Assembly (NCBI RefSeq): GCF_006740685.1
Contig: NZ_CP035425.1
Span: 845,687 to 909,686, forward strand
Direction of reading: 5' to 3'
DNA length: 64,000 bases
Source: Candidatus Nitrosopumilus sp. SW
GTDB taxonomy: Archaea; Thermoproteota; Nitrososphaeria; Nitrososphaerales; Nitrosopumilaceae
This document shows positions 1 to 64,000 of the stretch, piece after piece. Position 1 is the first letter of the stretch. Each line of letters begins with the position of its first letter. A program made the translations under genes and the position numbers. The notes under the pieces are model-generated. The model was given only the letters and a program-made list of their open reading frames with translations, was not told where the DNA came from and searched no databases.

Positions 1-102
1 AACTCTATTGCATTATCTGATTATGCAATATCAAATATTGGATTAACAAAAGATGAATTAATAGAATCTGCATATGAAATTATCCAAAGTTGGGTAGAAT
101 GA
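1..102 (+). CDS. C-terminal end of a dephospho-CoA-kinase-like nucleotide kinase (5' truncated by window)
   Basis: Only the last 33 residues are inside the window, open from base 1 to a TGA at 100-102. The tail contains SDYAISNIGLTKDELIESA, which resembles the closing helix of dephospho-CoA kinase-like P-loop kinases (consensus NxGxxEEL). In other archaea this kinase often neighbours a UPF0201 gene, as it does here. The stop overlaps the next start (ATGA), so the two genes are probably translationally coupled. The identification rests on a short tail and on context, so it is tentative. Confidence 0.5.
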   Translation, partial: NSIALSDYAISNIGLTKDELIESAYEIIQSWVE

Positions 103-503
103 AAACTCCAAATTTTAATTGTAAAATTGAGATGTTTTGTGCAATTAACCCTTCAGAAGATCCTAAAAAAATTCAAAAAATACTTTCGAACGTTTTTCCA
201 TATTCCACAATTAAAACTGAAAATTTCTCAATTTCTGCAGAATCAAAAGACCTGAATTCTTTAGAAAAAATATACGAGGCAATTCATTCAAAACAATCTC
301 AAAAAACCTACAGACGAAATCTACAAAAAAACCTAAGAGATAATTCAACTTGGTTTTATCTCAACAAACAAGCAGCATTTGTAGACAAAATAGCTATTTG
401 TGAAGAATCTGCAGAATCTCCCTTGGGACCCATCAAAGTCATTCTTACTTCATCAAAAATTGATGAAATTATTGATTGGTTTGTGTATGGCGATGAGAAT
501 TAG
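99..503 (+). CDS. UPF0201 (COG1325) family protein
   Basis: A 134-residue protein starting at the ATG of an ATGA overlap with the upstream gene. A TTG nine bases upstream is also in frame, but the coupled ATG is preferred. The central K-Q-S-x-K-T-Y-R-R-N-L segment, the G-P-I-K-V segment and the C-terminal D-W-F-V-Y-G segment fit the UPF0201/COG1325 archaeal family, which has been proposed to act in RNA metabolism. That role is unproven. The length is typical for the family. A T-rich tract follows the stop. Confidence 0.7.
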   Translation: MKTPNFNCKIEMFCAINPSEDPKKIQKILSNVFPYSTIKTENFSISAESKDLNSLEKIYEAIHSKQSQKTYRRNLQKNLRDNSTWFYLNKQAAFVDKIAICEESAESPLGPIKVILTSSKIDEIIDWFVYGDEN

Positions 504-520
504 CTAAGAAAATTCAATCA

Positions 521-538
521 TTTTTGACTATTTTTTTT
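521..538 (+). terminator. T-rich tract after the UPF0201 gene
   Basis: Two runs of T (five, then eight) lie 18-35 bases after the stop. Archaeal RNA polymerase terminates on U-rich tracts without needing a hairpin, so this is a plausible terminator. It is position-based inference only. Confidence 0.4.
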
Positions 539-577
539 AGTATGAATCTAAAATCTATTTTTTTTGATTATTAGCAA

Positions 578-976
578 ATGTTCATAAAATTAGGCATAAT
601 TGCAGGAATAGTTATTCTTGCAGGAATGGTTTTTTCAAATGAGATAGAAACTATATTCCCATCAACATCTGCTACTGTAGTCGATTCCATAAAGAGTGAT
701 GTATCAAATCTTAGTTCTAAGGCTGTAAATTCTGTAGAACAAAGAATTGATAATTCTGTTGATAAGATCACTGAAAAAACAAGTAATGCAATCACAAATG
801 AAATAAACGAAGTTGGAAAAACTATTCAAAGTGAAATTTCTGATGTGAAAGAATCATCTCAAAAAACTATTCAAAGTGAAATTTCTGATGTGAAAGAATC
901 ATCTCAAAAAGCAATCACAAATTTTAATCCATTAGAATCAATTCAAAATATTTTTGCAAATTGGAATTTTTTCTAG
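578..976 (+). CDS. Membrane-anchored helical protein with a tandem 15-residue repeat
   Basis: A 132-residue protein of no recognised family. Residues 1-20 form one hydrophobic segment (a signal anchor). The rest is hydrophilic, rich in S, N, E, K and V, with heptad-like spacing typical of apolipoprotein-like or coiled-coil stalks. Residues 82-111 are two identical copies of a 15-residue block (T-I-Q-S-E-I-S-D-V-K-E-S-S-Q-K). The end is aromatic (N-W-N-F-F). It stands alone, convergent with the Sir2 operon. A surface or envelope stalk role is only a guess. Confidence 0.65.
   Translation: MFIKLGIIAGIVILAGMVFSNEIETIFPSTSATVVDSIKSDVSNLSSKAVNSVEQRIDNSVDKITEKTSNAITNEINEVGKTIQSEISDVKESSQKTIQSEISDVKESSQKAITNFNPLESIQNIFANWNFF
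821..910 (+). repeat. Two perfect tandem copies of a 45-bp unit within a gene
   Basis: Copy one is 821-865 and copy two is 866-910. They are identical at nucleotide level, including synonymous positions, and in frame (15 codons each). Perfect identity indicates a recent duplication and likely copy-number variation between strains. Confidence 0.9.
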
Positions 977-986
977 AAGTTTTTAA

Positions 987-1709
987 TTAATTTGGCTTAA
1001 ACAATGAAACAAATTCTGGTAGTGCATTTGCACTAGTATTTCTTATTGTGACATCCATCTCTGACGACATTTCAGTATTTTCTGGATTAATTTCTATTAG
1101 AATTGCATTGTTTTGTTTTGCATATATTGGTAGAGTGTTTGCAGGTGATACTACAAGTGATGTGCCTGCAATTATCATTAAATCTGATTGGTTTGCATGA
1201 ATTATTGCTTTTCCCCAAACATCTTGTGGAAGAGATTCTCCAAACCAAACAACATCTGGTCTTAGAATATTTCCACATTTACATATAGGAGGATTTTCAG
1301 AAAACTCTGTCATAATTTCATCATGAAAATTACAAACAGTGCATTTTATTTTTACAATACTTCCATGTAATTCCAAAACTTTAGTGCTTCCTGCTTTTTG
1401 ATGTAATCCATCAATATTTTGCGTTAAAACTACAACATCTGTATATTTCTCAAGTTCTGCAATTGCCTTGTGTCCTTGATTTGGTTCTGCTGAAAAAATA
1501 TTATGTCTCCTTTCATTATACCACTCCCAAACTAATTTTGGATCATCATAAAATGCATCAATTGTGGCTAATTTCATAGCATCATAGTTTCTCCAGAGGC
1601 CATCTTTGCCTCTAAACGTAGGGATTCCACTCTCTTGTGAGATCCCTGCACCAGTTACAAATACGATCTTCTTTGCATTCTCAATTTGGTCTTTAATTGA
1701 TTCAAACAT
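987..1709 (-). CDS. cobB: Sir2-family NAD-dependent protein deacylase (sirtuin)
   Basis: A 240-residue class III deacetylase. It removes acyl groups from lysines using NAD+, giving nicotinamide and O-acyl-ADP-ribose. Seen: the Rossmann motif GAGISQESGIPTFRG near residue 20, the catalytic T-Q-N-I-D-G-L-H segment with its His about residue 115, a four-Cys zinc site (C-T-V-C and C-K-C), and the G-T-S-L-V-V-S-P segment. The length is standard for the prokaryotic family. It is the last gene of a leftward operon, two bases after rnz. Archaeal targets include chromatin protein Alba and acetyl-CoA synthetase; none is indicated here. Confidence 0.92.
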   Translation of the reverse strand: MFESIKDQIENAKKIVFVTGAGISQESGIPTFRGKDGLWRNYDAMKLATIDAFYDDPKLVWEWYNERRHNIFSAEPNQGHKAIAELEKYTDVVVLTQNIDGLHQKAGSTKVLELHGSIVKIKCTVCNFHDEIMTEFSENPPICKCGNILRPDVVWFGESLPQDVWGKAIIHANQSDLMIIAGTSLVVSPANTLPIYAKQNNAILIEINPENTEMSSEMDVTIRNTSANALPEFVSLFKPN

Positions 1710-1711
1710 GC

Positions 1712-2611
1712 TTATTTGATCTCTATTTTCAAAAGATCTTTTGCAGTAATTACTGAGTCATGAATTTCTTTTGCTTCTTTCAAATGTTCAACTTCATCTT
1801 TGTATCTTGCTGAAAAATGTGTTAAGATTAGATTTTTCACTTTGGCATTTTTTGCTACTGTTGCAGCTTGTTTTGCAGTTGAATGACATGTATCTTGGGC
1901 CTTTTGTTTTTCATTCTCAAGAAATGTGGAATCAAACACAAGATAATCACATTCTTCAAAAAATTCTTCTAATTCCTTTGTAGGCATTGTATCTCCTGAA
2001 ATACCTATTTTTTTGCCTGGACGTTTTTCACCTAAGACCTCATTTGGTTTTATTGTTTTTTCATTAACCGTAATTTTATTTCCATTTTGTAGTTTATTCC
2101 ATAATTCTCCTTCAGGTATTCCTAATTCCTTAGCTTTTTCAACATTAAATCTACCAGGTTTATCTTTTTCTTCAAATAGATATGAATATGCAACAATCGA
2201 ATGATTTGCTTTACATGCACGTATTGAAAATTTTTCATTTTCAAAAATTTTTTCATCTTTAATTGTATTGATCAAAATTGGAAATGACAATCCAAAATTC
2301 AAGACTTTGATGTTTGCTGCAATAAACTCTTCAACTCCACTAGGTCCAAAAATCTCTAATGGCTCTGTTCTGTTTTGCATAGACATTGTTTGCAATAATC
2401 CTAAAATCCCTACACAATGATCGCCATGAAGATGTGTAACAAATATTTTCATTTTTTTATTCCACCCCAACCCTGATTTCATATATGAAATTTGTGCAGC
2501 CTCACCTGCATCAAACATGAGAACTTCACCTTCTCTCTCCAAACATATACATGATAATCCTCTATTCTCAGTTGGTTGTGCAGCTGAAGTTCCAAGAAAT
2601 ACTAGTTTCAT
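1712..2611 (-). CDS. rnz: Ribonuclease Z (tRNA 3' endonuclease)
   Basis: A 299-residue metallo-beta-lactamase-fold nuclease that cuts pre-tRNA 3' trailers before CCA addition. Seen: the opening M-K-L-V-F-L-G-T-S-A-A-Q-P, the zinc motif H60-L-H-G-D-H65 (HxHxDH), a later S-G-D-T motif supplying the bridging Asp, and a C-terminal T-H-F-S-A-R-Y segment with the last His. The start overlaps the stop of the upstream methyltransferase by four bases. The tRNA-Arg gene in this window has no encoded CCA, so a 3'-processing enzyme is needed. Confidence 0.93.
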   Translation of the reverse strand: MKLVFLGTSAAQPTENRGLSCICLEREGEVLMFDAGEAAQISYMKSGLGWNKKMKIFVTHLHGDHCVGILGLLQTMSMQNRTEPLEIFGPSGVEEFIAANIKVLNFGLSFPILINTIKDEKIFENEKFSIRACKANHSIVAYSYLFEEKDKPGRFNVEKAKELGIPEGELWNKLQNGNKITVNEKTIKPNEVLGEKRPGKKIGISGDTMPTKELEEFFEECDYLVFDSTFLENEKQKAQDTCHSTAKQAATVAKNAKVKNLILTHFSARYKDEVEHLKEAKEIHDSVITAKDLLKIEIK

Positions 2612-3555
2612 TTTATCAGAATTGTCCTTGTCAAGCTTTTATGCCTATAGATTTGATATTTTTTTAATCCTTTTAATTTCAGTTTGTCTCCGAATTCCTT
2701 TTTGTACATTATAGCCATCTTCTTTCTTTTTGGGACAATAGTCACAAATCTCTTAATGATCTCTTCAGGGTTTTCTGATGTTTTTGTATTTTTTCCATAT
2801 GGAAAATCTGTTACAATTCCGTCAAATTCATCAGCCATGTTCTTAATTTCTTGAAAATCTGAATGAATTACTTTTGATTTGTATCCATTTTCTTTGAGAT
2901 TCTTTTTTGTGATTTCAACCATTTTTTCATCAAAATCTAAGCCAATCCCGTGAATTCCCATTGATTCAGCTTCTAGAAGTGTAGTACCTGTTCCACAGAA
3001 TGGATCACAAACTGTTTCTCCTTTTTTTAGTCCAATCAGATTGATCATTGCCCTTGTTAACTTCCAATCTAGTTCATGCGGCTGTGATATTGCTTTTTTT
3101 GGTCTCTTTTTCTCCTTTGTTTTTTTAGAAAATCCGAAAAAATTTTCTTTGTTTGTAAAAATCAGATAAACTGTAATGTCTGGATTTTCAAGTTTTACCT
3201 TTGCATTAGAGAATTTTGAAATCATATCACCCATTGAATTTTCTAATTCTGGTATGTCAAACTGATTTGAAGATAAATTGATAATTCTACAAACAAATGT
3301 TTTTGCATTTTTTAATATTTCAAAATTTCCTTCATCTAAAAATAATCCAGACATTTTTCGTAATATCTGTCCTGAGGTTTTTACAAATGTCGCTTTCTTT
3401 GAAATTTCATGCCAATTAGTCTTTGATTGAACAATTACTAAATTAGAAATAACTTTAATTTTTGAAAATCTATCAAAAGTTTTGGCTATTGCAATAATTT
3501 CATCTGTTGCAATTTGTAATTGATCTTTGGATAGTACAAAAAAACTTTCTGGCAT
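2608..3555 (-). CDS. THUMP-type tRNA guanosine N2-methyltransferase (Trm11/TrmG10-like)
   Basis: A 315-residue protein with an N-terminal THUMP-like RNA-binding half (about 1-150) and a C-terminal Rossmann methyltransferase. The SAM site is the D-P-F-C-G-T-G-T-T-L-L-E-A segment. The catalytic motif IV reads T-D-F-P-Y-G, where archaeal TrmG10 and Trm11 enzymes normally have D-P-P-Y-G. It most likely methylates a guanosine of tRNA such as G10; the exact position cannot be read from sequence. The ATG overlaps the prs stop by one base, and a C-terminal overlap couples it to rnz. Confidence 0.8.
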   Translation of the reverse strand: MPESFFVLSKDQLQIATDEIIAIAKTFDRFSKIKVISNLVIVQSKTNWHEISKKATFVKTSGQILRKMSGLFLDEGNFEILKNAKTFVCRIINLSSNQFDIPELENSMGDMISKFSNAKVKLENPDITVYLIFTNKENFFGFSKKTKEKKRPKKAISQPHELDWKLTRAMINLIGLKKGETVCDPFCGTGTTLLEAESMGIHGIGLDFDEKMVEITKKNLKENGYKSKVIHSDFQEIKNMADEFDGIVTDFPYGKNTKTSENPEEIIKRFVTIVPKRKKMAIMYKKEFGDKLKLKGLKKYQIYRHKSLTRTILIK

Positions 3556-4433
3556 TATATTATTGCCTTTGCAATTGTATTTGATACATCTACTATTGAT
3601 GTATTACCTGGAATAGTATTTGCACTTACAATTTTTGTAACTCCGGATTTTTTTATTTTCTTTTCAGCATCATTCATCAATAGTGCATGTGTACATGCTA
3701 CAAAAACTCTTTTACATTTTTCTTTTTTAAGAAATTTTGTTGCATTAACTATACTTCCACCAGTACTTATCATATCATCAACTAAAATCAAATCACGTCC
3801 TATGACATCAGCTTGTTTTGTCTTGATCTGTACTTTGCCTGTTTTTCTATCTCTTTTCTTTTGTAATGCAATGAATTCTATTCCCATTTCCTTGGCAAAT
3901 TCTTTTGCCCTTTCTTTTCCACCTTGATCTGGTGAAACAACTAATGGGTTTTTTAGGCTCATTTTTTTGAAATATCTTGCCAGATCTGGCACTGCTGATA
4001 CATTTTTGGATTTTATGGTGAAATATTTGAGCCCAATCAAACTGTGGATATCAACTACAATTAGTTTTGATGCACCTGCACCTTTGAATAATTTAGCCAG
4101 AACTTTCATGGTAACAATTTCTCCTGGCAAAAATTCCCTGTCCTGTCTTGCATATCCCATGTAAGGAATTACAACGATAACTTCAGATGATGTTTCTTTA
4201 GCTTTTGAGATTAATGATAATGCTTGAATTAGATTTGTATCTACAGGTGGATAAATTGATTGAACAACAATTGATCTTTTTTTAGATATATTTCCCTTGA
4301 GTGTTATCTTACTTTCTCCATCAGGAAAAACCCTTACCTCAGATTTTACAAAATTTGCTTTAGTCTTTCTAGCTAATTTCCTTCCTAAATCTTCTGATGA
4401 CTTTCCACAAATTACTGATAGTTTACTCAACAA
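3555..4433 (-). CDS. prs: Ribose-phosphate pyrophosphokinase (PRPP synthase)
   Basis: A 292-residue enzyme making PRPP from ribose 5-phosphate and ATP for nucleotide, His and NAD synthesis. Seen: the F-P-D-G-E flexible region about residue 36, the A-R-Q-D-R-E-F-L catalytic loop, the S-P-D-Q-G-G segment, and the PRPP-binding loop D-L-I-L-V-D-D-M-I-S-T-G-G. The length is of the short archaeal class II/III type. It is the first gene of the leftward operon with the THUMP methyltransferase, rnz and Sir2. No promoter element is clear in the 48 bases before the MscS gene. Confidence 0.94.
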   Translation of the reverse strand: MLSKLSVICGKSSEDLGRKLARKTKANFVKSEVRVFPDGESKITLKGNISKKRSIVVQSIYPPVDTNLIQALSLISKAKETSSEVIVVIPYMGYARQDREFLPGEIVTMKVLAKLFKGAGASKLIVVDIHSLIGLKYFTIKSKNVSAVPDLARYFKKMSLKNPLVVSPDQGGKERAKEFAKEMGIEFIALQKKRDRKTGKVQIKTKQADVIGRDLILVDDMISTGGSIVNATKFLKKEKCKRVFVACTHALLMNDAEKKIKKSGVTKIVSANTIPGNTSIVDVSNTIAKAII

Positions 4434-4481
4434 GAAAATGTGAATTAATGGGATTCTTAAGTTTTGAGAAGTGGATTGAGA

Positions 4482-6221
4482 TTAATCCTCTCCTCCACCG
4501 CGTCCAATATCTCCTATTCCGTATTCATCAATTACTTTGTCTCTATTTGAATCAAGTTTACTGATTTCTTCAAATTCTTTCTTTTCATCTCCCTGATAGA
4601 CAGTTCGAATTGGCCATGGAATTCTAATATCATATTTTTTGAATTGTTCATACATAATCATCCGCATATCTGTCTGAACTTTGAATTGTGAACCGTAATC
4701 TCTAACATATACCCAAACTGAAAAATCAAGTGACGAATCATTGAATTGATTAAAACGAACAACTGGTTGGTTTAAATTTTCTATTACTTCTTTATCACAT
4801 CCACAACTTGGCAAATTTTGCTCCAAGTATGGACAACTATTTTGTACAACAAGATGTCTGCCTCTTTCATCTGTAGTTTCTTTCATTGCTTTTTTTCCAA
4901 CTTTTACAAGAATTGCTGCAACTTGTTTAGGATTATTCAAATATGATACTCCAACTTGTACAATTGCTGGAACTGTTTTGAGTTCTTTTGAATAATTTAT
5001 TATCTGAGAATTTACCAAATTTCTAGTTGGTATTACTGCATATGATTCATTTAGTGCATGCCTAATGTATGTAACTCTAGGCGTAATTTTATGTACGTAC
5101 CCGTTAAAATTTGTCTCTAATTGAATCCTGTCTCCTTCAACAAAAATTTTGTCTTTTCGAATCATTATGTATGCAAAGTAATTCTGCATTGTTTCTTGTA
5201 ATGCAAGACCTAGACCTATTGCAAAACCACCAGTTGCAGTTGCTAGTACAAAAAGATCTACTCCCCACCAACTTACTACACCTAATACAACTGCAACAAA
5301 AATTCCAACTGGAAGAATTTGTTTATATGATTTTGGAAGATCTTTTCGTTTTCTTTCAGCATATCCTGCAGGACGTGCACCTGGAATTATTGGATCAAAA
5401 TGATTTAATCTTTTTTCTTCTCTCCAAATATCAATTTGATAAATTTCCTCAGGTTCTTGACCTGGTTTTAGGCTTTTCCCTGACTCGTTATTTCCTGAAA
5501 AACAATCATTGTAATATTTTTCATATTTTTCACGTTCTGATTTCTTAAATTCTTCAAATGGGTTTTTCACTAAATTTTGAAATGAGCCTATAGGGTTACC
5601 TCTTCTTGTTCGAAGTAATTCGAGTTTTCTTCTACCTTCAACTGTTTCTAATAGATTTCTAAACTCTTTTTCATCTAACCCTTCAGGAGTATTTTTTGGA
5701 GGAATCCATTCAAATAATCTGTGAAACAAGTCTTCATTATCATCTTTAAAACCACGAAGTTCTTTCCATTGACCAAAGTCTTCTTTTTCAAGATTAGATT
5801 TTTCTATTTTAGTAAGTAGTATTGGGATAATGTGTGAAATCGTATAGCCTATTACTAGGATGTTAATCGTGTTTAATGTTTTTGCAAACGTATCTGATGC
5901 TGAGAATTCTTCTATAGTTAGTTCTGAGTCATTGAATAATTCTGTGGTTTGAATATACACATTAACTGATGAAATTAATGCTATAGCAAAAAAAGGCAAG
6001 ATAGCAACTCGCACAAATCTAGCAAAATGCGGTCTTGTATACGAAAACTTTTGTCTTTTTGTCCAGTTTGCAAAACCTCTGTAAGCTATAACAATTCCAA
6101 TTATACCTATGATTAACACGGCAATAGCAATCTGTAACGATGCGGATGATGCAATCAACTGTGGAATCGCATCAAATTGTACTACTTGTTCTGAAACTAC
6201 ATCAAGTACTTCTTCAGCCAT
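4482..6221 (-). CDS. MscS-family mechanosensitive ion channel, large form
   Basis: A 579-residue membrane channel. Predicted transmembrane segments: about 29-48, 69-91 and 117-137, then a roughly 160-residue charged cytoplasmic insertion, then two helices at 303-355. The last pair holds the Gly/Ala-rich pore helix (G-G-F-A-I-G-L-G-L-A-L-Q) typical of MscS. The beta and alpha/beta vestibule follows (about 356-545), with an acidic glycine-rich tail (G-R-G-G-G-E-D). It would release osmolytes under hypo-osmotic shock. The long insertion between the third and fourth helices and the four-Cys stretch (C-P-Y-L...C-G-C) are not classic MscS features. Confidence 0.85.
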   Translation of the reverse strand: MAEEVLDVVSEQVVQFDAIPQLIASSASLQIAIAVLIIGIIGIVIAYRGFANWTKRQKFSYTRPHFARFVRVAILPFFAIALISSVNVYIQTTELFNDSELTIEEFSASDTFAKTLNTINILVIGYTISHIIPILLTKIEKSNLEKEDFGQWKELRGFKDDNEDLFHRLFEWIPPKNTPEGLDEKEFRNLLETVEGRRKLELLRTRRGNPIGSFQNLVKNPFEEFKKSEREKYEKYYNDCFSGNNESGKSLKPGQEPEEIYQIDIWREEKRLNHFDPIIPGARPAGYAERKRKDLPKSYKQILPVGIFVAVVLGVVSWWGVDLFVLATATGGFAIGLGLALQETMQNYFAYIMIRKDKIFVEGDRIQLETNFNGYVHKITPRVTYIRHALNESYAVIPTRNLVNSQIINYSKELKTVPAIVQVGVSYLNNPKQVAAILVKVGKKAMKETTDERGRHLVVQNSCPYLEQNLPSCGCDKEVIENLNQPVVRFNQFNDSSLDFSVWVYVRDYGSQFKVQTDMRMIMYEQFKKYDIRIPWPIRTVYQGDEKKEFEEISKLDSNRDKVIDEYGIGDIGRGGGED

Positions 6222-6346
6222 ATCTAATCACTATCTTCTCCAAACCTCTTCTGAATAAAACATTAAGGCATATTATCATTATTTATAGAAAATCTATGCG
6301 TAATGAGCCTGTAACCTTTAACAAGGGTAAACCTACTATTTACTAA

Positions 6347-7711
6347 ATGACCCATCAAGAATCAGTTTGGGGTGATTCACCTTCACTAAAATCTTATACA
6401 CTATCAAATTTTCGTGAACTTCCACAAATTCAGAATCTCTCTGAAGAAAAACAATTTGAAATGGAAGTTGTAGGAAATGTTTTGCCATTTAAGGCAAACA
6501 ACTATGTTGTTGAACAGTTAATTGATTGGAAAAACATTCCAACTGATCCAATGTACGTTCTAACATTTCCTCAAAGAGGAATGTTAAAGCCTGAACATTA
6601 TTCAAAAATGGAAAAGGTTCTAAATAATACCACTGATAAAAAAGAAATTGCAGCAGTTGCAAATGAAATTCGTTTACAACTTAATCCCCATCCTGCAGGA
6701 CAAATGGAACTAAATGTTCCAACTCTAAAAGATGGTACTAAATTATATGGAATGCAACACAAATACAAAGAAACTTGTTTATTCTTTCCAAGTCAAAGTC
6801 AGACTTGTCATGCATATTGCAGTTTTTGTTTTAGATGGCCACAATTTGTAGGAATGGATGAAATGAAATTTGCAATGAAAGAAGGTGAACAACTTGTTCA
6901 ATACGTTTCCGAACATCCTGAAATTACTGATGTTCTTTTCACCGGTGGTGATCCAATGATAATGAAGGCAAAAATGTTTTCAAAATATATTGATGCTTTA
7001 ATTGAATCAAAATTACCAAATCTTAAAACAATTAGAATTGGAACAAAATCTCTTTCTTATTGGCCATACAAATTTTTGACAGATTCAGATTCTCAAGAAA
7101 TGTTAGAAGTTTTCAGAAAGATCACTGATAGCGGCATACATCTTGCATTCATGGCTCATTTTAATCACCTAAACGAATTATCAACCGATGCTGTAAAATC
7201 TGCAATCAAAGAAGTAAGAAATACAGGTGCCCAGATTAGAACACAATCTCCACTTTTAGCTCATATCAATGATGATGCGGAAATGTGGGCAAAAATGTGG
7301 ACAAAACAAGTTCAACTTGGTTGTATACCATACTACATGTTTGTAGTAAGAGATACAGGAGCTCAACATTACTTTGGAGTTCCTCTGGTTAGAGCATATG
7401 AAATTTTTAGAAAAGCTTATTCCTCGGTAAGTGGTTTAGCTCGAACTGTTCGTGGACCAAGTATGTCTGCAACTCCTGGTAAAGTACATGTTATTGGAAC
7501 TGCTCAACTAAACGATCAAAAGGTAATCGTTTTACGATTTTTACAAGGCAGAAATCCTGATTGGGTACAAGTTCCGTTTTTTGCTAAATATGATGAAAAT
7601 GCAATCTGGTTGGATGATCTTAAACCTGCATTAACTGAAAAATTCTTCTTTGAAGATGAAATGAATAATTTCAAAAAATCACACCCAGTTGATGATTATC
7701 CAGAATCTTAA
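6347..7711 (+). CDS. KamA-family radical SAM protein (lysine 2,3-aminomutase-like)
   Basis: A 454-residue protein. The radical SAM cluster motif is C154-HAY-C158-SF-C161, the CxxxCxxC signature, preceded by F-F-P-S-Q-S-Q-T. A G-G-D-P-M motif (SAM binding) follows near residue 205. The P-G-K motif with Lys about 379 sits where lysine aminomutases place the PLP-binding lysine, but the usual glycine-rich stretch around it is replaced by S-M-S-A-T-P-G-K. It may make beta-lysine or act on another amino acid; no beta-lysine acetyltransferase is adjacent. A short 16-codon frame abuts its ATG (TAAATG). Confidence 0.85.
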   Translation: MTHQESVWGDSPSLKSYTLSNFRELPQIQNLSEEKQFEMEVVGNVLPFKANNYVVEQLIDWKNIPTDPMYVLTFPQRGMLKPEHYSKMEKVLNNTTDKKEIAAVANEIRLQLNPHPAGQMELNVPTLKDGTKLYGMQHKYKETCLFFPSQSQTCHAYCSFCFRWPQFVGMDEMKFAMKEGEQLVQYVSEHPEITDVLFTGGDPMIMKAKMFSKYIDALIESKLPNLKTIRIGTKSLSYWPYKFLTDSDSQEMLEVFRKITDSGIHLAFMAHFNHLNELSTDAVKSAIKEVRNTGAQIRTQSPLLAHINDDAEMWAKMWTKQVQLGCIPYYMFVVRDTGAQHYFGVPLVRAYEIFRKAYSSVSGLARTVRGPSMSATPGKVHVIGTAQLNDQKVIVLRFLQGRNPDWVQVPFFAKYDENAIWLDDLKPALTEKFFFEDEMNNFKKSHPVDDYPES

Positions 7712-7781
7712 TTTACCTGACCATCTTGACAAATCTATCTTACTTGATAACATTAGTAAATTGATTTTCTAAACATATCAA

Positions 7782-9227
7782 TTGAACGCAGAACAAGTAT
7801 TACAAACTATACAAGATGAAAAAATTTCCTTCATTGATTTTTGGTTTGTAGATATTTTTGGTGAATTACATAATGTTGGAATGCCAAGCTATGCAATTGA
7901 TAAAAATAGCTTTGTTAACGGTCTTGAAAAATTAGATGCAAGCTCAATTGTTGGATTCAAATCTGTAAATAACTCTGATATGATTCTAATGCCTGATCCA
8001 AATTCATTTAAGATTCTTCCATCCGATTATGATCCTGGTAATCGTAAGAATGCTAGAATATTCTGTGATTTGTATGATGGTAGTACTGCGGAAAGTTCCC
8101 GATATAACAGAGATTCAAGAGGTATAGCACACAAAGCATCAAAGAAACTTGGAGAATTTGGATTTACTCATACCAACTGGGGACCTGAAATAGAATTTTT
8201 TGTTTTTGATACCATCAATGTTTATCCCTCCCCCTATGCAGCAACACATTCGTATGGTGGTTCTGGTTATTCTATTGAATCAAAAGAATCACCTTGGGCT
8301 AAAGGAAATGTAAGTACAGCCATAGATATCAAAGAAGGATATTATCCATCCCAACCTAAGGATACGCTAGAAGGGTTTAGAAAAGATGTTTGTGATGATT
8401 TGTATAATTATTTTGGAATTAGAATAGAAGCTGAACATCATGAAGTAGCAACTTCTGGTCAATGTGAAATTAATCTTGTATATGATGAAATGATACAAAT
8501 GGCAGATCATGTTATTGGAGTAAAAAATTTAGTAAAAGTGAAAGCTAAACGAAAAAATAAAGTTGCAACATTTATGCCAAAACCAATTTTTGGTGATAAT
8601 GCATCAGCTATGCACACTCACCAAAGCTTGTGGAATGGAGATTCAAATGCAATGTATGATGAAAATGATCAACTTGCACAAATGAGTCAAACTGGAAGAT
8701 ACTATATTGGAGGAATTTTGAGTCATGCATCAGCTTTATGTGCAATTTCAAACCCAACAACAAATTCCTACAAACGTCTTGTTCCTGGATTTGAGGCACC
8801 TGTCAATGTTTGTTGGGGCTTAGGCAACAGATCTGCTGCAATTAGAGTTCCAATGTATAATAGAAATCAAGAAAAAAGTAAGAGACTTGAATACAGAGTT
8901 CCTGATCCTACTGCAAACATCTATCTTCTAGAAGCTGCATTATTACTTGCAGGCTTGGATGGAATTAAAAACAAAATTGATCCTGGTGATCCAATTGAAG
9001 AAAATGTCTACAAACTTTCTACTGAAAAGAAAAGAGAATACAAAATTGGTGCATTACCTGTATCACTAAAAGGTGCACTTGACTCTCTATCCTCAGATTC
9101 AAAATTCCTTGAAGATATATTTACAAAAGATTTTCTTGATGTATATTCTGAATTAAAGTACAAAGAATATGTTGCATTTGCACAAACTCCTACTGCATGG
9201 GAAGTTTCAATGTATGCTGATGCATAA
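7782..9227 (+). CDS. glnA: Glutamine synthetase, type I
   Basis: A 481-residue enzyme joining ammonia and glutamate to glutamine, the main ammonia-assimilating step. It starts at a TTG; no earlier start is in frame before the KamA gene. Seen: the N-terminal beta-grasp region, the G-P-E-I-E-F-F-V-F metal/ATP motif about 135, the A-E-H-H-E-V-A segment, H-T-H-Q-S-L-W and N-P-T-T-N-S-Y-K-R-L-V-P-G active-site loops, and the Arg-rich R-L-E-Y-R-V-P-D segment. The adenylylation region typical of GSI-beta is not evident. It fits a cell that oxidises and assimilates ammonia. Confidence 0.95.
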   Translation: MNAEQVLQTIQDEKISFIDFWFVDIFGELHNVGMPSYAIDKNSFVNGLEKLDASSIVGFKSVNNSDMILMPDPNSFKILPSDYDPGNRKNARIFCDLYDGSTAESSRYNRDSRGIAHKASKKLGEFGFTHTNWGPEIEFFVFDTINVYPSPYAATHSYGGSGYSIESKESPWAKGNVSTAIDIKEGYYPSQPKDTLEGFRKDVCDDLYNYFGIRIEAEHHEVATSGQCEINLVYDEMIQMADHVIGVKNLVKVKAKRKNKVATFMPKPIFGDNASAMHTHQSLWNGDSNAMYDENDQLAQMSQTGRYYIGGILSHASALCAISNPTTNSYKRLVPGFEAPVNVCWGLGNRSAAIRVPMYNRNQEKSKRLEYRVPDPTANIYLLEAALLLAGLDGIKNKIDPGDPIEENVYKLSTEKKREYKIGALPVSLKGALDSLSSDSKFLEDIFTKDFLDVYSELKYKEYVAFAQTPTAWEVSMYADA

Positions 9228-9302
9228 TTGGTACAACTGTCGAATCTAATAGATTCTCAAAAATAATAGAACATTTTTAAAATCAAATTTGGTTTTTTTA
9301 AC

Positions 9303-9959
9303 ATGAAACTTGAGATTCTATTTCTTTTATTGTTAATTCCAGGCTCATTTGGTCTTGCCTATGGTCATACTGTTGATGCGGTTGGAGAATATAGAGTAGA
9401 AATTGGATGGATGAACGAACCTGTTGTTTCCGGTGATACTAATGCAATTGAATTCTATGTAAGTCCATTAATTCCTTGTCCGGAAATCCCAGAACCAATC
9501 AAATGTGCTGAATCTCAAGAATTCCAAAATGGAGTAGAAGGTTTGAAAAAAACAGTAAAGATGCAACTAATTTACAAAGATGAAAGTATAACACTTCCAC
9601 TTTCACCTGATCACAATATTGCTGGAAAATATTATGCCTTTGTTAATCCAACTGTTTCTGGATTTTATCAGGCAAATATGTTAGGTTCAATTAAAGATAC
9701 TCCAATTAGCTTATCAATGCATCCTCCAAAAGTTGCAGAACGTGCATACATTGAGTTTCCAGAACCATCAGACATTACTATACAACAAATGATTGATGGG
9801 CATACTGCATTAATTGAAGATATTGGTGATCTGAAAGATTCTGTCAATACTCTAGAAGAAACTAAACAACAAATGGATATGGGTTATGTAGGCATTGGTG
9901 TGGGGTTAATAGGACTAGCAATTGCAGTTGTTGCACTTGCAAAATCTAAAAAGAACTAA
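9303..9959 (+). CDS. Exported protein with C-terminal membrane anchor, unknown function
   Basis: A 218-residue protein. Residues 1-21 form a Sec signal peptide (L-E-I-L-F-L-L-L-L-I-P-G). The lumenal part (about 22-185) is beta-rich with two Cys (C-P-E-I-P-E-P-I-K-C), which could form a disulfide. A short coiled stretch precedes a single transmembrane helix (about 193-213) with a K-S-K-K-N tail. The layout is that of a pseudoperiplasmic domain facing outward. His residues (G-H-T-V, D-G-H-T) could bind metal, but no known signature is complete. It converges on the APC permease gene, overlapping its stop by four bases. Confidence 0.7.
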   Translation: MKLEILFLLLLIPGSFGLAYGHTVDAVGEYRVEIGWMNEPVVSGDTNAIEFYVSPLIPCPEIPEPIKCAESQEFQNGVEGLKKTVKMQLIYKDESITLPLSPDHNIAGKYYAFVNPTVSGFYQANMLGSIKDTPISLSMHPPKVAERAYIEFPEPSDITIQQMIDGHTALIEDIGDLKDSVNTLEETKQQMDMGYVGIGVGLIGLAIAVVALAKSKKN

Positions 9960-11251
9960 TCAGAATTTATAAAATCTTTTCTTCTTCTTAAAATTAAATA
10001 CAAAACGGCTCCAACTGCAATAATGGCTAATCCTACAAGAACTACTTCTATATCGAATTGTAACGCCATGTAAACAGTTGCTCCAAATCCAAATAATGGT
10101 AAAATTGGAAATTTTCCAATATTTACTGGAACTCTAAATGGTCTTTCTAAAACTGGTTCGGTATATCTTAAAACAATCACTGCCAAATTTATTGCTGCAA
10201 AAGTAATTACTACTGCAAAAACCACTATATTTGCAACAATCACAATATCTCCAACAAAAGCAAATCCTATTGAGGTAACTAAAATTGCAATTACTGCAAT
10301 CCATGGGGTTTTTGTTTTAAGATGAACTTTGCCCAAAAATTCTGGCAGAGACTTACTTTTTGCCATTCCGTATAGAATTCTAGCTCCTGCAACAAGGGTA
10401 ATTAGAACAGTACTTGCTGTTGCAAAAAGGGCAATTAGTGAGAGTGTTACACTACCATTAATGCCTATGGCTGAATGAGCCACATCTGCTAATGGTGCAG
10501 AAGATACAGCTAAATCTTGCCAATTTAGAATTCTAATTGCTGCTAAAGAAACTAGAATGTAAATTATACCTGTAATGATTACTGACAAAATTATAGCTCT
10601 TGGAATTGTTTTTTGAGGTCTTCTAACTTCTTCAGCAACATTTGCCATATCTTCAAATCCAATAAATGCAAAGAAAATCAATACAAATGCAAGAATTATT
10701 CCTGTCATTCCACTTGGCGCTTCAAAATAATCAATTGTTTCTATGGGTTCCATTGAAAATCCAAGGAATATTATCAGAACAAGACCTGCAGCAGTAATCA
10801 ATGCAAAAATTGTATTTGCCCATGCAGATTCTCTAATCCCAATAAAATTTACAATTGATAAAACTACAAGTAGAAAGATAGCTCCAATTGTGATTGGTAG
10901 ATCTAGAAACTGAGTTAGATATCCCCCAAATCCCAAAGATACTGTAGCTGCAGTAATAATAGATGTAATTGCCGTAAGCCACCCTATTATAAAACCAAAA
11001 AAATTATTCTTGAAAGCATTTTTTACAAAAGTATACTCTGCAGCTGCTTTTGGAAATAAAGCTGATAATTCTGCATAACTTAGTCCAGCAAAAATTGCAA
11101 CTATTGCTCCTAACAAAAAAGAAATCCACATTGAATTCCCTGCAAACCCTGCAGCTTCTCCAATTAAGACATAGATTCCTGCACCTAGAATTAATCCTAC
11201 ACCATACATGGTAAGATGAAAAAGACCCATGTGGCGATGTAATTCAGACAT
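9956..11251 (-). CDS. APC-superfamily amino acid permease
   Basis: A 431-residue transporter with about twelve hydrophobic helices and the APC-fold opening G-V-G-L-I-L-G-A-G-I-Y-V-L-I-G-E (residues 17-32), whose broken helix binds the substrate amino group. A mid-protein F-I-G-F-E-D-M-A-N-V-A-E-E segment matches cationic/neutral amino acid permeases. The substrate cannot be set from sequence. It is last in a leftward operon with a VIT1-like transporter (12 bases upstream) and a four-CBS protein, suggesting joint regulation by nucleotide or energy status. Confidence 0.87.
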   Translation of the reverse strand: MSELHRHMGLFHLTMYGVGLILGAGIYVLIGEAAGFAGNSMWISFLLGAIVAIFAGLSYAELSALFPKAAAEYTFVKNAFKNNFFGFIIGWLTAITSIITAATVSLGFGGYLTQFLDLPITIGAIFLLVVLSIVNFIGIRESAWANTIFALITAAGLVLIIFLGFSMEPIETIDYFEAPSGMTGIILAFVLIFFAFIGFEDMANVAEEVRRPQKTIPRAIILSVIITGIIYILVSLAAIRILNWQDLAVSSAPLADVAHSAIGINGSVTLSLIALFATASTVLITLVAGARILYGMAKSKSLPEFLGKVHLKTKTPWIAVIAILVTSIGFAFVGDIVIVANIVVFAVVITFAAINLAVIVLRYTEPVLERPFRVPVNIGKFPILPLFGFGATVYMALQFDIEVVLVGLAIIAVGAVLYLILRRRKDFINSD

Positions 11252-11263
11252 TCTATTGGATTC

Positions 11264-11947
11264 CTAATTAATTAGAACATTTAATCCATATCCAACAAAA
11301 TATGCAACTATTGCCGCTCCTCCTCCTATAATCAGAGTGTTAATTCCTGAACGTAATTTAGAACGTTTTACAATTTTTCCTTTTATTACTCCAACAAGAA
11401 AGAATGCAATACTAACAGATATTGTTGAATAAGTAAAAGCTTCAGAATTAGGATCTATTCCAATCATCATGAAAATCATAAATGGAATTAATGGAATTAT
11501 TCCAATTAAATTAAAACCAACAAATGTACTTACAGCACCATCAATTGGACTCTTACCTTCTTCATCAAGACCTAGTTCTTCTTTCATCATTGTATCAACC
11601 CATACCTTTCTTCTAGAAGTAATAATTCGAACAATCTCTTCTAACAATTCATCTTTGAAACCTTTTTTTCTGTAAATATCACGAATTTCCTCTTTTTCTT
11701 GTTCTTCTAAATTATCTATTTCCCATTCTTCTTGTTTTCTTTTCATTTGAATAAACTCATTTCTTGCTTTTGAGGCTTGATAATTTGCAATACCCATGGA
11801 AAAACCATCTGCAAAAAGATTGGCAAATCCCAAAATCAAAATTATTCCAGGAGATAAACCTGCACCAACGACACTTGCAACTATAGCAAAAGTTGTAACT
11901 GCACCATCTATAGAACCATAAATAAAATCATCAAAATGCCATTTCAT
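11264..11947 (-). CDS. VIT1/CCC1-family (DUF125) iron/manganese transporter-like protein
   Basis: A 227-residue membrane protein. The start D-D-F-I-Y-G-S-I-D-G-A-V-T-T-F-A and the G-F-A-N-L-F-A-D-G-F-S-M-G segment are the VIT1 signature helices. A charged middle domain rich in Glu (about 65-125) corresponds to the cytoplasmic metal-binding region, followed by three more helices. In plants and yeast the family moves Fe2+ or Mn2+; in this archaeon efflux or balance is inferred. It lies one base after the CBS gene, so the two are almost certainly cotranscribed. Confidence 0.87.
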   Translation of the reverse strand: MKWHFDDFIYGSIDGAVTTFAIVASVVGAGLSPGIILILGFANLFADGFSMGIANYQASKARNEFIQMKRKQEEWEIDNLEEQEKEEIRDIYRKKGFKDELLEEIVRIITSRRKVWVDTMMKEELGLDEEGKSPIDGAVSTFVGFNLIGIIPLIPFMIFMMIGIDPNSEAFTYSTISVSIAFFLVGVIKGKIVKRSKLRSGINTLIIGGGAAIVAYFVGYGLNVLIN

Positions 11948-11948
11948 A

Positions 11949-12773
11949 TTATGATGCTAGTGCTTTTGTTACATCACTCTTACTAATTATTCCTGCAATG
12001 CTATTATTTCCATCAAGAACAACTAATCCACTCACATCATTTTCTAATAAAACATTACAAGCTTCTGCCAAGTCTTCATTAAATTTGATTGTGATTAATC
12101 CTTTAGTCATTACATCTCTAGCCAATGAAATATCTCCAAATCCTTCTTCTGAGAGAAATCCACGCCTAACATTGTCAAAATTTGTTCCTGAAAAATCATC
12201 CTCACTACCCAATTCAAGTGATATTCTGAACAGATCTCTGAATGAAATTATTCCCACAGGCTCTTCTTCCTGATTTTTTACAATTATTCTTGAAATTTTT
12301 CTCTCTAACATCTTTCTTACAACTTTATACAATGGTGCAGCTGTATGTGTGGATTCATAATCATGAGTCATAAAATCAACCACCTTGTTTTTCTCTGGTA
12401 GTCTTCTTGCAAAATATTTAACAAGATCACTTTTTGTGATGATTGCTTTTACTTCTTGTTCCTCTCCTATGGCCAATGAACTAATCCCTTTTTCAATCAT
12501 AATCTTTGCAGCATTTTTGGGAGTTACTTCTTGCTCAACAAATTCAATCGGTTTCATAATATCTGTAATGGGTATTTCTTCTAATCCCCTTTTTGTGGTC
12601 TCTGAGAACAAAAAAAGTCCTATGTCTTTTTCAGTAATTATGCCAATATGTTTTCCGCCATCGTTTACAATTAACCTACTAATCTTTGTATTGAGAAGCA
12701 TTTTGATAGCATCTGAAATTGTAGAATTTTTAATAATGGTAATAGGTTTGTTTGAAATTTCAATAATTGTCAA
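11949..12773 (-). CDS. Protein with four CBS domains
   Basis: A 274-residue cytosolic protein made of two CBS pairs (about 1-125 and 130-274). Each unit shows the CBS pattern of a T-I-x-x-x-x-x-x-x-x-A opening followed by I-x-x-x-D-L/V. Examples are S-R-L-I-V-N-D-G-G-K-H-I-G-I-I-T-E-K-D, G-I-I-S-F-R-D-L and G-I-I-S-K-S-D-V. CBS pairs bind AMP, ATP or SAM and usually gate a partner enzyme or transporter. As first gene of the operon with VIT1 and the APC permease, it may sense energy state for one of them; this is inference. Confidence 0.88.
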   Translation of the reverse strand: MTIIEISNKPITIIKNSTISDAIKMLLNTKISRLIVNDGGKHIGIITEKDIGLFLFSETTKRGLEEIPITDIMKPIEFVEQEVTPKNAAKIMIEKGISSLAIGEEQEVKAIITKSDLVKYFARRLPEKNKVVDFMTHDYESTHTAAPLYKVVRKMLERKISRIIVKNQEEEPVGIISFRDLFRISLELGSEDDFSGTNFDNVRRGFLSEEGFGDISLARDVMTKGLITIKFNEDLAEACNVLLENDVSGLVVLDGNNSIAGIISKSDVTKALAS

Positions 12774-12867
12774 TCTTTACTCTACAAGATTTTTTGTATA
12801 AAAACTCCAGATATAATTTTCAATTTTGATTGTAATTTAGTCTCAACATTGGAAATGCTGATTATTC

Positions 12868-12877
12868 TTATATTATA
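12868..12877 (+). promoter_or_regulatory. TATA box for the UspA gene
   Basis: The AT-only element TTATATTATA is centred about 24 bases before the ATG at 12896, the spacing of archaeal leaderless transcripts. Confidence 0.6.
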
Positions 12878-12895
12878 TGGTTAAAAAATTGGGAT

Positions 12896-13318
12896 ATGGC
12901 AAAATTCAGAAAAATTCTTGTTCCACTTGATGGCTCTGCAAATTCTACACGTGGTTTGGATAGAGCAATAGAAATTGCAAAAGGTAGTGGTGCTGAAATT
13001 ACCGGCTTTTACGTATTTCACTTACCTATTGCAGCTGGAATAAAATACACACAAAAAATGAAAGACGAGGCTCAAAAAAAGGCTGTTAAAGCTATTGGTC
13101 CTGCTATGAAGAAAGCACAAAATGCTGGTGCAAAATTCAAGTATCAAACAAGCGGTGGTCATACTGGCTCCGAGATTGTCAAATATGCAAAAAAAGGAAA
13201 ATTTGACATGATTGTGATTGGTGCAAGGGGTATAGGTGGAGCAAAAGAAGCATTTCTTGGAAGTACATCCAATTATGTTATGCACAAAACAAACATTCCA
13301 GTACTCATTGTAAAATAA
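12896..13318 (+). CDS. Universal stress protein, UspA family
   Basis: A 140-residue alpha/beta protein. It opens with K-I-L-V-P-L-D-G-S-A-N-S and ends with the nucleotide-binding signature G-A-R-G-I-G-G-A-K-E-A-F-L-G-S-T-S-N-Y-V, matching G-x2-G-x9-G-S/T, then P-V-L-I-V-K. The intact motif predicts ATP binding. It is monocistronic with its own strong TATA box. The exact stress role is not evident from sequence. Confidence 0.93.
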   Translation: MAKFRKILVPLDGSANSTRGLDRAIEIAKGSGAEITGFYVFHLPIAAGIKYTQKMKDEAQKKAVKAIGPAMKKAQNAGAKFKYQTSGGHTGSEIVKYAKKGKFDMIVIGARGIGGAKEAFLGSTSNYVMHKTNIPVLIVK

Positions 13319-13415
13319 ACATCTTTTACAATTTTTATTTTAAATTACTAATATTCTATAAATGTAATAAACTACAAGTATAGTGAGTTCTGCAAATATG
13401 CGGGGGAACTGAAAC

Positions 13416-14570
13416 ATGGTTGAAAGTAATTATGATATCTTGGGAATCGTTGAAGGAACTACTGAAAAAGAAATTCGTGATGCATTCAGAAGATTAGCAC
13501 TTCAATATCACGCTGATCGTGGTGGAGAAAATGAACAATTCATAAAAATTAAACAAGCATATGAAGATCTAAAAATTGGAAAAAAATATCCTGAAACAGA
13601 TATTGAAAAACTAAAAAACTCAAGAGTTTATTCTGATGAATCTGAATCTGATGTAAGAAGAAAAAATCAGATTCTTGGTCAACAATTATCTAAAGAGATG
13701 AAAACAGCTGAAGAATGGGCAGCAGCACATAACAGATCAAATTCAACTGGAACAAGACTATTTGGTTCAAAGACTCTGGGTGAAATGGAATTTGAAAGAA
13801 AAGCTAATGGTGCTTTATCTATTAAAGGAAATTTTATGGCAGGAAATCTAACTTATGATGGTCCTATTACAATGCAAGGAAGCATTACTAGTCCCTCCTG
13901 GACTCAAGAATTTCAAACAAACATTCATCTAACAAAAGGTGATTTCAAATTCCTTGATCCTATAGAAAACAAGTATAAAATTGAAAATGGAGCCAAAATC
14001 ACTGTAGATAATGGCAATATAATAGTAGGAAATATTTTTGGAAGAAAATTTAGAGTTGAAGATCCTAATGGCAAAGTTGGTGTCTATAAAATCCTAGAAC
14101 ATAGAACTCAAGTTTCTGCTCCAAATGGAAAAATTGTTGCTGAAAATGCAGTTAACACTGTATCACTAAACGCTGATACAATTATTGTTTTAAATGTAGA
14201 AGATGATGTTATAATTTCTGCACGTGAGGTCTTATTTTATGGCAGTAAATTTACGTATGATTCTATCATCAAATTAAAAGAAGGTGGTTCTATCCGGTTC
14301 TTTGAAAATTTTTCAATTCAAGGATTAAGTGGTGATGCAAAAATTGAGTTAGAAAATGGCAAAAAAATTAGATTATTTGATCTTAAAACAAAAAAAATCA
14401 AAGATTTAGCTGATGAATTTGTTCCCCACAAAGAAAATTATGCAAACGATGCAACAATGGTTGGCCATGGATTTACAATTACTTATGAAATGCTTAACAA
14501 TCTTTCAAAAAAGCCAACAAAAAAGCAAAAATCAAGTTGGGCATCCAGATTTGGCTTCTCTAAGAACTAA
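13416..14570 (+). CDS. J-domain-like protein with HAD in place of HPD, plus a long beta-rich region
   Basis: A 384-residue protein. Residues 4-55 fold as a J-domain (N-Y-D-I-L-G-I, D-A-F-R-R-L-A, then I-K-Q-A-Y-E-D-L). The invariant HPD tripeptide is H32-A33-D34, so stimulation of DnaK is doubtful. No Gly/Phe or zinc region follows. Residues about 105-345 are a series of short beta strands with G/N turns (G-N-L-T-Y-D-G, G-A-K-I-T-V-D-N-G-N), suggesting a beta-solenoid or polymer-forming domain. The tail is basic. It may be a J-like adaptor or scaffold; the partner is unknown. Confidence 0.75.
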   Translation: MVESNYDILGIVEGTTEKEIRDAFRRLALQYHADRGGENEQFIKIKQAYEDLKIGKKYPETDIEKLKNSRVYSDESESDVRRKNQILGQQLSKEMKTAEEWAAAHNRSNSTGTRLFGSKTLGEMEFERKANGALSIKGNFMAGNLTYDGPITMQGSITSPSWTQEFQTNIHLTKGDFKFLDPIENKYKIENGAKITVDNGNIIVGNIFGRKFRVEDPNGKVGVYKILEHRTQVSAPNGKIVAENAVNTVSLNADTIIVLNVEDDVIISAREVLFYGSKFTYDSIIKLKEGGSIRFFENFSIQGLSGDAKIELENGKKIRLFDLKTKKIKDLADEFVPHKENYANDATMVGHGFTITYEMLNNLSKKPTKKQKSSWASRFGFSKN

Positions 14571-14593
14571 TTAGATCAAAACATCATTAAGAT

Positions 14594-16369
14594 TTATTCG
14601 GATTTTGTTCCAAAACTATCAAGTCCTTTTCTTCTAACTTCGAAAATATTGTAACCGTATTTTTGTTTTAATTCAATTATACATAATTCGGAAAATTCGT
14701 ATTCTGAGAAATCTTTGAAAATATTATGTATGTTTTCACCAACCACCAAACTGTTTTTTGGACAAAGTGAATTTATTTTGAAACACCGATTTACTGTTGG
14801 ACCAAAGACATCACTAATTTTTGAAGTAGTACTTTCAGCTACTTTTACAGGACCGTATGTTAAACTGATTTTATAATCTAATCTAGGCATATTTTCTTTT
14901 TCAAGTTCTTCTTGTAGTTTTCCATGTGATTCAACCATACACAAACAACATTCTAAAATATTTTTCATTTTTTTATCATTAGTTGGATCCACATTTGCGA
15001 ATCTAAACATTAATGCATCTCCAATATTTTTTATAACCTCTCCTTTGTGGTTAAGAACAATCTTTGCCATAAAATTCAAAAATATTTCGTATAGTTTGCT
15101 GATATCTTTATCAGATACTTTTGATGATATTCTAGTTGAATCTGCCATGTCAATTACTCCTACACAATCATTTTCTTCACGCTGAGAGAATTTTAACACC
15201 ATATCTCCTTCAAGCTGTTTGATGACTTCCTCCTTTTCTTTAATCTCAATTAATGATTCTTGTAATTTTTGTGCCATTGAATCAAACGCATGAGATAATT
15301 CTGCAATCTCATCTCTTGTTTTGATATTAGTTCTGACATCAAAATTTCCTTCTGCAATTTTATTTGCAGCTTTTTTGAGTGCACGTAATGGATGTGATAA
15401 TGATTCAGCAGCAAAAAATGCAACTAATCCCATTGCCATCGTTATGAGTAAACTAGTAAGGATAATTCTAGTTTGCAAAACTTTGATTGGTTCAACCAAT
15501 TCTTTTTCATCCATCTCTGCCAGTAAAACTATTCCAAATTCTGGCATACAGTAAGATGATCCATATATTGAAACTCCTCTGTAATCAGGATAAATTCCAA
15601 CATACTCCATATTATTGATAAAACATTCTTGAACACCGACTGTGTCTACTATTTGTTCAAATACTGCATTTTCAAAGAATCTGGATTCAGTTAACATTAG
15701 ATAGTCTCTATTAACAATATAGACTTCACCCGTTTCACCAAGTCCACTTCTATTAAGTAAAATATTATCAATTGCAGAAGTTCTCATTCTAGAAATGATA
15801 ACTCCAATTGGCTCATCTCCAATTTTACTATCTACAGCATAAACAGGAGATACAACAATCATTTTTTTACCTGTTCCTGAACGTTCAAAATCAACAAAAG
15901 ATCCCTTTAATCCTCTTTGAAAGTACTCATTTTTAGAATAATCTTCATTAGATATTCCTACTAATGAAAAAAACACATTTCCGTTATTACCAATTATTTT
16001 AGTATCCTCAAATCCAATTGAAAATCCAACAAGTTCTTGAAATGCCTGTACTTGAATTAGAAAATCTCTACGCTTTTCTTCTTTCATAGATTTTAATTCT
16101 AATCCTGAAATCCCATCCATTTCTGAAACCAACAATCGAATCATCGGATCATTTGCAAGAATTTTATTTTGTTCAATTCTTGATTCAAAAAGTAATCTTA
16201 ATGATTCTCCTCTAATGTCGGATTCACCATGTAATAATTCTCCTCCTCTTTCTTTCAGAGTTTCAGAGGAATAATCTATACTCATGTAAGATGTAATTCC
16301 TAAAGCAGTCATTGTTACAAGCATGACAAGCAAAACAAGTTTTTTACCTAGATTTATTGAGACTGGCAT
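14594..16369 (-). CDS. Membrane sensor with Cache-like, HAMP and class III nucleotide-cyclase-like domains
   Basis: A 591-residue protein. Order: transmembrane helix 9-31; extracellular Cache-like sensor about 35-290; transmembrane helix 300-322; HAMP 323-375; short coiled coil; cyclase domain 403-575. Metal ligands D407 (V-I-D-M-A-D-S-T) and D451 (N-I-G-D-A-L) are present, as are base-contact K447 and transition-state N527. The usual catalytic Arg four residues after that Asn is K531. It may be a weak cyclase or a signalling relic. It is divergent from the secreted cupredoxin gene. Confidence 0.82.
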   Translation of the reverse strand: MPVSINLGKKLVLLVMLVTMTALGITSYMSIDYSSETLKERGGELLHGESDIRGESLRLLFESRIEQNKILANDPMIRLLVSEMDGISGLELKSMKEEKRRDFLIQVQAFQELVGFSIGFEDTKIIGNNGNVFFSLVGISNEDYSKNEYFQRGLKGSFVDFERSGTGKKMIVVSPVYAVDSKIGDEPIGVIISRMRTSAIDNILLNRSGLGETGEVYIVNRDYLMLTESRFFENAVFEQIVDTVGVQECFINNMEYVGIYPDYRGVSIYGSSYCMPEFGIVLLAEMDEKELVEPIKVLQTRIILTSLLITMAMGLVAFFAAESLSHPLRALKKAANKIAEGNFDVRTNIKTRDEIAELSHAFDSMAQKLQESLIEIKEKEEVIKQLEGDMVLKFSQREENDCVGVIDMADSTRISSKVSDKDISKLYEIFLNFMAKIVLNHKGEVIKNIGDALMFRFANVDPTNDKKMKNILECCLCMVESHGKLQEELEKENMPRLDYKISLTYGPVKVAESTTSKISDVFGPTVNRCFKINSLCPKNSLVVGENIHNIFKDFSEYEFSELCIIELKQKYGYNIFEVRRKGLDSFGTKSE

Positions 16370-16515
16370 TTTTGTTCTATGTTTATTTTATGTAAATATC
16401 AAGGCTTCTAGTATTTTTGGGTATATTACGCTTACAAAAAATCTTCAAGTTGATATTACTATTATTTGTGAAAATAAGGGATTCATTTAATTACAAAATT
16501 TGTATTTTTAATAAT

Positions 16516-17511
16516 GTGAAATTTCTAGTATTATTTTCGGTTCTTGTTATTTTAGGCTCTATATCTTTTGTTTATGGAGAAGAATACATTGTTGACATTC
16601 CATTTGGAGCATATAATCCTGAACTAAATACACCTGCTGAGGTTTGGTATGATCCTCCTTTGATTAATGTGGTTGTTGGAGATACAATAACTTGGTATAA
16701 TGATGACAGAGAGGCTCATACTGTAACTAGTGGTGATGGTCCAGGACGTTTTGGTTGGATGGATAACAGAGATTTTGGAACACCTGATGGAATTTTTGAT
16801 AGTGGTAGATTTATGCCTGGAGAATCTTGGTCATATCAATTTGAGGAATCAGGCAGATTTTCATATTTTTGTACAATTCATCCATGGATGGATGGCATGG
16901 TAATTGTTGAAGAAGCAATTCCAGATTATCCTCATGATGCAACAGGAAAAGAAATCCAATTTCCTTTATTGCAATACACTCCAGATGGAACAATTGAAGT
17001 TAATTTAGCGTGGGATCCTCCAGTCATTAAAACTCACGAAAAAATTCAATTTGTATATCAATTCTATGATCCACAAACAAATTCTAATCTGGCAGAAATG
17101 AAATACAACTTTGTAATTTTCCAAAACGGACAAGAAATTTTTCGAGATGAAGGACTAAGTCAAATAGGTGGAGATTATAGAAATTATGTCTTTACAAATT
17201 CTGGTTCAATTATTGTTCGAATTGAAGGAATCCAAACTCCCTCTCTTTTAGCTGAAGAAAGTGTTACTGTATTTGGAGAAGTACAAAGTAAAGAACAAAG
17301 ATCAGTTGATTTTACTACTGCAGTTTATGACAATCCGGAGAAAACATCTCATGAAACATATCATATTAAACCTGCACAAAGATTAACTACCTATTACGAG
17401 TTAATGATTTTCATTATTCTTGTTCCAGCTGTAATGTTTATTGTTGCATTACTTTGGTTAAAGAGGAAACCAGATACACCAAAAACCAAGCCTGGGGCTG
17501 TTAAAATATAA
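16516..17511 (+). CDS. Secreted, membrane-anchored cupredoxin (plastocyanin-like blue copper protein)
   Basis: A 331-residue protein. The GTG at 16516 is chosen because it begins a clean signal peptide (V-K-F-L-V-L-F-S-V-L-V-I-L-G) and lies about 27 bases after a C-A-T-T-T-A-A-T element; an ATG further upstream would add a charged leader. The cupredoxin domain (about 25-135) shows the ligands His in E-A-H-T-V and C-T-I-H-P-W-M (Cys, His, Met), a type I copper site. A beta domain follows, then a transmembrane helix (about 295-318) with a basic tail. Such proteins carry electrons outside the membrane in ammonia-oxidising archaea. Confidence 0.88.
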   Translation: MKFLVLFSVLVILGSISFVYGEEYIVDIPFGAYNPELNTPAEVWYDPPLINVVVGDTITWYNDDREAHTVTSGDGPGRFGWMDNRDFGTPDGIFDSGRFMPGESWSYQFEESGRFSYFCTIHPWMDGMVIVEEAIPDYPHDATGKEIQFPLLQYTPDGTIEVNLAWDPPVIKTHEKIQFVYQFYDPQTNSNLAEMKYNFVIFQNGQEIFRDEGLSQIGGDYRNYVFTNSGSIIVRIEGIQTPSLLAEESVTVFGEVQSKEQRSVDFTTAVYDNPEKTSHETYHIKPAQRLTTYYELMIFIILVPAVMFIVALLWLKRKPDTPKTKPGAVKI

Positions 17512-17543
17512 AATAAGAAAAAGAAATTAAAAGTTGAACTAAT

Positions 17544-17843
17544 CTAATCGATTAATTCGGTCCAACCTTTTACGAAGACTGAATCTTTGTGGAGTGGAAC
17601 TGGTTGTCCAACAGTAAAGTCCATTGGTCTCATCCAAAAGATTGCTTTTGTTGGGCATACACCGATGCATGCACCATCAGAAATACATCTTTCTGGGTAA
17701 AAGACAAATGCTTTACCTCTCTTCCAGCCTTCAACTGGTTTTACTCTAAGGACATCTGGACCAAGTGTTGTACAGATTTCTACACATAGTGCACATCCGA
17801 TACACATTTGTTCGCTTATGTCTGGAATAATTCCTACTGGCAT
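17544..17843 (-). CDS. Seven-iron-type ferredoxin (3Fe-4S/4Fe-4S)
   Basis: A 99-residue ferredoxin. The first site is C14-x2-C17-x2-C20-x3-C24. The second is C53-x2-D56-x2-C59-x3-C63-P, in which Asp takes the place of the second Cys. That pattern is known from archaeal ferredoxins whose cluster is 3Fe-4S or an Asp-ligated 4Fe-4S. The C-terminal extension (about 70-99) is rich in P, V and W. It carries electrons in the cytosol, for example for 2-oxoacid oxidoreductases. The gene has its own promoter region with a paired 17-bp repeat. Confidence 0.9.
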   Translation of the reverse strand: MPVGIIPDISEQMCIGCALCVEICTTLGPDVLRVKPVEGWKRGKAFVFYPERCISDGACIGVCPTKAIFWMRPMDFTVGQPVPLHKDSVFVKGWTELID

Positions 17844-17867
17844 AACAAAATAAAATCTTGATTTGGC

Positions 17868-17880
17868 ATTAATATAATTT
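17868..17880 (-). promoter_or_regulatory. Probable TATA element of the ferredoxin gene
   Basis: An AT-only block (AAATTATATTAAT on the minus strand) lies about 31 bases before the ferredoxin ATG, giving a leader of only a few bases. It sits between the gene and the paired upstream repeats. Confidence 0.5.
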
Positions 17881-17896
17881 GCCTAAAAATATCGTG

Positions 17897-17933
17897 TTAT
17901 AACGGCGTTTGAAATTTTATAACGGCGTTTGAA
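17897..17933. promoter_or_regulatory. Paired direct repeat upstream of the ferredoxin promoter
   Basis: TTATAACGGCGTTTGAA occurs at 17897-17913 and identically at 17917-17933, a period of 20 bases (about two helical turns). The ACGGCG core is GC-rich in an AT-rich region. The copies lie just upstream of the TATA element, the usual place for an archaeal activator. A binding role is inference. Confidence 0.55.
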
Positions 17934-17952
17934 TTTTTGATCGCATTTTAGG

Positions 17953-18561
17953 TTAGATTTGTGATTGAATCTTGAAAACCTTTGAATCTTCATCTATGGA
18001 GCGAATAACTAAATCGTTTTCTATTTTCTTTAGAATGTACACTCCTGTTTTTGTAGATTTTATGATTTGTTTGCCTCCTGGAGTAAGAATCCAACCTTCA
18101 TTTTCTTTTTTTCTAGCCATTGCAGTTATGATAATAGAAGAATCAGCATCTTTCCCCAAGGATGCAAGTAACATAATACATGAATTAATGAATATGGCAG
18201 ATTCTAAATCTTCAAACATGTTGTATACTCCATTAAAAGAATCAATAATTACAAGAAATTTTTCTTTAGAAACTTTTGAAATTATTTTAGTGAATTCTCC
18301 TCCCCAACTTTCTTTTGTAGGGTGAAATACTGTAAGATTGTGTTTCTTTTGAATTAGACCTGACTCAATGTATCCTGTATAAAGTAGATCCATATCTACA
18401 AAAATTACTGGAGTCTCAACAGAATTGATTAATTTATTGAGAAACTCTGCTTTGTGAAATGGTTCTGAACAAAGTACTATGTTAGGTAGATTCTCTTTAA
18501 ACTCATTTTGTATATGAACTAGTTTACTATCTAAAATCTGGTCAGGACTTTTATCCAACAA
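17953..18561 (-). CDS. RecA/KaiC-like fold protein without a recognisable Walker A
   Basis: A 202-residue cytosolic protein of unknown function. It has alternating strands and helices, with V-I-F-V-D-M-D and a Walker-B-like F-L-V-I-I-D-S strand (about 115-121). A basic segment A-R-K-K-E-N-E-G-W and a G-G-K-Q-I-I-K strand come near the end. No GxxxxGK[ST] motif is seen where the P-loop should be (V-L-C-S-E-P-F-H-K), so it may be a non-ATPase relative of KaiC-like signalling proteins. That assignment is structural guesswork. It diverges from the class V PLP enzyme with 26 bases between. Confidence 0.6.
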   Translation of the reverse strand: MLDKSPDQILDSKLVHIQNEFKENLPNIVLCSEPFHKAEFLNKLINSVETPVIFVDMDLLYTGYIESGLIQKKHNLTVFHPTKESWGGEFTKIISKVSKEKFLVIIDSFNGVYNMFEDLESAIFINSCIMLLASLGKDADSSIIITAMARKKENEGWILTPGGKQIIKSTKTGVYILKKIENDLVIRSIDEDSKVFKIQSQI

Positions 18562-18587
18562 CCATCTAGCATTTTACAGATATAATA

Positions 18588-19730
18588 ATGAATTTAGTAT
18601 CAAAGGATATTTCAGATGATTTTCCAAGCTCGGATAAAATCTATCTAAACAATGCATCAGTTTCTCTAATGCCTAATCAAAGTATTGAAGCAATGAAAGA
18701 TTTTCTAATCTCATACAATTCTATTGGTCCTGATTCAAAAGAATCAGAACCATTTGTAACTGAAAAACTAAGAGCTACAAGAAAAACCATAGCAAAAATT
18801 ATCTCATGTCAACCTGATGAAGTTGTACTTACGCAAAGTACTACTGATGGCATCAATATTGTAGCTAATGGTATTACATTTGATGAAAAATCAAACATAA
18901 TCATTCGTGGAATGACTCATGAGCATCATTCAAATTTTTATCCTTGGTTGAAATTAAAAGAAAAAATTTCTGTGAAAAATCTTTCAATTGACAAAGATGG
19001 ATTTTTCAAACTTGAAGATTTAGAATCGTTAGTTGATGATAATACAAAGTTAGTTGCTCTAAGTCATGCCCTTTACAATACTGGTTCTATCTTACCCTTG
19101 GAGAAAGTAGCAAAAATTCTTGATGTACCTCTTTTCGTTGATAGCGCACAAACTGTAGGATGTATTGACGTCAATGTTTCAAAAATAAATTGTAATTTTA
19201 TGTCCTTTAATGGATCAAAATGGCTCTGTGGTCCAATGGGAACTGGTCTGTTTTATTGCAATAGAAAATCAAGTGAATTATTAGAACCGAAAACTATTGG
19301 TGGAGAGTCTGCAATAATATATGATGATACAAATTTAGCATTCAAGGAACTTCCTGATAAATTTCAAACTGGATTTCGTAATTATGTTGGAATTGTTGGA
19401 TTAGAATCTTCTGCAAATTATTTGCTTAACTTTGGTATCAAAAACATCCGTGAAAAAAATCAATACTTGTCAAATCTCTTAAGAGAAGAATTATCCAAAA
19501 TACCAAAAATTATTTTGTATGGACCTGAAGATCCTAATTCTAGAACTAGTATTGTTTCTTTTAACATAGATGGAATGGATTCACAAGAAGTTGTTGATAG
19601 ACTGGAACGACAAAACATTATCTTAGCTTTGAGAGAAATTATGGAAAAAAAGATTGTACGAGCTTCTCCTCATTTTTTTAATACTGAATCACAAATTATG
19701 TTGGTAATTGATGCAATAAAGAAACTATAG
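18588..19730 (+). CDS. Class V aminotransferase-fold PLP enzyme (not a classical cysteine desulfurase)
   Basis: A 380-residue fold-type I PLP enzyme. Seen: L-N-N-A-S-V at the start, T-D-G-I-N near residue 88, the H-E-H-H-S-N motif, V-D-S-A-Q-T-V-G (PLP Asp), and the PLP lysine in N-G-S-K-W-L-C-G-P. The end R-A-S-P-H-F-F-N-T is family-typical. The catalytic Cys loop of SufS is missing: A-L-R-E-I-M-E-K-K-I-V replaces the usual R-x-G-H-x-C region. It could be an epimerase, lyase or kynureninase-like enzyme. It converges on a small Lrp-type ligand domain with a six-base overlap. Confidence 0.8.
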   Translation: MNLVSKDISDDFPSSDKIYLNNASVSLMPNQSIEAMKDFLISYNSIGPDSKESEPFVTEKLRATRKTIAKIISCQPDEVVLTQSTTDGINIVANGITFDEKSNIIIRGMTHEHHSNFYPWLKLKEKISVKNLSIDKDGFFKLEDLESLVDDNTKLVALSHALYNTGSILPLEKVAKILDVPLFVDSAQTVGCIDVNVSKINCNFMSFNGSKWLCGPMGTGLFYCNRKSSELLEPKTIGGESAIIYDDTNLAFKELPDKFQTGFRNYVGIVGLESSANYLLNFGIKNIREKNQYLSNLLREELSKIPKIILYGPEDPNSRTSIVSFNIDGMDSQEVVDRLERQNIILALREIMEKKIVRASPHFFNTESQIMLVIDAIKKL

Positions 19731-19982
19731 ATTTTCTTGTTCTTCTATAACCATCATGGTTAACGTAGACTGTACCTTGGTAATCTTTCTGATTTTATTG
19801 GTAATAATCGAACGCAGTTTCTCAGCATCATCTGAAGACAATTTCAAGACGATATCGTATACGCCGTAAACTCCTTGGACTTCGTAGGTTACATCCTCAT
19901 CTGTAAGGATTTGTTTTACTTCGTTGATGATTGATTCATCTGATCCTAAATCAGAATTTAGTAGAACATATGCAGTAGGCAC
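19725..19982 (-). CDS. Stand-alone Lrp/AsnC ligand-binding (RAM) domain protein
   Basis: An 85-residue protein corresponding to only the C-terminal effector domain of Lrp/AsnC regulators, with no helix-turn-helix. The pattern A-Y-V-L-L-N-S-D-L-G at the start, then G-V-Y-G-V-Y-D-I-V-L-K in the middle and the ending T-L-T-M-M-V-I-E fits the beta-alpha-beta-beta-alpha-beta fold that oligomerises and binds amino acids. It could sense amino acids or modulate full-length Lrp proteins. It overlaps the convergent PLP-enzyme gene by six bases. Confidence 0.88.
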   Translation of the reverse strand: MPTAYVLLNSDLGSDESIINEVKQILTDEDVTYEVQGVYGVYDIVLKLSSDDAEKLRSIITNKIRKITKVQSTLTMMVIEEQENL

Positions 19983-20057
19983 ACGAAATTTTTACTCAAA
20001 GAGTATTTAACTTTTCATAATTCAAAAATTGATTAATTAGTATTTTGTCTTATTGAT

Positions 20058-20699
20058 GTGAAACCCATAGATCTAACACTTACAATATCGAAATCTATAC
20101 CATGTTTTCCTGGTTCTCCAGAACCTCAATTCATTTCTTGGTCAAATCTCAAAGAAGATGGGTATAATCTTGAACTTCTATTCCTCAGTTCCCACACTGG
20201 AACCCATCTTGATGCCCCTTTCCACTTTGTCAAGAATGGTTTCAAAATTGACCAAATTCCACTTGAGAGATTAATGGGAAAAGCCATTTTAATCAAAATG
20301 AAAAAATCAAAAAACTCTCCTATTACAAAATCAGAAATTATTGAATTTGAGAAAAAAAATGGAACCATTCCTAACAAATCATCAGTATTCTTTTTCACAG
20401 ATTGGCAAAAAAATATCAAAAAAGATAATTATTTTACAGAAAATCCTGGACTGGCATTATCTGCAGCTACATATCTTGTACAAAAAAAAACGAATCTTGT
20501 TGGAATAGATTCTCCAAGTATAGATCTTGGAAAAGATGAATCATTTAGTGTTCATCATATTTTATCAAAAAATAATATCCTAATAGTGGAAAACTTGGCA
20601 AACTTGAATAAAATCAAATCAAAGGAATTTAATTTTACAATTCTTCCACTAAAACTAAAAGATGCAACAGGTTCGCCCGTAAGAGCAGTTGCACTCTAA
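20058..20699 (+). CDS. Cyclase-family hydrolase (kynurenine-formamidase-like)
   Basis: A 213-residue metal-dependent hydrolase with a GTG start at 20058. It opens P-I-D-L-T-L-T-I, and the active-site motif H-T-G-T-H-L-D-A-P-F-H-F (about 53-64) matches the HxGTHxDxPxHF signature of the family that includes bacterial KynB. A later G-I-D-S-P-S-I-D and H-H-I-L segment supplies further ligands. Substrate is unknown: family members open formyl-kynurenine, isatin or cyclic amides. It follows the PLP enzyme and RAM-domain gene and precedes a tyrosine-phosphatase-type gene. Confidence 0.85.
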   Translation: MKPIDLTLTISKSIPCFPGSPEPQFISWSNLKEDGYNLELLFLSSHTGTHLDAPFHFVKNGFKIDQIPLERLMGKAILIKMKKSKNSPITKSEIIEFEKKNGTIPNKSSVFFFTDWQKNIKKDNYFTENPGLALSAATYLVQKKTNLVGIDSPSIDLGKDESFSVHHILSKNNILIVENLANLNKIKSKEFNFTILPLKLKDATGSPVRAVAL

Positions 20700-20714
20700 A
20701 CATTTCGTAATGCT

Positions 20715-20722
20715 AAAAATAT
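20715..20722 (+). promoter_or_regulatory. TATA box for the dual-specificity phosphatase gene
   Basis: AAAAATAT is centred about 25 bases before the ATG at 20743, consistent with leaderless transcription from that ATG and not from the ATG at 20728. Confidence 0.5.
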
Positions 20723-20724
20723 AG

Positions 20725-20740
20725 TAGATGTTAACATCTA
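20725..20740. promoter_or_regulatory. Perfect 16-bp palindrome at the phosphatase gene start
   Basis: TAGATGTTAACATCTA is its own reverse complement. It lies directly between the TATA box and the preferred ATG (20743), where a dimeric repressor would block polymerase. It may instead be chance; no second copy was noticed in the window. Confidence 0.45.
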
Positions 20741-20742
20741 GT

Positions 20743-21237
20743 ATGAGTAAGCCTGGTAATTTATGGAGAAAAGTCCATGGAAAAATTACAAAAAAACCAA
20801 CAAACTTTTCTTGGTTAATTGAAGAAAAATTAGCAGGCTCCGGCATGCCTACAAGTTTTGATGAATTTGATTGGATTGTAAATCAAGGTGTAAAATCAAT
20901 TGTTACCATGACTGAGAATGCTTTGCCTGAAAATTGGACGCAAAATATTGATTATCTTCATGTTCCAACTCCTGATCTAACTGCACCTGATATGGAGAAG
21001 ATTGATTCTGCAGTTGATTTTATACATGAACAAATTACAAATGATCAAGCAGTAATGGTTCATTGTGCAGCTGGAATGGGAAGAGCTGGAACAATACTTG
21101 CATGTTACTTTGTAAAATACCAAAAATTTTCAGCAGAAAAAGCCATTGAAATGATTCGTGAAGAAAGGCCTGGTTCTATTCAATCTGAAGTACAAGAACT
21201 AGCTATTGGTTTTTATGAAAAACATGTAAAAAATTAG
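20743..21237 (+). CDS. Dual-specificity (cysteine-dependent) protein phosphatase
   Basis: A 164-residue phosphatase. The ATG at 20743 is preferred because a TATA box lies 25 bases upstream; an ATG 15 bases earlier is in frame. The P-loop is V-H-C-A-A-G-M-G-R-A-G-T, the H-C-x5-R-S/T signature with Cys nucleophile. The general-acid loop is the T-P-D-L-T-A-P-D segment. The compact size resembles archaeal and eukaryotic atypical DSPs that act on Ser, Thr or Tyr phosphates or on small molecules. A UbiB-type kinase is elsewhere in the window but nothing links the two. Confidence 0.88.
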   Translation: MSKPGNLWRKVHGKITKKPTNFSWLIEEKLAGSGMPTSFDEFDWIVNQGVKSIVTMTENALPENWTQNIDYLHVPTPDLTAPDMEKIDSAVDFIHEQITNDQAVMVHCAAGMGRAGTILACYFVKYQKFSAEKAIEMIREERPGSIQSEVQELAIGFYEKHVKN

Positions 21238-21238
21238 T

Positions 21239-21385
21239 TTAAACAAATTCTGAAACTAATTTTCCATCAACAATTTTGATTTTCAAGGTTTTATTTTCTT
21301 GAAAAATCATGGTTAGTCCACCATCTGAGTCGGGATCTTCTATCTTTACAAGTTCTAACATTTTGATTGCATCATATTTTTCCAT
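21239..21385 (-). CDS. Micro-protein A (48 aa) of a tandem pair, unknown function
   Basis: A 48-residue acidic protein starting M-E-K-Y-D-A-I-K. It shares with the upstream neighbour the pattern M-x-K-Y-D, then E-D-P-D-x-x-G-G-x-T-x-I-F-x-x-N, then I-K-x-x-D-G-K. The ATG follows a GGTGA Shine-Dalgarno placed seven bases upstream, within the end of the previous gene, so it is translated as second cistron. It is shorter than usual gene-calling limits. The paralogy with its neighbour is the main proof that both are real. Confidence 0.8.
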   Translation of the reverse strand: MEKYDAIKMLELVKIEDPDSDGGLTMIFQENKTLKIKIVDGKLVSEFV

Positions 21386-21394
21386 TTATGTCAC

Positions 21395-21547
21395 CTATTC
21401 TGGGATTGATACGGTCTCGATTTTTCCATCATTTGCTTTGATGAACAAAAATCTGTTGTCTTTAAAGATAAAGGTAATTCCTCCTTCTTTATCAGGATCC
21501 TCAACTTCAAGAATTGGTTGTCCTAATAGACCATCGTATTTTGCCAT
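21395..21547 (-). CDS. Micro-protein B (50 aa) of a tandem pair, unknown function
   Basis: A 50-residue protein, M-A-K-Y-D-G-L-L-G at the start, with V-E-D-P-D-K-E-G-G-I-T-F-I-F-K-D-N in the middle and D-G-K-I-E-T-V-S-I-P-E at the end. The predicted fold is three or four short beta strands. It lies nine bases before micro-protein A and 30 bases after the 178-residue gene on the same strand, so all three may be one transcript. The conserved E-D-P-D acidic turn could bind a metal, but this is a guess. Confidence 0.8.
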   Translation of the reverse strand: MAKYDGLLGQPILEVEDPDKEGGITFIFKDNRFLFIKANDGKIETVSIPE

Positions 21548-21577
21548 AATGATTCCATCAAAAAGTTCCTTATATCC

Positions 21578-22114
21578 CTAATTGATTTTTATTTCAATTT
21601 CTCTAGAATTGTTCTTGACATTTCCTGGCTCTGTAAACTCATGTTTTTGCCATGATGCAAATGCCTCAGCACTAATTTTGTGTGTACCTTTTCCCAAATC
21701 TTCTGCTTTGAAAACAAATTTCTCATTAAAATCAAATAATTCCTGTCTAACTTCTTCTTCTGTAAGTCTGATAAATGGTTCAAAATTTTTGGCTACTTGA
21801 ACCCAAATTCTCCTGTCTTTCATAGGATTGACAAGTTTAGGATTTCTTGTCCAAAATATGGATGCCTTTCTGTAGGTGTCAATTGTTCTGCCTAGCTCTT
21901 TTTTCCTAAAGCCGCCTGAAGTCAGTTTCAAACCGTATTTCAATTTGAATGAAACATCGTTTTTGTTGTATGCATCAGTCCAATTTACCTCGTTAAATGC
22001 ATCTCTTAGGTCACCTTCAACTGAAAATTGGACATTTATCTCAATATTTTCATCTGAAGCGTATTCATCCTTGGATTTTACCAATTCTATGTCTGAAATC
22101 CTACTTTCGCCCAT
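21578..22114 (-). CDS. Conserved-looking protein of unknown function (178 aa)
   Basis: A cytosolic protein with no signal peptide. The start I-S-D-I-E-L-V-K and the alternation of strands (I-N-V-Q-F-S-V-E-G, V-S-F-K-L-K-Y-G-L-K-L) suggest an immunoglobulin-like beta sandwich. A helical region T-E-E-E-V-R-Q-E-L-F follows, then more strands ending R-E-I-E-I-K-I-N. No catalytic signature is seen. It is first of three leftward genes with the two micro-proteins and divergent from rpoL by 51 bases, a shared regulatory region. Confidence 0.7.
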   Translation of the reverse strand: MGESRISDIELVKSKDEYASDENIEINVQFSVEGDLRDAFNEVNWTDAYNKNDVSFKLKYGLKLTSGGFRKKELGRTIDTYRKASIFWTRNPKLVNPMKDRRIWVQVAKNFEPFIRLTEEEVRQELFDFNEKFVFKAEDLGKGTHKISAEAFASWQKHEFTEPGNVKNNSREIEIKIN

Positions 22115-22165
22115 TTCTACTGCTCATAATGATTTATATCCGCAATAAGTGCTTTTTCTGAATAC

Positions 22166-22444
22166 ATGAACGCACAAGTAATCAGTTCAGAAGCCAAAGA
22201 AATCAACCTCTCAATCACTGAAACCGATATTGGAATTTTGTACCTAATTCAACATGAGCTTCTAAAAGAATCAAATATTGATTTTGCAGGTGTTATTGTA
22301 AAACATCCACTAACTAACGAATGTTGGATGAGAATTAATTCTAGTTCAAAACCACTAGGTGAAATAAAGAAGGCTACCGATTCAGCAATTAAAATGGCAG
22401 ATGAGTTCAAACAATTATTTAATTCAAAACTTAAGGTAAATTAG
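22166..22444 (+). CDS. rpoL: DNA-directed RNA polymerase subunit L (Rpo11)
   Basis: A 92-residue homologue of eukaryotic Rpb11. It has I-x-x-T-D-I-G-I-L-Y-L-I-Q-H-E-L-L (about 20-35), the F-A-G-V-I-V-K-H-P-L strand and a long C-terminal helix, as in the subunit that pairs with subunit D for assembly of the polymerase. A TTTATAT element lies about 28 bases upstream of the ATG. It is followed after two bases by tfs, so transcription machinery genes are grouped here. Confidence 0.93.
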   Translation: MNAQVISSEAKEINLSITETDIGILYLIQHELLKESNIDFAGVIVKHPLTNECWMRINSSSKPLGEIKKATDSAIKMADEFKQLFNSKLKVN

Positions 22445-22446
22445 AA

Positions 22447-22764
22447 TTGAAGTTTTGCCCCAAATGTGAGGTCAAATTAAAAAAAGGTACTTCTGGCCTT
22501 CAATGCTCCAAATGTGGTTATACTGAAGGACAAGAAGAAAAACAGACCAAAAAAATTATTGAAAATGAAGAACATGAAGAATCAATTTTAGCTTTTGAAG
22601 GAAATGAAGGAGAGGAATCTCATCCAACTATCAAAATAGAATGTGAAAAATGTGGACACGATGAAGCAATTTGGTGGATGCTTCAAACAAGAAGTGCAGA
22701 TGAACCAACCACACAATTCTATCGCTGTACAAAATGTAAGAATACTTGGCGTAATTACGCATAA
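22447..22764 (+). CDS. tfs: Transcription factor S (TFS, TFIIS/RPB9-like cleavage factor)
   Basis: A 105-residue protein with a TTG start two bases after rpoL. The N-terminal zinc ribbon is C-P-K-C...C-S-K-C-G, the C-terminal one C-E-K-C-G...C-T-K-C-K. The loop R-S-A-D-E-P-T-T carries the acidic D-E pair that inserts into the polymerase active site and triggers transcript cleavage. The linker is acidic. This is the cleavage-competent form, not a passive RPB9. Confidence 0.94.
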   Translation: MKFCPKCEVKLKKGTSGLQCSKCGYTEGQEEKQTKKIIENEEHEESILAFEGNEGEESHPTIKIECEKCGHDEAIWWMLQTRSADEPTTQFYRCTKCKNTWRNYA

Positions 22765-22798
22765 CGTTTAACTGGAACATAAAGTCAACAAAGTTGAT

Positions 22799-23545
22799 TT
22801 GACTTTTGAAGCAAAAACAAGTGGTTCTGATGATCTAAAGGCAATCATATCTGCAATTTCAACACTTGTTGAAGAAGCAACATTTGTTGCAACTGCAGAG
22901 GGAATTTCTTTTAGAGGAATGGATCCATCTCATGTTGCTCTTATAGATATTTCCTGGCCTAATTCTGCATTTGAAAAATACGAATGTGATAGTGATATAA
23001 AATTTGGAGTAAGAATAGATGAATTTTCAAAACTCATCAAAAGAGCAGACAAAAAAGACAGCATTGAGATTAGTATCTCTGAACAAAACATGTTGCTTGT
23101 TACAGTTGGGAAAAATAAAAAATACAAAATGCGTTTGATTGAAAGTTCTGCAACAGATACACCATTACCAAAGATACCATATGATTCTAAAATCATATTG
23201 TCTTCATCAAAATTTGATAAAATTTTAGGTGATGTTCAAGTTGTATCTGACTATTTGACAATACATACGGCTGATTCTAAAGGTGATTTTTCAGGAAAAG
23301 GGGATTCAGGAGAAGTTGTAATTGATTTAGATAAAAACGATGAAGATATTGAGGAGATTTCTTCTAAAGAAGACAGTGTCGGAACCTACAGTTTAGAGTA
23401 TCTTAATCCTGTAGTAAAAGCAGTAGGAACTACTGCAGGCTTTATTACATGTGAATTTTCAAGCGCAAAACCACTCAGAATTGAATTCAAAGTAGCCAAT
23501 ATTGGTCGAATTCACTTTTACTTAGCTCCACGCGTGGAAAGTTAA
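22799..23545 (+). CDS. pcn: DNA polymerase sliding clamp (PCNA)
   Basis: A 248-residue clamp subunit starting at TTG. Seen: the R-G-M-D-P-S-H-V-A-L segment (about 39-48), an interdomain connector around 115-130 for PIP-box partners, an acidic loop D-L-D-K-N-D-E-D-I-E-E, and the closing strand G-R-I-H-F-Y-L-A-P-R-V-E. It forms a trimeric ring that tethers polymerases, ligase and nucleases to DNA. A single gene here fits a homotrimer, but other clamp genes elsewhere cannot be excluded. Confidence 0.95.
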   Translation: MTFEAKTSGSDDLKAIISAISTLVEEATFVATAEGISFRGMDPSHVALIDISWPNSAFEKYECDSDIKFGVRIDEFSKLIKRADKKDSIEISISEQNMLLVTVGKNKKYKMRLIESSATDTPLPKIPYDSKIILSSSKFDKILGDVQVVSDYLTIHTADSKGDFSGKGDSGEVVIDLDKNDEDIEEISSKEDSVGTYSLEYLNPVVKAVGTTAGFITCEFSSAKPLRIEFKVANIGRIHFYLAPRVES

Positions 23546-23580
23546 AGCATTTAAAGATTAACTAATTCAGGTATTTTGAA

Positions 23581-24984
23581 TTGAGACTTGTAATAAAATA
23601 TGGTGGAACATCAATTTCCTCTGCAAAAGACATTCAAGGAGTAGCTAACCATCTAAATTCATTATCAAAGAAAAATCAAATTGTAGTTGTATGTTCTGCA
23701 ACCAGTGGAACAACAGATGATCTAATAGAAATATCTGAATCAATAAAAAAAGAAAATAAATCAAAAGCTGAACAACTTGCAGCAAAAATAACTAATCGAC
23801 ATAAACAATTAGCAAAACAAACAATCAAAAAATCTGATTTACGTAAAAAATTATTAAAAAATTTTGATGACGATTTTGCAGAACTTGTTGCGTTAATTGA
23901 TGGAATGGTGTTGTTGGGAGAAGTTACTCCAAGAACAATGGATTATCTTTTTTCCTTTGGTGAGAGATTATCGATAAAACTTGTTTCAATGGCAATTAGT
24001 GATTCAGGTAAGAAATCAATACCTCTAACTGGAAAAGATGTAGGAATAGTTACTGATTCTAACTTTGGTGAATCTAAACCTCTTATCGATACAACTAGAT
24101 TAAGAGTCTCAAAAACTGTAGAAAATCTTTTCTCAAAGAAAACAATACCTGTTGTTGGAGGTTTTGTTGGTGCTGATCAACATGGCCACATTACAACTTT
24201 TGGAAGAGGAGGTTCTGATTATTCTGCAACAATTATTGGGACTTGCATAAAAGCAGACGAAATCTGGTTAATGAGTGATGTAGATGGTCTAATGACTGCA
24301 GATCCAAAAATAGTAAAGAATGCAAAATTACTAAAAGAAGTTTCATACATTGAGGCAATCGAGATGGCATTATTTGGTGCAAAACAGATACATCCACGCA
24401 CATTTGAGCCCCTATTATCAAAGAAAATACCTATGAAGATTAGAAGTTCCTTTAATGTAAAAAATGAAGGAACTCTAGTTACAGCTTCTCCTTCGTCATC
24501 TGTGAAAAATACTGTAAAGTGTGTCAGTAATGTTAGAAACAATGGACTAATCGATATCCAAGGTGGTAGTATGGTTGGAACGCCTGGTACTGCTGCAAAA
24601 ATTTTTGCAACATTAGCAAAAGCTGGAATTAATGTAATGATGATATCCCAAAACCCATCAGAATCTAGTATAACAATAGTAGTCAAGAATGCTGATCTTG
24701 ACAAAGCAGTAAGTTCACTTGAAATGGAACTTTTAGGAAAAATTATCAAGAAACTAGAAGTAACAACAAATGTTGCAATTATCGCACTTATTGGTTCAGG
24801 AATGCGTGGAACTGTAGGTGTTGCCTCTAAAGTTTTTGGTGCTGCTGAGAAAAATAAAGTAAATGTTTCAATGATTACTCAAGGCTCATCCGAACTAAAC
24901 TTGGCATTTGTTGTTAAAAATTCTGATACAAATGCAGCTGTTCGTGCATTGCATAATGCATTTGCATTAGACAAGATCAACTAA
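23581..24984 (+). CDS. lysC: Aspartate kinase with C-terminal ACT domains
   Basis: A 467-residue enzyme phosphorylating aspartate, the first step to Lys, Thr, Met and diaminopimelate. It starts at TTG with K-Y-G-G-T-S-I-S-S at residues 6-14. The catalytic half includes the T-P-R-T-M-D segment, G-R-G-G-S-D-Y-S-A-T and the D-V-D-G-L-M-T-A-D-P loop. Two ACT domains (about 315-467) with V-G-T-P-G-T-A and M-I-T-Q-G-S-S-E should give amino-acid feedback. A CATTTAAAG element lies about 28 bases before the start. Confidence 0.93.
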   Translation: MRLVIKYGGTSISSAKDIQGVANHLNSLSKKNQIVVVCSATSGTTDDLIEISESIKKENKSKAEQLAAKITNRHKQLAKQTIKKSDLRKKLLKNFDDDFAELVALIDGMVLLGEVTPRTMDYLFSFGERLSIKLVSMAISDSGKKSIPLTGKDVGIVTDSNFGESKPLIDTTRLRVSKTVENLFSKKTIPVVGGFVGADQHGHITTFGRGGSDYSATIIGTCIKADEIWLMSDVDGLMTADPKIVKNAKLLKEVSYIEAIEMALFGAKQIHPRTFEPLLSKKIPMKIRSSFNVKNEGTLVTASPSSSVKNTVKCVSNVRNNGLIDIQGGSMVGTPGTAAKIFATLAKAGINVMMISQNPSESSITIVVKNADLDKAVSSLEMELLGKIIKKLEVTTNVAIIALIGSGMRGTVGVASKVFGAAEKNKVNVSMITQGSSELNLAFVVKNSDTNAAVRALHNAFALDKIN

Positions 24985-25019
24985 GACAAAATCATTTAAG
25001 GGAACAATCTCAATGAAAT

Positions 25020-26501
25020 TTGTTGAGAAAATTACTTGCCATATTGATTATTGGAATTTTTGCAACAAGTATCATTACCATATCTTCACTGTCTGATCAG
25101 TTTGCTGATGCAGGTTCTAGGAAAAAGATCCATTTTACACAAACTTTTACATCATCTCAAGATCCTGGTCAAGGGCATGAAAATCATCAACTATCTCTAA
25201 TTTTGTCGCCTAATGATGGTACGATCTATGATGGTTCTATGACATTTACCTCTAGTGAGCCTGTTCAGATTGTTGTTTTACATGAAATTAATTCAAATGA
25301 TGCAAAAGGACAGCCCACATGGACAATTGATGGAGATACTGTTTATGGATTATCTCTAATTGATTTACAAGAAAAATCTGGTTCTTTTGAATTTACAGGA
25401 GCTGCACTTGGGTTACACTCACCAAATTCAAAACCATTTACTTCTACTGTAAGTGTTGATGGATGGATAAGAGGACAACCAACTGAAGTCATTATGCAAA
25501 AAATTGAATTAGAAAAAGAAGAGCCTACATCATTACTTTCAAGAGCAAATGTTCCAGCAACAATTCCTATGCATCAAGGAATCTATGACGGCGAACAAGT
25601 TTTGTACATTATTACTGATGGGAGTGATGAAGAATTTGCAAAAGAATTATCAGAAAAGCAAGAATGGAATGTAGAACTTGCACCTGTTCTAGCTGATATT
25701 CCAGAAGATGCCCTTCAAAAAATTTTTGTTTTCAAAAATGGAGTTAAAGGAGATGGCCTATATGGATTCCAAGATGAAGTGTTCTCCAATACTCCTCAAC
25801 AAGAATCGAAATACAGTGCATTATCTTCTGTAATAGAAGTAACATGGAAGATAGGTCAAAAAGAAATTGTATTTGAATCTGCTACAGATGTAATTGCAGC
25901 TGAAGAAGGTGGAAGAATTGAATTCAATGAAACAGGAGTGGTACTCAATACTCCCCAGATTGTCTGGCCTGATGGACAGATGCAAGTACGCTCAGATAAA
26001 GAAATAACAGATGATATGCCCTATGGTGGAGGCCAAATTATTGAAATTAATGAAGAAGAAATGACTGTCACATTTGTTGCTCATCGAGGTTGGGGCCCTG
26101 ATGGAAGAACCATTTACTATATTGTAACTGATGCCACTCCATCTGGACCTGCAGAAATGATGGGAGTAACTTCGTCTCCAACTTCAGCAAATCTGATTGC
26201 TCATTCAGGAGCAGTTGATCTATTTCAATTCAAAAATGGAATTAAAGGCACAGGCCCATTAGGATTTCAAGCTGGAATTGCCGCAGCTGCATTAGGTGAT
26301 GAGAATTACAGTCCCATGTGGAGAATATATCTAATTGAATGGAATGAATCAGAAAATGCAAAAATTCTTGAAACAAAATCTGATATTGATTCATTCAGAG
26401 AAGATGATCAGATTATTGTTAGCATAGCAAGACCAACGAATAGTGATCATATAGTGAATTGTCCGTTTATTGATCCCTTTCAATATTCACTAAAGGGATA
26501 A
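25020..26501 (+). CDS. Exported protein with an internally duplicated domain, unknown function
   Basis: A 493-residue secreted protein with a TTG start and a signal peptide (residues 1-24, L-L-A-I-L-I-I-G-I-F-A-T). Two homologous halves share the core F-K-N-G-[VI]-K-G-x-G-x-x-G-F-Q (about 238 and 407), each preceded by a Y-I-[IV]-T-D strand and followed by a Trp-containing strand. An N-terminal domain (about 30-160) carries S-Q-D-P-G-Q-G-H. No membrane anchor is seen at the end. A CATTTAAGG promoter element lies about 23 bases upstream. Function unknown. Confidence 0.75.
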   Translation: MLRKLLAILIIGIFATSIITISSLSDQFADAGSRKKIHFTQTFTSSQDPGQGHENHQLSLILSPNDGTIYDGSMTFTSSEPVQIVVLHEINSNDAKGQPTWTIDGDTVYGLSLIDLQEKSGSFEFTGAALGLHSPNSKPFTSTVSVDGWIRGQPTEVIMQKIELEKEEPTSLLSRANVPATIPMHQGIYDGEQVLYIITDGSDEEFAKELSEKQEWNVELAPVLADIPEDALQKIFVFKNGVKGDGLYGFQDEVFSNTPQQESKYSALSSVIEVTWKIGQKEIVFESATDVIAAEEGGRIEFNETGVVLNTPQIVWPDGQMQVRSDKEITDDMPYGGGQIIEINEEEMTVTFVAHRGWGPDGRTIYYIVTDATPSGPAEMMGVTSSPTSANLIAHSGAVDLFQFKNGIKGTGPLGFQAGIAAAALGDENYSPMWRIYLIEWNESENAKILETKSDIDSFREDDQIIVSIARPTNSDHIVNCPFIDPFQYSLKG

Positions 26502-26529
26502 ATTACTTGCAAGTTGATTTGTTTTAAAA

Positions 26530-27327
26530 TTGACTGGAAAATTGAACATTGTTGGTGTTGGTCCTGGAAATAATGATCATATGACATTTAGAGCAAAAGA
26601 AATAATCAGTGAAAGTGACATCATTATTGGCTATGAAACATATGTAAATTTAGTTTCAGAACTTATTGAAGGAAAAACAGTTTATCGTTATGCAATGACT
26701 CAAGAAGTTGAAAGAGCTCATCAATGTATTGATCTTGCAAAGTCAGGAAAAATTGTATCTCTTGTATCTAGTGGAGATCCCGGAATTTATGGAATGGCTG
26801 GACTAATCTATGAAACTCTAGCTGAGAGTGGCTGGGATCCAAAAGATGGACTTCAGGTAGAAGTAATTCCAGGTGTGTCGGCACTGAATTCTTGTGCATC
26901 TATTGTCGGTTCACCATTAATGTCTGATTTTGCAGTAGTCAGTATGAGTGATTTGTTAGTTCCATGGGAAGTTATTGAAAATAGAGTAGAGTCTGCAGCA
27001 AAAGGTGATTTTGTTCTTGTGATTTACAATCCTGCCAGTAAGAAAAGAATTCATCAGTTACAAGACACTAGAAAAATTCTATTAAAATACAGAAAACCTA
27101 CAACACCTGTTGCAATTATTGTTGGTGCATATAGAGAATCTCAATCAATTATGATGACTGATTTAGAAAATCTACCAAATCATTCAGACAAATTAGGAAT
27201 GACTAGTACAGTCATTGTAGGAAATTCATCTACATATTCTTACAAAGATTTGATGATAAATCCAAGAGGATACAAATCAAAATACAATCTAGAAGAACAG
27301 ACTAATCCAGATCTTAAAGTTCAATAA
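26530..27327 (+). CDS. cbiH: Cobalt-precorrin-3 C17-methyltransferase (CbiH/CobJ family)
   Basis: A 265-residue tetrapyrrole methylase with TTG start. Seen: N-I-V-G-V-G-P-G-N-N-D-H-M-T at the start (SAM site), the G-D-P-G-I-Y-G-M-A-G loop, and V-I-P-G-V-S-A-L-N-S. G-Y-x-x-Y and the P-G-I-Y-G-M combination are typical of C17-methyltransferases that contract the corrin ring. It is an anaerobic or aerobic cobalamin-pathway enzyme; the rest of the pathway is not adjacent, though bluB lies in this window. Confidence 0.87.
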   Translation: MTGKLNIVGVGPGNNDHMTFRAKEIISESDIIIGYETYVNLVSELIEGKTVYRYAMTQEVERAHQCIDLAKSGKIVSLVSSGDPGIYGMAGLIYETLAESGWDPKDGLQVEVIPGVSALNSCASIVGSPLMSDFAVVSMSDLLVPWEVIENRVESAAKGDFVLVIYNPASKKRIHQLQDTRKILLKYRKPTTPVAIIVGAYRESQSIMMTDLENLPNHSDKLGMTSTVIVGNSSTYSYKDLMINPRGYKSKYNLEEQTNPDLKVQ

Positions 27328-28367
27328 CTCTTCTTAATTGCTTCATGTAATTCTTCAGTAAGGTTTAGCTTGTCTCTAATTGGCGATATTATTTTCACTA
27401 AATAATTTCCAACTGTTTGCTTCAAATCCCCTGGATGTAGTTTCTTTTCAGCAAAATCTGTTTCAAGTTGGTTATAATCTTGATATGATACATTTCCACC
27501 AAATTTTTCAGGTCTTTCTACATTCATCTCATCAAACTCATGAAAAATCACCGTTTTTGCAATTTCTAACAGTGGATTATTCTGTATATTTGCCTCTTCA
27601 CACCAGGCTTTGTTCATCTTTTTCTTGATTTCCTCATCTGTATTGTGAATAAAAACACCTGAATTTGGATCAGATTTACTCATTTTTCCTAAAACTTGTG
27701 AATCATCAGTGTCTGCAGGCTTGGAAAGACCTGGTAATAATTTGTGATGAACAGCTACTGGTACTTTCCACTTCATTTTAGGAAATATTTCTCTGACTAA
27801 CATGTGGATTTTTCTTTGATCCATTCCCGCATGTGCAATATCTACACCTAAAGAATGAATGTCAACTGCTTGCATTGCTGGATAAAGTAATTTTGCAACA
27901 TCTATTTTCTCTTCATTTTCAGAACGTCCCATAATTGTTAGTGTTCTCATTGTTCTAGCTAATGACATGTGCTTTGTGAATCTCACAAGATCTGACCAAT
28001 ATTCTGTTTTTTCTTCATAAAGTTTTGAACCTAAAACAATTTCAGCATCGGGACAAACTAACTTGAATGCATCTTGATAATATTTTGAAACTTTGGAAAT
28101 TGTTTCCCAATCTCCTCCCAATTTATCGTTAATTAGTGTGTGCCAATCTGCAAGAAATACTGTACACTTTACACCAGCTTTTACAAAATCATTAATTTTG
28201 AATCCTGTACTAATTAGACTACCAAGATGTAAAAAACCAGAAATCTCTAATCCAATGTAATGCTTTGGTGATGAATTTGTTTTGAATAATTCAATTAATT
28301 CGTCACGTGTAACAACTTCTTCAGTTGGTGGTTTTTCAATCAAATCAACTTTTTCAGTTATGTCCAA
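27321..28367 (-). CDS. tyrS: Tyrosyl-tRNA synthetase
   Basis: A 348-residue class I synthetase charging tRNA-Tyr. HLGS at 47-50 stands for the HIGH motif, and KMSKS at 228-232 is intact. Preceding landmarks are Y-I-G-L-E-I-S-G-F and the tyrosine pocket region Y-P-A-M-Q-A-V-D-I. The length without a bacterial S4-type tail is that of the archaeal/eukaryotic enzyme. It converges with the cobalamin gene by a seven-base overlap. Confidence 0.93.
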   Translation of the reverse strand: MDITEKVDLIEKPPTEEVVTRDELIELFKTNSSPKHYIGLEISGFLHLGSLISTGFKINDFVKAGVKCTVFLADWHTLINDKLGGDWETISKVSKYYQDAFKLVCPDAEIVLGSKLYEEKTEYWSDLVRFTKHMSLARTMRTLTIMGRSENEEKIDVAKLLYPAMQAVDIHSLGVDIAHAGMDQRKIHMLVREIFPKMKWKVPVAVHHKLLPGLSKPADTDDSQVLGKMSKSDPNSGVFIHNTDEEIKKKMNKAWCEEANIQNNPLLEIAKTVIFHEFDEMNVERPEKFGGNVSYQDYNQLETDFAEKKLHPGDLKQTVGNYLVKIISPIRDKLNLTEELHEAIKKSY

Positions 28368-28461
28368 ATCAAATCAACTTTTGAGTAGTAAACGTATAAA
28401 GTTATTCAAAGAATTTTTTAAAAATTAGAACCTTTGAATAGGAGGTATCTCATTTACTATT

Positions 28462-28671
28462 ATGACTCTTGAAGAAGGATTGGAATTAATTGATAATTAC
28501 AAAAAAGGTATTGAAAAATTCTTAGAGACATTACCTGAACAATCCGTCCAATTAGGCACAGAAATGGTCAAAACTTTGACTATGAATGCAAAAAATGAAA
28601 TAAAAAATCTTGAATCCATAGAAAAAGCCCTTAAACGACCTCCAAAGTATGAATCAGGTCTCTCCGAATAA
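28462..28671 (+). CDS. Small helical protein of unknown function (69 aa)
   Basis: A 69-residue charged protein, largely alpha-helical (E-E-G-L-E-L-I-D-N-Y-K-K, then K-N-E-I-K-N-L-E-S-I-E-K-A-L). There is no Cys and no membrane segment. A strong Shine-Dalgarno GGAGGT sits at 28441-28446, but the ATG is 15 bases after it, longer than the usual 5-9. No closer start codon is in frame. Function is unknown. Confidence 0.65.
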   Translation: MTLEEGLELIDNYKKGIEKFLETLPEQSVQLGTEMVKTLTMNAKNEIKNLESIEKALKRPPKYESGLSE

Positions 28672-28679
28672 TCAAAAAA

Positions 28680-28868
28680 CTATTTACAATTTTTTTTATG
28701 TTTTCTCAAATCTTCTTGAGTATTAAATTCTGTCCCACAAACTCTACATTTTTCTTTTTTCTTATTATGAGCTATTTCTTGATGTTTTTTTAATCTCTCT
28801 GAATCTGAGAGTACTGTTCCACATTTTTTACATTTTAATTCATTTTTGTTTCCGCCAAATAATCCCAT
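28680..28868 (-). CDS. Small protein with two C2H2-type zinc fingers
   Basis: A 62-residue basic protein. The fingers are C-K-K-C-G...H-Q-E-I-A-H and C-R-V-C-G...H-K-K-N-C, the second ending in HxxxC. The short spacing, F-x5-L hydrophobic core and basic linker resemble eukaryotic-type fingers that bind nucleic acid. Such mini fingers recur in archaea with unknown targets. It converges with the 69-residue gene. Confidence 0.82.
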   Translation of the reverse strand: MGLFGGNKNELKCKKCGTVLSDSERLKKHQEIAHNKKKEKCRVCGTEFNTQEDLRKHKKNCK

Positions 28869-28913
28869 GATATTATGTGGTTATACTAGAAAAAAAGTCT
28901 TAATAAAAAATTT

Positions 28914-29492
28914 TCAAACATCCGCTTCTGGTTCATCTAATGGTTTTCTAGGCTTTGTACTAAGATAGAAAGCATGACTGCTAATGATGAATGCTGCTAG
29001 GAACATTTTGATCGCAAAAATTGTATTCCATGGTCTTTCTGGATCTGGATATGCAATGGATAATCTATCAATATCTGGCAATACTCCATCCACGATTCCT
29101 GCAGAAACCTGAGCAGTTAATACTGTAAAGTTGTACATCACTTCAAATAAAGTGATAATAGAAAATCCTAACAACATTAATTGTAATAATGCCATTCGTG
29201 TTCCAACAATTTTGTCTCCTGCTGTTCTTCTCCAACCTATTCTAGATACACAATACCATCCAATTATTGTAGAAAAAAATATCCATGTTGATACTCTTGC
29301 AAAATTTTCAAATGGAATAGTTGTGTTGTGTATAGCTTCTCCCATTACATATGTTCCATTTTCCATCCATTCAATCATTGTAACATATACTCCAAAGATT
29401 AATGATGATGCCATAATGAATCCACAAACATAGAAAATATACAGAAAAACTTTGTACCCTTTGTCTGTCTTTTCTAGATGACGTGGTTTCAT
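28914..29492 (-). CDS. Four-helix membrane protein, unknown function
   Basis: A 192-residue integral membrane protein. The ATG at 29492 is chosen because an AT-rich box (TTTTTATATTTC on the minus strand, about 29512-29526) lies about 26 bases upstream; a longer frame starts at 29528. Four hydrophobic segments follow the basic start M-K-P-R-H-L-E-K; between the first two is a polar loop with M-x-N-x-T-I-P-F. The tail is acidic (E-P-E-A-D-V). No transporter motif is recognised. It may be an accessory subunit of an energy or transport complex; that is a guess. Confidence 0.7.
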   Translation of the reverse strand: MKPRHLEKTDKGYKVFLYIFYVCGFIMASSLIFGVYVTMIEWMENGTYVMGEAIHNTTIPFENFARVSTWIFFSTIIGWYCVSRIGWRRTAGDKIVGTRMALLQLMLLGFSIITLFEVMYNFTVLTAQVSAGIVDGVLPDIDRLSIAYPDPERPWNTIFAIKMFLAAFIISSHAFYLSTKPRKPLDEPEADV

Positions 29493-29571
29493 TATGCGAT
29501 TGCCAAATTTTGAAATATAAAAATTCATGTGTAGTGATTGTCTTTATACAGTAGTACTAATGACAAAATTT

Positions 29572-30660
29572 GTGAAAATTCCAATCAACACGCCTATTTT
29601 AGGTAAAGAAGAACTCTCAGCAGTAGTTTCAGTAGTAAAATCAGGAGGACTCACTTCTGCCTCAAAAGATGGAGGAAAGAATGTACAGGAATTTGAAAAA
29701 TTAGTTAGAACTTTTGTCAAAACCAAGTATGCAGTTTCCGTAAATTCTGGTACTGCAGCATTACAAGCAGCACTATATGCACTTGATATTAAAAAAGGAG
29801 ATGAAGTTATTGTTCCTTCTTTTACATTTGTTGCTAGTGCTAATGCTATTGCATCCACTGGTGCAAAACCTGTTTTTGTTGATATTTTAAAAGAAAATTT
29901 TACAATTGATCCTGACTCAATTACAAAAAAGATTACTAGAAAAACTAAAGCAATAATGCCTGTACACTTGTATGGTCATATATCATCACTTGATAGAATT
30001 AGAGAAATTTCAAAAAAACATAATCTTTCAGTGGTTGAAGATGCTGCACAATCTCTTGGTTCAACTTTTAAAGGAAAACAAACTGGAACATTTTTTGAAC
30101 TTGGATGTTACAGCCTCTATCCGGGAAAAGTAATAACTTCTGGAGAGGGTGGAGTAATAGTTACTAACAACAAAAAACTCTATGAAAAATTACAGATGAT
30201 TAGAAACCATGGAATGGTGAAAGGATATGACTCTAAAATATTTGGGCTAAATCTAAGACTGCCTGAAATTAATGCCGCAATAGCTAAAATCCAAATTAAA
30301 AAACTACCAGAATTTATTCAATCTAGAAGACGTAATGCAAAACTATTATCTGATTTGTTATCTGATACAAAAATAAAAATTCCTTTTGAAAGAAAACATG
30401 AAAAATTTAATTGGTCATTATACACTATTGCAACAAAAAATAGAGATTCGATTTTAAAGAAATTAAACTCAAAAGGAATTGGTGCTGCAGTTTATTATCC
30501 AATACCTGTTCATAAAATTCCTATTTACAAAAATAAATCAAAATTAACAAATACTGATTGGGCATCAAAACACGTTTTGTCCTTGCCTGTTCATCCAAAT
30601 GTATCTTCCAAGAATATTGAATATATCGCAAAAACTGTACGTGATTTAGTAAATGAATAG
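29572..30660 (+). CDS. DegT/DnrJ/EryC1-type sugar aminotransferase
   Basis: A 362-residue PLP enzyme that aminates nucleotide-linked keto sugars. The GTG at 29572 (V-K-I-P-I-N-T-P) is chosen: a CTTTATACAG box lies 25 bases upstream, and it gives the usual N-terminus. An ATG at 29560 and another at 29527 are also in frame. Seen: N-S-G-T-A-A-L-Q-A-A (PLP phosphate), V-E-D-A-A-Q-S-L-G (Asp), and the PLP lysine in S-L-Y-P-G-K-V-I-T-S-G-E-G-G. It is coupled to the MtrA-like gene by an eight-base overlap. It may act in glycan or S-layer sugar synthesis. Confidence 0.88.
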   Translation: MKIPINTPILGKEELSAVVSVVKSGGLTSASKDGGKNVQEFEKLVRTFVKTKYAVSVNSGTAALQAALYALDIKKGDEVIVPSFTFVASANAIASTGAKPVFVDILKENFTIDPDSITKKITRKTKAIMPVHLYGHISSLDRIREISKKHNLSVVEDAAQSLGSTFKGKQTGTFFELGCYSLYPGKVITSGEGGVIVTNNKKLYEKLQMIRNHGMVKGYDSKIFGLNLRLPEINAAIAKIQIKKLPEFIQSRRRNAKLLSDLLSDTKIKIPFERKHEKFNWSLYTIATKNRDSILKKLNSKGIGAAVYYPIPVHKIPIYKNKSKLTNTDWASKHVLSLPVHPNVSSKNIEYIAKTVRDLVNE

Positions 30661-31129
30661 CCTTGGAAACATAATTGGCGAAATATGTAAGGTTGTTCTG
30701 CCCATAAAGCAGGAATTTTACCCTGGAAATCATGACTCACAAATAGCAATCTGCACGCTTGCAAGCATATCATTACTTGATAATTTGAAAGATTCAGGAA
30801 TGTTATCTAGAGTTGCAATTATTGGTAGATTGTTTTCAGAGAATAAGGGAATTGATAACATGATACAATATGTTTATGAAAACAAAAATGTAAAAAAAAT
30901 AATTCTATGTGGAAAAGAAGTTTGGGGCCATAAATCCGGTCATTCATTATTACAATTACACCAGAATGGAGTTGATGAAAATTTTAGAATAATTAATTCA
31001 ACTAGTCCTGATCCTTATCTTACAGTTTCTAAAGATATGATAGAATATTTTCAAAAAAATATTACAATAGTTGATTTAATTGGTGAAACCAATATTGAAG
31101 TAATTTCTGAAAAAATTAAAATTCCTTAA
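30653..31129 (+). CDS. MtrA-like protein (tetrahydromethanopterin S-methyltransferase subunit A family)
   Basis: A 158-residue soluble protein. It contains the MtrA landmarks C-T-L-A-S (about 33-37), L-F-S-E-N-K-G-I-D-N near 65, I-L-C-G-K-E-V-W-G-H-K-S-G-H-S-L-L-Q-L-H (about 82-102), and D-L-I-G-E-T-N. In methanogens MtrA carries a corrinoid and belongs to an eight-subunit membrane complex. Here the C-terminal membrane helix of MtrA is absent and no other Mtr subunit is in the window. Coupled to the aminotransferase. Function outside methanogens is unknown. Confidence 0.82.
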   Translation: MNSLGNIIGEICKVVLPIKQEFYPGNHDSQIAICTLASISLLDNLKDSGMLSRVAIIGRLFSENKGIDNMIQYVYENKNVKKIILCGKEVWGHKSGHSLLQLHQNGVDENFRIINSTSPDPYLTVSKDMIEYFQKNITIVDLIGETNIEVISEKIKIP

Positions 31130-31479
31130 TAGCCGTTTCTTTGTCTTTCTCTATTTATCTCATTTTTCTTTTTGTATTCATCTACAATATCATCTGGTGT
31201 GAGATTTAATTCAAGTGATGCTTGAACTACAAAATGCCAAATGTCGATTAATTCTTCTCTTGCTTCAGATTCGTTGAATTTTGTAGGTGTTTTCCACCAT
31301 TTCCAGTTGGTAGTTCTTTGCAATTCTACTGCTTCATGCATTATTGCAGTACACAATGCAGACACTCTACCTTCAGAATCTTTTGGATATCTATCTGGCT
31401 TCATCATTTCTGATAATCCTTTTTGAAGTTGAAAAATAGTATCTAATCTGTCTTCAGTTACTTCTTGTGACAATGACAA
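31126..31479 (-). CDS. All-alpha NTP pyrophosphatase (dUTPase-2/MazG superfamily)
   Basis: A 117-residue helical protein. The metal-binding pattern is E-A-V-E-L-Q (about 50-55) followed by W-K-W-W-K and E-E-L-I-D-I-W-H-F (about 75-83), the E-x-x-E...E-x-x-D arrangement of dimeric dUTPase-like enzymes, which use two Mg ions. It would cleanse the nucleotide pool, probably of dUTP, but the substrate is inferred. It converges with the MtrA-like gene by four bases. Confidence 0.82.
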   Translation of the reverse strand: MSLSQEVTEDRLDTIFQLQKGLSEMMKPDRYPKDSEGRVSALCTAIMHEAVELQRTTNWKWWKTPTKFNESEAREELIDIWHFVVQASLELNLTPDDIVDEYKKKNEINRERQRNGY

Positions 31480-31512
31480 ATTAATTTGAGAAATTATTGA
31501 ACTTAAGTCTTT

Positions 31513-32406
31513 TTAGAATCTGATCATTTTTTCATACATCTTGACTCTTTTTGTAATATCTCCATTTTTGATCTTCAACAGCCCCTCTAATCCATATCTT
31601 TCAACTGCAAATGAACCTAAAACATTGCCATAAACTACTGCTTTTTTGATCTCAGAAAGACTTGTTGATTTTTTACTTGCTAGATAACCTATCATGGCAC
31701 CTGCAAAAGAGTCTCCAGCACCTGTAGGATCCACTACATCTTCTAATGAAAAACCAGCAGTTGGAAATATTACATCATCATAAAACATGAGAGAACCATG
31801 TTCTCCTTTTTTAATAATTACATATTTTGCTCCCCACTGCATCATCTTCTTTGCACATTTTATCAAGTTGAACTCTTTAGTGAGAAGTTTAGCTTCTTCA
31901 TCATTAATCACAACAGCATCTACAGCTTTTATCATCTTGATTACAGCATCTCTTTTAGTTGAAATCCAAAAATCAATCGTGTCACACATTGAAAATTTTA
32001 CTTTGTCAAATTCTTTGATTAGTGCGGTATTTTGTTCTGGATCATTGTTTGCAAGATAAACAAATTGTGATTTTCTATATGCCTCTGGAACAATAGGTTT
32101 GAAATCTGCTAGGACATTTAGTTCTGTCTTTAGTGTTGATCTAGTACTTAATGTATCATCATATTTTCCATCATAACGAAATGTTTTTCCATTTTTGATG
32201 GAGAATCCTTCTAAATCAAGATATTTTGATAATGTTTTGTGATGTTGTTTGGGAAAATCTTTTCCAACAACAGCAATTAATCCAGTATCAACAAAATTAC
32301 TAGCAGAAATTGCTGCAAAAGTTGCAGCACCTCCTAAAACATTTTTCAGTGTTTTTTTGGGAGTTCTAATCGTATCTAATGCAGTCGAACCAAAAACAGT
32401 AAGCAT
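31513..32406 (-). CDS. PfkB-family sugar or nucleoside kinase
   Basis: A 297-residue ribokinase-fold protein. Signature 1 is near the start (G-G-A-A-T-F-A-A-I), and signature 2 is D-P-T-G-A-G-D-S-F-A-G-A-M (about 232-244) with the catalytic Asp. A short lid, N-D-E-E-A-K-L-L and I-I-K-K-G-E-H-G-S are typical. The substrate (ribose, adenosine, fructose-6-phosphate) cannot be told. It is single on the strand, 12 bases after the 149-residue exported protein gene. Confidence 0.88.
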   Translation of the reverse strand: MLTVFGSTALDTIRTPKKTLKNVLGGAATFAAISASNFVDTGLIAVVGKDFPKQHHKTLSKYLDLEGFSIKNGKTFRYDGKYDDTLSTRSTLKTELNVLADFKPIVPEAYRKSQFVYLANNDPEQNTALIKEFDKVKFSMCDTIDFWISTKRDAVIKMIKAVDAVVINDEEAKLLTKEFNLIKCAKKMMQWGAKYVIIKKGEHGSLMFYDDVIFPTAGFSLEDVVDPTGAGDSFAGAMIGYLASKKSTSLSEIKKAVVYGNVLGSFAVERYGLEGLLKIKNGDITKRVKMYEKMIRF

Positions 32407-32417
32407 TTGTGAAGAAA

Positions 32418-32867
32418 TTAATTTTGATGTATAAATTCTCTTGCTTGCTCTTCTGTTGGATAGTACACAAATGGAATTTCAATTGATGTAAAGAATGCAT
32501 CATATTTTGTTAGACCTGTAATTTTTACTGATTGTGCATCGCTATCATGTGAATCGGTGTGAAAAGTTCCTTTCACATAACTGCTATCTAGAGGTTGTAT
32601 TGTAAATGGTTCTAACTGGCCTTTGCCCACCATTTGGTCATCTGCAATAACAAAAAACTCAGTTGCACCGGAAGTTAGTATTAGTAAGGATGGATTTTCA
32701 AACCGTAATTCAATATTATATTCTGCTCCTTTTTCATTCTCGCTCAATAATTCACTCTGAGTAATGCTTACTCCTATTTGAGATGCTGAAGCGTACTGTG
32801 AATATCCAAAAATACTCATTCCTAAAATGAAGAGAACAACTAATCCCGCCTTCTTTGATGAATTCAT
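32418..32867 (-). CDS. Small exported or membrane-anchored protein, unknown function
   Basis: A 149-residue protein with a basic N-terminus (M-N-S-S-K-K-A) and one hydrophobic segment about 8-27 (G-L-V-V-L-F-I-L-G-M-S-I-F-G-Y-S). Residues 30-140 form a beta-rich domain (N-I-E-L-R-F-E-N-P-S-L-L-I-L), compatible with a LEA-14 or immunoglobulin-like fold. It shares its general layout with the 164-residue protein at 38184. Same strand and close to the PfkB gene. Function unknown. Confidence 0.7.
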   Translation of the reverse strand: MNSSKKAGLVVLFILGMSIFGYSQYASASQIGVSITQSELLSENEKGAEYNIELRFENPSLLILTSGATEFFVIADDQMVGKGQLEPFTIQPLDSSYVKGTFHTDSHDSDAQSVKITGLTKYDAFFTSIEIPFVYYPTEEQAREFIHQN

Positions 32868-32998
32868 GAGTATTTTTGAGAAAATTGCATTTTAACACAA
32901 AAGGGAAAAAATCCCAATAAATTGTGTAAAAGATTTGATCTACTCTTTAAGCTCCTTAGAGCTAACAAAATAAATCAAAATTATATGACTATTTGTTG

Positions 32999-33475
32999 AT
33001 GGCTAGAATAAAACTCAAGTTAGGAGAGAATGAAATTGAGGTTGATTCTAGAGATTTCTATGTTGATAATCAAACATTAGGAGAAATTATTGAAAATATG
33101 TCAAGTCATTTACCAGAAAATCATGCAAAAGTTGTTTATGAAACTGAACCTATTGTAACGTCATCTGAAAGCTCTGTTCAGTCTGGATTAGAATCACTTG
33201 AGGATGCAGAAATATTTGAACCAGAATTTAATGAACCTGTACATATTGCTCCAAATGAAATAAAATCAAAATTACGTATTTTGGAAACTAGTAGATTCTT
33301 TGATTCCCCTAGAACAGTTACAGAAACTGTTGAACAATTACGTGAATATGGTTGGGCAGCAAGTCCTTTAGATGTTTCAAAAGCATTAGCAAAAATGGCA
33401 TCAAACAAAGAGATTTTGAAAAACTCTAGTGAGAACAGAGCTCATTACTTTGTTGAAGCCCTAACAGCTAACTAG
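32999..33475 (+). CDS. Protein with C-terminal winged-helix-like domain, unknown
   Basis: A 158-residue acidic protein beginning M-A-R-I-K-L-K-L-G-E-N-E-I-E-V; a TTG six bases before is also in frame. Residues 1-75 look like a ubiquitin-like beta-grasp or an SpoVT-like strand region, and residues 85-155 form three helices with a V-T-E-T-V-E-Q-L-R-E-Y-G-W and D-V-S-K-A-L-A-K-M pattern, like a winged helix that binds DNA or protein. An AT-rich box ATAAATCAAAA is about 25 bases before the ATG. Its end overlaps a convergent zinc gene by eight bases. Confidence 0.65.
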   Translation: MARIKLKLGENEIEVDSRDFYVDNQTLGEIIENMSSHLPENHAKVVYETEPIVTSSESSVQSGLESLEDAEIFEPEFNEPVHIAPNEIKSKLRILETSRFFDSPRTVTETVEQLREYGWAASPLDVSKALAKMASNKEILKNSSENRAHYFVEALTAN

Positions 33476-33656
33476 AAAAATTACATTTTTCACAATTAGA
33501 AAAAATTTCTCCATCTAAATGATCAAAATGTGTATTGCAATCATTGCATGTGTGATGCATGTCAAAATACCCATCTTTCTCTATTTGTCCAACTCTGTTG
33601 GATTCTAAATTAGTACTCTTGCATTTAATACAATGACATCCGCATTCAATTTTCAT
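33468..33656 (-). CDS. Small Cys/His-rich zinc-ribbon protein (62 aa)
   Basis: The ATG at 33656 (M-K-I-E-C-G-C-H-C) is preferred; a longer frame starts at 33692. Cysteines are arranged as C-G-C-H-C-I-K-C, then H-H-T-C-N-D-C, then C-E-K-C, enough for one or two zinc sites. The C-terminal pair C-x2-C is of ribbon type. Divergent from the 51-residue zinc gene with about 48 bases between. Function unknown; a role as a nucleic-acid or protein adaptor is possible. Confidence 0.7.
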   Translation of the reverse strand: MKIECGCHCIKCKSTNLESNRVGQIEKDGYFDMHHTCNDCNTHFDHLDGEIFSNCEKCNFSS

Positions 33657-33672
33657 TACTTTTCGCCGATAA

Positions 33673-33683
33673 TGTATGTATAG
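33673..33683 (+). promoter_or_regulatory. TATA box for the 51-residue zinc-protein gene
   Basis: TGTATGTATAG centred about 26 bases before the TTG at 33705, the usual leaderless distance. Confidence 0.45.
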
Positions 33684-33704
33684 TTGCAACACCTATACAA
33701 ATTA

Positions 33705-33860
33705 TTGGAAAAGAAACGAGAAATTCCAATTGAGATTGATGATCATTTCAGATTATTTGGGAAAGAACCTTGGGAAGTAGATTATGGTGAAAAATGCCCT
33801 GTTTGTGACGTTAGAATTGATGAATATGGATTTTGTTCGTGTGGTTCTAGTGGAGACTAA
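33705..33860 (+). CDS. 51-residue zinc-ribbon-like protein
   Basis: A short gene opening at TTG. It has E-K-C-P-V-C-D and F-C-S-C-G, four Cys in two CxxC/CxC pairs, typical of a zinc ribbon. The first half is charged (K-K-R-E-I-P-I-E-I-D-D-H). Position of the TATA box 26 bases before the TTG supports transcription. Its stop overlaps the convergent 298-residue gene by 14 bases. Too short for standard gene finding. Confidence 0.65.
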   Translation: MEKKREIPIEIDDHFRLFGKEPWEVDYGEKCPVCDVRIDEYGFCSCGSSGD

Positions 33861-34743
33861 ATTTTTTCATAAAAGGCAATGCAAGAACTACAAAAAATCC
33901 TATGATTAGCGGCGCCATTATGGAAAATTCAGGTACTACAGTTGTTCCAATAATGCTAATCTGTCCTGATGTATCTGGTTTGATATTAAGCCAAACATGT
34001 GTTCCATTATTGATGTATTGATGAGCTGGGATTTTTTCATCATCCATAAATACTGTATAAGGTTCCCATAGTAATTCTAAAGGAATTATGGTTGTGACAA
34101 ATCTATTTTCTCCTACAGTTTCAAATGTAATGCTTTTTGATGGTTGATCAAAATTAAATTTGTCAATACCTTTTTGATTTCTTATTTCTACAGTAAATTC
34201 TTTTTCTTCCCACTTTACATTTTCATAAGTTCTTGATTCATTTATAGAATATTCTAAAAGCATTTGGCATCCGTGACATGAAATACCTTTTTGATCATCT
34301 AGAAAAACTGGACGTTCATTTGCAAATAATAAATCAACTTCTTCAGGTAAAATGAAATTAGTTGATTCTAGATATAAAAAATCCCACGTCCATATATCAC
34401 CTATTTCAGAAATAACATTGTCAAGTTCGTATTGTAAAATTGAGTCATCATTAGATGGCATAATTAACACTGCATTATCATCTCCAATTACTGAGAATTG
34501 TTTTTTATCTCCCTGTTCATCTGTAACTGAAATATTTGAAACGGTTCCAGGAATCAAATCAACCTGTTTTGGCGTATTTGCATTATCAATAACATGTATC
34601 ACATGAACACTTCCTTCTGAATCTATTCTAACTTCAATTAATTTTTGGTTAGCTTTGTCTGCAATTGTGACTTGTGCATAAGCTGTAGGAATAACAGTTA
34701 CAAGAGAAATAATAACTAAAATTACAAAAATCTTTGAATTCAT
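33847..34743 (-). CDS. Secreted protein with a PEF-type C-terminal sorting-like signal
   Basis: A 298-residue protein. Signal peptide about 1-23 (I-F-V-I-L-V-I-I-S-L-V-T-V-I-P). Extracellular beta-rich region with a Cys pair C-H-G-C (a possible metal or disulfide site). The end has V-V-P-E-F-S followed by a hydrophobic helix (A-P-L-I-I-G-F-F-V-V-L-A-L-P) and K-K-F-S-L-H, resembling PEF/PEFG-CTERM signals processed by archaeosortases. It lies one base after the cyclophilin gene on the same strand. Function unknown. Confidence 0.75.
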   Translation of the reverse strand: MNSKIFVILVIISLVTVIPTAYAQVTIADKANQKLIEVRIDSEGSVHVIHVIDNANTPKQVDLIPGTVSNISVTDEQGDKKQFSVIGDDNAVLIMPSNDDSILQYELDNVISEIGDIWTWDFLYLESTNFILPEEVDLLFANERPVFLDDQKGISCHGCQMLLEYSINESRTYENVKWEEKEFTVEIRNQKGIDKFNFDQPSKSITFETVGENRFVTTIIPLELLWEPYTVFMDDEKIPAHQYINNGTHVWLNIKPDTSGQISIIGTTVVPEFSIMAPLIIGFFVVLALPFMKKFSLH

Positions 34744-35220
34744 TTATTCCACAGTTACGCGAGTCATCTGTGCTTTTTCTAAAGGACAGTCATTTCCATC
34801 TCTTTCAAGATTTACAATTTTATCTGCTACATCCATACCCTCAGTAACCTCTCCAAATACTGTGTATTGTCTGTCTAGAAAAGTACTATCAGTTGTTACT
34901 ATGAAGAATTGTGAGCCTGCACTATCTGGATCTTGTGCTCTAGCCATTGAAACTATTCCACGTAGATGTGATCTGGAACTGAATTCTGCTTTTACATTGT
35001 ATCCTGGACCACCCATTCCCCATGAACTTTTGTTATCTGTCTTTGTATTTGGGTCTCCGCCTTGAATCATAAATCCTGGAATTACTCTGTGAAAAAGAGT
35101 CCCATCATAAAATCCATCTTTAGCTAGCTTTTCGAAATTTCTTACTGTTTCAGGAGCTAAATCTGGTAGAAGTTTAAACGAAATTTTTCCAAAATTTGTT
35201 TCAATATTTGCAGTAGTCAT
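34744..35220 (-). CDS. ppiA: Cyclophilin-type peptidyl-prolyl cis-trans isomerase
   Basis: A 158-residue single-domain cyclophilin. Seen: F-H-R-V-I-P-G-F-M-I-Q-G-G-D-P (catalytic Arg), the M-A-R-A-Q-D-P-D-S-A-G-S-Q-F-F-I segment and F-G-E-V-T-E-G-M-D-V. It helps proline isomerisation in folding. No signal peptide, so cytosolic. It is immediately followed by the secreted PEF protein and has a 236-base gap upstream. It is the second prolyl isomerase in the window; the other is an FKBP. Confidence 0.93.
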   Translation of the reverse strand: MTTANIETNFGKISFKLLPDLAPETVRNFEKLAKDGFYDGTLFHRVIPGFMIQGGDPNTKTDNKSSWGMGGPGYNVKAEFSSRSHLRGIVSMARAQDPDSAGSQFFIVTTDSTFLDRQYTVFGEVTEGMDVADKIVNLERDGNDCPLEKAQMTRVTVE

Positions 35221-35281
35221 CAGAAAATACTTTGTACTATTATCATAAGAGTCTTTTGCGAAAATTCATTAGATAATTCCT

Positions 35282-35312
35282 ATAGATTGTATATCTATTT
35301 TGAAAAATCTAT
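35282..35312. repeat. AT-rich inverted repeat in the intergenic region
   Basis: ATAGAT (35282-35287) is followed by ATCTAT (35293-35298) and another ATCTAT (35307-35312). The first pair forms a 6-bp stem with a five-base loop. The rest of the 236-base gap before the HTH gene holds only AT-rich sequence and the HTH promoter; no other gene is seen. Confidence 0.4.
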
Positions 35313-35425
35313 AATCCTCTGTACGTTTTTCGTTGATAGATAAAATTTTTGTAGACTTAGATTTTTTGCAGTAAAAAATATGAATTTCTTTTAAATTAAA
35401 ATTTTGTAATTTCAAAAGTTATAGT

Positions 35426-35434
35426 CTTATATAG
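35426..35434 (+). promoter_or_regulatory. TATA box for the small HTH gene
   Basis: CTTATATAG centred 27 bases before the TTG at 35457. It is close to the archaeal consensus and supports a leaderless start at TTG. Confidence 0.6.
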
Positions 35435-35456
35435 AACAATTAAAGTTTAGAATTCG

Positions 35457-35687
35457 TTGAATCGCACAAATCAGAGTACGATCATTAAAGAAGCAATTAA
35501 TTCTTATCTTGACAAAGGGGTAACTGACAAACAAGACATCTACACCAAAGTGGTTGATGAACTTGGTGTTCCAAGACCAACTGTCAGAAGAGTTGCAAGG
35601 GATCTAAGAACTGAATTATTACAAAAAATCCAAATTCTACAATCTGATATGCCTAAAGCAACTATTGCTTCTGAAGAAGACGAGTAA
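35457..35687 (+). CDS. Small helix-turn-helix protein (76 aa)
   Basis: A 76-residue likely DNA-binding protein starting at TTG 27 bases after a TATA box. It has an N-terminal helix, then the HTH pattern D-I-Y-T-K-V-V-D-E-L-G-V-P-R-P-T-V-R-R-V (about 28-47), with recognition helix R-P-T-V-R-R-V-A-R-D-L, and an acidic tail (E-E-D-E). The spacing is of a resolvase/sigma-like HTH. Target genes are unknown. It is monocistronic with a strong promoter, so it may be abundant. Confidence 0.75.
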   Translation: MNRTNQSTIIKEAINSYLDKGVTDKQDIYTKVVDELGVPRPTVRRVARDLRTELLQKIQILQSDMPKATIASEEDE

Positions 35688-35771
35688 ATTCGGCTCTTTT
35701 TTCTTTTTAATTATTATTATTCTTTGAATTTTACCATTACTATTATAAACAATGAATTTTTCAAATCATTT

Positions 35772-36233
35772 ATGGGATACTTGGGTAACCACCTGGCAAC
35801 AATCTCCACTGGTGTCTTTGCAGCAGTATTAACTGGACTTTGGCCATACTTTGTAGACTTTGCACCCATACTGAACTTTGTATTCATTATGGCAGTACCC
35901 ATCACATGGTTCCTTGTATTTACTTGCTGGATTTCACAAAAAAGTACAGATTACATGCACAAACATGCCCATCATGGCGAAAAAAAAAGCTTGAGTAGTA
36001 CACAAACAATTCAAACTACAACAACTGGTACACAAGTAAGTCTTTCAGAAATTAAACAAGTTCAGACTGAATTATCTTCTGAATTAAACAATCTAAAAGA
36101 AACTGTGAAACTAAAAGATAGTGAAATTGAAAGACTAAACCAAGAAATTTCTAATCTTCAAACTCTTGTTCAGATTGAATCATTAAAAACTGAATTAGCT
36201 AATTTGAAAATGCTAGCATCTAAGAAAAAATAA
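35772..36233 (+). CDS. Two-helix membrane protein with a C-terminal coiled coil
   Basis: A 153-residue protein. The ATG at 35772 is chosen because a TATTATAAAC box lies about 27 bases upstream; a TTG at 35724 is in frame. Two transmembrane segments (about 8-32 and 35-57) are followed by H-K-H-A-H-H, a Thr/Ser/Gln-rich linker, then a coiled coil (about 90-150) with heptad leucines (L-N-N-L-K-E-T-V-K-L). It may be a membrane tether or scaffold. Function unknown. Confidence 0.7.
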   Translation: MGYLGNHLATISTGVFAAVLTGLWPYFVDFAPILNFVFIMAVPITWFLVFTCWISQKSTDYMHKHAHHGEKKSLSSTQTIQTTTTGTQVSLSEIKQVQTELSSELNNLKETVKLKDSEIERLNQEISNLQTLVQIESLKTELANLKMLASKKK

Positions 36234-36242
36234 ACTAGAAAC

Positions 36243-36362
36243 TTAATTCTTACAATGAGAACATACAATTCCGTGATTGCTCTTACAACCCGGACAACTT
36301 TCAGCACCTCCATAATGACATTTACATGAACATAACTCTGTAGGATCTTTTTTGTCACTCAA
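36243..36362 (-). CDS. 39-residue cysteine-rich protein
   Basis: A micro-gene opening at TTG. Residues 11-39 hold seven Cys and two His arranged C-S-C-K-C-H, C-P-G-C and H-G-I-V-C-S-H-C, a dense metal-binding pattern like a small zinc or rubredoxin-like knot. There is no membrane segment. The upstream AT-rich box is weak. It is real only if conserved in relatives, which the sequence alone cannot show. Between 36363 and the flavodoxin gene I see no other clear gene, only an in-frame open stretch after that gene's stop. Confidence 0.55.
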   Translation of the reverse strand: MSDKKDPTELCSCKCHYGGAESCPGCKSNHGIVCSHCKN

Positions 36363-36623
36363 CTGTATATTTTCTATATTTTCTTAGTATTTGACTTTTA
36401 CAGTTTTACCATTTTATTTACAAATTCATAATAGAGATCATCTATATCTACAAAATTAATTTTTAAAATATGTTTATTGATAATTTTAAGAACTAACAAC
36501 TATCATTAAACCATTAGTTTCTGAAAATAATTTTTGTATTTTTGAAATTTCTATACTGTTAAGAATTTTTTTAGAAATGATTCTTGATTCTATATGTGAT
36601 GTATTTTTAGAAAATAAAACAGA

Positions 36624-37148
36624 TCACTTTTCTAGCTTTTTTGCAAGTTCCAAAGTTTCATCAACCATTTCTTTTAGTCTAGCTTGTCCCTCTTCTGAAA
36701 TATTATTTTCAGTTATTGATTCTGTAGTTAGAAAAACCGCCTTTGGGTTTGTGATTACTCTGAAATATGATAATAACTGAGTAATCAACGTCTGAACATC
36801 AACAAATCCTATGTTTCCTGCAGCCAAAATTACCATTCCTGCAACTTTTCCAGATGTCTCTTTGTAATTGATATATTCAAACAAATTTTTCAGGGCAGAA
36901 CTAAAAAATGAATTGTAAATTGGTGAGCCTATCAGCCACACATCTGAATCTATGATGTCTTGAGCAGCATTCTTTGTTGCCTGATTGTATTCTTCATCAG
37001 GTCCTCTATAACATTCAATTTCTCCATCTGATAAATTGATAAATTTTGTATCTTGATTTTTTAATTTAGTATATTCGTAAACGTATTTCATTAAGATCTG
37101 TGTATTAGCATTTTTTCTTGGACTGCCAGAAATTACTATAACTTTCAT
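36624..37148 (-). CDS. Flavodoxin-fold NAD(P)H-dependent oxidoreductase
   Basis: A 174-residue protein starting at the ATG that gives M-K-V-I-V-I-S-G-S-P-R-K-N-A-N-T; a frame from 37160 adds four residues. The S-G-S-P-R-K-x-x-x-T phosphate loop and the G-S-P-I-Y-N-S-F-F-S-S-A-L-K segment match NADPH-dependent FMN reductases and iron-sulfur flavoproteins. The cysteine cluster of iron-sulfur flavoproteins is missing: one Cys (E-I-E-C-Y-R-G-P-D) stands alone. It would bind FMN and reduce quinones or flavin. Confidence 0.85.
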   Translation of the reverse strand: MKVIVISGSPRKNANTQILMKYVYEYTKLKNQDTKFINLSDGEIECYRGPDEEYNQATKNAAQDIIDSDVWLIGSPIYNSFFSSALKNLFEYINYKETSGKVAGMVILAAGNIGFVDVQTLITQLLSYFRVITNPKAVFLTTESITENNISEEGQARLKEMVDETLELAKKLEK

Positions 37149-37191
37149 ATCTACAACCAATTGTATTTCTATTTAAATTTCTAAAATGAAA

Positions 37192-37284
37192 CGGGCTTGG
37201 AGGGCTTCGATCCCTCGACCTGTAACTTAGGAGGCTACCACGCTATCCATGTTGCGCGTCAAATTGACTCTGCGCCACAAGCCC
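37192..37284 (-). tRNA. tRNA-Arg(CCU) with an 18-nt intron in the D loop
   Basis: Reading the minus strand: acceptor GGGCTTG/CAAGCCC pairs perfectly; anticodon stem GTAGC/GTTAC encloses loop CTCCTAA with anticodon CCT (37229-37231) after T33; T-arm GAGGG/CCCTC with loop ATCGAAG. The D arm only forms normally (GCGC/GCGT, loop AGCATGGATA containing G18-G19) when 18 bases at 37252-37269 are removed. The unspliced transcript has a bulge-helix-bulge at exactly those borders. Mature length 75 with discriminator G and no encoded CCA. Arg CCU reads AGG codons. Confidence 0.88.
37252..37269 (-). other. tRNA intron (D-loop position 15/16)
   Basis: The intron is AGTCAATTTGACGCGCAA on the minus strand. 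Bulge AGA, the 4-bp helix GCGC/GCGC, and bulge AAC place both cuts after the second base of each three-base bulge, and an inner GTCA/TGAC stem closes the intron. Splicing endonuclease EndA would remove it. Confidence 0.8.
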
Positions 37285-37308
37285 AGCAAAAAAAACATTC
37301 TTAATTAT

Positions 37309-38019
37309 TTAAGCGTAGTCAAGATTTTTCTTGATCATTTCTTGAATACTTTTCCAAGTTTCATTTTCTTGATCATTCCATTTTTCAAAATACACAACAT
37401 CTTTTAGTTCAAGTCTTGGTAACCAACCTGCAGTTTCAAGATCTGGTTTTTCTGCAAAGTCATCCACATATCCTAAACACAAATACGCTACAGGAACAAC
37501 ATGTTCTGGTAAATTCAAATTTTCTTTTAGTGTCTCATTTGATAGGATACTTACCCATCCCAGACCAACTCCTTCTGTTCTAGCTGATAACCACAAATTC
37601 TGAATTGCACAACATACACTATACAATCCTGCTTCTGGAATACTGGATCTTCCAATCACAAATGGACCAAATTTTGATGGATCATACGTTACGCACAAAT
37701 TAACTGGAGATTCTAAAATTCCTTCTAGTTTGAATGAAAGATATTTGGATCTTTTTGGCTCCTCTACTAATTGTGATGAACGATTCTTCTCTTCCTCAAA
37801 TGACGCTTTAATTTTCTTTTTTGTTTCAATATCTTTTATCAAAATAAAATTCCATGGTTGGGAAAACCCTACAGATGGTGCATGATGTGCTGCATGAAGA
37901 ATTTTTGAGAGAATTTTATCTTCTATGGGCTTTGACGTAAAATGAGATCTTACATCCCTTCTTGAATAAATTGCCTTGTAGAATCCTCTTTTTTCTTCTT
38001 CAGTAAAATCATCTTTCAA
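37309..38019 (-). CDS. bluB: BluB: 5,6-dimethylbenzimidazole synthase (nitroreductase fold)
   Basis: A 236-residue FMN protein that breaks reduced FMN with oxygen to give the lower ligand of vitamin B12. Seen: Y-S-R-R-D-V-R (about 18-24), H-A-A-H-H-A-P-S-V-G-F-S-Q-P-W-N-F (about 42-58), G-R-S-S-I-P-E and the C-A-I-Q-N-L-W-L-S-A-R-T-E-G-V-G-L-G-W-V-S segment, all BluB-specific. With cbiH in this window it implies cobalamin with a dimethylbenzimidazole ligand. Thaumarchaeota are known cobalamin producers. Confidence 0.9.
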   Translation of the reverse strand: MKDDFTEEEKRGFYKAIYSRRDVRSHFTSKPIEDKILSKILHAAHHAPSVGFSQPWNFILIKDIETKKKIKASFEEEKNRSSQLVEEPKRSKYLSFKLEGILESPVNLCVTYDPSKFGPFVIGRSSIPEAGLYSVCCAIQNLWLSARTEGVGLGWVSILSNETLKENLNLPEHVVPVAYLCLGYVDDFAEKPDLETAGWLPRLELKDVVYFEKWNDQENETWKSIQEMIKKNLDYA

Positions 38020-38101
38020 CTAATTCACGCCTTTCTTCTTTTTATTCATCCTTTCTTTTGTTAAACGTTAATAATGCCACCATTTAGTTTTGTATTTCAA
38101 T

Positions 38102-38175
38102 GGGCCGGTAGTCTAGCTGGTTAGGATACCGCCTCGACACGGCGGTGATCGTGAGTTCGAATCTCTCTCGGCCCA
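38102..38175 (+). tRNA. tRNA-Val(GAC) with C at position 33
   Basis: Acceptor GGGCCGG/TCGGCCC pairs with one G.T. The D arm is GTCT/GGAT with loop AGCTGGTTA. The anticodon stem CCGCC/GGCGG encloses loop TCGACAC, so anticodon is GAC and the base before it is C33 in place of the near-invariant U33. The T arm is GTGAG/CTCTC with one T.T mismatch and loop TTCGAAT. The discriminator is A73, and A35 with C36 fit valine identity. No intron and no encoded CCA; a T-run follows. Confidence 0.85.
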
Positions 38176-38176
38176 C

Positions 38177-38181
38177 TTTTT
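38177..38181 (+). terminator. T5 tract after tRNA-Val
   Basis: Five Ts begin two bases after the discriminator base, a plausible oligo-U termination site. Confidence 0.4.
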
Positions 38182-38183
38182 AA

Positions 38184-38678
38184 TTAAAAACCAGTACTGA
38201 ATTCTTTGTCAATAGTACTCCAAGAAGTCTGAGTGGTGAGCATTCCTTTAGCCGAAAAACTATTGATTCTTTCATTTATCATATCTTCGTAAATTTCTGG
38301 ACTTGTCTCAGATTTTGTTAGAACAAATATGCTGTTCAATGGTATTTGATCACCTGAAGAAAATACTGCTCTTCCTGGTAATGCAACATCCATTGCAGAA
38401 TATTGACCTGAACCTAATTCAATTCCGTCAGTAAAAAGCTGATAATCAATAACTCCAACTGTAAATGCTTTGTCACTTGGATTTTTTACAAGAAATGTAA
38501 CATCAAACTTTGCTTGATTATTCACATTATCTACATCTATCAATTCAACACTAAACAATTCAATTTCTGCTTGTTCCAATTGTGCATTGTCTAAACTAGC
38601 ATAGAAAACAATTCCTCCCATTAAGGCAAAAACTCCTGCTATTGCAACATAAACTGTCATTTTGCTCTGAAGTGCCAT
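38184..38678 (-). CDS. Membrane-anchored protein, LEA/beta-domain type, unknown function
   Basis: A 164-residue protein with a short N-terminus and one hydrophobic helix about 9-30 (V-Y-V-A-I-A-G-V-F-A-L-M-G-G-I-V-F-Y). The extracellular part is beta-rich (N-Q-A-K-F-D-V-T-F-L-V-K-N-P-S-D-K-A-F-T), consistent with a LEA14/WHy-type fold. It is near a tRNA and divergent from the CopD-like gene. A stress or envelope role is guesswork. Confidence 0.7.
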   Translation of the reverse strand: MALQSKMTVYVAIAGVFALMGGIVFYASLDNAQLEQAEIELFSVELIDVDNVNNQAKFDVTFLVKNPSDKAFTVGVIDYQLFTDGIELGSGQYSAMDVALPGRAVFSSGDQIPLNSIFVLTKSETSPEIYEDMINERINSFSAKGMLTTQTSWSTIDKEFSTGF

Positions 38679-38759
38679 TTCAATGTATCACATTACGTAT
38701 AACTAAAAAAGGTTGTCAAGATCCAAATACATAATATTTCATTCAAAATATGATTAATC

Positions 38760-39257
38760 ATGGCAGCATTAGAGCAAGCAATTCTAACTTGGATTCATCT
38801 TGTTGCAGCTGCAATATGGGTAGGTGGTTCATTATTCATTGGAATAGTTTTTTCTCCACTTCTAAAAACTATGACAAATTCTATTGAAGAAAGAATGCAA
38901 ATAATGATTCGTGTTGGAAGGCGATTTAACAAAGTAGCTGTTCCTTCTTTAATTATTTTAATGGCAACTGGATTGTATAGTTCACATGTGTTACTAAGCA
39001 AACCAGATCTTCTTGTTGCAACAAGTTATGGAACTTTTCTTATAATCAAAATACTTCTTGTAATTGCATTAATTATTACATACATTGTACATGTTAGAGT
39101 AATTAGAAAAGATGTTGAAGATAAAATAATGTCAAATCAAATGCCTGAACACCAAATTCAAAAATTGAGAAAAAAAATTATAATTCTTGGAGAAATCACT
39201 GTAGTTTTATCCGTAGCAATCTTGTTTTTTGCAGCCTTACTTGATGCTGGGGTATGA
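38760..39257 (+). CDS. CopD-like four-helix membrane protein
   Basis: A 165-residue membrane protein with four helices (about 10-30, 60-80, 88-110, 140-160). The first has H-L-V-A-A-A-I-W-V-G-G-S-L-F-I-G, which resembles CopD and related copper-uptake proteins with conserved His in W-I-H-L. Additional His-free loops are basic (R-V-G-R-R-F-N-K). Copper import would suit an organism with cupredoxins, but the single motif does not prove it. Its end overlaps the convergent rtcA by 21 bases. Confidence 0.72.
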   Translation: MAALEQAILTWIHLVAAAIWVGGSLFIGIVFSPLLKTMTNSIEERMQIMIRVGRRFNKVAVPSLIILMATGLYSSHVLLSKPDLLVATSYGTFLIIKILLVIALIITYIVHVRVIRKDVEDKIMSNQMPEHQIQKLRKKIIILGEITVVLSVAILFFAALLDAGV

Positions 39258-40259
39258 TATTCCCTCAATAATTACTTCAAAACCATTTGGTAATTTCCCT
39301 ATCCCATACCTACAACCTGTAATTTTTGATGTTACAAACAAGTTAGTTTCCAAATGTTTTGAAATCTCCTTTACTTGGAATGTAGTTTTACCTTTGGCCA
39401 AACTTGCTGGAACTACAATCATGTCTGCTAGGTTCTCATCTACTGACCTATCTTCTAAAAATTTCCCATAATCTAATTCAAACTTTTGAGTTTTTTTGTT
39501 ATATAATGAATCAACCCCTATGATTGAATTTTCATCAACACTGTAAACTAGTAGGGATGCACCTGAATCTATCGCCTCTTGTTCTTTAATTTCTGTTTTA
39601 ACAACAAAGTTTTCTTTAGTTAACCTCTCTTCAATTTTTTTGATTTCACTTTTAATTTTTTCAGGTGATAGTTTTGAAAATGTAGAGATAATTTGTACTT
39701 GATTTGTTTTACGCTTTGATAACGAAATAGCTTTTACTTTTGATGGATTAATTTCCAAATTTATTTCCCCATTTCCTTTTGGATAGTATCCTCTTTTTTT
39801 TAACTCAAGTGAAAATTGAATTCCCATTCTTGAATATACCTCTTTTAGAACATGTTGAGTATAATCAATTGTAGGACTCCATTGTACATCTGTGCCTCCT
39901 TTGATTGTAAGATCAAGTTTCTTTTCTGAAATTGCAACTATTGGGATTAAAACTTGTAAAATTAATGAAATACTTCCTGCAGTTCCAACATCTTCAAATA
40001 ATTTTGCATTTTTAATTTCTCCTGGAATGAATTTTAATTCTGTAGAACCAATTTCATCTCCAATAACTTTTGAATCTGAAATTTTTTTTAAAATTTTAAT
40101 TGCAGTAATATGCTGTGGCTTTAATCCTGGAACCTTCCTGTTCTTTCTGATATTTTCAATATGTATTGGTTGTTTTGTAATACATGAAAGAATAATTGCA
40201 GAGCGAATTATTTGTCCTCCTCCTTCACCAAACGCTCCGTTGATTTTAAGAAAATTCAT
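39237..40259 (-). CDS. rtcA: RNA 3'-terminal phosphate cyclase
   Basis: A 340-residue enzyme converting RNA 3'-phosphate to 2',3'-cyclic phosphate via adenylylated histidine. Seen: G-A-F-G-E-G-G-G-Q-I-I-R-S-A-I near the start, K-V-P-G-L-K-P-Q-H, G-G-T-D-V-Q-W-S-P and the S-K-H-L-E-T-N motif (near 305) whose His is AMPylated. It acts in RNA repair or end processing. Convergent with the CopD-like gene; no RtcB is adjacent in the window. Confidence 0.92.
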   Translation of the reverse strand: MNFLKINGAFGEGGGQIIRSAIILSCITKQPIHIENIRKNRKVPGLKPQHITAIKILKKISDSKVIGDEIGSTELKFIPGEIKNAKLFEDVGTAGSISLILQVLIPIVAISEKKLDLTIKGGTDVQWSPTIDYTQHVLKEVYSRMGIQFSLELKKRGYYPKGNGEINLEINPSKVKAISLSKRKTNQVQIISTFSKLSPEKIKSEIKKIEERLTKENFVVKTEIKEQEAIDSGASLLVYSVDENSIIGVDSLYNKKTQKFELDYGKFLEDRSVDENLADMIVVPASLAKGKTTFQVKEISKHLETNLFVTSKITGCRYGIGKLPNGFEVIIEGISYPSIK

Positions 40260-40321
40260 AATTTTTTCTTTCTAGGACTCTTTATGATAGTTTTTTAAAA
40301 AGAAATTTTCTATAATTTTGT

Positions 40322-40816
40322 ATGAATGGATTGCTAATAGGACGATTCCAACCTTTTCATTTAGGTCATCTTGAGGCGCTACGGTTTGCTTTATCCAAAG
40401 TTGATAAATTGTGGGTAGGCTTGGGAAGTTCTAACAAATCTCCAGAAAAGAACAACCCTTTTTCGGCTGAAGAACGCAAAGAAATGATTCTATCTTCAAT
40501 AGATGATTCCATGAAAGAAAAAATTTCGATCTATTTTATCCCGGATTTAGATAATCATGTAAAATGGATTGAAAAAATCGATACAATAGTTCCTGAATTT
40601 GATATTGTCTTCTCAAATGATGAACTTACTAATCATTTGTATTCAAAACGAGATATTCAAGTTGTTCCAATTCCTTTTTTAAAAAGAAACGAATTATCTG
40701 GAACAAATATTAGAGATTTGATTATTGGCGATCAGAATTGGAATGTACTAGTTCCCAAAGGTACAGAAAATTTTTTGATAAATCATAATGCCAAAGAACG
40801 TCTAAAAAATCTCTAA
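40322..40816 (+). CDS. nadM: Nicotinamide-nucleotide adenylyltransferase (archaeal NadM)
   Basis: A 164-residue nucleotidyltransferase making NAD+ from NMN and ATP. The ATP-binding motif is G-R-F-Q-P-F-H-L-G-H-L (residues 7-17, with HxGH), the phosphate-binding motif near the end is S-G-T-N-I-R-D-L-I (ISGTxIR-like). F-S-A-E-E-R-K-E-M-I is typical of archaeal enzymes. It provides NAD+ consumed by the Sir2 protein, though not linked by operon. Divergent from rtcA. Confidence 0.92.
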   Translation: MNGLLIGRFQPFHLGHLEALRFALSKVDKLWVGLGSSNKSPEKNNPFSAEERKEMILSSIDDSMKEKISIYFIPDLDNHVKWIEKIDTIVPEFDIVFSNDELTNHLYSKRDIQVVPIPFLKRNELSGTNIRDLIIGDQNWNVLVPKGTENFLINHNAKERLKNL

Positions 40817-40856
40817 TTATAAATAAACCCCGTATAGTACTGACAGGTAGATACAC

Positions 40857-42002
40857 ATGGAATATCTTTCAATGCTTCCAGGACCAACAAACGTACCTAA
40901 TCGCGTAATGAGAGCTATGTTGGCACCAATCATCAACCATAGAAGTGATGATTTTGTTGAATTATACACAGATGTCATTGACAAAACTCAACAAGTCTTT
41001 GAAACTAAAAACGATGTTGTAGCATTGTCTGCATCTGGAACTGGTGCTGTTGAAGCAGGAGTTGTTAATTTAGTTAAGAAAGGTGACAAAGTAATCATTC
41101 CAGTAAACGGTGAATTTAGTAATAGATTATCTCAATTAATTGAAGGCCAAGGAGCAAACGTAGTAAAGCTTGAAACTCCTCCTGGAGAAAATGCAACTTT
41201 TGATCAAGTAAAAGAAGCATTTGACAATAACAAGGATGTCAAAGCATTCTATGTTGTTCATAATGAAACCTCAACAGGAACTATGGTCAATTATCTTGAT
41301 AGAATATCTGATTTAACATCTAGAAATGATGCATTCTATGTAGTAGACTCTGTATCTCTCTTAGGGGGTGCACCACTTCCAGTTGATAAATGGAACATTG
41401 ATGTATGTATGACTGGAGCACAAAAAGCAATTGCAGCTCCTCCAGGAATTTCTCCAATCTCAGTTAGTCCTAAAGCTAAAAAATACATGCAAGAAAATCC
41501 TCCATCTACAATGTATTTCAATTTAGCAAGATACTTCAAATATTATGATGAGGAAAAACATACTCCTTTCACACCAGCATTACCTTTACTTTATGCATAC
41601 AGAGAAGCATTAGCAATCCTACTTGAAGAAGGATTACAAAACGTATTCAATAGACACAAGGTATGTTCAGATGCATTGTACTCTGGACTTAGTGCAATGG
41701 GATTATCTCCATTTGCAAAAGAAGAAGATCGTTCTATCTCTATTGTTGCATTAAATTATCTTGATGGTCTTGAAGATAAGACATTTAGAAATACACTTGC
41801 AAACAAATTCAAAGTTCTTGTTGCAGGTGGATTTGGAAATCTCAAAGGTAAAGTGTTTAGAGTTGGATGTATGGGTGAAGTTAGTCCATATCATGTAATG
41901 AGAACAATTTCTGCAATCTCATCAACATTAGCAATGATGGGATATGAGGTAGATGCTCAAGCAGGACTAAAAACTGCTGAAGAAAAACTCAAGTCTCTCT
42001 AA
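40857..42002 (+). CDS. Class V aminotransferase (alanine/serine-glyoxylate type)
   Basis: A 381-residue PLP enzyme. The start is M-L-P-G-P-T-N-V-P-N-R-V, matching serine-pyruvate or alanine-glyoxylate aminotransferases. The PLP segments are A-S-G-T-G-A-V-E-A (near 60), V-D-S-V-S-L-L-G-G (Asp) and the lysine in T-G-A-Q-K-A-I-A-A-P-P-G. It may supply glycine, serine or phosphoserine routes; the exact donor is not evident. An archaeal-style leader of 40 bases separates it from nadM. Confidence 0.88.
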   Translation: MEYLSMLPGPTNVPNRVMRAMLAPIINHRSDDFVELYTDVIDKTQQVFETKNDVVALSASGTGAVEAGVVNLVKKGDKVIIPVNGEFSNRLSQLIEGQGANVVKLETPPGENATFDQVKEAFDNNKDVKAFYVVHNETSTGTMVNYLDRISDLTSRNDAFYVVDSVSLLGGAPLPVDKWNIDVCMTGAQKAIAAPPGISPISVSPKAKKYMQENPPSTMYFNLARYFKYYDEEKHTPFTPALPLLYAYREALAILLEEGLQNVFNRHKVCSDALYSGLSAMGLSPFAKEEDRSISIVALNYLDGLEDKTFRNTLANKFKVLVAGGFGNLKGKVFRVGCMGEVSPYHVMRTISAISSTLAMMGYEVDAQAGLKTAEEKLKSL

Positions 42003-42013
42003 AACCGTGTTAA

Positions 42014-42025
42014 CTTAATATAAGG
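42014..42025 (+). promoter_or_regulatory. TATA box for the FKBP gene
   Basis: CTTAATATAAGG centred about 26 bases before the TTG at 42045; supports a leaderless TTG start. Confidence 0.55.
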
Positions 42026-42044
42026 AAATTCGAGACCGATCACA

Positions 42045-42791
42045 TTGACTTTCGATAAAGGTTCACTAGTCTTAGTTGATTATACAGCAAAGGTCAAAGA
42101 TAGTGAAGAAGTATTTGATACAACTCTTGAAGAAGATGCAAAAAAATATTCTATTCATGAGCAAAATGTCAAATATCAACCAAAACTAGTTTCAATTGGC
42201 GAAGTTTCATATCCAGTTCTAAAAGGACTTGATGAGGCTCTTGCAAAAACATCTGTTGGTGACAAACTTACAGTTGAAGTTACACCTGACAAAGGCTTTG
42301 GTGAAAGAGACTCTGGTAAAGTCAGAATGATTCCAATTAGAAAGCTAGGTGAGGATGCAGAGAAAGTTTCAGTTGGTGATACAATTGAAGTTGATAATAA
42401 ACGTGGAATAATTCGTTTTATTGGTTCAGGAAGAGTCCAAATTGATTATAATCATAGATACGCAGGAAAAACAATTCTTTTTGATGTTAATGTTATCAAA
42501 TCTCTTGATTCTCCAAACGATAAAGTTGATGGAATTTTAAAAAATAGACTTCCCGTAGAAGACTCAAAAATTTCATTTGACTTGAAAGATAAAGAAGTTA
42601 GCATTACTATTCCTGAAGAAATTCTTCGTGCAGATGGTTTACAAATAATGAAACACTTTATCCAATTAGATATTTTCAAATTTGTTCCTACTTTAGAAAA
42701 AGTAAACTTTGTTGAAACCCATGTCAACAAACAAACTCAAGAAAAGAAAACTGAAACAAAAGAAAAATCACCTGAACAAAAGGCTGCTTAA
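42045..42791 (+). CDS. FKBP-type (SlyD-like) peptidyl-prolyl isomerase
   Basis: A 248-residue protein starting at TTG. Residues 1-150 form an FKBP domain split by an insert-in-flap (V-L-V-D-Y-T-A-K-V-K-D-S-E-E-V-F-D-T-T, then F-G-E-R-D-S-G-K and G-D-T-I-E-V-D). After that a C-terminal extension of about 90 residues (I-S-F-D-L-K-D-K-E-V-S-I-T-I-P-E) has a basic, E/K-rich tail. The long C-terminal arm resembles archaeal FKBPs with chaperone activity. No signal peptide. Confidence 0.9.
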   Translation: MTFDKGSLVLVDYTAKVKDSEEVFDTTLEEDAKKYSIHEQNVKYQPKLVSIGEVSYPVLKGLDEALAKTSVGDKLTVEVTPDKGFGERDSGKVRMIPIRKLGEDAEKVSVGDTIEVDNKRGIIRFIGSGRVQIDYNHRYAGKTILFDVNVIKSLDSPNDKVDGILKNRLPVEDSKISFDLKDKEVSITIPEEILRADGLQIMKHFIQLDIFKFVPTLEKVNFVETHVNKQTQEKKTETKEKSPEQKAA

Positions 42792-42792
42792 A

Positions 42793-43857
42793 TTAAATAA
42801 CTTTAGTACTCTTAGCTAGACTTTTTGCCTTTCTTTCTGTCATCTCTACTTCTTTTAGAATTGTGTATCTTTCAGGTCTCAAGTCTTGTGCAATAACTAA
42901 AGCATCAACTATTTGTTCTTCAGTTAAACCGATTTGTTTTGCAGTTGTTGGTGCACCAACATCTTTCAATGTTTTAACAATTTTTTTCCAATCTTGTCCT
43001 TGAAGTTTACCAATCATAATAGAACCTATTCCGCATTTTTCTCCATGTAATCCCTTTCCTGGTGCGATTTTGTCTAAAGCATGTGAAAATAGATGTTCAG
43101 CACCAGAACATGGTCTGCTACTTCCTGCAATACATGAAGCAACTCCTGCACTAATCAAAGCCTCAACAATTACTCTTGCATCTAATCCCTTTTTTGCATA
43201 TTTCTTTGAGTTGTCTAGTACCATCATGGCACTCATCATGGCCAATTCTGCTGAGTAAGTTCCATAATATTCTCCAGTTTTTTGATGACCTAATTGCCAA
43301 TCTTTAACTGCAATAATATTTGCGATCAGATCCCCGCAACCGCTAGCAAGTAATCTTGACGGTGCTTTTTTGATGATATCTATATCTACAAAAACCCCTA
43401 ATGGTGCAGATGCAACAATAGAATGTGGTTTGTCACTTTTAACTGAAACAAATGGACTTGATACTCCATCATGTGATGCTGCAGTTGGTACACTGACAAA
43501 TGGAATATCTAAATTAAAGGAAATTAATTTTGCAGCATCAACAGATCGTCCACCGCCAATACCTGCAATAATATCACTATGATCTTTTTTTACATCTTTT
43601 TGAATTTTATTTAGAGTGCTAATTTGATTATCTTTTGATGTGTGCCACACAAATTTGATTTTTTTAGTTTTTAATGATTTTTCAATTTTTTGTCTAAGAA
43701 CTTTTTTAACATGAATTCCTGAAATTAGAGAAATTTTTTTTGGTTTTGTTAAATTGTGTAAAAATTCACCAAATTCATTTATGTTTTTTTCACCTACAAC
43801 AATCTGCCTAGGTAATTCCATTGTATGTGATTTCATGCGATCTTGATTTTTTGTCAT
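42793..43857 (-). CDS. egsA: sn-Glycerol-1-phosphate dehydrogenase
   Basis: A 354-residue NAD(P)-dependent enzyme reducing dihydroxyacetone phosphate to sn-glycerol-1-phosphate, the backbone unique to archaeal ether lipids. Seen: G-G-G-R-S-V-D-A-A-K (dinucleotide site) and V-P-T-A-A-S-H-D-G-V-S-S-P. Metal ligands are in D-L-I-A-N and G-A-E-H-L-F-S-H, then L-H-G-E-K. The true start may be M8 or M13, as the conserved region begins after M-E-L-P-R-Q-I-V-V. It defines the host as archaeal. Confidence 0.93.
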   Translation of the reverse strand: MTKNQDRMKSHTMELPRQIVVGEKNINEFGEFLHNLTKPKKISLISGIHVKKVLRQKIEKSLKTKKIKFVWHTSKDNQISTLNKIQKDVKKDHSDIIAGIGGGRSVDAAKLISFNLDIPFVSVPTAASHDGVSSPFVSVKSDKPHSIVASAPLGVFVDIDIIKKAPSRLLASGCGDLIANIIAVKDWQLGHQKTGEYYGTYSAELAMMSAMMVLDNSKKYAKKGLDARVIVEALISAGVASCIAGSSRPCSGAEHLFSHALDKIAPGKGLHGEKCGIGSIMIGKLQGQDWKKIVKTLKDVGAPTTAKQIGLTEEQIVDALVIAQDLRPERYTILKEVEMTERKAKSLAKSTKVI

Positions 43858-43934
43858 TATTTATGATTTCCAGAGATCAAAAAGTTATTTAAAAGGGTGA
43901 AATGCCATTTACTTTATCTTAATAGGTGTATTTT

Positions 43935-44567
43935 TTGTCAAATAATGTCGAAGAAAAAATTCTGCACGGGACTACCACTGTAGGTATCAAGGCAAAGGAT
44001 GGTGTAGTTTTGTGTGCAGATATGAGGGCAAGCGCTGGATATTTTATTGCAAACAATAACACGATGAAAATTCAAAAAATAGATGATCATGCTGGATTGA
44101 CCCTAGCCGGTGGTGTTGCTGATGCACAAAACATTGTTGATATTTTACGTTATCATTCTAATCTTCATAGAGTTGAAAAACATGGACCAATATCCATTCA
44201 TTCACTTGCAAGACTTTGCTCATTGATTTTCCATCAAAACAGAGGATATCCATTCATGGCTGATATTTTGGTTGGTGGATATGATGCAGAAGGTCCAGCA
44301 TTGTTTAACATCGATATGTTTGGCTCAGTTGAAAAGAAATCATATGTTACAACTGGTAGTGGTTCACCAGTAGCTTATGGTTTACTTGAAGAAGAATACA
44401 GAGAAGATCTTACAGTTGAAGAAGCAAAAAAAATTGCTTTGAGAGCTGTAAAAGCAGCAATTGTTAGAAACATTGGTACCGGCGATGGAATTAACATCGC
44501 AATAATGGATAAAGATGGATTCCGTCTTTTGACTGAAGAACAAAAGAAAGCAGTCATTGAACTTTAG
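43935..44567 (+). CDS. psmB: 20S proteasome beta subunit (catalytic)
   Basis: A 210-residue Ntn-hydrolase. The TTG at 43935 is preferred: an AT-rich box (ATTTACTTTAT) lies about 25 bases upstream, and it gives M-S-N-N-V-E-E-K; a GTG nine bases before is in frame. Autocleavage before T13 (H-G-T-T-T-V-G) would free the N-terminal Thr nucleophile; Asp and Lys of the catalytic set (A-D-M-R-A and G-G-V-A-D region) follow. It forms the inner rings with alpha subunits for protein turnover. Seven bases before aCPSF1. Confidence 0.92.
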   Translation: MSNNVEEKILHGTTTVGIKAKDGVVLCADMRASAGYFIANNNTMKIQKIDDHAGLTLAGGVADAQNIVDILRYHSNLHRVEKHGPISIHSLARLCSLIFHQNRGYPFMADILVGGYDAEGPALFNIDMFGSVEKKSYVTTGSGSPVAYGLLEEEYREDLTVEEAKKIALRAVKAAIVRNIGTGDGINIAIMDKDGFRLLTEEQKKAVIEL

Positions 44568-44574
44568 TGATTTA

Positions 44575-46515
44575 ATGCAAAGAAAACAACAACAAAAAGA
44601 ATTACCTCCTAGTAGCCAGAATATAATGGCCACCATACTGCAAAGTATACCTAAAGAAGCTAATGTTACAAAAATTGAATATGAGGGACCACGTATTGCA
44701 CTTTATACAAATTCTCCTCGATATTTGATGGAAAATAATGAAACAATTTCAAACCTTGTAAGTGTAATCAAAAAACGAATTGTAGTTAGAACTGATGAAT
44801 CAATTAGAAAGCCTGAAGATGATGCCAGAAAAATTATTGCAAGTTTGGTTCCAGATGATGCTAAATTACAAAATACTCTATTTGATACTGCAACTGGTGA
44901 AGTTTCAATTGAAGCAAAACGACCTTGGTTGTTACAAAGAAATGCAAAAGAATTCAATCATGCTGAAGTAACTGAGAAAACAGGCTGGAAAATACGTGTA
45001 AGAAAGGCTACAACCGTTCCATCTCGTACAATTCAAACCATTAATGCAACTCTCAAACAAGCTTCTGCTGAAAGAAGTAAACAACTAAAACAAGTTGGCG
45101 ATGAAATTTTCAGACCTAGATTAACTCAAAGAACAGAAGTTTCACTTTATACTCTTGGTGGATTTGGTCAAGTTGGACGTTCCTCATTATTGCTCTCTAC
45201 ACCTGAAAGTAAGATACTCATTGATTGTGGAATAAATCCTGGTGCACGTTCTCCAATGGATGCATTTCCTAGATTGGACTCTTTGAATATCACACTAGAT
45301 GATCTTGATGCTATAGTTATTGGCCATGCACACTTGGATCATACTGGATTCTTACCTACATTGTGTAAATATGGATACAAAGGACCAATCTATTGTACTG
45401 AGCCGACATTACCAATGATGAATCTAATCCAATTAGATGCAATCAAAGTTGCAGCAGCTCAAGGAAGAACTCCAATCTATTCTGAACGTGATGTAAAACA
45501 AATCATGCGACAAACAATTACTTTACCATATGGAACCGTAACTGATATCTCTCCTGACATTAAACTAGTCCTTGCAAATGCAGGTCATATTCTAGGTTCT
45601 GCATTATGTCACTTTCATATTGGAAATGGCGATCACAACTTTGTTTATTCTGGTGATATTAAATTTGGAAAAAGTATTTTGTTTGAAGCTGCCAGTTGGA
45701 ATTTCCCAAGAGTAGAAACATTACTAATAGAAAGTACGTATGGCCTTAAAGAAGACATTCAACCCAGTAGACAAGAAGTTGAGTCTGCTTTCATTAATGC
45801 TGTAAACAATACCCTTGCAGATGGTGGTAAAGTTCTAATTCCTATTCCTGCAGTTGGCCGTGCACAAGAAATTATGATGGTAATTGATCATTATATGAAA
45901 TCTGGTGAAATGATTGAGGCTCCAGTATTTACTGAGGGAATGATTTCAGAAGCATCAGCAATCCATGAATCATACCCTGAATATCTTGCACGTGAACTAA
46001 AACAAAAAATTCTGGAAACAGATGATAATCCATTTGATTCTGAATATTTCACAAACATTGAGCATGCAGATGCTAGAGAAGAACCTATGAGAGAAGATTC
46101 TCCTTGTATAATTTTAGCAACATCTGGAATGTTGGAAGGTGGACCTGTTTTAGAATATTTCAAAAATATTGCTCCTGACAAAAAGAGCAAAGTTCTCTTT
46201 GTATCCTATCAGGTAAACGGAACTCTGGGAAGAAGAGTTCTTGATGGATCAAAACAGGCAACCATGTTGGGAAAGGAAGGTAAAGTTGAAGTTGTCACAA
46301 TTAACTGTGGTGTAGAAAAACTAGATGGATTTAGTGGACATAGTGATTATAATCAACTAATGTCCTTTGTACAAAGACTAAGACCAAAACTGCGAAGAGT
46401 ACTAGTTAATCACGGTGAAAGAAAGAAATCCGAAAATCTTGCCATGAATATTAGAAGAATGCACAGAGTCCCTGCTCATTATCCTCAAATTCAAGAAGCA
46501 ATAAAATTATTTTAG
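44575..46515 (+). CDS. aCPSF1-type beta-CASP ribonuclease (FttA) with KH domains
   Basis: A 646-residue nuclease. The ATG at 44575 is preferred over a TTG at 44557 that would overlap psmB. The N-terminal region (about 1-160) has KH-like RNA-binding segments. The MBL core shows H-A-H-L-D-H-T-G (zinc motif), then the beta-CASP domain with A-T-S-G-M-L-E-G-G-P and F-S-G-H-S-D-Y, ending V-N-H-G-E. This factor ends transcription in Archaea by cutting RNA at U-rich sites. It follows the proteasome gene by seven bases. Confidence 0.93.
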   Translation: MQRKQQQKELPPSSQNIMATILQSIPKEANVTKIEYEGPRIALYTNSPRYLMENNETISNLVSVIKKRIVVRTDESIRKPEDDARKIIASLVPDDAKLQNTLFDTATGEVSIEAKRPWLLQRNAKEFNHAEVTEKTGWKIRVRKATTVPSRTIQTINATLKQASAERSKQLKQVGDEIFRPRLTQRTEVSLYTLGGFGQVGRSSLLLSTPESKILIDCGINPGARSPMDAFPRLDSLNITLDDLDAIVIGHAHLDHTGFLPTLCKYGYKGPIYCTEPTLPMMNLIQLDAIKVAAAQGRTPIYSERDVKQIMRQTITLPYGTVTDISPDIKLVLANAGHILGSALCHFHIGNGDHNFVYSGDIKFGKSILFEAASWNFPRVETLLIESTYGLKEDIQPSRQEVESAFINAVNNTLADGGKVLIPIPAVGRAQEIMMVIDHYMKSGEMIEAPVFTEGMISEASAIHESYPEYLARELKQKILETDDNPFDSEYFTNIEHADAREEPMREDSPCIILATSGMLEGGPVLEYFKNIAPDKKSKVLFVSYQVNGTLGRRVLDGSKQATMLGKEGKVEVVTINCGVEKLDGFSGHSDYNQLMSFVQRLRPKLRRVLVNHGERKKSENLAMNIRRMHRVPAHYPQIQEAIKLF

Positions 46516-46785
46516 ATCATATTCTGGTTTCCAGATCTTTATGTTTGATGGAGCAACAATAATTCTTTCCTCACCCAATCTTGCAATATCTGCACCAGCA
46601 CTTTTTGCAATAGAATACAATTCTTCAACAACTTTTCGAAGCTGTTCCACATCTTTTTGAGCTAGCGGTGTCACTCTAAGAATCAAAATCATATCTTTTT
46701 TGATATCCTCTTGAATCGAGTGTACATCACTGATATCTCTAATGGTTATGGCCTTTAGAAATGTCGTATTTTCTTGCTTTTGCAT
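46507..46785 (-). CDS. SepF-like (DUF552) cell-division-type protein
   Basis: A 92-residue protein with the SepF-like beta-alpha-beta core: K-A-I-T-I-R-D-I-S-D-V near the start, then a helix V-E-Q-L-R-K-V-V-E-E-L-Y-S-I-A-K and the G-A-D-I-A-R-L-G-E-E-R-I-I-V-A-P-S segment. In FtsZ-containing archaea SepF anchors the ring to membrane. Here the N-terminal amphipathic anchor is short. No ftsZ or cdv gene is in the window. The last nine bases overlap the convergent aCPSF1 stop. Confidence 0.82.
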   Translation of the reverse strand: MQKQENTTFLKAITIRDISDVHSIQEDIKKDMILILRVTPLAQKDVEQLRKVVEELYSIAKSAGADIARLGEERIIVAPSNIKIWKPEYDLK

Positions 46786-46858
46786 TCTAATTGAAAATGC
46801 GATCTACTCCCTCAAAAACTCTTCCTTAGTTTTAACTAATTTTTTTAAAAATTCACGC

Positions 46859-47872
46859 CTAAATTCTAAATTTAATGTAATCTTCTTCTTCTATGCTTTT
46901 AGCACTAATTTCTTCACTAACGTCTCCCATTTTTACTAAAACAATTTCTTGTTGATTTTTTGGCGCATCTGAATATCTTAGAGTTACAGATGCTGCAAAT
47001 TTTGTATGATCTTTTGCATTCTTGCCTCTTAGAATTGATGTTGGTCCAACATGATCTTTTGATTCAAGTAAAATATCATTTGGTAATGCAATTGCTTTAA
47101 TCATTTCATTTTCGTCTTTGTTTCTACCAACAACAAATTTTGTTTCTTCATCTAATCTGAAATGTCTCCCAATTTTTAACAAATCAATATCATTAATTGT
47201 TGGATTTTCAACGTGTTTAAAAAGATCTTTAGCTTTAATTCCGAACTGTGGTTCTGTTAATAGACATCCACCACCAGCATTAGGAGGATTTTCAATTCCA
47301 TATTTTTCTGCCATGTCTAATTGATTTCTTCTTGTTCTACCTCTTATCATTCCAAGATTTTCTCTTTTGATCAATCCTTCTTTTTCTGGAATTGTTTCTG
47401 GAAGTAATCTAGCAGATAAGGGTCTTACAATTTTTCCTTCAAGCCCAGATTCTTTTTCAATTAGTTTTAACGATGGTGCATGTTGACTCATTGGACGTTG
47501 ACCTAAAACTTCTCCTGATACAATAAACTCAGCACCAATCTCTTCCATGTGTTTTTTTGCAGCATCAAACATCATAGTTCTACAATCAACACATGGATTA
47601 AATCCCGCACCAATACCATGTTTTGGATGTTTTAACATCTCGATATATTCATCACCAAGATACACCGTCTTCAAATTTACATTAAGATCGTCTGCTCTTT
47701 CTCTAATTTCAAATCCACAACCTCTTCCACAATCAAAATCACAAAATGGAGTCTTTATTGCAACTGCAGATACATCAAATCCTTGCTCTTGCATCATTCT
47801 GACAGCAAGCTGACTGTCTAGACCTCCAGACAATAATGCAACAACTTTCTTCTTCTCTTTTTCTTCAGTCAC
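46859..47872 (-). CDS. PP-loop ATPase, MnmA/ThiI-like putative tRNA-modifying protein
   Basis: A 337-residue protein. The PP-loop L-L-S-G-G-L-D-S-Q-L-A (about 13-23) binds ATP. Cys pairs C-D-F-D-C-G-R-G-C and C-V-D-C suggest a metal or sulfur site, as in tRNA 2-thiouridine or 4-thiouridine enzymes. The C-terminal third (V-G-R-N-K-D-E-N, V-G-P-T-S-I-L-R-G) resembles an RNA-binding domain of NFACT-R type. A sulfur-transfer role on tRNA is likely, but the site is unknown. Divergent from the M24 gene. Confidence 0.72.
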   Translation of the reverse strand: MTEEKEKKKVVALLSGGLDSQLAVRMMQEQGFDVSAVAIKTPFCDFDCGRGCGFEIRERADDLNVNLKTVYLGDEYIEMLKHPKHGIGAGFNPCVDCRTMMFDAAKKHMEEIGAEFIVSGEVLGQRPMSQHAPSLKLIEKESGLEGKIVRPLSARLLPETIPEKEGLIKRENLGMIRGRTRRNQLDMAEKYGIENPPNAGGGCLLTEPQFGIKAKDLFKHVENPTINDIDLLKIGRHFRLDEETKFVVGRNKDENEMIKAIALPNDILLESKDHVGPTSILRGKNAKDHTKFAASVTLRYSDAPKNQQEIVLVKMGDVSEEISAKSIEEEDYIKFRI

Positions 47873-47943
47873 AGCGATCTAAACTGAATTTCCATATACA
47901 AACTTTGCATCATACATAAATTGAGAAACAGGTGTTTTTGTGT

Positions 47944-49008
47944 GTGAAACAACGTAGGAAAAATCTACTAAAAAACGCCCAAAAGATCGGGTGTGACACC
48001 TTGGTTACTTTTGAGCCTGAAAATCTCTTTTACATGACTGGATTTTGGGGTGAGGCTATTGGTCTATTAGAAAAGAATGGAAAAACTACCATTATTGCTC
48101 CAGAACTTGAGATTGGAAGGGCCAAAGATGAATCTAAAGATTGTGATGTGATTACAGCAGAACGTGGAACTGGTCTTGTTTCTTCACTTGTAAAAAAAAT
48201 AAAGAAAAATCGTGTTTGTACTGATTGCCAAAACTATTCTATTATGACATCTTTAAAAAAATCTGTTCCAAAAATAAAATCCTCTACAGAACCATTTTAC
48301 AATTCTCGTATAATTAAAGATGAAAATGAGATCAAAACCCTCAAAAAAGCATCTAAAATCATTGATGAAATGTTTGAAATCTGTACAAAAAAGATCAAAG
48401 AAGGACAAAAAGAGTCAGAATTACAAACAATTTTGATGACATATGCAATGGAACAACAAATGTTTGATACTGGATACAAATCTACTCTTAATCCATTGAT
48501 TATTGCTAGTGGTCCAAATGGTGCATTACCACATGCTCAAGTAACAAATAGAAAATTCAAAAAAGGTGATCTAATTGTAACTGATCTTACATTAAGATAC
48601 AAAGGATATGTTTCTGATGCAACAAGAACATTTGCAATTGGAAATATTTCGTCACAAGCAAAAGAAGCATATGAAATTGTTAAGGAATCTCAAAAACTTG
48701 GATTAAAAGCTGTAAAACCAAATGTAAATTGTAAAGATGTGGATTCTGCATGTAGAAAATACATTGACGAAAAAAATTATGGTCGATATTTTATTCATTC
48801 CACGGGACATGGAATTGGATTAGAAGTACACGAACTTCCAACTGTTTCGTACCGAAGTGATACAAAACTTGAAGAAAATATGGCAATTACAGTAGAACCT
48901 GGGATCTATATTGAAAATAAATTTGGAATTAGAATTGAAGATTCACTAATTGTTAAGAAAAAACCTGTTGTAATGCACAAATTTACTAAAGATCTAATTA
49001 CAATTTGA
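47944..49008 (+). CDS. M24-family metallopeptidase (Xaa-Pro dipeptidase-like)
   Basis: A 354-residue protein. GTG at 47944 is preferred; other in-frame starts lie 6 and 12 bases upstream. The N-terminal creatinase-like domain (about 1-120) precedes a pita-bread catalytic domain with D-L-T-L-R-Y-K-G-Y-V-S-D-A (two Asp), H-S-T-G-H-G-I-G-L (His), then E-P-G-I-Y and R-I-E-D-S (two Glu), a complete set of five metal ligands. It would cut Xaa-Pro dipeptides or longer peptides. A CATACATAAA box is about 26 bases upstream. Confidence 0.9.
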   Translation: MKQRRKNLLKNAQKIGCDTLVTFEPENLFYMTGFWGEAIGLLEKNGKTTIIAPELEIGRAKDESKDCDVITAERGTGLVSSLVKKIKKNRVCTDCQNYSIMTSLKKSVPKIKSSTEPFYNSRIIKDENEIKTLKKASKIIDEMFEICTKKIKEGQKESELQTILMTYAMEQQMFDTGYKSTLNPLIIASGPNGALPHAQVTNRKFKKGDLIVTDLTLRYKGYVSDATRTFAIGNISSQAKEAYEIVKESQKLGLKAVKPNVNCKDVDSACRKYIDEKNYGRYFIHSTGHGIGLEVHELPTVSYRSDTKLEENMAITVEPGIYIENKFGIRIEDSLIVKKKPVVMHKFTKDLITI

Positions 49009-49010
49009 GC

Positions 49011-49493
49011 CTAGGAAAAGGTTACAACATCAATAATGTGTTTTGATTCAGGATTGTTTGATGTAATTTCCTGAGACTCTACATTAACATTCCAATCAAA
49101 ATTCATTTCTCCCTTGTATGATTTGAAATTCAAAATTACATTGTATTCATCTGAATTTACATTTGTAACTGACAAATCTAGAACAGTTTTTTTATGTTCA
49201 TAGATTTTCTCATCTGGATATTCTTCATCTATTTGATTTTTTATCACTTCTTTTATCGTCAGTTTTGATTCTACACCTGCATTATAGTTCAACAAAATAT
49301 CTGCTACTCTTTGCTCCTCTTTTGATAATTCTGGTAGACTGTTATCAAAATTCTTCTCTGATAATACCGTTTGAGCTGAAATTGCTATTAGTGCAATGGC
49401 TGCAAGATAAAATGGTGCTCTTTTTTTAAGAAACGCCTTTAAACCTGTTTTTTTTGGTTTATCTTCTTCCTTCTTTTTCTTGTCTTTAGCCAT
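49011..49493 (-). CDS. Membrane-anchored protein with a basic N-terminus, unknown function
   Basis: A 160-residue protein. A lysine-rich start (about 1-25, K-D-K-K-K-K-E-E-D-K-P-K-K) precedes one transmembrane helix (about 29-46, F-Y-L-A-A-I-A-L-I-A-I-S-A). The rest, outside the membrane, has a helical then beta pattern (V-T-N-V-N-S-D-E-Y-N-V-I-L-N-F). The orientation would place the basic tail in the cytosol. Convergent with the M24 gene. Function unknown. Confidence 0.7.
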   Translation of the reverse strand: MAKDKKKKEEDKPKKTGLKAFLKKRAPFYLAAIALIAISAQTVLSEKNFDNSLPELSKEEQRVADILLNYNAGVESKLTIKEVIKNQIDEEYPDEKIYEHKKTVLDLSVTNVNSDEYNVILNFKSYKGEMNFDWNVNVESQEITSNNPESKHIIDVVTFS

Positions 49494-49508
49494 TTTCTTC
49501 TTAATTTT

Positions 49509-50351
49509 CTAGTGTTTTGCTGTTAAAATTAAAACTTCCCAAGGAAATTGAATTATTCCATTCCTTTTTGTGTATGGTTTTGTGTTTTCTTTTACCATCT
49601 CTTTGAGCTCTTTTCTTTGGGATCTTTCAAGCGCATCTAATTTTTCTTTGATTGGTTTTGCTACATATCTGAGATAATTATTCCAGTATTGCTCAAATGT
49701 ACCTGGACTATATGGGAAATTGTAATCTTTTACTGTAATTTTTCTAAAACCTGCTTTTTTTATTTCATCTTTGAGTGATTTTTTTGTCCCAAATCTATCA
49801 AAATCAGGAGTTCCAGGTGGAACATAATTTGGGATAAATTGAGTTACAGCCTCAAAAATACTATCAAAATATGGGACTCTATCAGGGTGCCCATGAACGG
49901 ATATTCCTAATTTGCCTGATTCTTTGAGGCTATTTTTCATATTTTTTAGAGCTTTTTGGGCATTTGGGAAAAAAAATAATGCATACTGGCATGTTATGAT
50001 ATCAAATTTTTCTTTGAATGAAAAATTTTCAGCATCAGCATTTACAAATAATAAATTTGAAGATTTTTTGTTCCAATTTTTTGCAACTTTAATTGCAGTA
50101 GTTGATGTATCTGCACCAACTACAAATCCTGATTTTCCTACCTTTTGATTTAATAATTTTGTAACAACACCTGTTCCGCTTGCAACATCAAGAATACGAT
50201 CTCCTTTTTTAACATCAATTAATTCAACTAATTTTTTTGTACTTTGGAATGGACCTCTTTTAGCTGTTGCCCATCTTTTGTGATATCTTGGTGCAACTTC
50301 ATTCCAAACTGACATGTTTCGTTTTTTATAATCAAATGGTTTTACTTTCAA
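49509..50351 (-). CDS. SAM-dependent methyltransferase (UbiE/class I)
   Basis: A 280-residue class I methyltransferase. Motif I is D-R-I-L-D-V-A-S-G-T-G-V-V-T-K (about 54-68), then V-G-A-D-T-S-T-T-A and a motif-II-like N-A-D-A-E-N-F-S-F. A C-terminal extension (about 180-270) has F-G-T-K-K-S-L and Y-N-F-P-Y-S-P-G. The substrate could be a quinone, lipid or small molecule; no linked quinone genes are present. Its ATGA overlaps the upstream 59-residue gene by four bases, so they are coupled. Confidence 0.82.
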   Translation of the reverse strand: MKVKPFDYKKRNMSVWNEVAPRYHKRWATAKRGPFQSTKKLVELIDVKKGDRILDVASGTGVVTKLLNQKVGKSGFVVGADTSTTAIKVAKNWNKKSSNLLFVNADAENFSFKEKFDIITCQYALFFFPNAQKALKNMKNSLKESGKLGISVHGHPDRVPYFDSIFEAVTQFIPNYVPPGTPDFDRFGTKKSLKDEIKKAGFRKITVKDYNFPYSPGTFEQYWNNYLRYVAKPIKEKLDALERSQRKELKEMVKENTKPYTKRNGIIQFPWEVLILTAKH

Positions 50352-50527
50352 TTTTCTTTAAACTCTTTTAGATCTGATTTTAATGTTCTTCCTGTTTCAT
50401 GAAAGTATCTATGTTCTATTTCCTTTTGTTTTTCAGCTAGTTTGGAGCTATCAGTATGTTTCTTTTTTTGTTTATTTGTAATTTCTTTGTATTGTGATAC
50501 TAGTTTTCTTAGTTCAGAATTTTTCAT
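50348..50527 (-). CDS. 59-residue charged helical protein embedded in the CoA operon
   Basis: A small gene between coaBC and the methyltransferase, overlapping each by four bases (ATGA-type junctions on both sides). That tight coupling is strong evidence that it is translated. The sequence begins M-K-N-S-E-L-R-K-L-V-S-Q-Y-K-E and ends D-L-K-E-F-K-E-N; it is Lys/Glu-rich and helical, with H-R-Y-F-H-E-T-G-R-T in the middle. It could be a partner of the methyltransferase. Function unknown. Confidence 0.8.
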   Translation of the reverse strand: MKNSELRKLVSQYKEITNKQKKKHTDSSKLAEKQKEIEHRYFHETGRTLKSDLKEFKEN

Positions 50528-51777
50528 TTTATTTTCTTTTCAATCTCTTTTCTAATCATTTTTACGATTTTTTCTTTTTTCTTCCATCCTGATGTTGTTG
50601 TTTTTTTGTCATCAACAATTATGATCTGATTATTGTTTGGATTCTTTTGATATTTTGTACCAATGTCATTTGCAATGATTAAATCCGCATTAGATTCTTT
50701 TAATTTTGTTTTAGCCGATTTGATTAGAGCAGATTTTGATAGATTTGTTTCTGCTTTGAATCCAACCAATATGGTATTTTTTTGAGATTTTTTTACTTGA
50801 TCAATGATTTTTGGTGTCTTTTTGAGCCTAATTGTAAGTGATTTTTTGTTACTCTTTATCTTAGATTTTGATAATTTTTCAGGAGTATAGTCTGATACAG
50901 CTGCCGCCATAATTACAATATCGTATTTTTTCTCTAGTTCTTTTTTTGTTGCATCAAACATCTCTTTGTTTGTTGTAACATTGATTATTTTGGCACCTTT
51001 TGGTGGTTCCTCATTTCCTGGACCATAAATTAAAGTGACTTTGGCACCAGCTGAGATTAATTCTGCAGCTAATAGTACTCCTGTTTTTCCTGAACTAAGA
51101 TTTGTAATTACTCTAATTGGATCAATGTATTCTATTGTTGGACCTGCAGTCATTAACACTTTTTTATTTTCTAGTGTAGATGAAAATCCAAATTTCTTTA
51201 GTACAAAATCTAAAACGTCTTCAGGTTCAGGAGCTTTAGCTTTTCCTTCAATCATTTGTGGGGAAAGAAATTGAATTTTGTTTTTTAGAAATTTAATGTT
51301 CTTTTTTACAGCAGAATTGTCATACATTGATTCATGCATTGCCAAACACATCAAAATTGGAATTTTAGAACCAAATCCCACAGTTAGAACCGTTGAAATT
51401 GGAGTATCATCAATACCATTTGCTAGTTTTCCCAGAGTATTTGCTGTAGCTGGATATACAATTACTAGGTCTGATTGATTGTAATCAGCCAATTTTATGT
51501 GCTCTAGTTTACCTGTAAGTTTTGTAATTACATCATTTCCTGTAGCCCATTTAAAATAATCAGGCTGGATCAGTTTTGTTACTGCTCCACTTGCTAAACA
51601 TGTTACATCTGCACCATGTCTCATGAGTAATCTTGCAAGCTCTATTGCTTTGTATGCTGCAACACTTCCAGCTACACACAAAACAATTCTTTTCCCTGTT
51701 AATTCCACACCGTGTGATGAAACAATATCTAGTGATGGGTGTTCGTTTACTTTCTTTTTATCTGCCAATTTGCTCAC
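50524..51777 (-). CDS. coaBC: Phosphopantothenoylcysteine synthetase/decarboxylase (CoaBC)
   Basis: A 417-residue fusion. The N-terminal flavoprotein decarboxylase (about 20-200) has G-S-V-A-A-Y-K-A, P-A-T-A-N-T-L-G-K and A-M-H-E-S-M-Y. The C-terminal synthetase (about 200-417) shows T-A-G-P-T-I-E-Y-I-D-P-I-R, N-x-S-S-G-K-T-G and A-A-V-S-D-Y-T-P with A-N-D-I-G. It joins cysteine to phosphopantothenate then decarboxylates it. It overlaps panB by 20 bases and couples to the 59-residue gene, making the last enzyme of the operon's CoA block. Confidence 0.94.
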   Translation of the reverse strand: MSKLADKKKVNEHPSLDIVSSHGVELTGKRIVLCVAGSVAAYKAIELARLLMRHGADVTCLASGAVTKLIQPDYFKWATGNDVITKLTGKLEHIKLADYNQSDLVIVYPATANTLGKLANGIDDTPISTVLTVGFGSKIPILMCLAMHESMYDNSAVKKNIKFLKNKIQFLSPQMIEGKAKAPEPEDVLDFVLKKFGFSSTLENKKVLMTAGPTIEYIDPIRVITNLSSGKTGVLLAAELISAGAKVTLIYGPGNEEPPKGAKIINVTTNKEMFDATKKELEKKYDIVIMAAAVSDYTPEKLSKSKIKSNKKSLTIRLKKTPKIIDQVKKSQKNTILVGFKAETNLSKSALIKSAKTKLKESNADLIIANDIGTKYQKNPNNNQIIIVDDKKTTTSGWKKKEKIVKMIRKEIEKKIK

Positions 51778-52597
51778 GTAATTTTTTCAGTTCTTCAGGA
51801 TCCATTGAAAACCAATTTTCTTCTGCAGGAAATGTACTTGATTCTACATCCTTTTTGTAATCTTCAAGGGATTTTACAATGTCTTCAGAGAGATTCATGT
51901 ATCTTTTTGCAAATTTTGGTTTTATCTTGTCATACATTCCAAGTAAATCCTGAACCACTAGTACTTGCCCATCACAATTTACTCCTGAACCAATTCCTAT
52001 TATTGGAACACTAACTGTTTCAGAAATTATTTGTGCAACCTCATGACTTACCATTTCTAAAGCTATACTAAACACTCCTGCTTCTTCTAATTCTTTTGCA
52101 TCTTGGATTAGTCTCATTGCAGAATCTTGTGTTCTTCCTTGTACTTTGTAACCTTGTGAAAGCATTGTTGTTTGAGGTTGTAATCCAATATGTCCCATTA
52201 CAGGAATTCCAACATCAACGATTGCACTAATTGTTTCAGCCATAATTGAACCTCCTTCTAGTTTAACTGCATCAGCTCCTGCTTTGACTAGTCTACCTGA
52301 ATTGTTAATTGCATCTTCTATACTTGCTTGATATGACATAAATGGTAAATCTGCAACAAGTAATGCATTATTTCGTGCTCTGCTAACTGCTTCAGTAAAC
52401 ATACACATCTGATCCATTGTTACAGGAATTGTATTTTCATAACCAAGCATTACCATTCCTGCACTATCTCCAACTAGTAAGACATCAATTCCTGCTTTGT
52501 CACATAATGATGCTAATGTATAGTCATAACCTGTAATTACAGAGATTTTCTTTTTTTCTTTTTTCATATTTATGATATCTTGTACTGATTTATGCAA
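51758..52597 (-). CDS. panB: Ketopantoate hydroxymethyltransferase
   Basis: A 279-residue TIM-barrel enzyme adding a hydroxymethyl group to 2-ketoisovalerate. Seen: T-G-Y-D-Y-T-L-A (about 21-28), the magnesium ligand loop V-G-D-S-A-G-M-V-M-L-G-Y, D-A-V-K-L-E-G-G, G-H-I-G-L-Q-P-Q and the catalytic E-M-V segment near 175. It overlaps the PPS gene by eight bases and coaBC by 20. It is the first committed step of pantoate synthesis. The reductase (panE) is not in the window. Confidence 0.95.
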   Translation of the reverse strand: MHKSVQDIINMKKEKKKISVITGYDYTLASLCDKAGIDVLLVGDSAGMVMLGYENTIPVTMDQMCMFTEAVSRARNNALLVADLPFMSYQASIEDAINNSGRLVKAGADAVKLEGGSIMAETISAIVDVGIPVMGHIGLQPQTTMLSQGYKVQGRTQDSAMRLIQDAKELEEAGVFSIALEMVSHEVAQIISETVSVPIIGIGSGVNCDGQVLVVQDLLGMYDKIKPKFAKRYMNLSEDIVKSLEDYKKDVESSTFPAEENWFSMDPEELKKLREQIGR

Positions 52598-53354
52598 TCC
52601 TTGCCCTCCGTGTTAGATTATTTTTTATCTGAATCACATTTTCTGTCAGATTTTTCTTGTTATCAAAATCTAAAATTATTTTTTGAAGACTTGTTTCATT
52701 TCTCTTTGCTAATTTTTTTGATTCAGAAATTAGTAACTCTATTGCTCGTGTTACATTATCTACAATTGTAATATTGGCAGTCTGTGCAGTTCGTGAAAGG
52801 GGGTTTAGATCAAATGTTATGACTATTTTCCCTGCATTTCTTAATGCCATAGTTCTATCACCATCTTCTAATGGAACAACTACAACATCAGCTGCAAAAA
52901 TTCCATCCTTGTCTACTATTCTTCGTGCTGAATCGATTCCTGGTAATTTTGTAGAATTTGCTGAATTTGTACCTAGAATTTCTTTTGCACCATTTTTTTT
53001 GAGAGTTTTGATAATTGCTTGCTTTCTCTTCTCATTTGTATAGAATAGATTTACCTCTAGTTTGGCTTTGATTTGCTTTGATAATTTGATAATCTCCTTT
53101 GGGCACAAGGCTGCAACATTTCCATTAACTGAGATAACTGGTCTTTGAGCCTGGAGTAATTGTGCAGCTGCTGCCTTTATGGCCCGTTTTGCAGCCTGAT
53201 TTGTCTTTTCACCAAGTAAATAGTCAAATGCCTCTCCTCTTCCTTGAGCCAAAAGTCCTTCTTTAGCTACTAATCCTTTGTCAAAACCACTAACAAGTTT
53301 TTCACGAATTAAAAGTGACTTTGCCCTTGGATGTGACTTTGGAATTAATGACAT
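52590..53354 (-). CDS. Archaeal phosphopantothenate synthetase (PPS)
   Basis: A 254-residue archaea-specific enzyme joining 4-phosphopantoate and beta-alanine with ATP, replacing bacterial PanC plus PanK. Seen: I-P-x-x-H-P-R-A-x-S-L, G-L-L-A-Q-G-R-G-E-A-F-D-Y-L-L-G-E, I-S-V-N-G-N-V-A-A-L, and D-L-N-P-L-S-R-T-A with N-I-T-I-V-D-N. The length matches the family (COG1701). It is 10 bases after the pantoate kinase gene and overlaps panB by eight, so the order follows the pathway. Confidence 0.92.
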   Translation of the reverse strand: MSLIPKSHPRAKSLLIREKLVSGFDKGLVAKEGLLAQGRGEAFDYLLGEKTNQAAKRAIKAAAAQLLQAQRPVISVNGNVAALCPKEIIKLSKQIKAKLEVNLFYTNEKRKQAIIKTLKKNGAKEILGTNSANSTKLPGIDSARRIVDKDGIFAADVVVVPLEDGDRTMALRNAGKIVITFDLNPLSRTAQTANITIVDNVTRAIELLISESKKLAKRNETSLQKIILDFDNKKNLTENVIQIKNNLTRRARIA

Positions 53355-53364
53355 GTAACTTCAA

Positions 53365-54276
53365 TTAATTATTTAGAACCCTTGCTCCAATATCATCCAA
53401 CTCTGAATTTATTATTACTCCCTCAGAATATTTTTGTAAAATTTCTAAAACCTTATCCTCATTTTCTTTTGGAATCATCGAGAAAATTGTTTCACCAAAA
53501 AGTGCAATTCCACACTTGATATTATTTTGAGTCAATTCATCAACTATTTTTTGCATTCTAGGTGTCATTACATCTACATATTTTGCAAATTCCAGTGACA
53601 TATCTTGAAAGTGTTGATAATCTTTTGATTCTAATAACCTGTTAACCATTTTTCCACCAAGTCCATTAATTTGAGAAAGTCTTTCTTTGATGAATTTGTT
53701 AGTTGAAATTGGTGAGAAACAAATCATGATAATTGAAATTTTATCTGTAGAAATCTTTTCAACTGTTCCAATTCCTGGTGCTCCTGGTTTTACACGAATT
53801 TCAAATCCTCCATGAAATGAAGCTAAAACATCTCCTAATCCTGTTTTACAATTTACTTCTGCATTATGTGCAATTTGTCCAATTGTATTTCTATCTAATT
53901 TTGTTTCAAGTGCTTGATCTAATGCAAATGATAATGATAATGCAACAGCACTACTAGAACCTAAACCATATCCTACTGGAATTGAAATTTCATGTTCAAT
54001 ATCAAAGAACTTGTCCTCAAAATTACCAATCTTTAGAAATTCATTTAATACAAATTCTGAGACATCCGTTTTGTCAGATTGATACCCCTTTGTTGTAATT
54101 CTAAAGTTTGATTCTTGATTATTTCTCTCATCAATTCGTACTTTTGTCGTGACTCCTTGTTTGATTGAAAAACCTGCCCCCATCGAGCCCAGATTTTCTA
54201 AATTGTTTTGGTTGTTCTCTAAATGAGCCTTGAAGAAACCTGTAATGTGTGCAGGACAAAATGCTGTTCCCTCCAT
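53365..54276 (-). CDS. Pantoate kinase (GHMP family)
   Basis: A 303-residue archaeal enzyme making 4-phosphopantoate (COG1829). Seen: F-C-P-A-H-I-T-G-F-F (start), the ATP loop P-V-G-Y-G-L-G-S-S-S-A-V-A (about 100-112), and a G-L-G-D-V-L-A-S-F-H-G-G-F segment. It heads the leftward CoA operon: PoK > PPS > PanB > CoaBC > 59-residue gene > methyltransferase. The 65-base gap to the divergent PhoU-like gene should contain both promoters. Confidence 0.92.
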   Translation of the reverse strand: MEGTAFCPAHITGFFKAHLENNQNNLENLGSMGAGFSIKQGVTTKVRIDERNNQESNFRITTKGYQSDKTDVSEFVLNEFLKIGNFEDKFFDIEHEISIPVGYGLGSSSAVALSLSFALDQALETKLDRNTIGQIAHNAEVNCKTGLGDVLASFHGGFEIRVKPGAPGIGTVEKISTDKISIIMICFSPISTNKFIKERLSQINGLGGKMVNRLLESKDYQHFQDMSLEFAKYVDVMTPRMQKIVDELTQNNIKCGIALFGETIFSMIPKENEDKVLEILQKYSEGVIINSELDDIGARVLNN

Positions 54277-54341
54277 TGATCTGAGTTTAAATTTTACACA
54301 AAATATAAGAATATGGCTTAAATTAATTAAATTAGTATAAA

Positions 54342-55322
54342 TTGACTAAATTTGTTAGACGCCTGCAAAGAATAGGAAGTAGCATTCTAGTTTCACTCCC
54401 AAAAGAATGGGTTGATGCAAACAAACTGGACAAAAGCAGTCAAGTTGAACTTGAAACTGGTCAGGACAGTATTTCAATTTCTGCAAACAGAGAAACTCGT
54501 CCGACAAAAGAAGTTGTAATATCATATCCCTTACCAAAAGAAGAAAATATTGTAGCTGACATTACTGGTGCTTATCTTTTAGGATATGATATTATTGAGA
54601 TTAATTCTGATTCTATAATTCCAGGTGAAGATAGAGAAAAAATTCGTAATTCTATGAGACGACTTGTTGGAATGGAAATAATTGAAGAGGATTCTTCTCA
54701 CATTAACATGCAGTTTCTATTAGATTCTACAACACTCAATCCTGAAAAAATTCTCAAACGTATGAGTTCTATTGCTCTTGGAATGTATGATGATGCATCA
54801 AATGGATTAATTGCAGATGATAAATCAAATTTGCAAACATTATCAAAACGTGATGCAGAAGTAAATAGACAATATTTCTTACTTGTACGATTAATTCGTA
54901 GTACACTTGTTGATAAAAGATTAGCAAATGCATTTAATTTAGAAAACATCGATGTTCTTGATTATAGAGTTGCAGCAAACCTTCTGGAGAATGCTGGTGA
55001 TTCTATTGTAGAACTTTCTGATTTTATTTACAATTCATCTTTGTCAAAAGAACAATATAAAAAAATCCATGATGTTGTAAAAGACTTTAACACATTAGCA
55101 GAAAAATCAATTGATGCTTTTACAAAACCTGATAGGCTTTTAGCAATTGAAGCAATATCTTTACACAAAAAATTCGAAGAACAACTTGGTAAACTTAGAA
55201 CCACATTAGGCAACAAAAAAGAAATTCCAATAGATTTTCTTGATATGGTGTTTATGTTTGAGCGAATAGCTCAATCTTGGGCTGATGTGGCAGATCTTGT
55301 ACAACCAATCTATAATGAATAG
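54342..55322 (+). CDS. AbrB-type plus PhoU-domain phosphate regulator-like protein
   Basis: A 326-residue protein from a TTG. Residues 1-50 form a SpoVT/AbrB swapped-hairpin DNA-binding domain (R-R-L-Q-R-I-G-S-S-I-L-V-S-L-P-K-E-W). Residues about 110-320 form two three-helix PhoU-like bundles rich in E, D and R (L-V-R-L-I-R-S-T-L-V-D, E-N-A-G-D-S-I-V-E-L). In thaumarchaea such proteins are thought to link phosphate transport to transcription; no pst gene is adjacent. The pair of a DNA-binding head with metal-binding PhoU helices is family-typical. Confidence 0.85.
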   Translation: MTKFVRRLQRIGSSILVSLPKEWVDANKLDKSSQVELETGQDSISISANRETRPTKEVVISYPLPKEENIVADITGAYLLGYDIIEINSDSIIPGEDREKIRNSMRRLVGMEIIEEDSSHINMQFLLDSTTLNPEKILKRMSSIALGMYDDASNGLIADDKSNLQTLSKRDAEVNRQYFLLVRLIRSTLVDKRLANAFNLENIDVLDYRVAANLLENAGDSIVELSDFIYNSSLSKEQYKKIHDVVKDFNTLAEKSIDAFTKPDRLLAIEAISLHKKFEEQLGKLRTTLGNKKEIPIDFLDMVFMFERIAQSWADVADLVQPIYNE

Positions 55323-55838
55323 TTAGTATAGCTTCTTTTTTGCAGCATATGTTAAAACGGCGCATATGGTCTTTGAATCTTGAATTTTTCCAGACTTTAT
55401 CATGCTAAGCAGTTTTTTCATATCCACTTTCATTACTGAGAGAATCTCATCGTCATCAAGTTTCAAATCTGCAATTTTCTTCAATCCTGAGGCTACAAAA
55501 CAGTGGATAATCTCTGAATTATAGCCAATTGATGGGTAGTAAGTGATTAGCGGAGTCATTTTCTTTGCTCTGTATCCTGTTTCTTCTTCTAATTCTCTAA
55601 ATGCACATTTGATAGGCTGCTCTCTTTTTTCTAATGTTCCTGCAGGAATCTCTAAAACATATCCATGTGGAAATCTATGTTGCTTTACTAAAATTACTTT
55701 TTTATCTTCATCAAAGGCAAGCATAGCAGCAGCTCCTCTGTGTTCTATTACTTCTCGTTTTACTTTCCTTCCTTCAATTTTTCCATCATAAACACTAAGA
55801 CCTAGGATTTTTCCTTCATAGATCTTTTTCTTCTTCAT
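55323..55838 (-). CDS. Nudix hydrolase (ADP-ribose pyrophosphatase-like)
   Basis: A 171-residue protein with a full Nudix box, [23 protein letters not shown] (G-x5-E-x7-R-E-x2-E-E-x-G). The opening [12 protein letters not shown] and [14 protein letters not shown] match ADP-ribose pyrophosphatases. It would clear ADP-ribose, for example from the Sir2 reaction. It converges with the PhoU-like gene, their stops being adjacent. Confidence 0.9.
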
Positions 55839-55862
55839 GTGATTTCATGAAATTATTATTAT

Positions 55863-56765
55863 TTAATTGGTTTGATATGTAAGATGTAATTTTGGTGATT
55901 TCTTTGACTCTTCAATTGATTTTTTTATCCAATTTGTATAAAATGAGATTTTTTTAGGGATGAACAGGTCTGCTGATTTTACATTTTTACTTGTTCTAAC
56001 TTTTTGTGTTAATTCATCCATTTTGAATATACTATCACTATACAAAAATAACACAATTTGGTTTTTTGCAATAAATGGAATTTGTAAATATGATTCTGAA
56101 AATGTATTATTCAAATTTTCTAATGCATCTTTCAAATCTCCATCAATCCATGTAAGTACTGCATGAGGGATAAAATCTTCAATTTTTTTAGGATCATAAA
56201 TTAAAGTGAATTGAAAACCATCATTATCATGTAGTTTTTCTATACATCTTGTTACTGTCTTTGTTGATAGATTTGTATTCTTTGCAATTTTTTCAATTTT
56301 TTGTCTTGGTTCTTTAATTAATTCCTCTAAAATTTCTAAATCTGTTTTTGTCAAATTTGAATTAAATGCTGAATTTTCAGCTTCAAAAATTGACAATACT
56401 CTAAGATCTTTCATCAATTTTTTTGCAAGATCAATCTTTTGCTCTAATTTTTCTTGAATAGCAATACCACATACTGTTACTCCACCAATACATGGAACCA
56501 CAATGTATGGCTCACCTACTAAACTGACTTGCTCTAAAATCTCTTGAATATTTTCTCCTGATACTACAAAGTACAATACACCATGACCCAAAGTTGGTGG
56601 TTCGATTTTGATGACAAATTCTTCAATTACTCCGCTTTCTTGCATTTTTTTTATTCTTGCTCGAACCGCTCCTCCTGATAGTCCTAGTTCTTTTCCAATC
56701 TGTCTATCTGATTCCCGGCAATTGTTGAGCAGCCTGCTCAAAATTTTCATATCTAAATTGTCCAT
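55863..56765 (-). CDS. Lrp/AsnC-type regulator with two helix-turn-helix domains
   Basis: A 300-residue protein. HTH one is at 1-50 (D-M-K-I-L-S-R-L-L, S-D-R-Q-I-G-K-E-L-G-L-S-G-G-A-V-R-A-R-I). HTH two is at about 144-190 (D-L-E-I-L-E-E-L-I, I-A-K-N-T-N-L-S-T-K-T-V-T-R-C-I). Each is followed by a RAM-like beta-alpha domain. This tandem form (two fused Lrp units) contrasts with the stand-alone ligand domain at 19725. Divergent from the ABC operon, so it may control it. Confidence 0.82.
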   Translation of the reverse strand: MDNLDMKILSRLLNNCRESDRQIGKELGLSGGAVRARIKKMQESGVIEEFVIKIEPPTLGHGVLYFVVSGENIQEILEQVSLVGEPYIVVPCIGGVTVCGIAIQEKLEQKIDLAKKLMKDLRVLSIFEAENSAFNSNLTKTDLEILEELIKEPRQKIEKIAKNTNLSTKTVTRCIEKLHDNDGFQFTLIYDPKKIEDFIPHAVLTWIDGDLKDALENLNNTFSESYLQIPFIAKNQIVLFLYSDSIFKMDELTQKVRTSKNVKSADLFIPKKISFYTNWIKKSIEESKKSPKLHLTYQTN

Positions 56766-56851
56766 TTTGTAACCTTCAATGTTATTCTAGAATTCATAAA
56801 AAACCAATATGATATAAAATTGTCTATATTGTTAGCACTATGTATGAAACA

Positions 56852-56862
56852 CATTAAATATC
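56852..56862 (+). promoter_or_regulatory. TATA box for the ABC permease operon
   Basis: CATTAAATATC centred 25 bases before the GTG at 56882, in the divergent gap with the Lrp gene. Confidence 0.5.
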
Positions 56863-56881
56863 AGACTATTTTACTGATCTC

Positions 56882-58069
56882 GTGGAATATCGATTGAGAT
56901 TAGCAAAAAGAATGCTATTCAACAAAAAAGGAAGCTTGATTGGAGCAGTTTTAGCAGTTACAATTGGAATTTTAGTTATTCATGTAAATTTTGTAATTTT
57001 CCAAGGATTGTTTGATGCAATTGTTAGAGATATTAGCGATTACAGAAATGGTGACATTCTTGTTACTGATGAAGCAGACTATATCGATAAATCTGATTTA
57101 TCTGTTGTAAGTTGGTTTGAAAGAATTCCATATGTGGAGGCGGCAACACCGCGGCTTTCATCAACTGCCGAAATGAATATGACAAAAAATGGAAAACTAA
57201 TTGAAGAAACACGTGTACCCATAGTTGGAATTGATCCCTTTAGAGATATCCGAGCATCAACTGTTCATGAAACTGTTTCAGAAGGAAGTTACGTTTTTTC
57301 AAGAAATTCTATTGTATTAGGTTCTAATGTTGCAAGAGATCTTGGTGGAGCTCAAGTTGGTGACAGTGTCAAAGTTCTAGTAGTTGATAGATGGGGAGAA
57401 GATCAAATCAGAAGATTTACTGTTTCAGGAATTGCAAAGTCACCTGGTGGACAAGGGTTTGATTATACAGCAGTTATTCATATTGATACTTTACGTGACA
57501 TGATGAATAGACCTGGTGATACAGGATCTTTTATGGTAAAACTAAATGATCCAACAAAAGCATTTGAAGTAAAGGAATTCTTCTTACGTTCATTTCCAAA
57601 TGATGATTTTAAAGCTGAAACAATAGAAGAATCAGCTGAAGAACAACTAGCTGGTTTTAGATCTGGTATTGCAATGATTAACATGATTGGTTATTTTGGA
57701 ATGATGTCTTCAGCTTTTGCTATTGTAACTATTCAGATGATGTTAGTAAATGGAAAAACTCGTGAAATTGGTGTAATGAGATCTATTGGAGCAAAAAGAA
57801 AAGATATTCTAATTATATTTATTTTCCAAGGAATGATAATTGGAGCAATTGGTGCTGGTGTAGGCACAGCTGCAGGCTTGGGTTATACATTTTATGCAAA
57901 GGAAACTAAAATGTCGTTTAACAATAGTTTGCCTCTTGAGGTTACCTATAACTGGGAGAAGATTATCCAAACCGCTTTGACTTCGTTTATTTTGGCAATT
58001 ATTGCATCACTCTATCCCTCGTATAGGGCAACTAAGCTATTACCTGTGGAGGCGATGAGAACTGTCTAA
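56882..58069 (+). CDS. MacB/FtsX-type ABC transporter permease
   Basis: A 395-residue permease from a GTG. One N-terminal helix (about 18-42) precedes a large extracellular domain (about 50-270), then three C-terminal helices (about 275-300, 325-350, 365-385). The last segment holds G-V-M-R-S-I-G-A-K-R-K-D-I (the coupling loop) and the ending S-L-Y-P-S-Y-R-A-T-K-L-L-P-V-E-A-M-R, typical of MacB-type. Such transporters move lipids or proteins or do mechanotransmission. First of an operon with the ATPase, exported protein and a coiled-coil protein. Confidence 0.88.
   Translation: MEYRLRLAKRMLFNKKGSLIGAVLAVTIGILVIHVNFVIFQGLFDAIVRDISDYRNGDILVTDEADYIDKSDLSVVSWFERIPYVEAATPRLSSTAEMNMTKNGKLIEETRVPIVGIDPFRDIRASTVHETVSEGSYVFSRNSIVLGSNVARDLGGAQVGDSVKVLVVDRWGEDQIRRFTVSGIAKSPGGQGFDYTAVIHIDTLRDMMNRPGDTGSFMVKLNDPTKAFEVKEFFLRSFPNDDFKAETIEESAEEQLAGFRSGIAMINMIGYFGMMSSAFAIVTIQMMLVNGKTREIGVMRSIGAKRKDILIIFIFQGMIIGAIGAGVGTAAGLGYTFYAKETKMSFNNSLPLEVTYNWEKIIQTALTSFILAIIASLYPSYRATKLLPVEAMRTV
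58048..58056 (+). promoter_or_regulatory. Near-complete Shine-Dalgarno for the ABC ATPase
   Basis: GGAGGCGAT differs in one base from the ideal GGAGGTGAT and ends five bases before the CTG at 58062. It supports that CTG as the ATPase start. It lies within the end of the permease gene. Confidence 0.65.
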
Positions 58070-58766
58070 GGTATTAGAAATTAACAATTTGAGCAAAGTC
58101 TATGGAGAAGGAGAAAATAAAGTCAAAGCACTTGATAATGCTACTCTTTCAGTTGAACAAGGTCAAATTGTTTTAATTGTTGGAAGTTCTGGTTCAGGAA
58201 AATCCACTTTACTTAACATGATTGGTTTGCTTGACCGCCCTACAAATGGTAAAATCTTCATTGATGGAGTTGATACTACTACTCTTGATGATGATAAAAT
58301 TTCTTCATTTAGAAATAAAAAACTAGGATTTATCTTCCAATTCTCAAATTTGCTTTCTGACCTAACAGTTCTAGAAAATGTTCTATTGCCACGACAAATA
58401 GGTGGAACAAATAAAACTGCTGAAAAGGATGCAAGAGACTTACTAAAAGCAGTTGGATTAGAAGATCAAATCAATAAACGCGCAAATAAAATTTCAGGTG
58501 GACAAGCTCAAAGAGCAGCTATTGCAAGAGGATTAATCAATAAACCATCAATTGTTTTGGCTGATGAACCAACAGGAAATCTTGATTCTGTTACATCTGA
58601 GACAATAGTTCAATTGATGAAATCTATGGCAAAAAAACTCAATCAAACATTTGTTATTGTTACACACGATCGTCAACATTTTGGTGATGTAGACAAAGTA
58701 ATCACAATTAAAGATGGTAAAGCCTTTGAAGGAGATATGCCATCTGAAATGGAGGTTTTAGCATGA
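58062..58766 (+). CDS. MacB/LolD-type ABC transporter ATPase (apparent CTG start)
   Basis: A 234-residue ATPase. Its first recognised codon, TTG at 58089, falls inside the conserved first strand. Reading upstream in frame gives L-S-K-V-L-E-I-N-N-L-S-K-V-Y, the normal N-terminus, from a CTG at 58062 that overlaps the permease stop by eight bases. Walker A is G-S-S-G-S-G-K-S-T-L, then the Q-loop I-F-Q-F-S-N, signature I-S-G-G-Q-A-Q-R and Walker B I-V-L-A-D-E-P-T-G-N-L-D with H-switch T-H-D. It powers the permease. Confidence 0.9.
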   Translation: MSKVLEINNLSKVYGEGENKVKALDNATLSVEQGQIVLIVGSSGSGKSTLLNMIGLLDRPTNGKIFIDGVDTTTLDDDKISSFRNKKLGFIFQFSNLLSDLTVLENVLLPRQIGGTNKTAEKDARDLLKAVGLEDQINKRANKISGGQAQRAAIARGLINKPSIVLADEPTGNLDSVTSETIVQLMKSMAKKLNQTFVIVTHDRQHFGDVDKVITIKDGKAFEGDMPSEMEVLA

Positions 58767-60073
58767 TGAATCAAAAATTACTCTCATTGTTACTTGGAGT
58801 TTTGTTAGTTCCATTAATCATGGGGAATTCCTATGCCCAAATTACATCTGGTGGATTTGGAGACTCTCCATTTGAGCGAGATTTTGGTGATGTCAAATTC
58901 TTAGATGCATATTTTGGTACACTAAATCAAAAAATCGAAGTTGAAGCAGGCGATAGTAATGTTCCATTTACTGTAGTATTTGCAAATGTTGGAACTCAAG
59001 ACATTACAGGAATCAAAGGACAATTATCATTGCCTTTTGGATTTTCGGCTTCTGATGGACCAGGCTCAATCATTAAAGCCGACAGTGATTCAAACTCTTC
59101 AGCAGGAGAAAATTTCCACTTGACATTCTTTGTAAATATCGATAAAAATGTCAATATTCAACAATATCCTGGAACAGTAAAAGTTGATTATTCTAGATTA
59201 AGAGAGTCTGGTGTTAGAACTGCATTTGAAGACTTTCAGTTTAAGGTAACTGGTGATAGTGTGATTAACGTAAGAGCCTTAGAACCATTTCTTACATCTC
59301 TTAGAACAAACAATGTAGTAATTGAAATTGCTAATGATGGAACAGCACCAATATCTAGTGTTGATATTGTTGCATCCAACACACAAACAGAACGGGCATC
59401 AACTACATCTTCCACTACCAATGTAGAAAATGTTGTAATTCTAGAATCTAATTGGGATGTTGGAAACATTGAACCAAAATCTGCTAGACATCTTACTGCT
59501 ACAGTCTATGTTCCAGAGGGATTGAAAGATGACACTCTTAGAATTCCTTTGACCATATCATACTATAATGCACATGGTGACCAACATGTAATTTCAAAAA
59601 TTGTTGATTTTTACATTAAAGGGTTGATAGATCTTACAATATTCAATGTCGATGTAATTGAATTATCTGGAAATCAGATGATAATTGGAGAAATCATCAA
59701 TGAAGGAAACGAAGATGGTTTGTTTGGATTTGTTAGTGTTGAGCCTCGTGGTGATTCAAACATCAAACCAAATACTCAATTTATTGATGAAATTGAAGTG
59801 GATGCACCTGTACCATTTAACATTCCAATTGAATTTGACGGTGAACCCGAGTATGGGGAACATGACATCACAATTACTGTAAGATACAAAGATGGTGTTA
59901 GAGATGAACTCTTTGTAATTGAAGATACTACTATCCTTGTAAATGAACCTACAAATGATAATGAATCTGGACCTGATTCTTCAATGATTATCGTTCCAAT
60001 AGTAATTGCTATTGGTGTGGGAATTTACCTAATGCGTAGGCGTAAAAAAACTGCAATTACGGGCAGTGATTAA
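58763..60073 (+). CDS. Exported beta-domain protein of the ABC operon, membrane-anchored
   Basis: A 436-residue protein whose ATG overlaps the ATPase stop (ATGA). Signal peptide about 1-26 (L-S-L-L-L-G-V-L-L-V-P-L). Three or four repeated beta-sandwich domains (about 50-390) show I-T-G-I-K-G-Q-L-S-L-P, I-S-S-V-D-I-V-A-S-N and I-V-G-E-I-I-N-E-G-N, compatible with COG1361-type or CARDB-like adhesion domains. A C-terminal transmembrane helix (about 410-428) ends R-R-R-K-K. It may be the extracellular partner that the ABC exporter acts on. Confidence 0.8.
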   Translation: MMNQKLLSLLLGVLLVPLIMGNSYAQITSGGFGDSPFERDFGDVKFLDAYFGTLNQKIEVEAGDSNVPFTVVFANVGTQDITGIKGQLSLPFGFSASDGPGSIIKADSDSNSSAGENFHLTFFVNIDKNVNIQQYPGTVKVDYSRLRESGVRTAFEDFQFKVTGDSVINVRALEPFLTSLRTNNVVIEIANDGTAPISSVDIVASNTQTERASTTSSTTNVENVVILESNWDVGNIEPKSARHLTATVYVPEGLKDDTLRIPLTISYYNAHGDQHVISKIVDFYIKGLIDLTIFNVDVIELSGNQMIIGEIINEGNEDGLFGFVSVEPRGDSNIKPNTQFIDEIEVDAPVPFNIPIEFDGEPEYGEHDITITVRYKDGVRDELFVIEDTTILVNEPTNDNESGPDSSMIIVPIVIAIGVGIYLMRRRKKTAITGSD

Positions 60074-60112
60074 ATTTTTAATATTATTTTGGAGAATTAA
60101 AGGCAATTTAAG

Positions 60113-60454
60113 ATGAGATTAAGTATTGTTGTTATCATTGCAGCATTAGCAATAGGTGGTATTGTTGCTATTTCTGGCTTTATGGCAAATCAAGAAATTG
60201 CAGATATTCCTGAACTTTCAGAATTCTCTGATCAATATACAAAATTAGAGAAATACAAAAATGAATTAGAAAAAATTAATCAATACAATCAAAAAGTTTT
60301 AGAAGACTTGGAAAATCAAATCAAAAATTCTGATAATGAGCAATTAGCACAAATCAATAAAGAGATCGAAGTTGTAAAACGTGTAATTAATGACAATAAG
60401 GCAGAACTTGAACAAGTTATTCAAAGATTATCTAAAATGGAATCTGATCCTTGA
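60113..60454 (+). CDS. Single-pass membrane protein with a coiled coil
   Basis: A 113-residue protein. Residues 5-25 form a helix (I-V-V-I-I-A-A-L-A-I-G-G-I-V-A-I-S-G). After it a Glu/Lys/Gln-rich coiled coil runs 35-105 (K-L-E-K-Y-K-N-E-L-E-K-I-N-Q-Y-N, then E-V-V-K-R-V-I-N-D-N-K-A-E-L). It is 39 bases after the exported protein and probably in the ABC operon. It may resemble a DivIC-like or adaptor stalk. Function unknown. Confidence 0.72.
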   Translation: MRLSIVVIIAALAIGGIVAISGFMANQEIADIPELSEFSDQYTKLEKYKNELEKINQYNQKVLEDLENQIKNSDNEQLAQINKEIEVVKRVINDNKAELEQVIQRLSKMESDP

Positions 60455-60512
60455 TCTGAAAATCAATTCAAAACTTATATCATAATTGTGTCATATTAAA
60501 TTGGGAATCGGT

Positions 60513-60581
60513 ATGGCAAAGGGAATATTTCTATTTCTAGCTGGTAGTATTGTGGGATTTATTACGACCCCACTACTGTAA
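60513..60581 (+). CDS. Possible 22-residue hydrophobic micro-protein
   Basis: A 23-codon frame from ATG, M-A-K-G-I-F-L-F-L-A-G-S-I-V-G-F-I-T-T-P-L-L. The composition is that of one transmembrane helix. A CTTATAT box lies about 36 bases before the ATG. There is no other gene in this 167-base gap. Translation is unproven; the frame is short enough to arise by chance. Confidence 0.3.
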   Translation: MAKGIFLFLAGSIVGFITTPLL

Positions 60582-60591
60582 TTTTTCTAAA

Positions 60592-60600
60592 TTCATATAG
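60592..60600 (+). promoter_or_regulatory. TATA box for the 62-residue membrane protein
   Basis: TTCATATAG centred about 26 bases before the TTG at 60622, consistent with a leaderless start. Confidence 0.5.
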
Positions 60601-60621
60601 TAATTGTAAAAATTATGATTA

Positions 60622-60810
60622 TTGGAAACTCATAGAAAACTAACAATAATTGGTTCTATTTTGTTAGTTGCAACATTTTTGATAAATAACTATCATCAAG
60701 AAACCCATCCTGGAGTTGGATTCAATTATGCATATGCAACTGGAATTGGAATGCTCATAGCATTTGGAATTAGTTTTGTAATATTTACAAAAGACAGGCT
60801 CAGAAATTAA
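60622..60810 (+). CDS. Small two-helix membrane protein (62 aa)
   Basis: A 62-residue protein starting at TTG; a nearer ATG is in another frame. Helices are about 8-22 (L-T-I-I-G-S-I-L-L-V-A-T-F-L-I) and 38-55 (A-T-G-I-G-M-L-I-A-F-G-I-S-F-V-I), with a polar N-N-Y-H-Q-E-T-H-P loop between. The C-terminus is basic (K-D-R-L-R-N). Function unknown; the promoter at 26 bases supports expression. Confidence 0.65.
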   Translation: METHRKLTIIGSILLVATFLINNYHQETHPGVGFNYAYATGIGMLIAFGISFVIFTKDRLRN

Positions 60811-60865
60811 CTGAGAATCCTATACTTTACACTAAAAATATAAACAATTACTCGATCTTGCGATC

Positions 60866-61249
60866 ATGCCATTTGGTGAGATTGAGGTTCCAAAAGAATT
60901 ACGAGAATTCATGATTGATGGAGCTGAAGAAACTATTCTAGGACAAAAAAATGGTGCACTAAAACAATATCGTTATGGTAATTTACACATTAGAGAATAC
61001 GATGACAAATTTTTAGTACATACTGATAAAATTGATCCAAGAAAAGATCCTATTGGTCATCTTGTTTATGATGCACCAGAAGTTTTGATTGGTTTAGCTT
61101 GTGCAATTTTTGGCGGTTCTAAAATTGCAAAATCTGTTTTTAATAATAATTCAAAAAAACTTTCTTTAACATCTGGATTAGTGTCCTCGGTTCTTTCTGG
61201 ATACATTGGATACGTTGCATCAAAAAAGATCAAAGATTATTTGGAGTAA
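60866..61249 (+). CDS. Protein with C-terminal helices, paired with UbiB
   Basis: A 127-residue protein. The N-terminal half (about 1-65) is soluble and charged (G-E-I-E-V-P-K-E-L-R-E-F). The C-terminal half has two moderately hydrophobic helices (about 70-90, G-L-A-C-A-I-F-G-G-S-K-I-A, and 100-120, L-T-S-G-L-V-S-S-V-L-S-G-Y-I-G-Y). It is three bases before the UbiB gene, so the two are likely coupled. It might be a membrane partner of UbiB. Unknown family. Confidence 0.7.
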   Translation: MPFGEIEVPKELREFMIDGAEETILGQKNGALKQYRYGNLHIREYDDKFLVHTDKIDPRKDPIGHLVYDAPEVLIGLACAIFGGSKIAKSVFNNNSKKLSLTSGLVSSVLSGYIGYVASKKIKDYLE

Positions 61250-61252
61250 ATT

Positions 61253-62797
61253 ATGTCTGCAGGAAGAACAATCTATGTGTTGATCAAACTTTTTCCATCA
61301 ATTCTGGCATTACGTAAAGATAGAAAAAAATGGTCACAACAAGAAAAAAACACAATTGACTCTGAACAATTTAGAAAAAATGCAAGAAAAGCTCTTGATA
61401 CTTTTGTTTCTCTAGGACCTGTATACATAAAATTAGGACAGTGGTTGTCATCTAGAGCAGACATTTTGCCTCAACCATATCTTGAAGAATTATCTAAACT
61501 TCAAGATAGTGTTCCTTCTGCACCATTTGAGCAAGTAAAACCAATCATCGAAAAAGATTTGGGACCAATTAATGAAAAATTTGATGATATTGATACAAAT
61601 TCTATATCTGGGGCATCATTAGGCCAAGTGTATCGAGGTTCAATTTCTGGACAACAAATTGTTATCAAAGTAAAAAGGCCAGGTATTGAAAATGTTGTAC
61701 GTGAAGATCTCAAAGTCTTAAAGAAAATTCTACCACTGGCTCTGAGATTTGTTGATCCTAATCTTAGATATTCTGCAAAAGCAATGCTTTCTCAATTTAT
61801 TGAAACTATCCGCGAAGAAATGGATTACACAAATGAATCTGAAAATCTCAAAAAAATCAAACAAGACATGGAAAGCAATGACAAAGTAATAGTTCCTTCA
61901 GTTTATGATGATTATTCCTCAAAAAATGTACTAACTATGGAATATCTGCCAGGAATTAAGGTTACAAACGTACAAGAACTTGATGAGAAAGGAGTTGATA
62001 GAGAACAACTAGTCGTTGATGTACATAAGGTCTTTTTCACAATGCTTCTCAAACACTCTCTTTTCCATGCAGACCCTCACCCAGGAAACATCTCTGTAAC
62101 AGATGATGGAAAACTAATTCTGTATGACTATGGAATGGTAGGTAGAATAAACAATGAAACAAGATACAAACTCATTAGACTATATCTTGCATTAGTTGAA
62201 AAAAATCCTCCTAGAGTAGTTAATGCAATGGCAGAACTAGGAATGCTTACTCCTGATTACAATCGTCAAGTAATTGAAAAAGGAATTGAATTATCGATTC
62301 GTGCTATGCATGGAAACAAACCTGATGAGATGGAAGTTCAAAGTTTGATGGAACTTGCAAATCAAACTATGAGCAAATTTCCCTTTGTTTTGCCAAAAAA
62401 TTTGGCTCTTTACATGAGGATGGCATCAATTATTGAAGGAATCTACAAAACACATAATGTTGATTTCAAATTCGTTAAAGTTCTAAGAAATATACTTCAA
62501 GAGGAGAACATGATTCCAAAAGCTTACGTCGAAGAGTTGAAAATTTCATTTGAAAAATTTTCAAAATCAATTGATACTGCATTAAGGTTAGGACCTGAAA
62601 TGGAAAGATTTATGGATGAAGCAAAAATTTCTATGCAAAAAAGAAAGCCAATGGTATTTCTTGGTGGTAGTATTTTTTCATCAGCAATTTTTATTGGTTC
62701 AGTATTGTTATATCCAACAAATGAAATATTTGGTATGGCTGGAATGATTACTTCTGGTTTGATAATGATGTGTTCCGCAATTTTTAGAAAACACTAG
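61253..62797 (+). CDS. ABC1/UbiB/ADCK-family atypical kinase
   Basis: A 514-residue protein. The family KxGQ motif is in Y-I-K-L-G-Q-W-L-S-S-R-A-D (about 62-74), the A-rich loop A-S-L-G-Q-V-Y-R-G, the lysine V-I-K-V-K-R-P-G, the catalytic segment H-A-D-P-H-P-G-N-I and Asp of the Y-D-Y-G-M-V-G loop. Two C-terminal hydrophobic helices (about 465-510). In bacteria and mitochondria the family aids quinone synthesis; in archaea the role is undefined. Three bases after the 127-residue gene. Confidence 0.9.
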   Translation: MSAGRTIYVLIKLFPSILALRKDRKKWSQQEKNTIDSEQFRKNARKALDTFVSLGPVYIKLGQWLSSRADILPQPYLEELSKLQDSVPSAPFEQVKPIIEKDLGPINEKFDDIDTNSISGASLGQVYRGSISGQQIVIKVKRPGIENVVREDLKVLKKILPLALRFVDPNLRYSAKAMLSQFIETIREEMDYTNESENLKKIKQDMESNDKVIVPSVYDDYSSKNVLTMEYLPGIKVTNVQELDEKGVDREQLVVDVHKVFFTMLLKHSLFHADPHPGNISVTDDGKLILYDYGMVGRINNETRYKLIRLYLALVEKNPPRVVNAMAELGMLTPDYNRQVIEKGIELSIRAMHGNKPDEMEVQSLMELANQTMSKFPFVLPKNLALYMRMASIIEGIYKTHNVDFKFVKVLRNILQEENMIPKAYVEELKISFEKFSKSIDTALRLGPEMERFMDEAKISMQKRKPMVFLGGSIFSSAIFIGSVLLYPTNEIFGMAGMITSGLIMMCSAIFRKH

Positions 62798-62799
62798 TT

Positions 62800-63180
62800 T
62801 TATTCTATTGAGATATCTTTTCCTTTTTTAGTTACAGGAATTATTAGTGTTAAAACACCGTCTTCGTATTTTGCGGAATCTATTTTTTCTTCTCCTTGTT
62901 TGATATCAATTGGTAATCGTATTTTTTTATCAATGACATTTGGTCTCTGCTTTGAAATTAATGATTCAGATTCTTTCTCATCTACTTCTTTACATGCTTG
63001 AATTGATAGGATGTCTCCACATAATGTGAGTTTGATGTCTTTTTTTGAGAATCCTGGTATGTCAATAATTACTTTGAGGTTATCTGAACCAAGATACATG
63101 TCAATTGGTGGTAAAACAAATTCATAGAATTCTCGTGATTTGTTTCCGATTTCTTTTATCACTTCTTTTACTAATCCCAT
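62800..63180 (-). CDS. Small heat-shock protein, Hsp20/alpha-crystallin family
   Basis: A 126-residue protein with the alpha-crystallin domain (about 25-120), V-I-I-D-I-P-G-F-S-K-K-D-I-K-L and the G-V-L-T-L-I-I-P-V end motif (GVL), followed by a short tail with K-K-G-K-D-I-S-I-E, where an I-x-I motif (I-S-I) anchors neighbouring subunits. N-terminal arm is short. It would hold unfolded proteins in oligomers. It converges with UbiB. Confidence 0.92.
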   Translation of the reverse strand: MGLVKEVIKEIGNKSREFYEFVLPPIDMYLGSDNLKVIIDIPGFSKKDIKLTLCGDILSIQACKEVDEKESESLISKQRPNVIDKKIRLPIDIKQGEEKIDSAKYEDGVLTLIIPVTKKGKDISIE

Positions 63181-63244
63181 TTCGTGTTATGTGGCAAATT
63201 TTTGGTTATAAACCTTGAGAGAATTATTGGAAAAACAAAAAAGT

Positions 63245-63367
63245 TTAGGATGATTTTGAGCCTTCTAAAATTCCAGAATCTCCGTGAATTCTATCTATAT
63301 GCTTTGAAAGATCATCTTTACTCTCAAAAATTGATTCACAATAAGGACATGAGTATTCTTCAGCCAT
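63245..63367 (-). CDS. 40-residue single C2H2 zinc-finger protein
   Basis: A micro-gene starting with ATG. The finger is C-P-Y-C (residues 7-10), then F-E-S-K-D-D-L-S-K-H-I-D-R-I-H, with the C-x2-C, phenylalanine, leucine, H-x4-H arrangement. The tail is acidic to neutral. It is shorter than normal calling limits; a recognisable zinc-finger layout and independent strand support it. Target unknown, possibly protein-protein or nucleic acid. Confidence 0.75.
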   Translation of the reverse strand: MAEEYSCPYCESIFESKDDLSKHIDRIHGDSGILEGSKSS

Positions 63368-63464
63368 ACTTTGAATTATCTTAAGAGGATATTAAACAAT
63401 TCGTAAATTCTAGACCGTGTTTTGATAGATTTTTAATCAATTACTTTCTCTGTTTTGATAACTT

Positions 63465-64000
63465 ATGATTATTGTAATTGAAGGTGGAGATCAAGCAGGA
63501 AAACTAACACAATCAACTATGCTCGAAAAAGCACTAAAAAAAAGGAAAATCAAAACCAAACTGTTTCATTTTCCAGATTATCAAACTCCTATTGGAAAAG
63601 AAATTAGGAAATATCTTGATGGAAAAAGAAAATTTCCACCACAAGTAATTCATTGTCTATTATCTGCAAATAGGTGGGAAAAGTTAGAACAAATCAAAAC
63701 TGCTCAAGAAAAAAATTCCGTTCTTATAATGAATAGATATTATCATTCTAATCTTGTCTATGGTTTGGCAAATGGGATGAAAGAAAAATGGCTTGAGAAT
63801 TTAGATGCGGGACTGCCAAAAGCTGATCTTGTAATTTTACTTGATGTCAGTCAAAAAGAATCCTTTAACAGACAAAAAACCAACCGAGACAAATTTGAAA
63901 AAAATGAAGAATTTTTGAGAAAAATTTCTAAAATCTATAAAAGTACCGCAAAGAAAAAACGTTGGAAAATAATTGATGCTACAAAATCTAAACAAGAAGT
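63465..64000 (+). CDS. Thymidylate-kinase-like P-loop kinase (3' end outside window)
   Basis: At least 178 residues, running off the window edge. It begins M-I-I-V-I-E-G-G-D-Q-A-G-K-L-T-Q, the position of thymidylate-kinase P-loops (compare G-x-D-x-x-G-K-S-T-Q), but Leu14 replaces the Ser/Thr after the Lys. The next motif is I-M-N-R-Y-Y-H-S, with Asn where D-R-Y is usual. A further V-I-L-L-D-V strand follows. It is a Tmk relative, maybe with changed activity. A second Tmk elsewhere cannot be excluded. Confidence 0.78.
   Translation, partial: MIIVIEGGDQAGKLTQSTMLEKALKKRKIKTKLFHFPDYQTPIGKEIRKYLDGKRKFPPQVIHCLLSANRWEKLEQIKTAQEKNSVLIMNRYYHSNLVYGLANGMKEKWLENLDAGLPKADLVILLDVSQKESFNRQKTNRDKFEKNEEFLRKISKIYKSTAKKKRWKIIDATKSKQE

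Follow-up and report, generated by a model that had tools for sequence, protein, structure and literature searches.

A noncanonical D-loop intron in the tRNA-Arg(CCU) gene of Candidatus Nitrosopumilus sp. SW

Introduction

Archaeal tRNA introns at sites other than 37/38 are well described in the relatives of Nitrosopumilus. The tRNAscan-SE 2.0 paper reports 107 noncanonical tRNA introns in Thaumarchaeota and a phylum-specific BHB model (PMC8450103), and D-arm introns have been reported in related archaea (PMC3293823). Intron-rich archaea, Caldiarchaeum among them, likewise carry introns outside the anticodon loop, and in Caldiarchaeum intron number also differs within a population. On the enzyme side, the (alpha-beta)2 type of EndA is assigned to Thaumarchaeota (PMC4090602), and K44 and R46 of the A. 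pernix enzyme are discussed as the functional residues of a crenarchaea-specific loop (PMC12397907).

Here we describe an 18-nt intron at position 15/16 of tRNA-Arg(CCU), found in a 64,000-nt stretch (the window) of the genome of Candidatus Nitrosopumilus sp. SW, an archaeon taken to be an ammonia oxidizer. It resembles the tRNAscan-SE 2.0 set in phylum, in lying away from 37/38, and in the enzyme inferred to act on it; it is probably contained in the tables of that paper (PMC8450103), and there is a good chance that GtRNAdb already lists it. Among the paper texts searched, none names this gene's intron or its position. In the intron-rich archaea, by comparison, the tRNAs and positions differ (for example, tRNA-Thr 24/25 and 45/46). 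The intron is therefore ordinary, because its class is already known, yet it is unusually well documented. It sits at a single position and is found in some members of several genera but not in others, a clean natural series for studying intron gain and loss and the substrate range of the thaumarchaeal (alpha-beta)2 EndA. The analysis also corrects the annotation of a gene that common tRNA finders overlook.

Results

The unspliced tRNA-Arg(CCU) gene occupies 93 nt on the minus strand of the window (37192..37284) and has orthologs in nearly all genomes of its family. Read from 37284 to 37192, it runs GGGCTTG TG GCGC AG, then AGTCAATTTGACGCGCAA, then CATGGATA GCGT G GTAGC CTCCTAA GTTAC AGGTC GAGGG ATCGAAG CCCTC CAAGCCC G. 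Exon 1 (GGGCTTGTGGCGCAG, tRNA positions 1-15) lies at 37270..37284, the intron at 37252..37269, and the 60-nt exon 2 (CATGGATAGCGTGG...CCAAGCCCG, positions 16-73) at 37192..37251, all on the minus strand, as does the anticodon CCU at 37229..37231; exon 2 and the anticodon were read from the sequence, the former also from intron-less relatives. Coordinates, strand and anticodon had been given correctly in the original prediction. Every arm pairs normally after the 18 bases are taken out, and the predicted mature tRNA has 75 nt and a D loop, AGCATGGATA, with G15, G18 and G19. The exons stand in 5'-3' order, 18 nt apart, which is not the arrangement of a split or permuted tRNA; nor is the site, 15/16, that of a canonical intron. 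A putative TATA-like promoter box, CTTAAATA (37306..37313, minus strand), lies 22-29 nt upstream of position 1; it was recognized by resemblance, and a similar counterpart stands upstream of both intron-bearing and intron-less genes in relatives. The T loop, AUCGAAG (37205-37211, minus strand), has A in place of the usual T54. tRNA-Arg(UCG) and the family's Arg orthologs share this T loop, and orthologs in family f8 have UUCAAAU or UUCGAAU.

Some relatives have the gene without the 18 bases. At the search threshold, 244 of 250 family genomes gave a tRNA-Arg(CCU) match, a number that may take in other Arg tRNA matches in incomplete genomes. A query with the spliced sequence gave full-length 75-nt matches in several relatives, with 99% identity in two genomes (G059 and G079). 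In intron-less relatives exon 1 abuts exon 2 directly, GCGCAG being followed at once by YATGGATAGCG, exactly at the predicted splice site. Intron-less copies occur in four genera (g14, g21, g12 and g1), and three of these also include intron-bearing copies: g14 (L085, L086), g21 (G246, from L178) and g1. In G169, a genome belonging to the window's own genus, the intron-less gene is flanked by the nitroreductase and FMN-reductase genes that also flank it in the window. Within the genome itself, the paralog tRNA-Arg(UCU) (L132) has a D loop identical to the predicted spliced loop, which bears out the G18-G19 loop foreseen in the original prediction, as the intron-less junctions bear out its view that the D arm is normal only without the 18 bases. 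We regard the comparison with relatives as decisive, since the same gene in relatives, lacking the insert, joins exactly where splicing was predicted. By comparison with close relatives that have the gene intron-free, the D-loop intron of tRNA-Arg(CCU) is confirmed as real.

The inserts of relatives share one architecture. Parsing yielded 147 loci, of which many overlap; they contain 63 distinct introns, 14-34 nt long with fixed ends. Nearly all open with A, followed by a hairpin's 5' and 3' strands, then by GCG and a last trio of bases, commonly NAR. The inner helix averages 4.16 bp in the 63 distinct inserts and 0.65 in shuffled ones, with none of 1000 shuffled sets exceeding 1.17; the pairing is not a matter of chance. 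In an alignment of 23 sequences, compensatory changes occur at all three counted inner pairs (18 double-change cells; 0 of 500 shuffles), and 93.7% of cells are paired, against at most 51.3% when the partners are slid. Shuffling leaves relatedness in, so more weight falls on the slid control and on how many pair types occur than on the cell count.

Could a mobile element or a random event have placed the insert recently, its likeness to an intron being chance? The 3' end of the intron is often like the end of exon 1, GCGCAG, as a small duplication might leave it. However, inner-helix covariation speaks against such an origin, as does the fact that site and architecture recur in two families of this order and in two more that belong to other orders of the class; we give the idea next to no credence.

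We consider it just as improbable that the gene is a disrupted pseudogene. It is indeed overlooked by standard tRNA finders: an ARAGORN scan of the window did not report a tRNA-Arg(CCU) at 37192-37284, and the Rfam tRNA model (RF00005) gave a partial match of 28.5 bits, under the cut-off of 29. However, the exons are near-identical throughout the family, the pairing of the insert is kept by compensatory change, and this is the sole CCU gene found in a genome (G000; 1.5 Mb, single contig) that is 99.5% complete. By the original prediction, an intact tRNA-Arg(CCU) elsewhere in related strains would have counted against it; in this genome, no second CCU gene turned up among the tRNAs assembled from family searches and retrieved stretches.

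In the minimum-energy fold of the precursor (-34.7 kcal/mol), the D-stem 5' strand GCGC (positions 10-13; 37272..37275, minus strand) is the exon strand of a central helix whose intron strand, also GCGC, lies at 37254..37257 (minus strand). This fold further contains the AGA bulge (37269..37271, minus strand) and a GUCA/UGAC hairpin. The 3' bulge, AAC (37251..37253, minus strand), follows from the sequence and the exact empty sites, which together with sequence and fold also set the 5' bulge; the predicted cuts are AG^A and AA^C. Perhaps the 18 bases are instead kept in the mature tRNA as a larger D arm? A fold in which the D stem is forced is feasible, at -28.2 kcal/mol, but it is 6.5 kcal/mol costlier than the bulged one. 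Moreover, the insert varies in length among relatives while its ends stay constant, and in some of them it is precisely absent. Retention thus seems very unlikely, if a little less so than the insertion and pseudogene explanations. In some family f8 precursors (e.g., L108), a competing fold has the minimum energy.

The original prediction had described the junction as bulge AGA, helix GCGC/GCGC and bulge AAC. These elements stand: 3-nt bulges flank a short exon-intron helix, and the structure drawn there agrees with the one computed as having minimum energy. The motif as a whole needs refinement. An outer helix was looked for between positions 8-9 and 16-17, and positions 9 and 16 show no covariation. 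The GCG of the intron strand is near-invariant in relatives and the fourth base is variable; the fourth central pair, between G10 and an intron base, is G-C here, but 33 of the 63 distinct introns have A opposite G10, and 10 of 22 aligned sequences leave this pair open. The strict BHB motif (two 3-nt bulges, a central helix of 4 bp and both flanking helices) is consequently absent, because the outer helix is missing and the fourth central pair, kept here, is often lost in relatives. For the same reasons we place the motif among the relaxed forms known as HBh' or bulge-helix-loop (PMC6379350). Like relaxed substrates already known, it presents one good bulge and an inner helix, with the exon side open.

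The genome encodes a splicing endonuclease and a ligase. There are two EndA genes. The product of one, EndA alpha (178 aa), has its nearest match in A. pernix EndA (3P1Z; E 2.1e-42); it has a His aligned at the catalytic residue mutated in 3AJV (H133A), and in the alignment its K35 and K37 stand opposite A. pernix K44 and R46. The other, EndA beta (199 aa), is family-like and lacks the catalytic His in an alignment to 1A79. An RtcB ligase gene is also present. Judged by sequence, the two EndA proteins fit an (alpha-beta)2 enzyme, with a catalytic alpha and a separate structural beta subunit, and the catalytic His and conserved loop Lys (A. pernix K44) of alpha predict broad specificity for it.

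We infer the following pathway. The whole gene would be transcribed as a single precursor, intron included. The D-stem 5' strand would pair with GCGC near the 3' end of the intron rather than with its D-stem partner, and the middle of the intron would form the GUCA/UGAC hairpin, leaving the AGA and AAC bulges. The (alpha-beta)2 EndA, with its predicted broad specificity, would cut at both bulges, and RtcB would ligate position 15 to position 16. The D stem could then pair normally in the mature tRNA. Removal of the 18 bases restores the cloverleaf, as expected of an EndA-spliced (BHB-type) intron. Because empty sites, covariation, fold and encoded enzymes agree, and no other reading fits all four, we hold with great confidence that this is a noncanonical EndA-type intron at 15/16, with cutting and joining of the precursor predicted at the sites given above.

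Discussion

Judging from the sequences compared, the intron is not peculiar to the source organism. We refer below to families f1, f2 and f8, which we take to be Nitrosopumilaceae, Nitrosocaldaceae and Nitrososphaeraceae, respectively. Of the Nitrosopumilaceae and Nitrososphaeraceae examined, most have the intron. In a 29-genome tree of aCPSF1, the well-supported branches require that intron state changed at least seven times, with six of these changes falling within Nitrosopumilaceae. Since site and architecture are shared, losses are the simpler reading, and at least six losses in Nitrosopumilaceae are apparent.

Beyond Nitrosopumilaceae, states rest on few genomes per family, many of the assemblies being fragmented. 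Within that scope, the introns of family f8 occupy the same site, except for some g51 genomes with the D stem GCTC (L110, L268, L269); genus g23 of family f2 and several other families are without the intron. In other orders of the class, same-site introns occur in family f20 and in one f18 genome (L265, L270, L271, L277), and f22 and genus g70 of f18 are without them. A single old gain followed by many losses is possible, as are repeated gains at the same site. We raise, as an idea that is probably wrong, that throughout class Nitrososphaeria introns have occupied 15/16 of tRNA-Arg either from ancient times or recurrently, and were often lost afterwards. If used recurrently, the site might be favored because the D-stem GCGC is self-complementary, so that a copy of GCGCAG suffices for a spliceable helix.

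Further inserts were noticed in arginine tRNA genes. In one family f3 genome (G251), tRNA-Arg(CCG) has a short D-loop insert, apparently at the same 15/16 site (L266); in another (G267), a probable tRNA-Arg(UCU) has a long D-loop insert with the direct repeat CTCAGTTTGG on its flanks (L112). In three further genomes (L121 in G265, f17; L115 in G292, f2; L267 in G275, f14), tRNA-Arg(CCU) is seemingly interrupted near the anticodon rather than in the D loop.

Extra bases were also noticed in three other tRNA genes of the Nitrosopumilus sp. SW genome. In tRNA-Val(CAC) (G000:C1:1304736-1304830, minus strand; L151), some 20 additional bases close to the variable region are probably a further noncanonical intron. 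A probable tRNA-Leu(UAA) (G000:C1:1074614-1074736, plus strand, ends approximate; L164), missed by ARAGORN, apparently has an insert in the D-arm region and a second one following the anticodon. tRNA-Glu(UUC) (G000:C1:565703-565795, plus strand; L163, L291), for which ARAGORN gave no match, has a T-loop insert of about 15 nt (GGGTTCAAAATCAATCGATGAAAATCCCGG) that is exactly absent in several relatives of the same genus (L279-L289) and present in others (L290, L292-L295).
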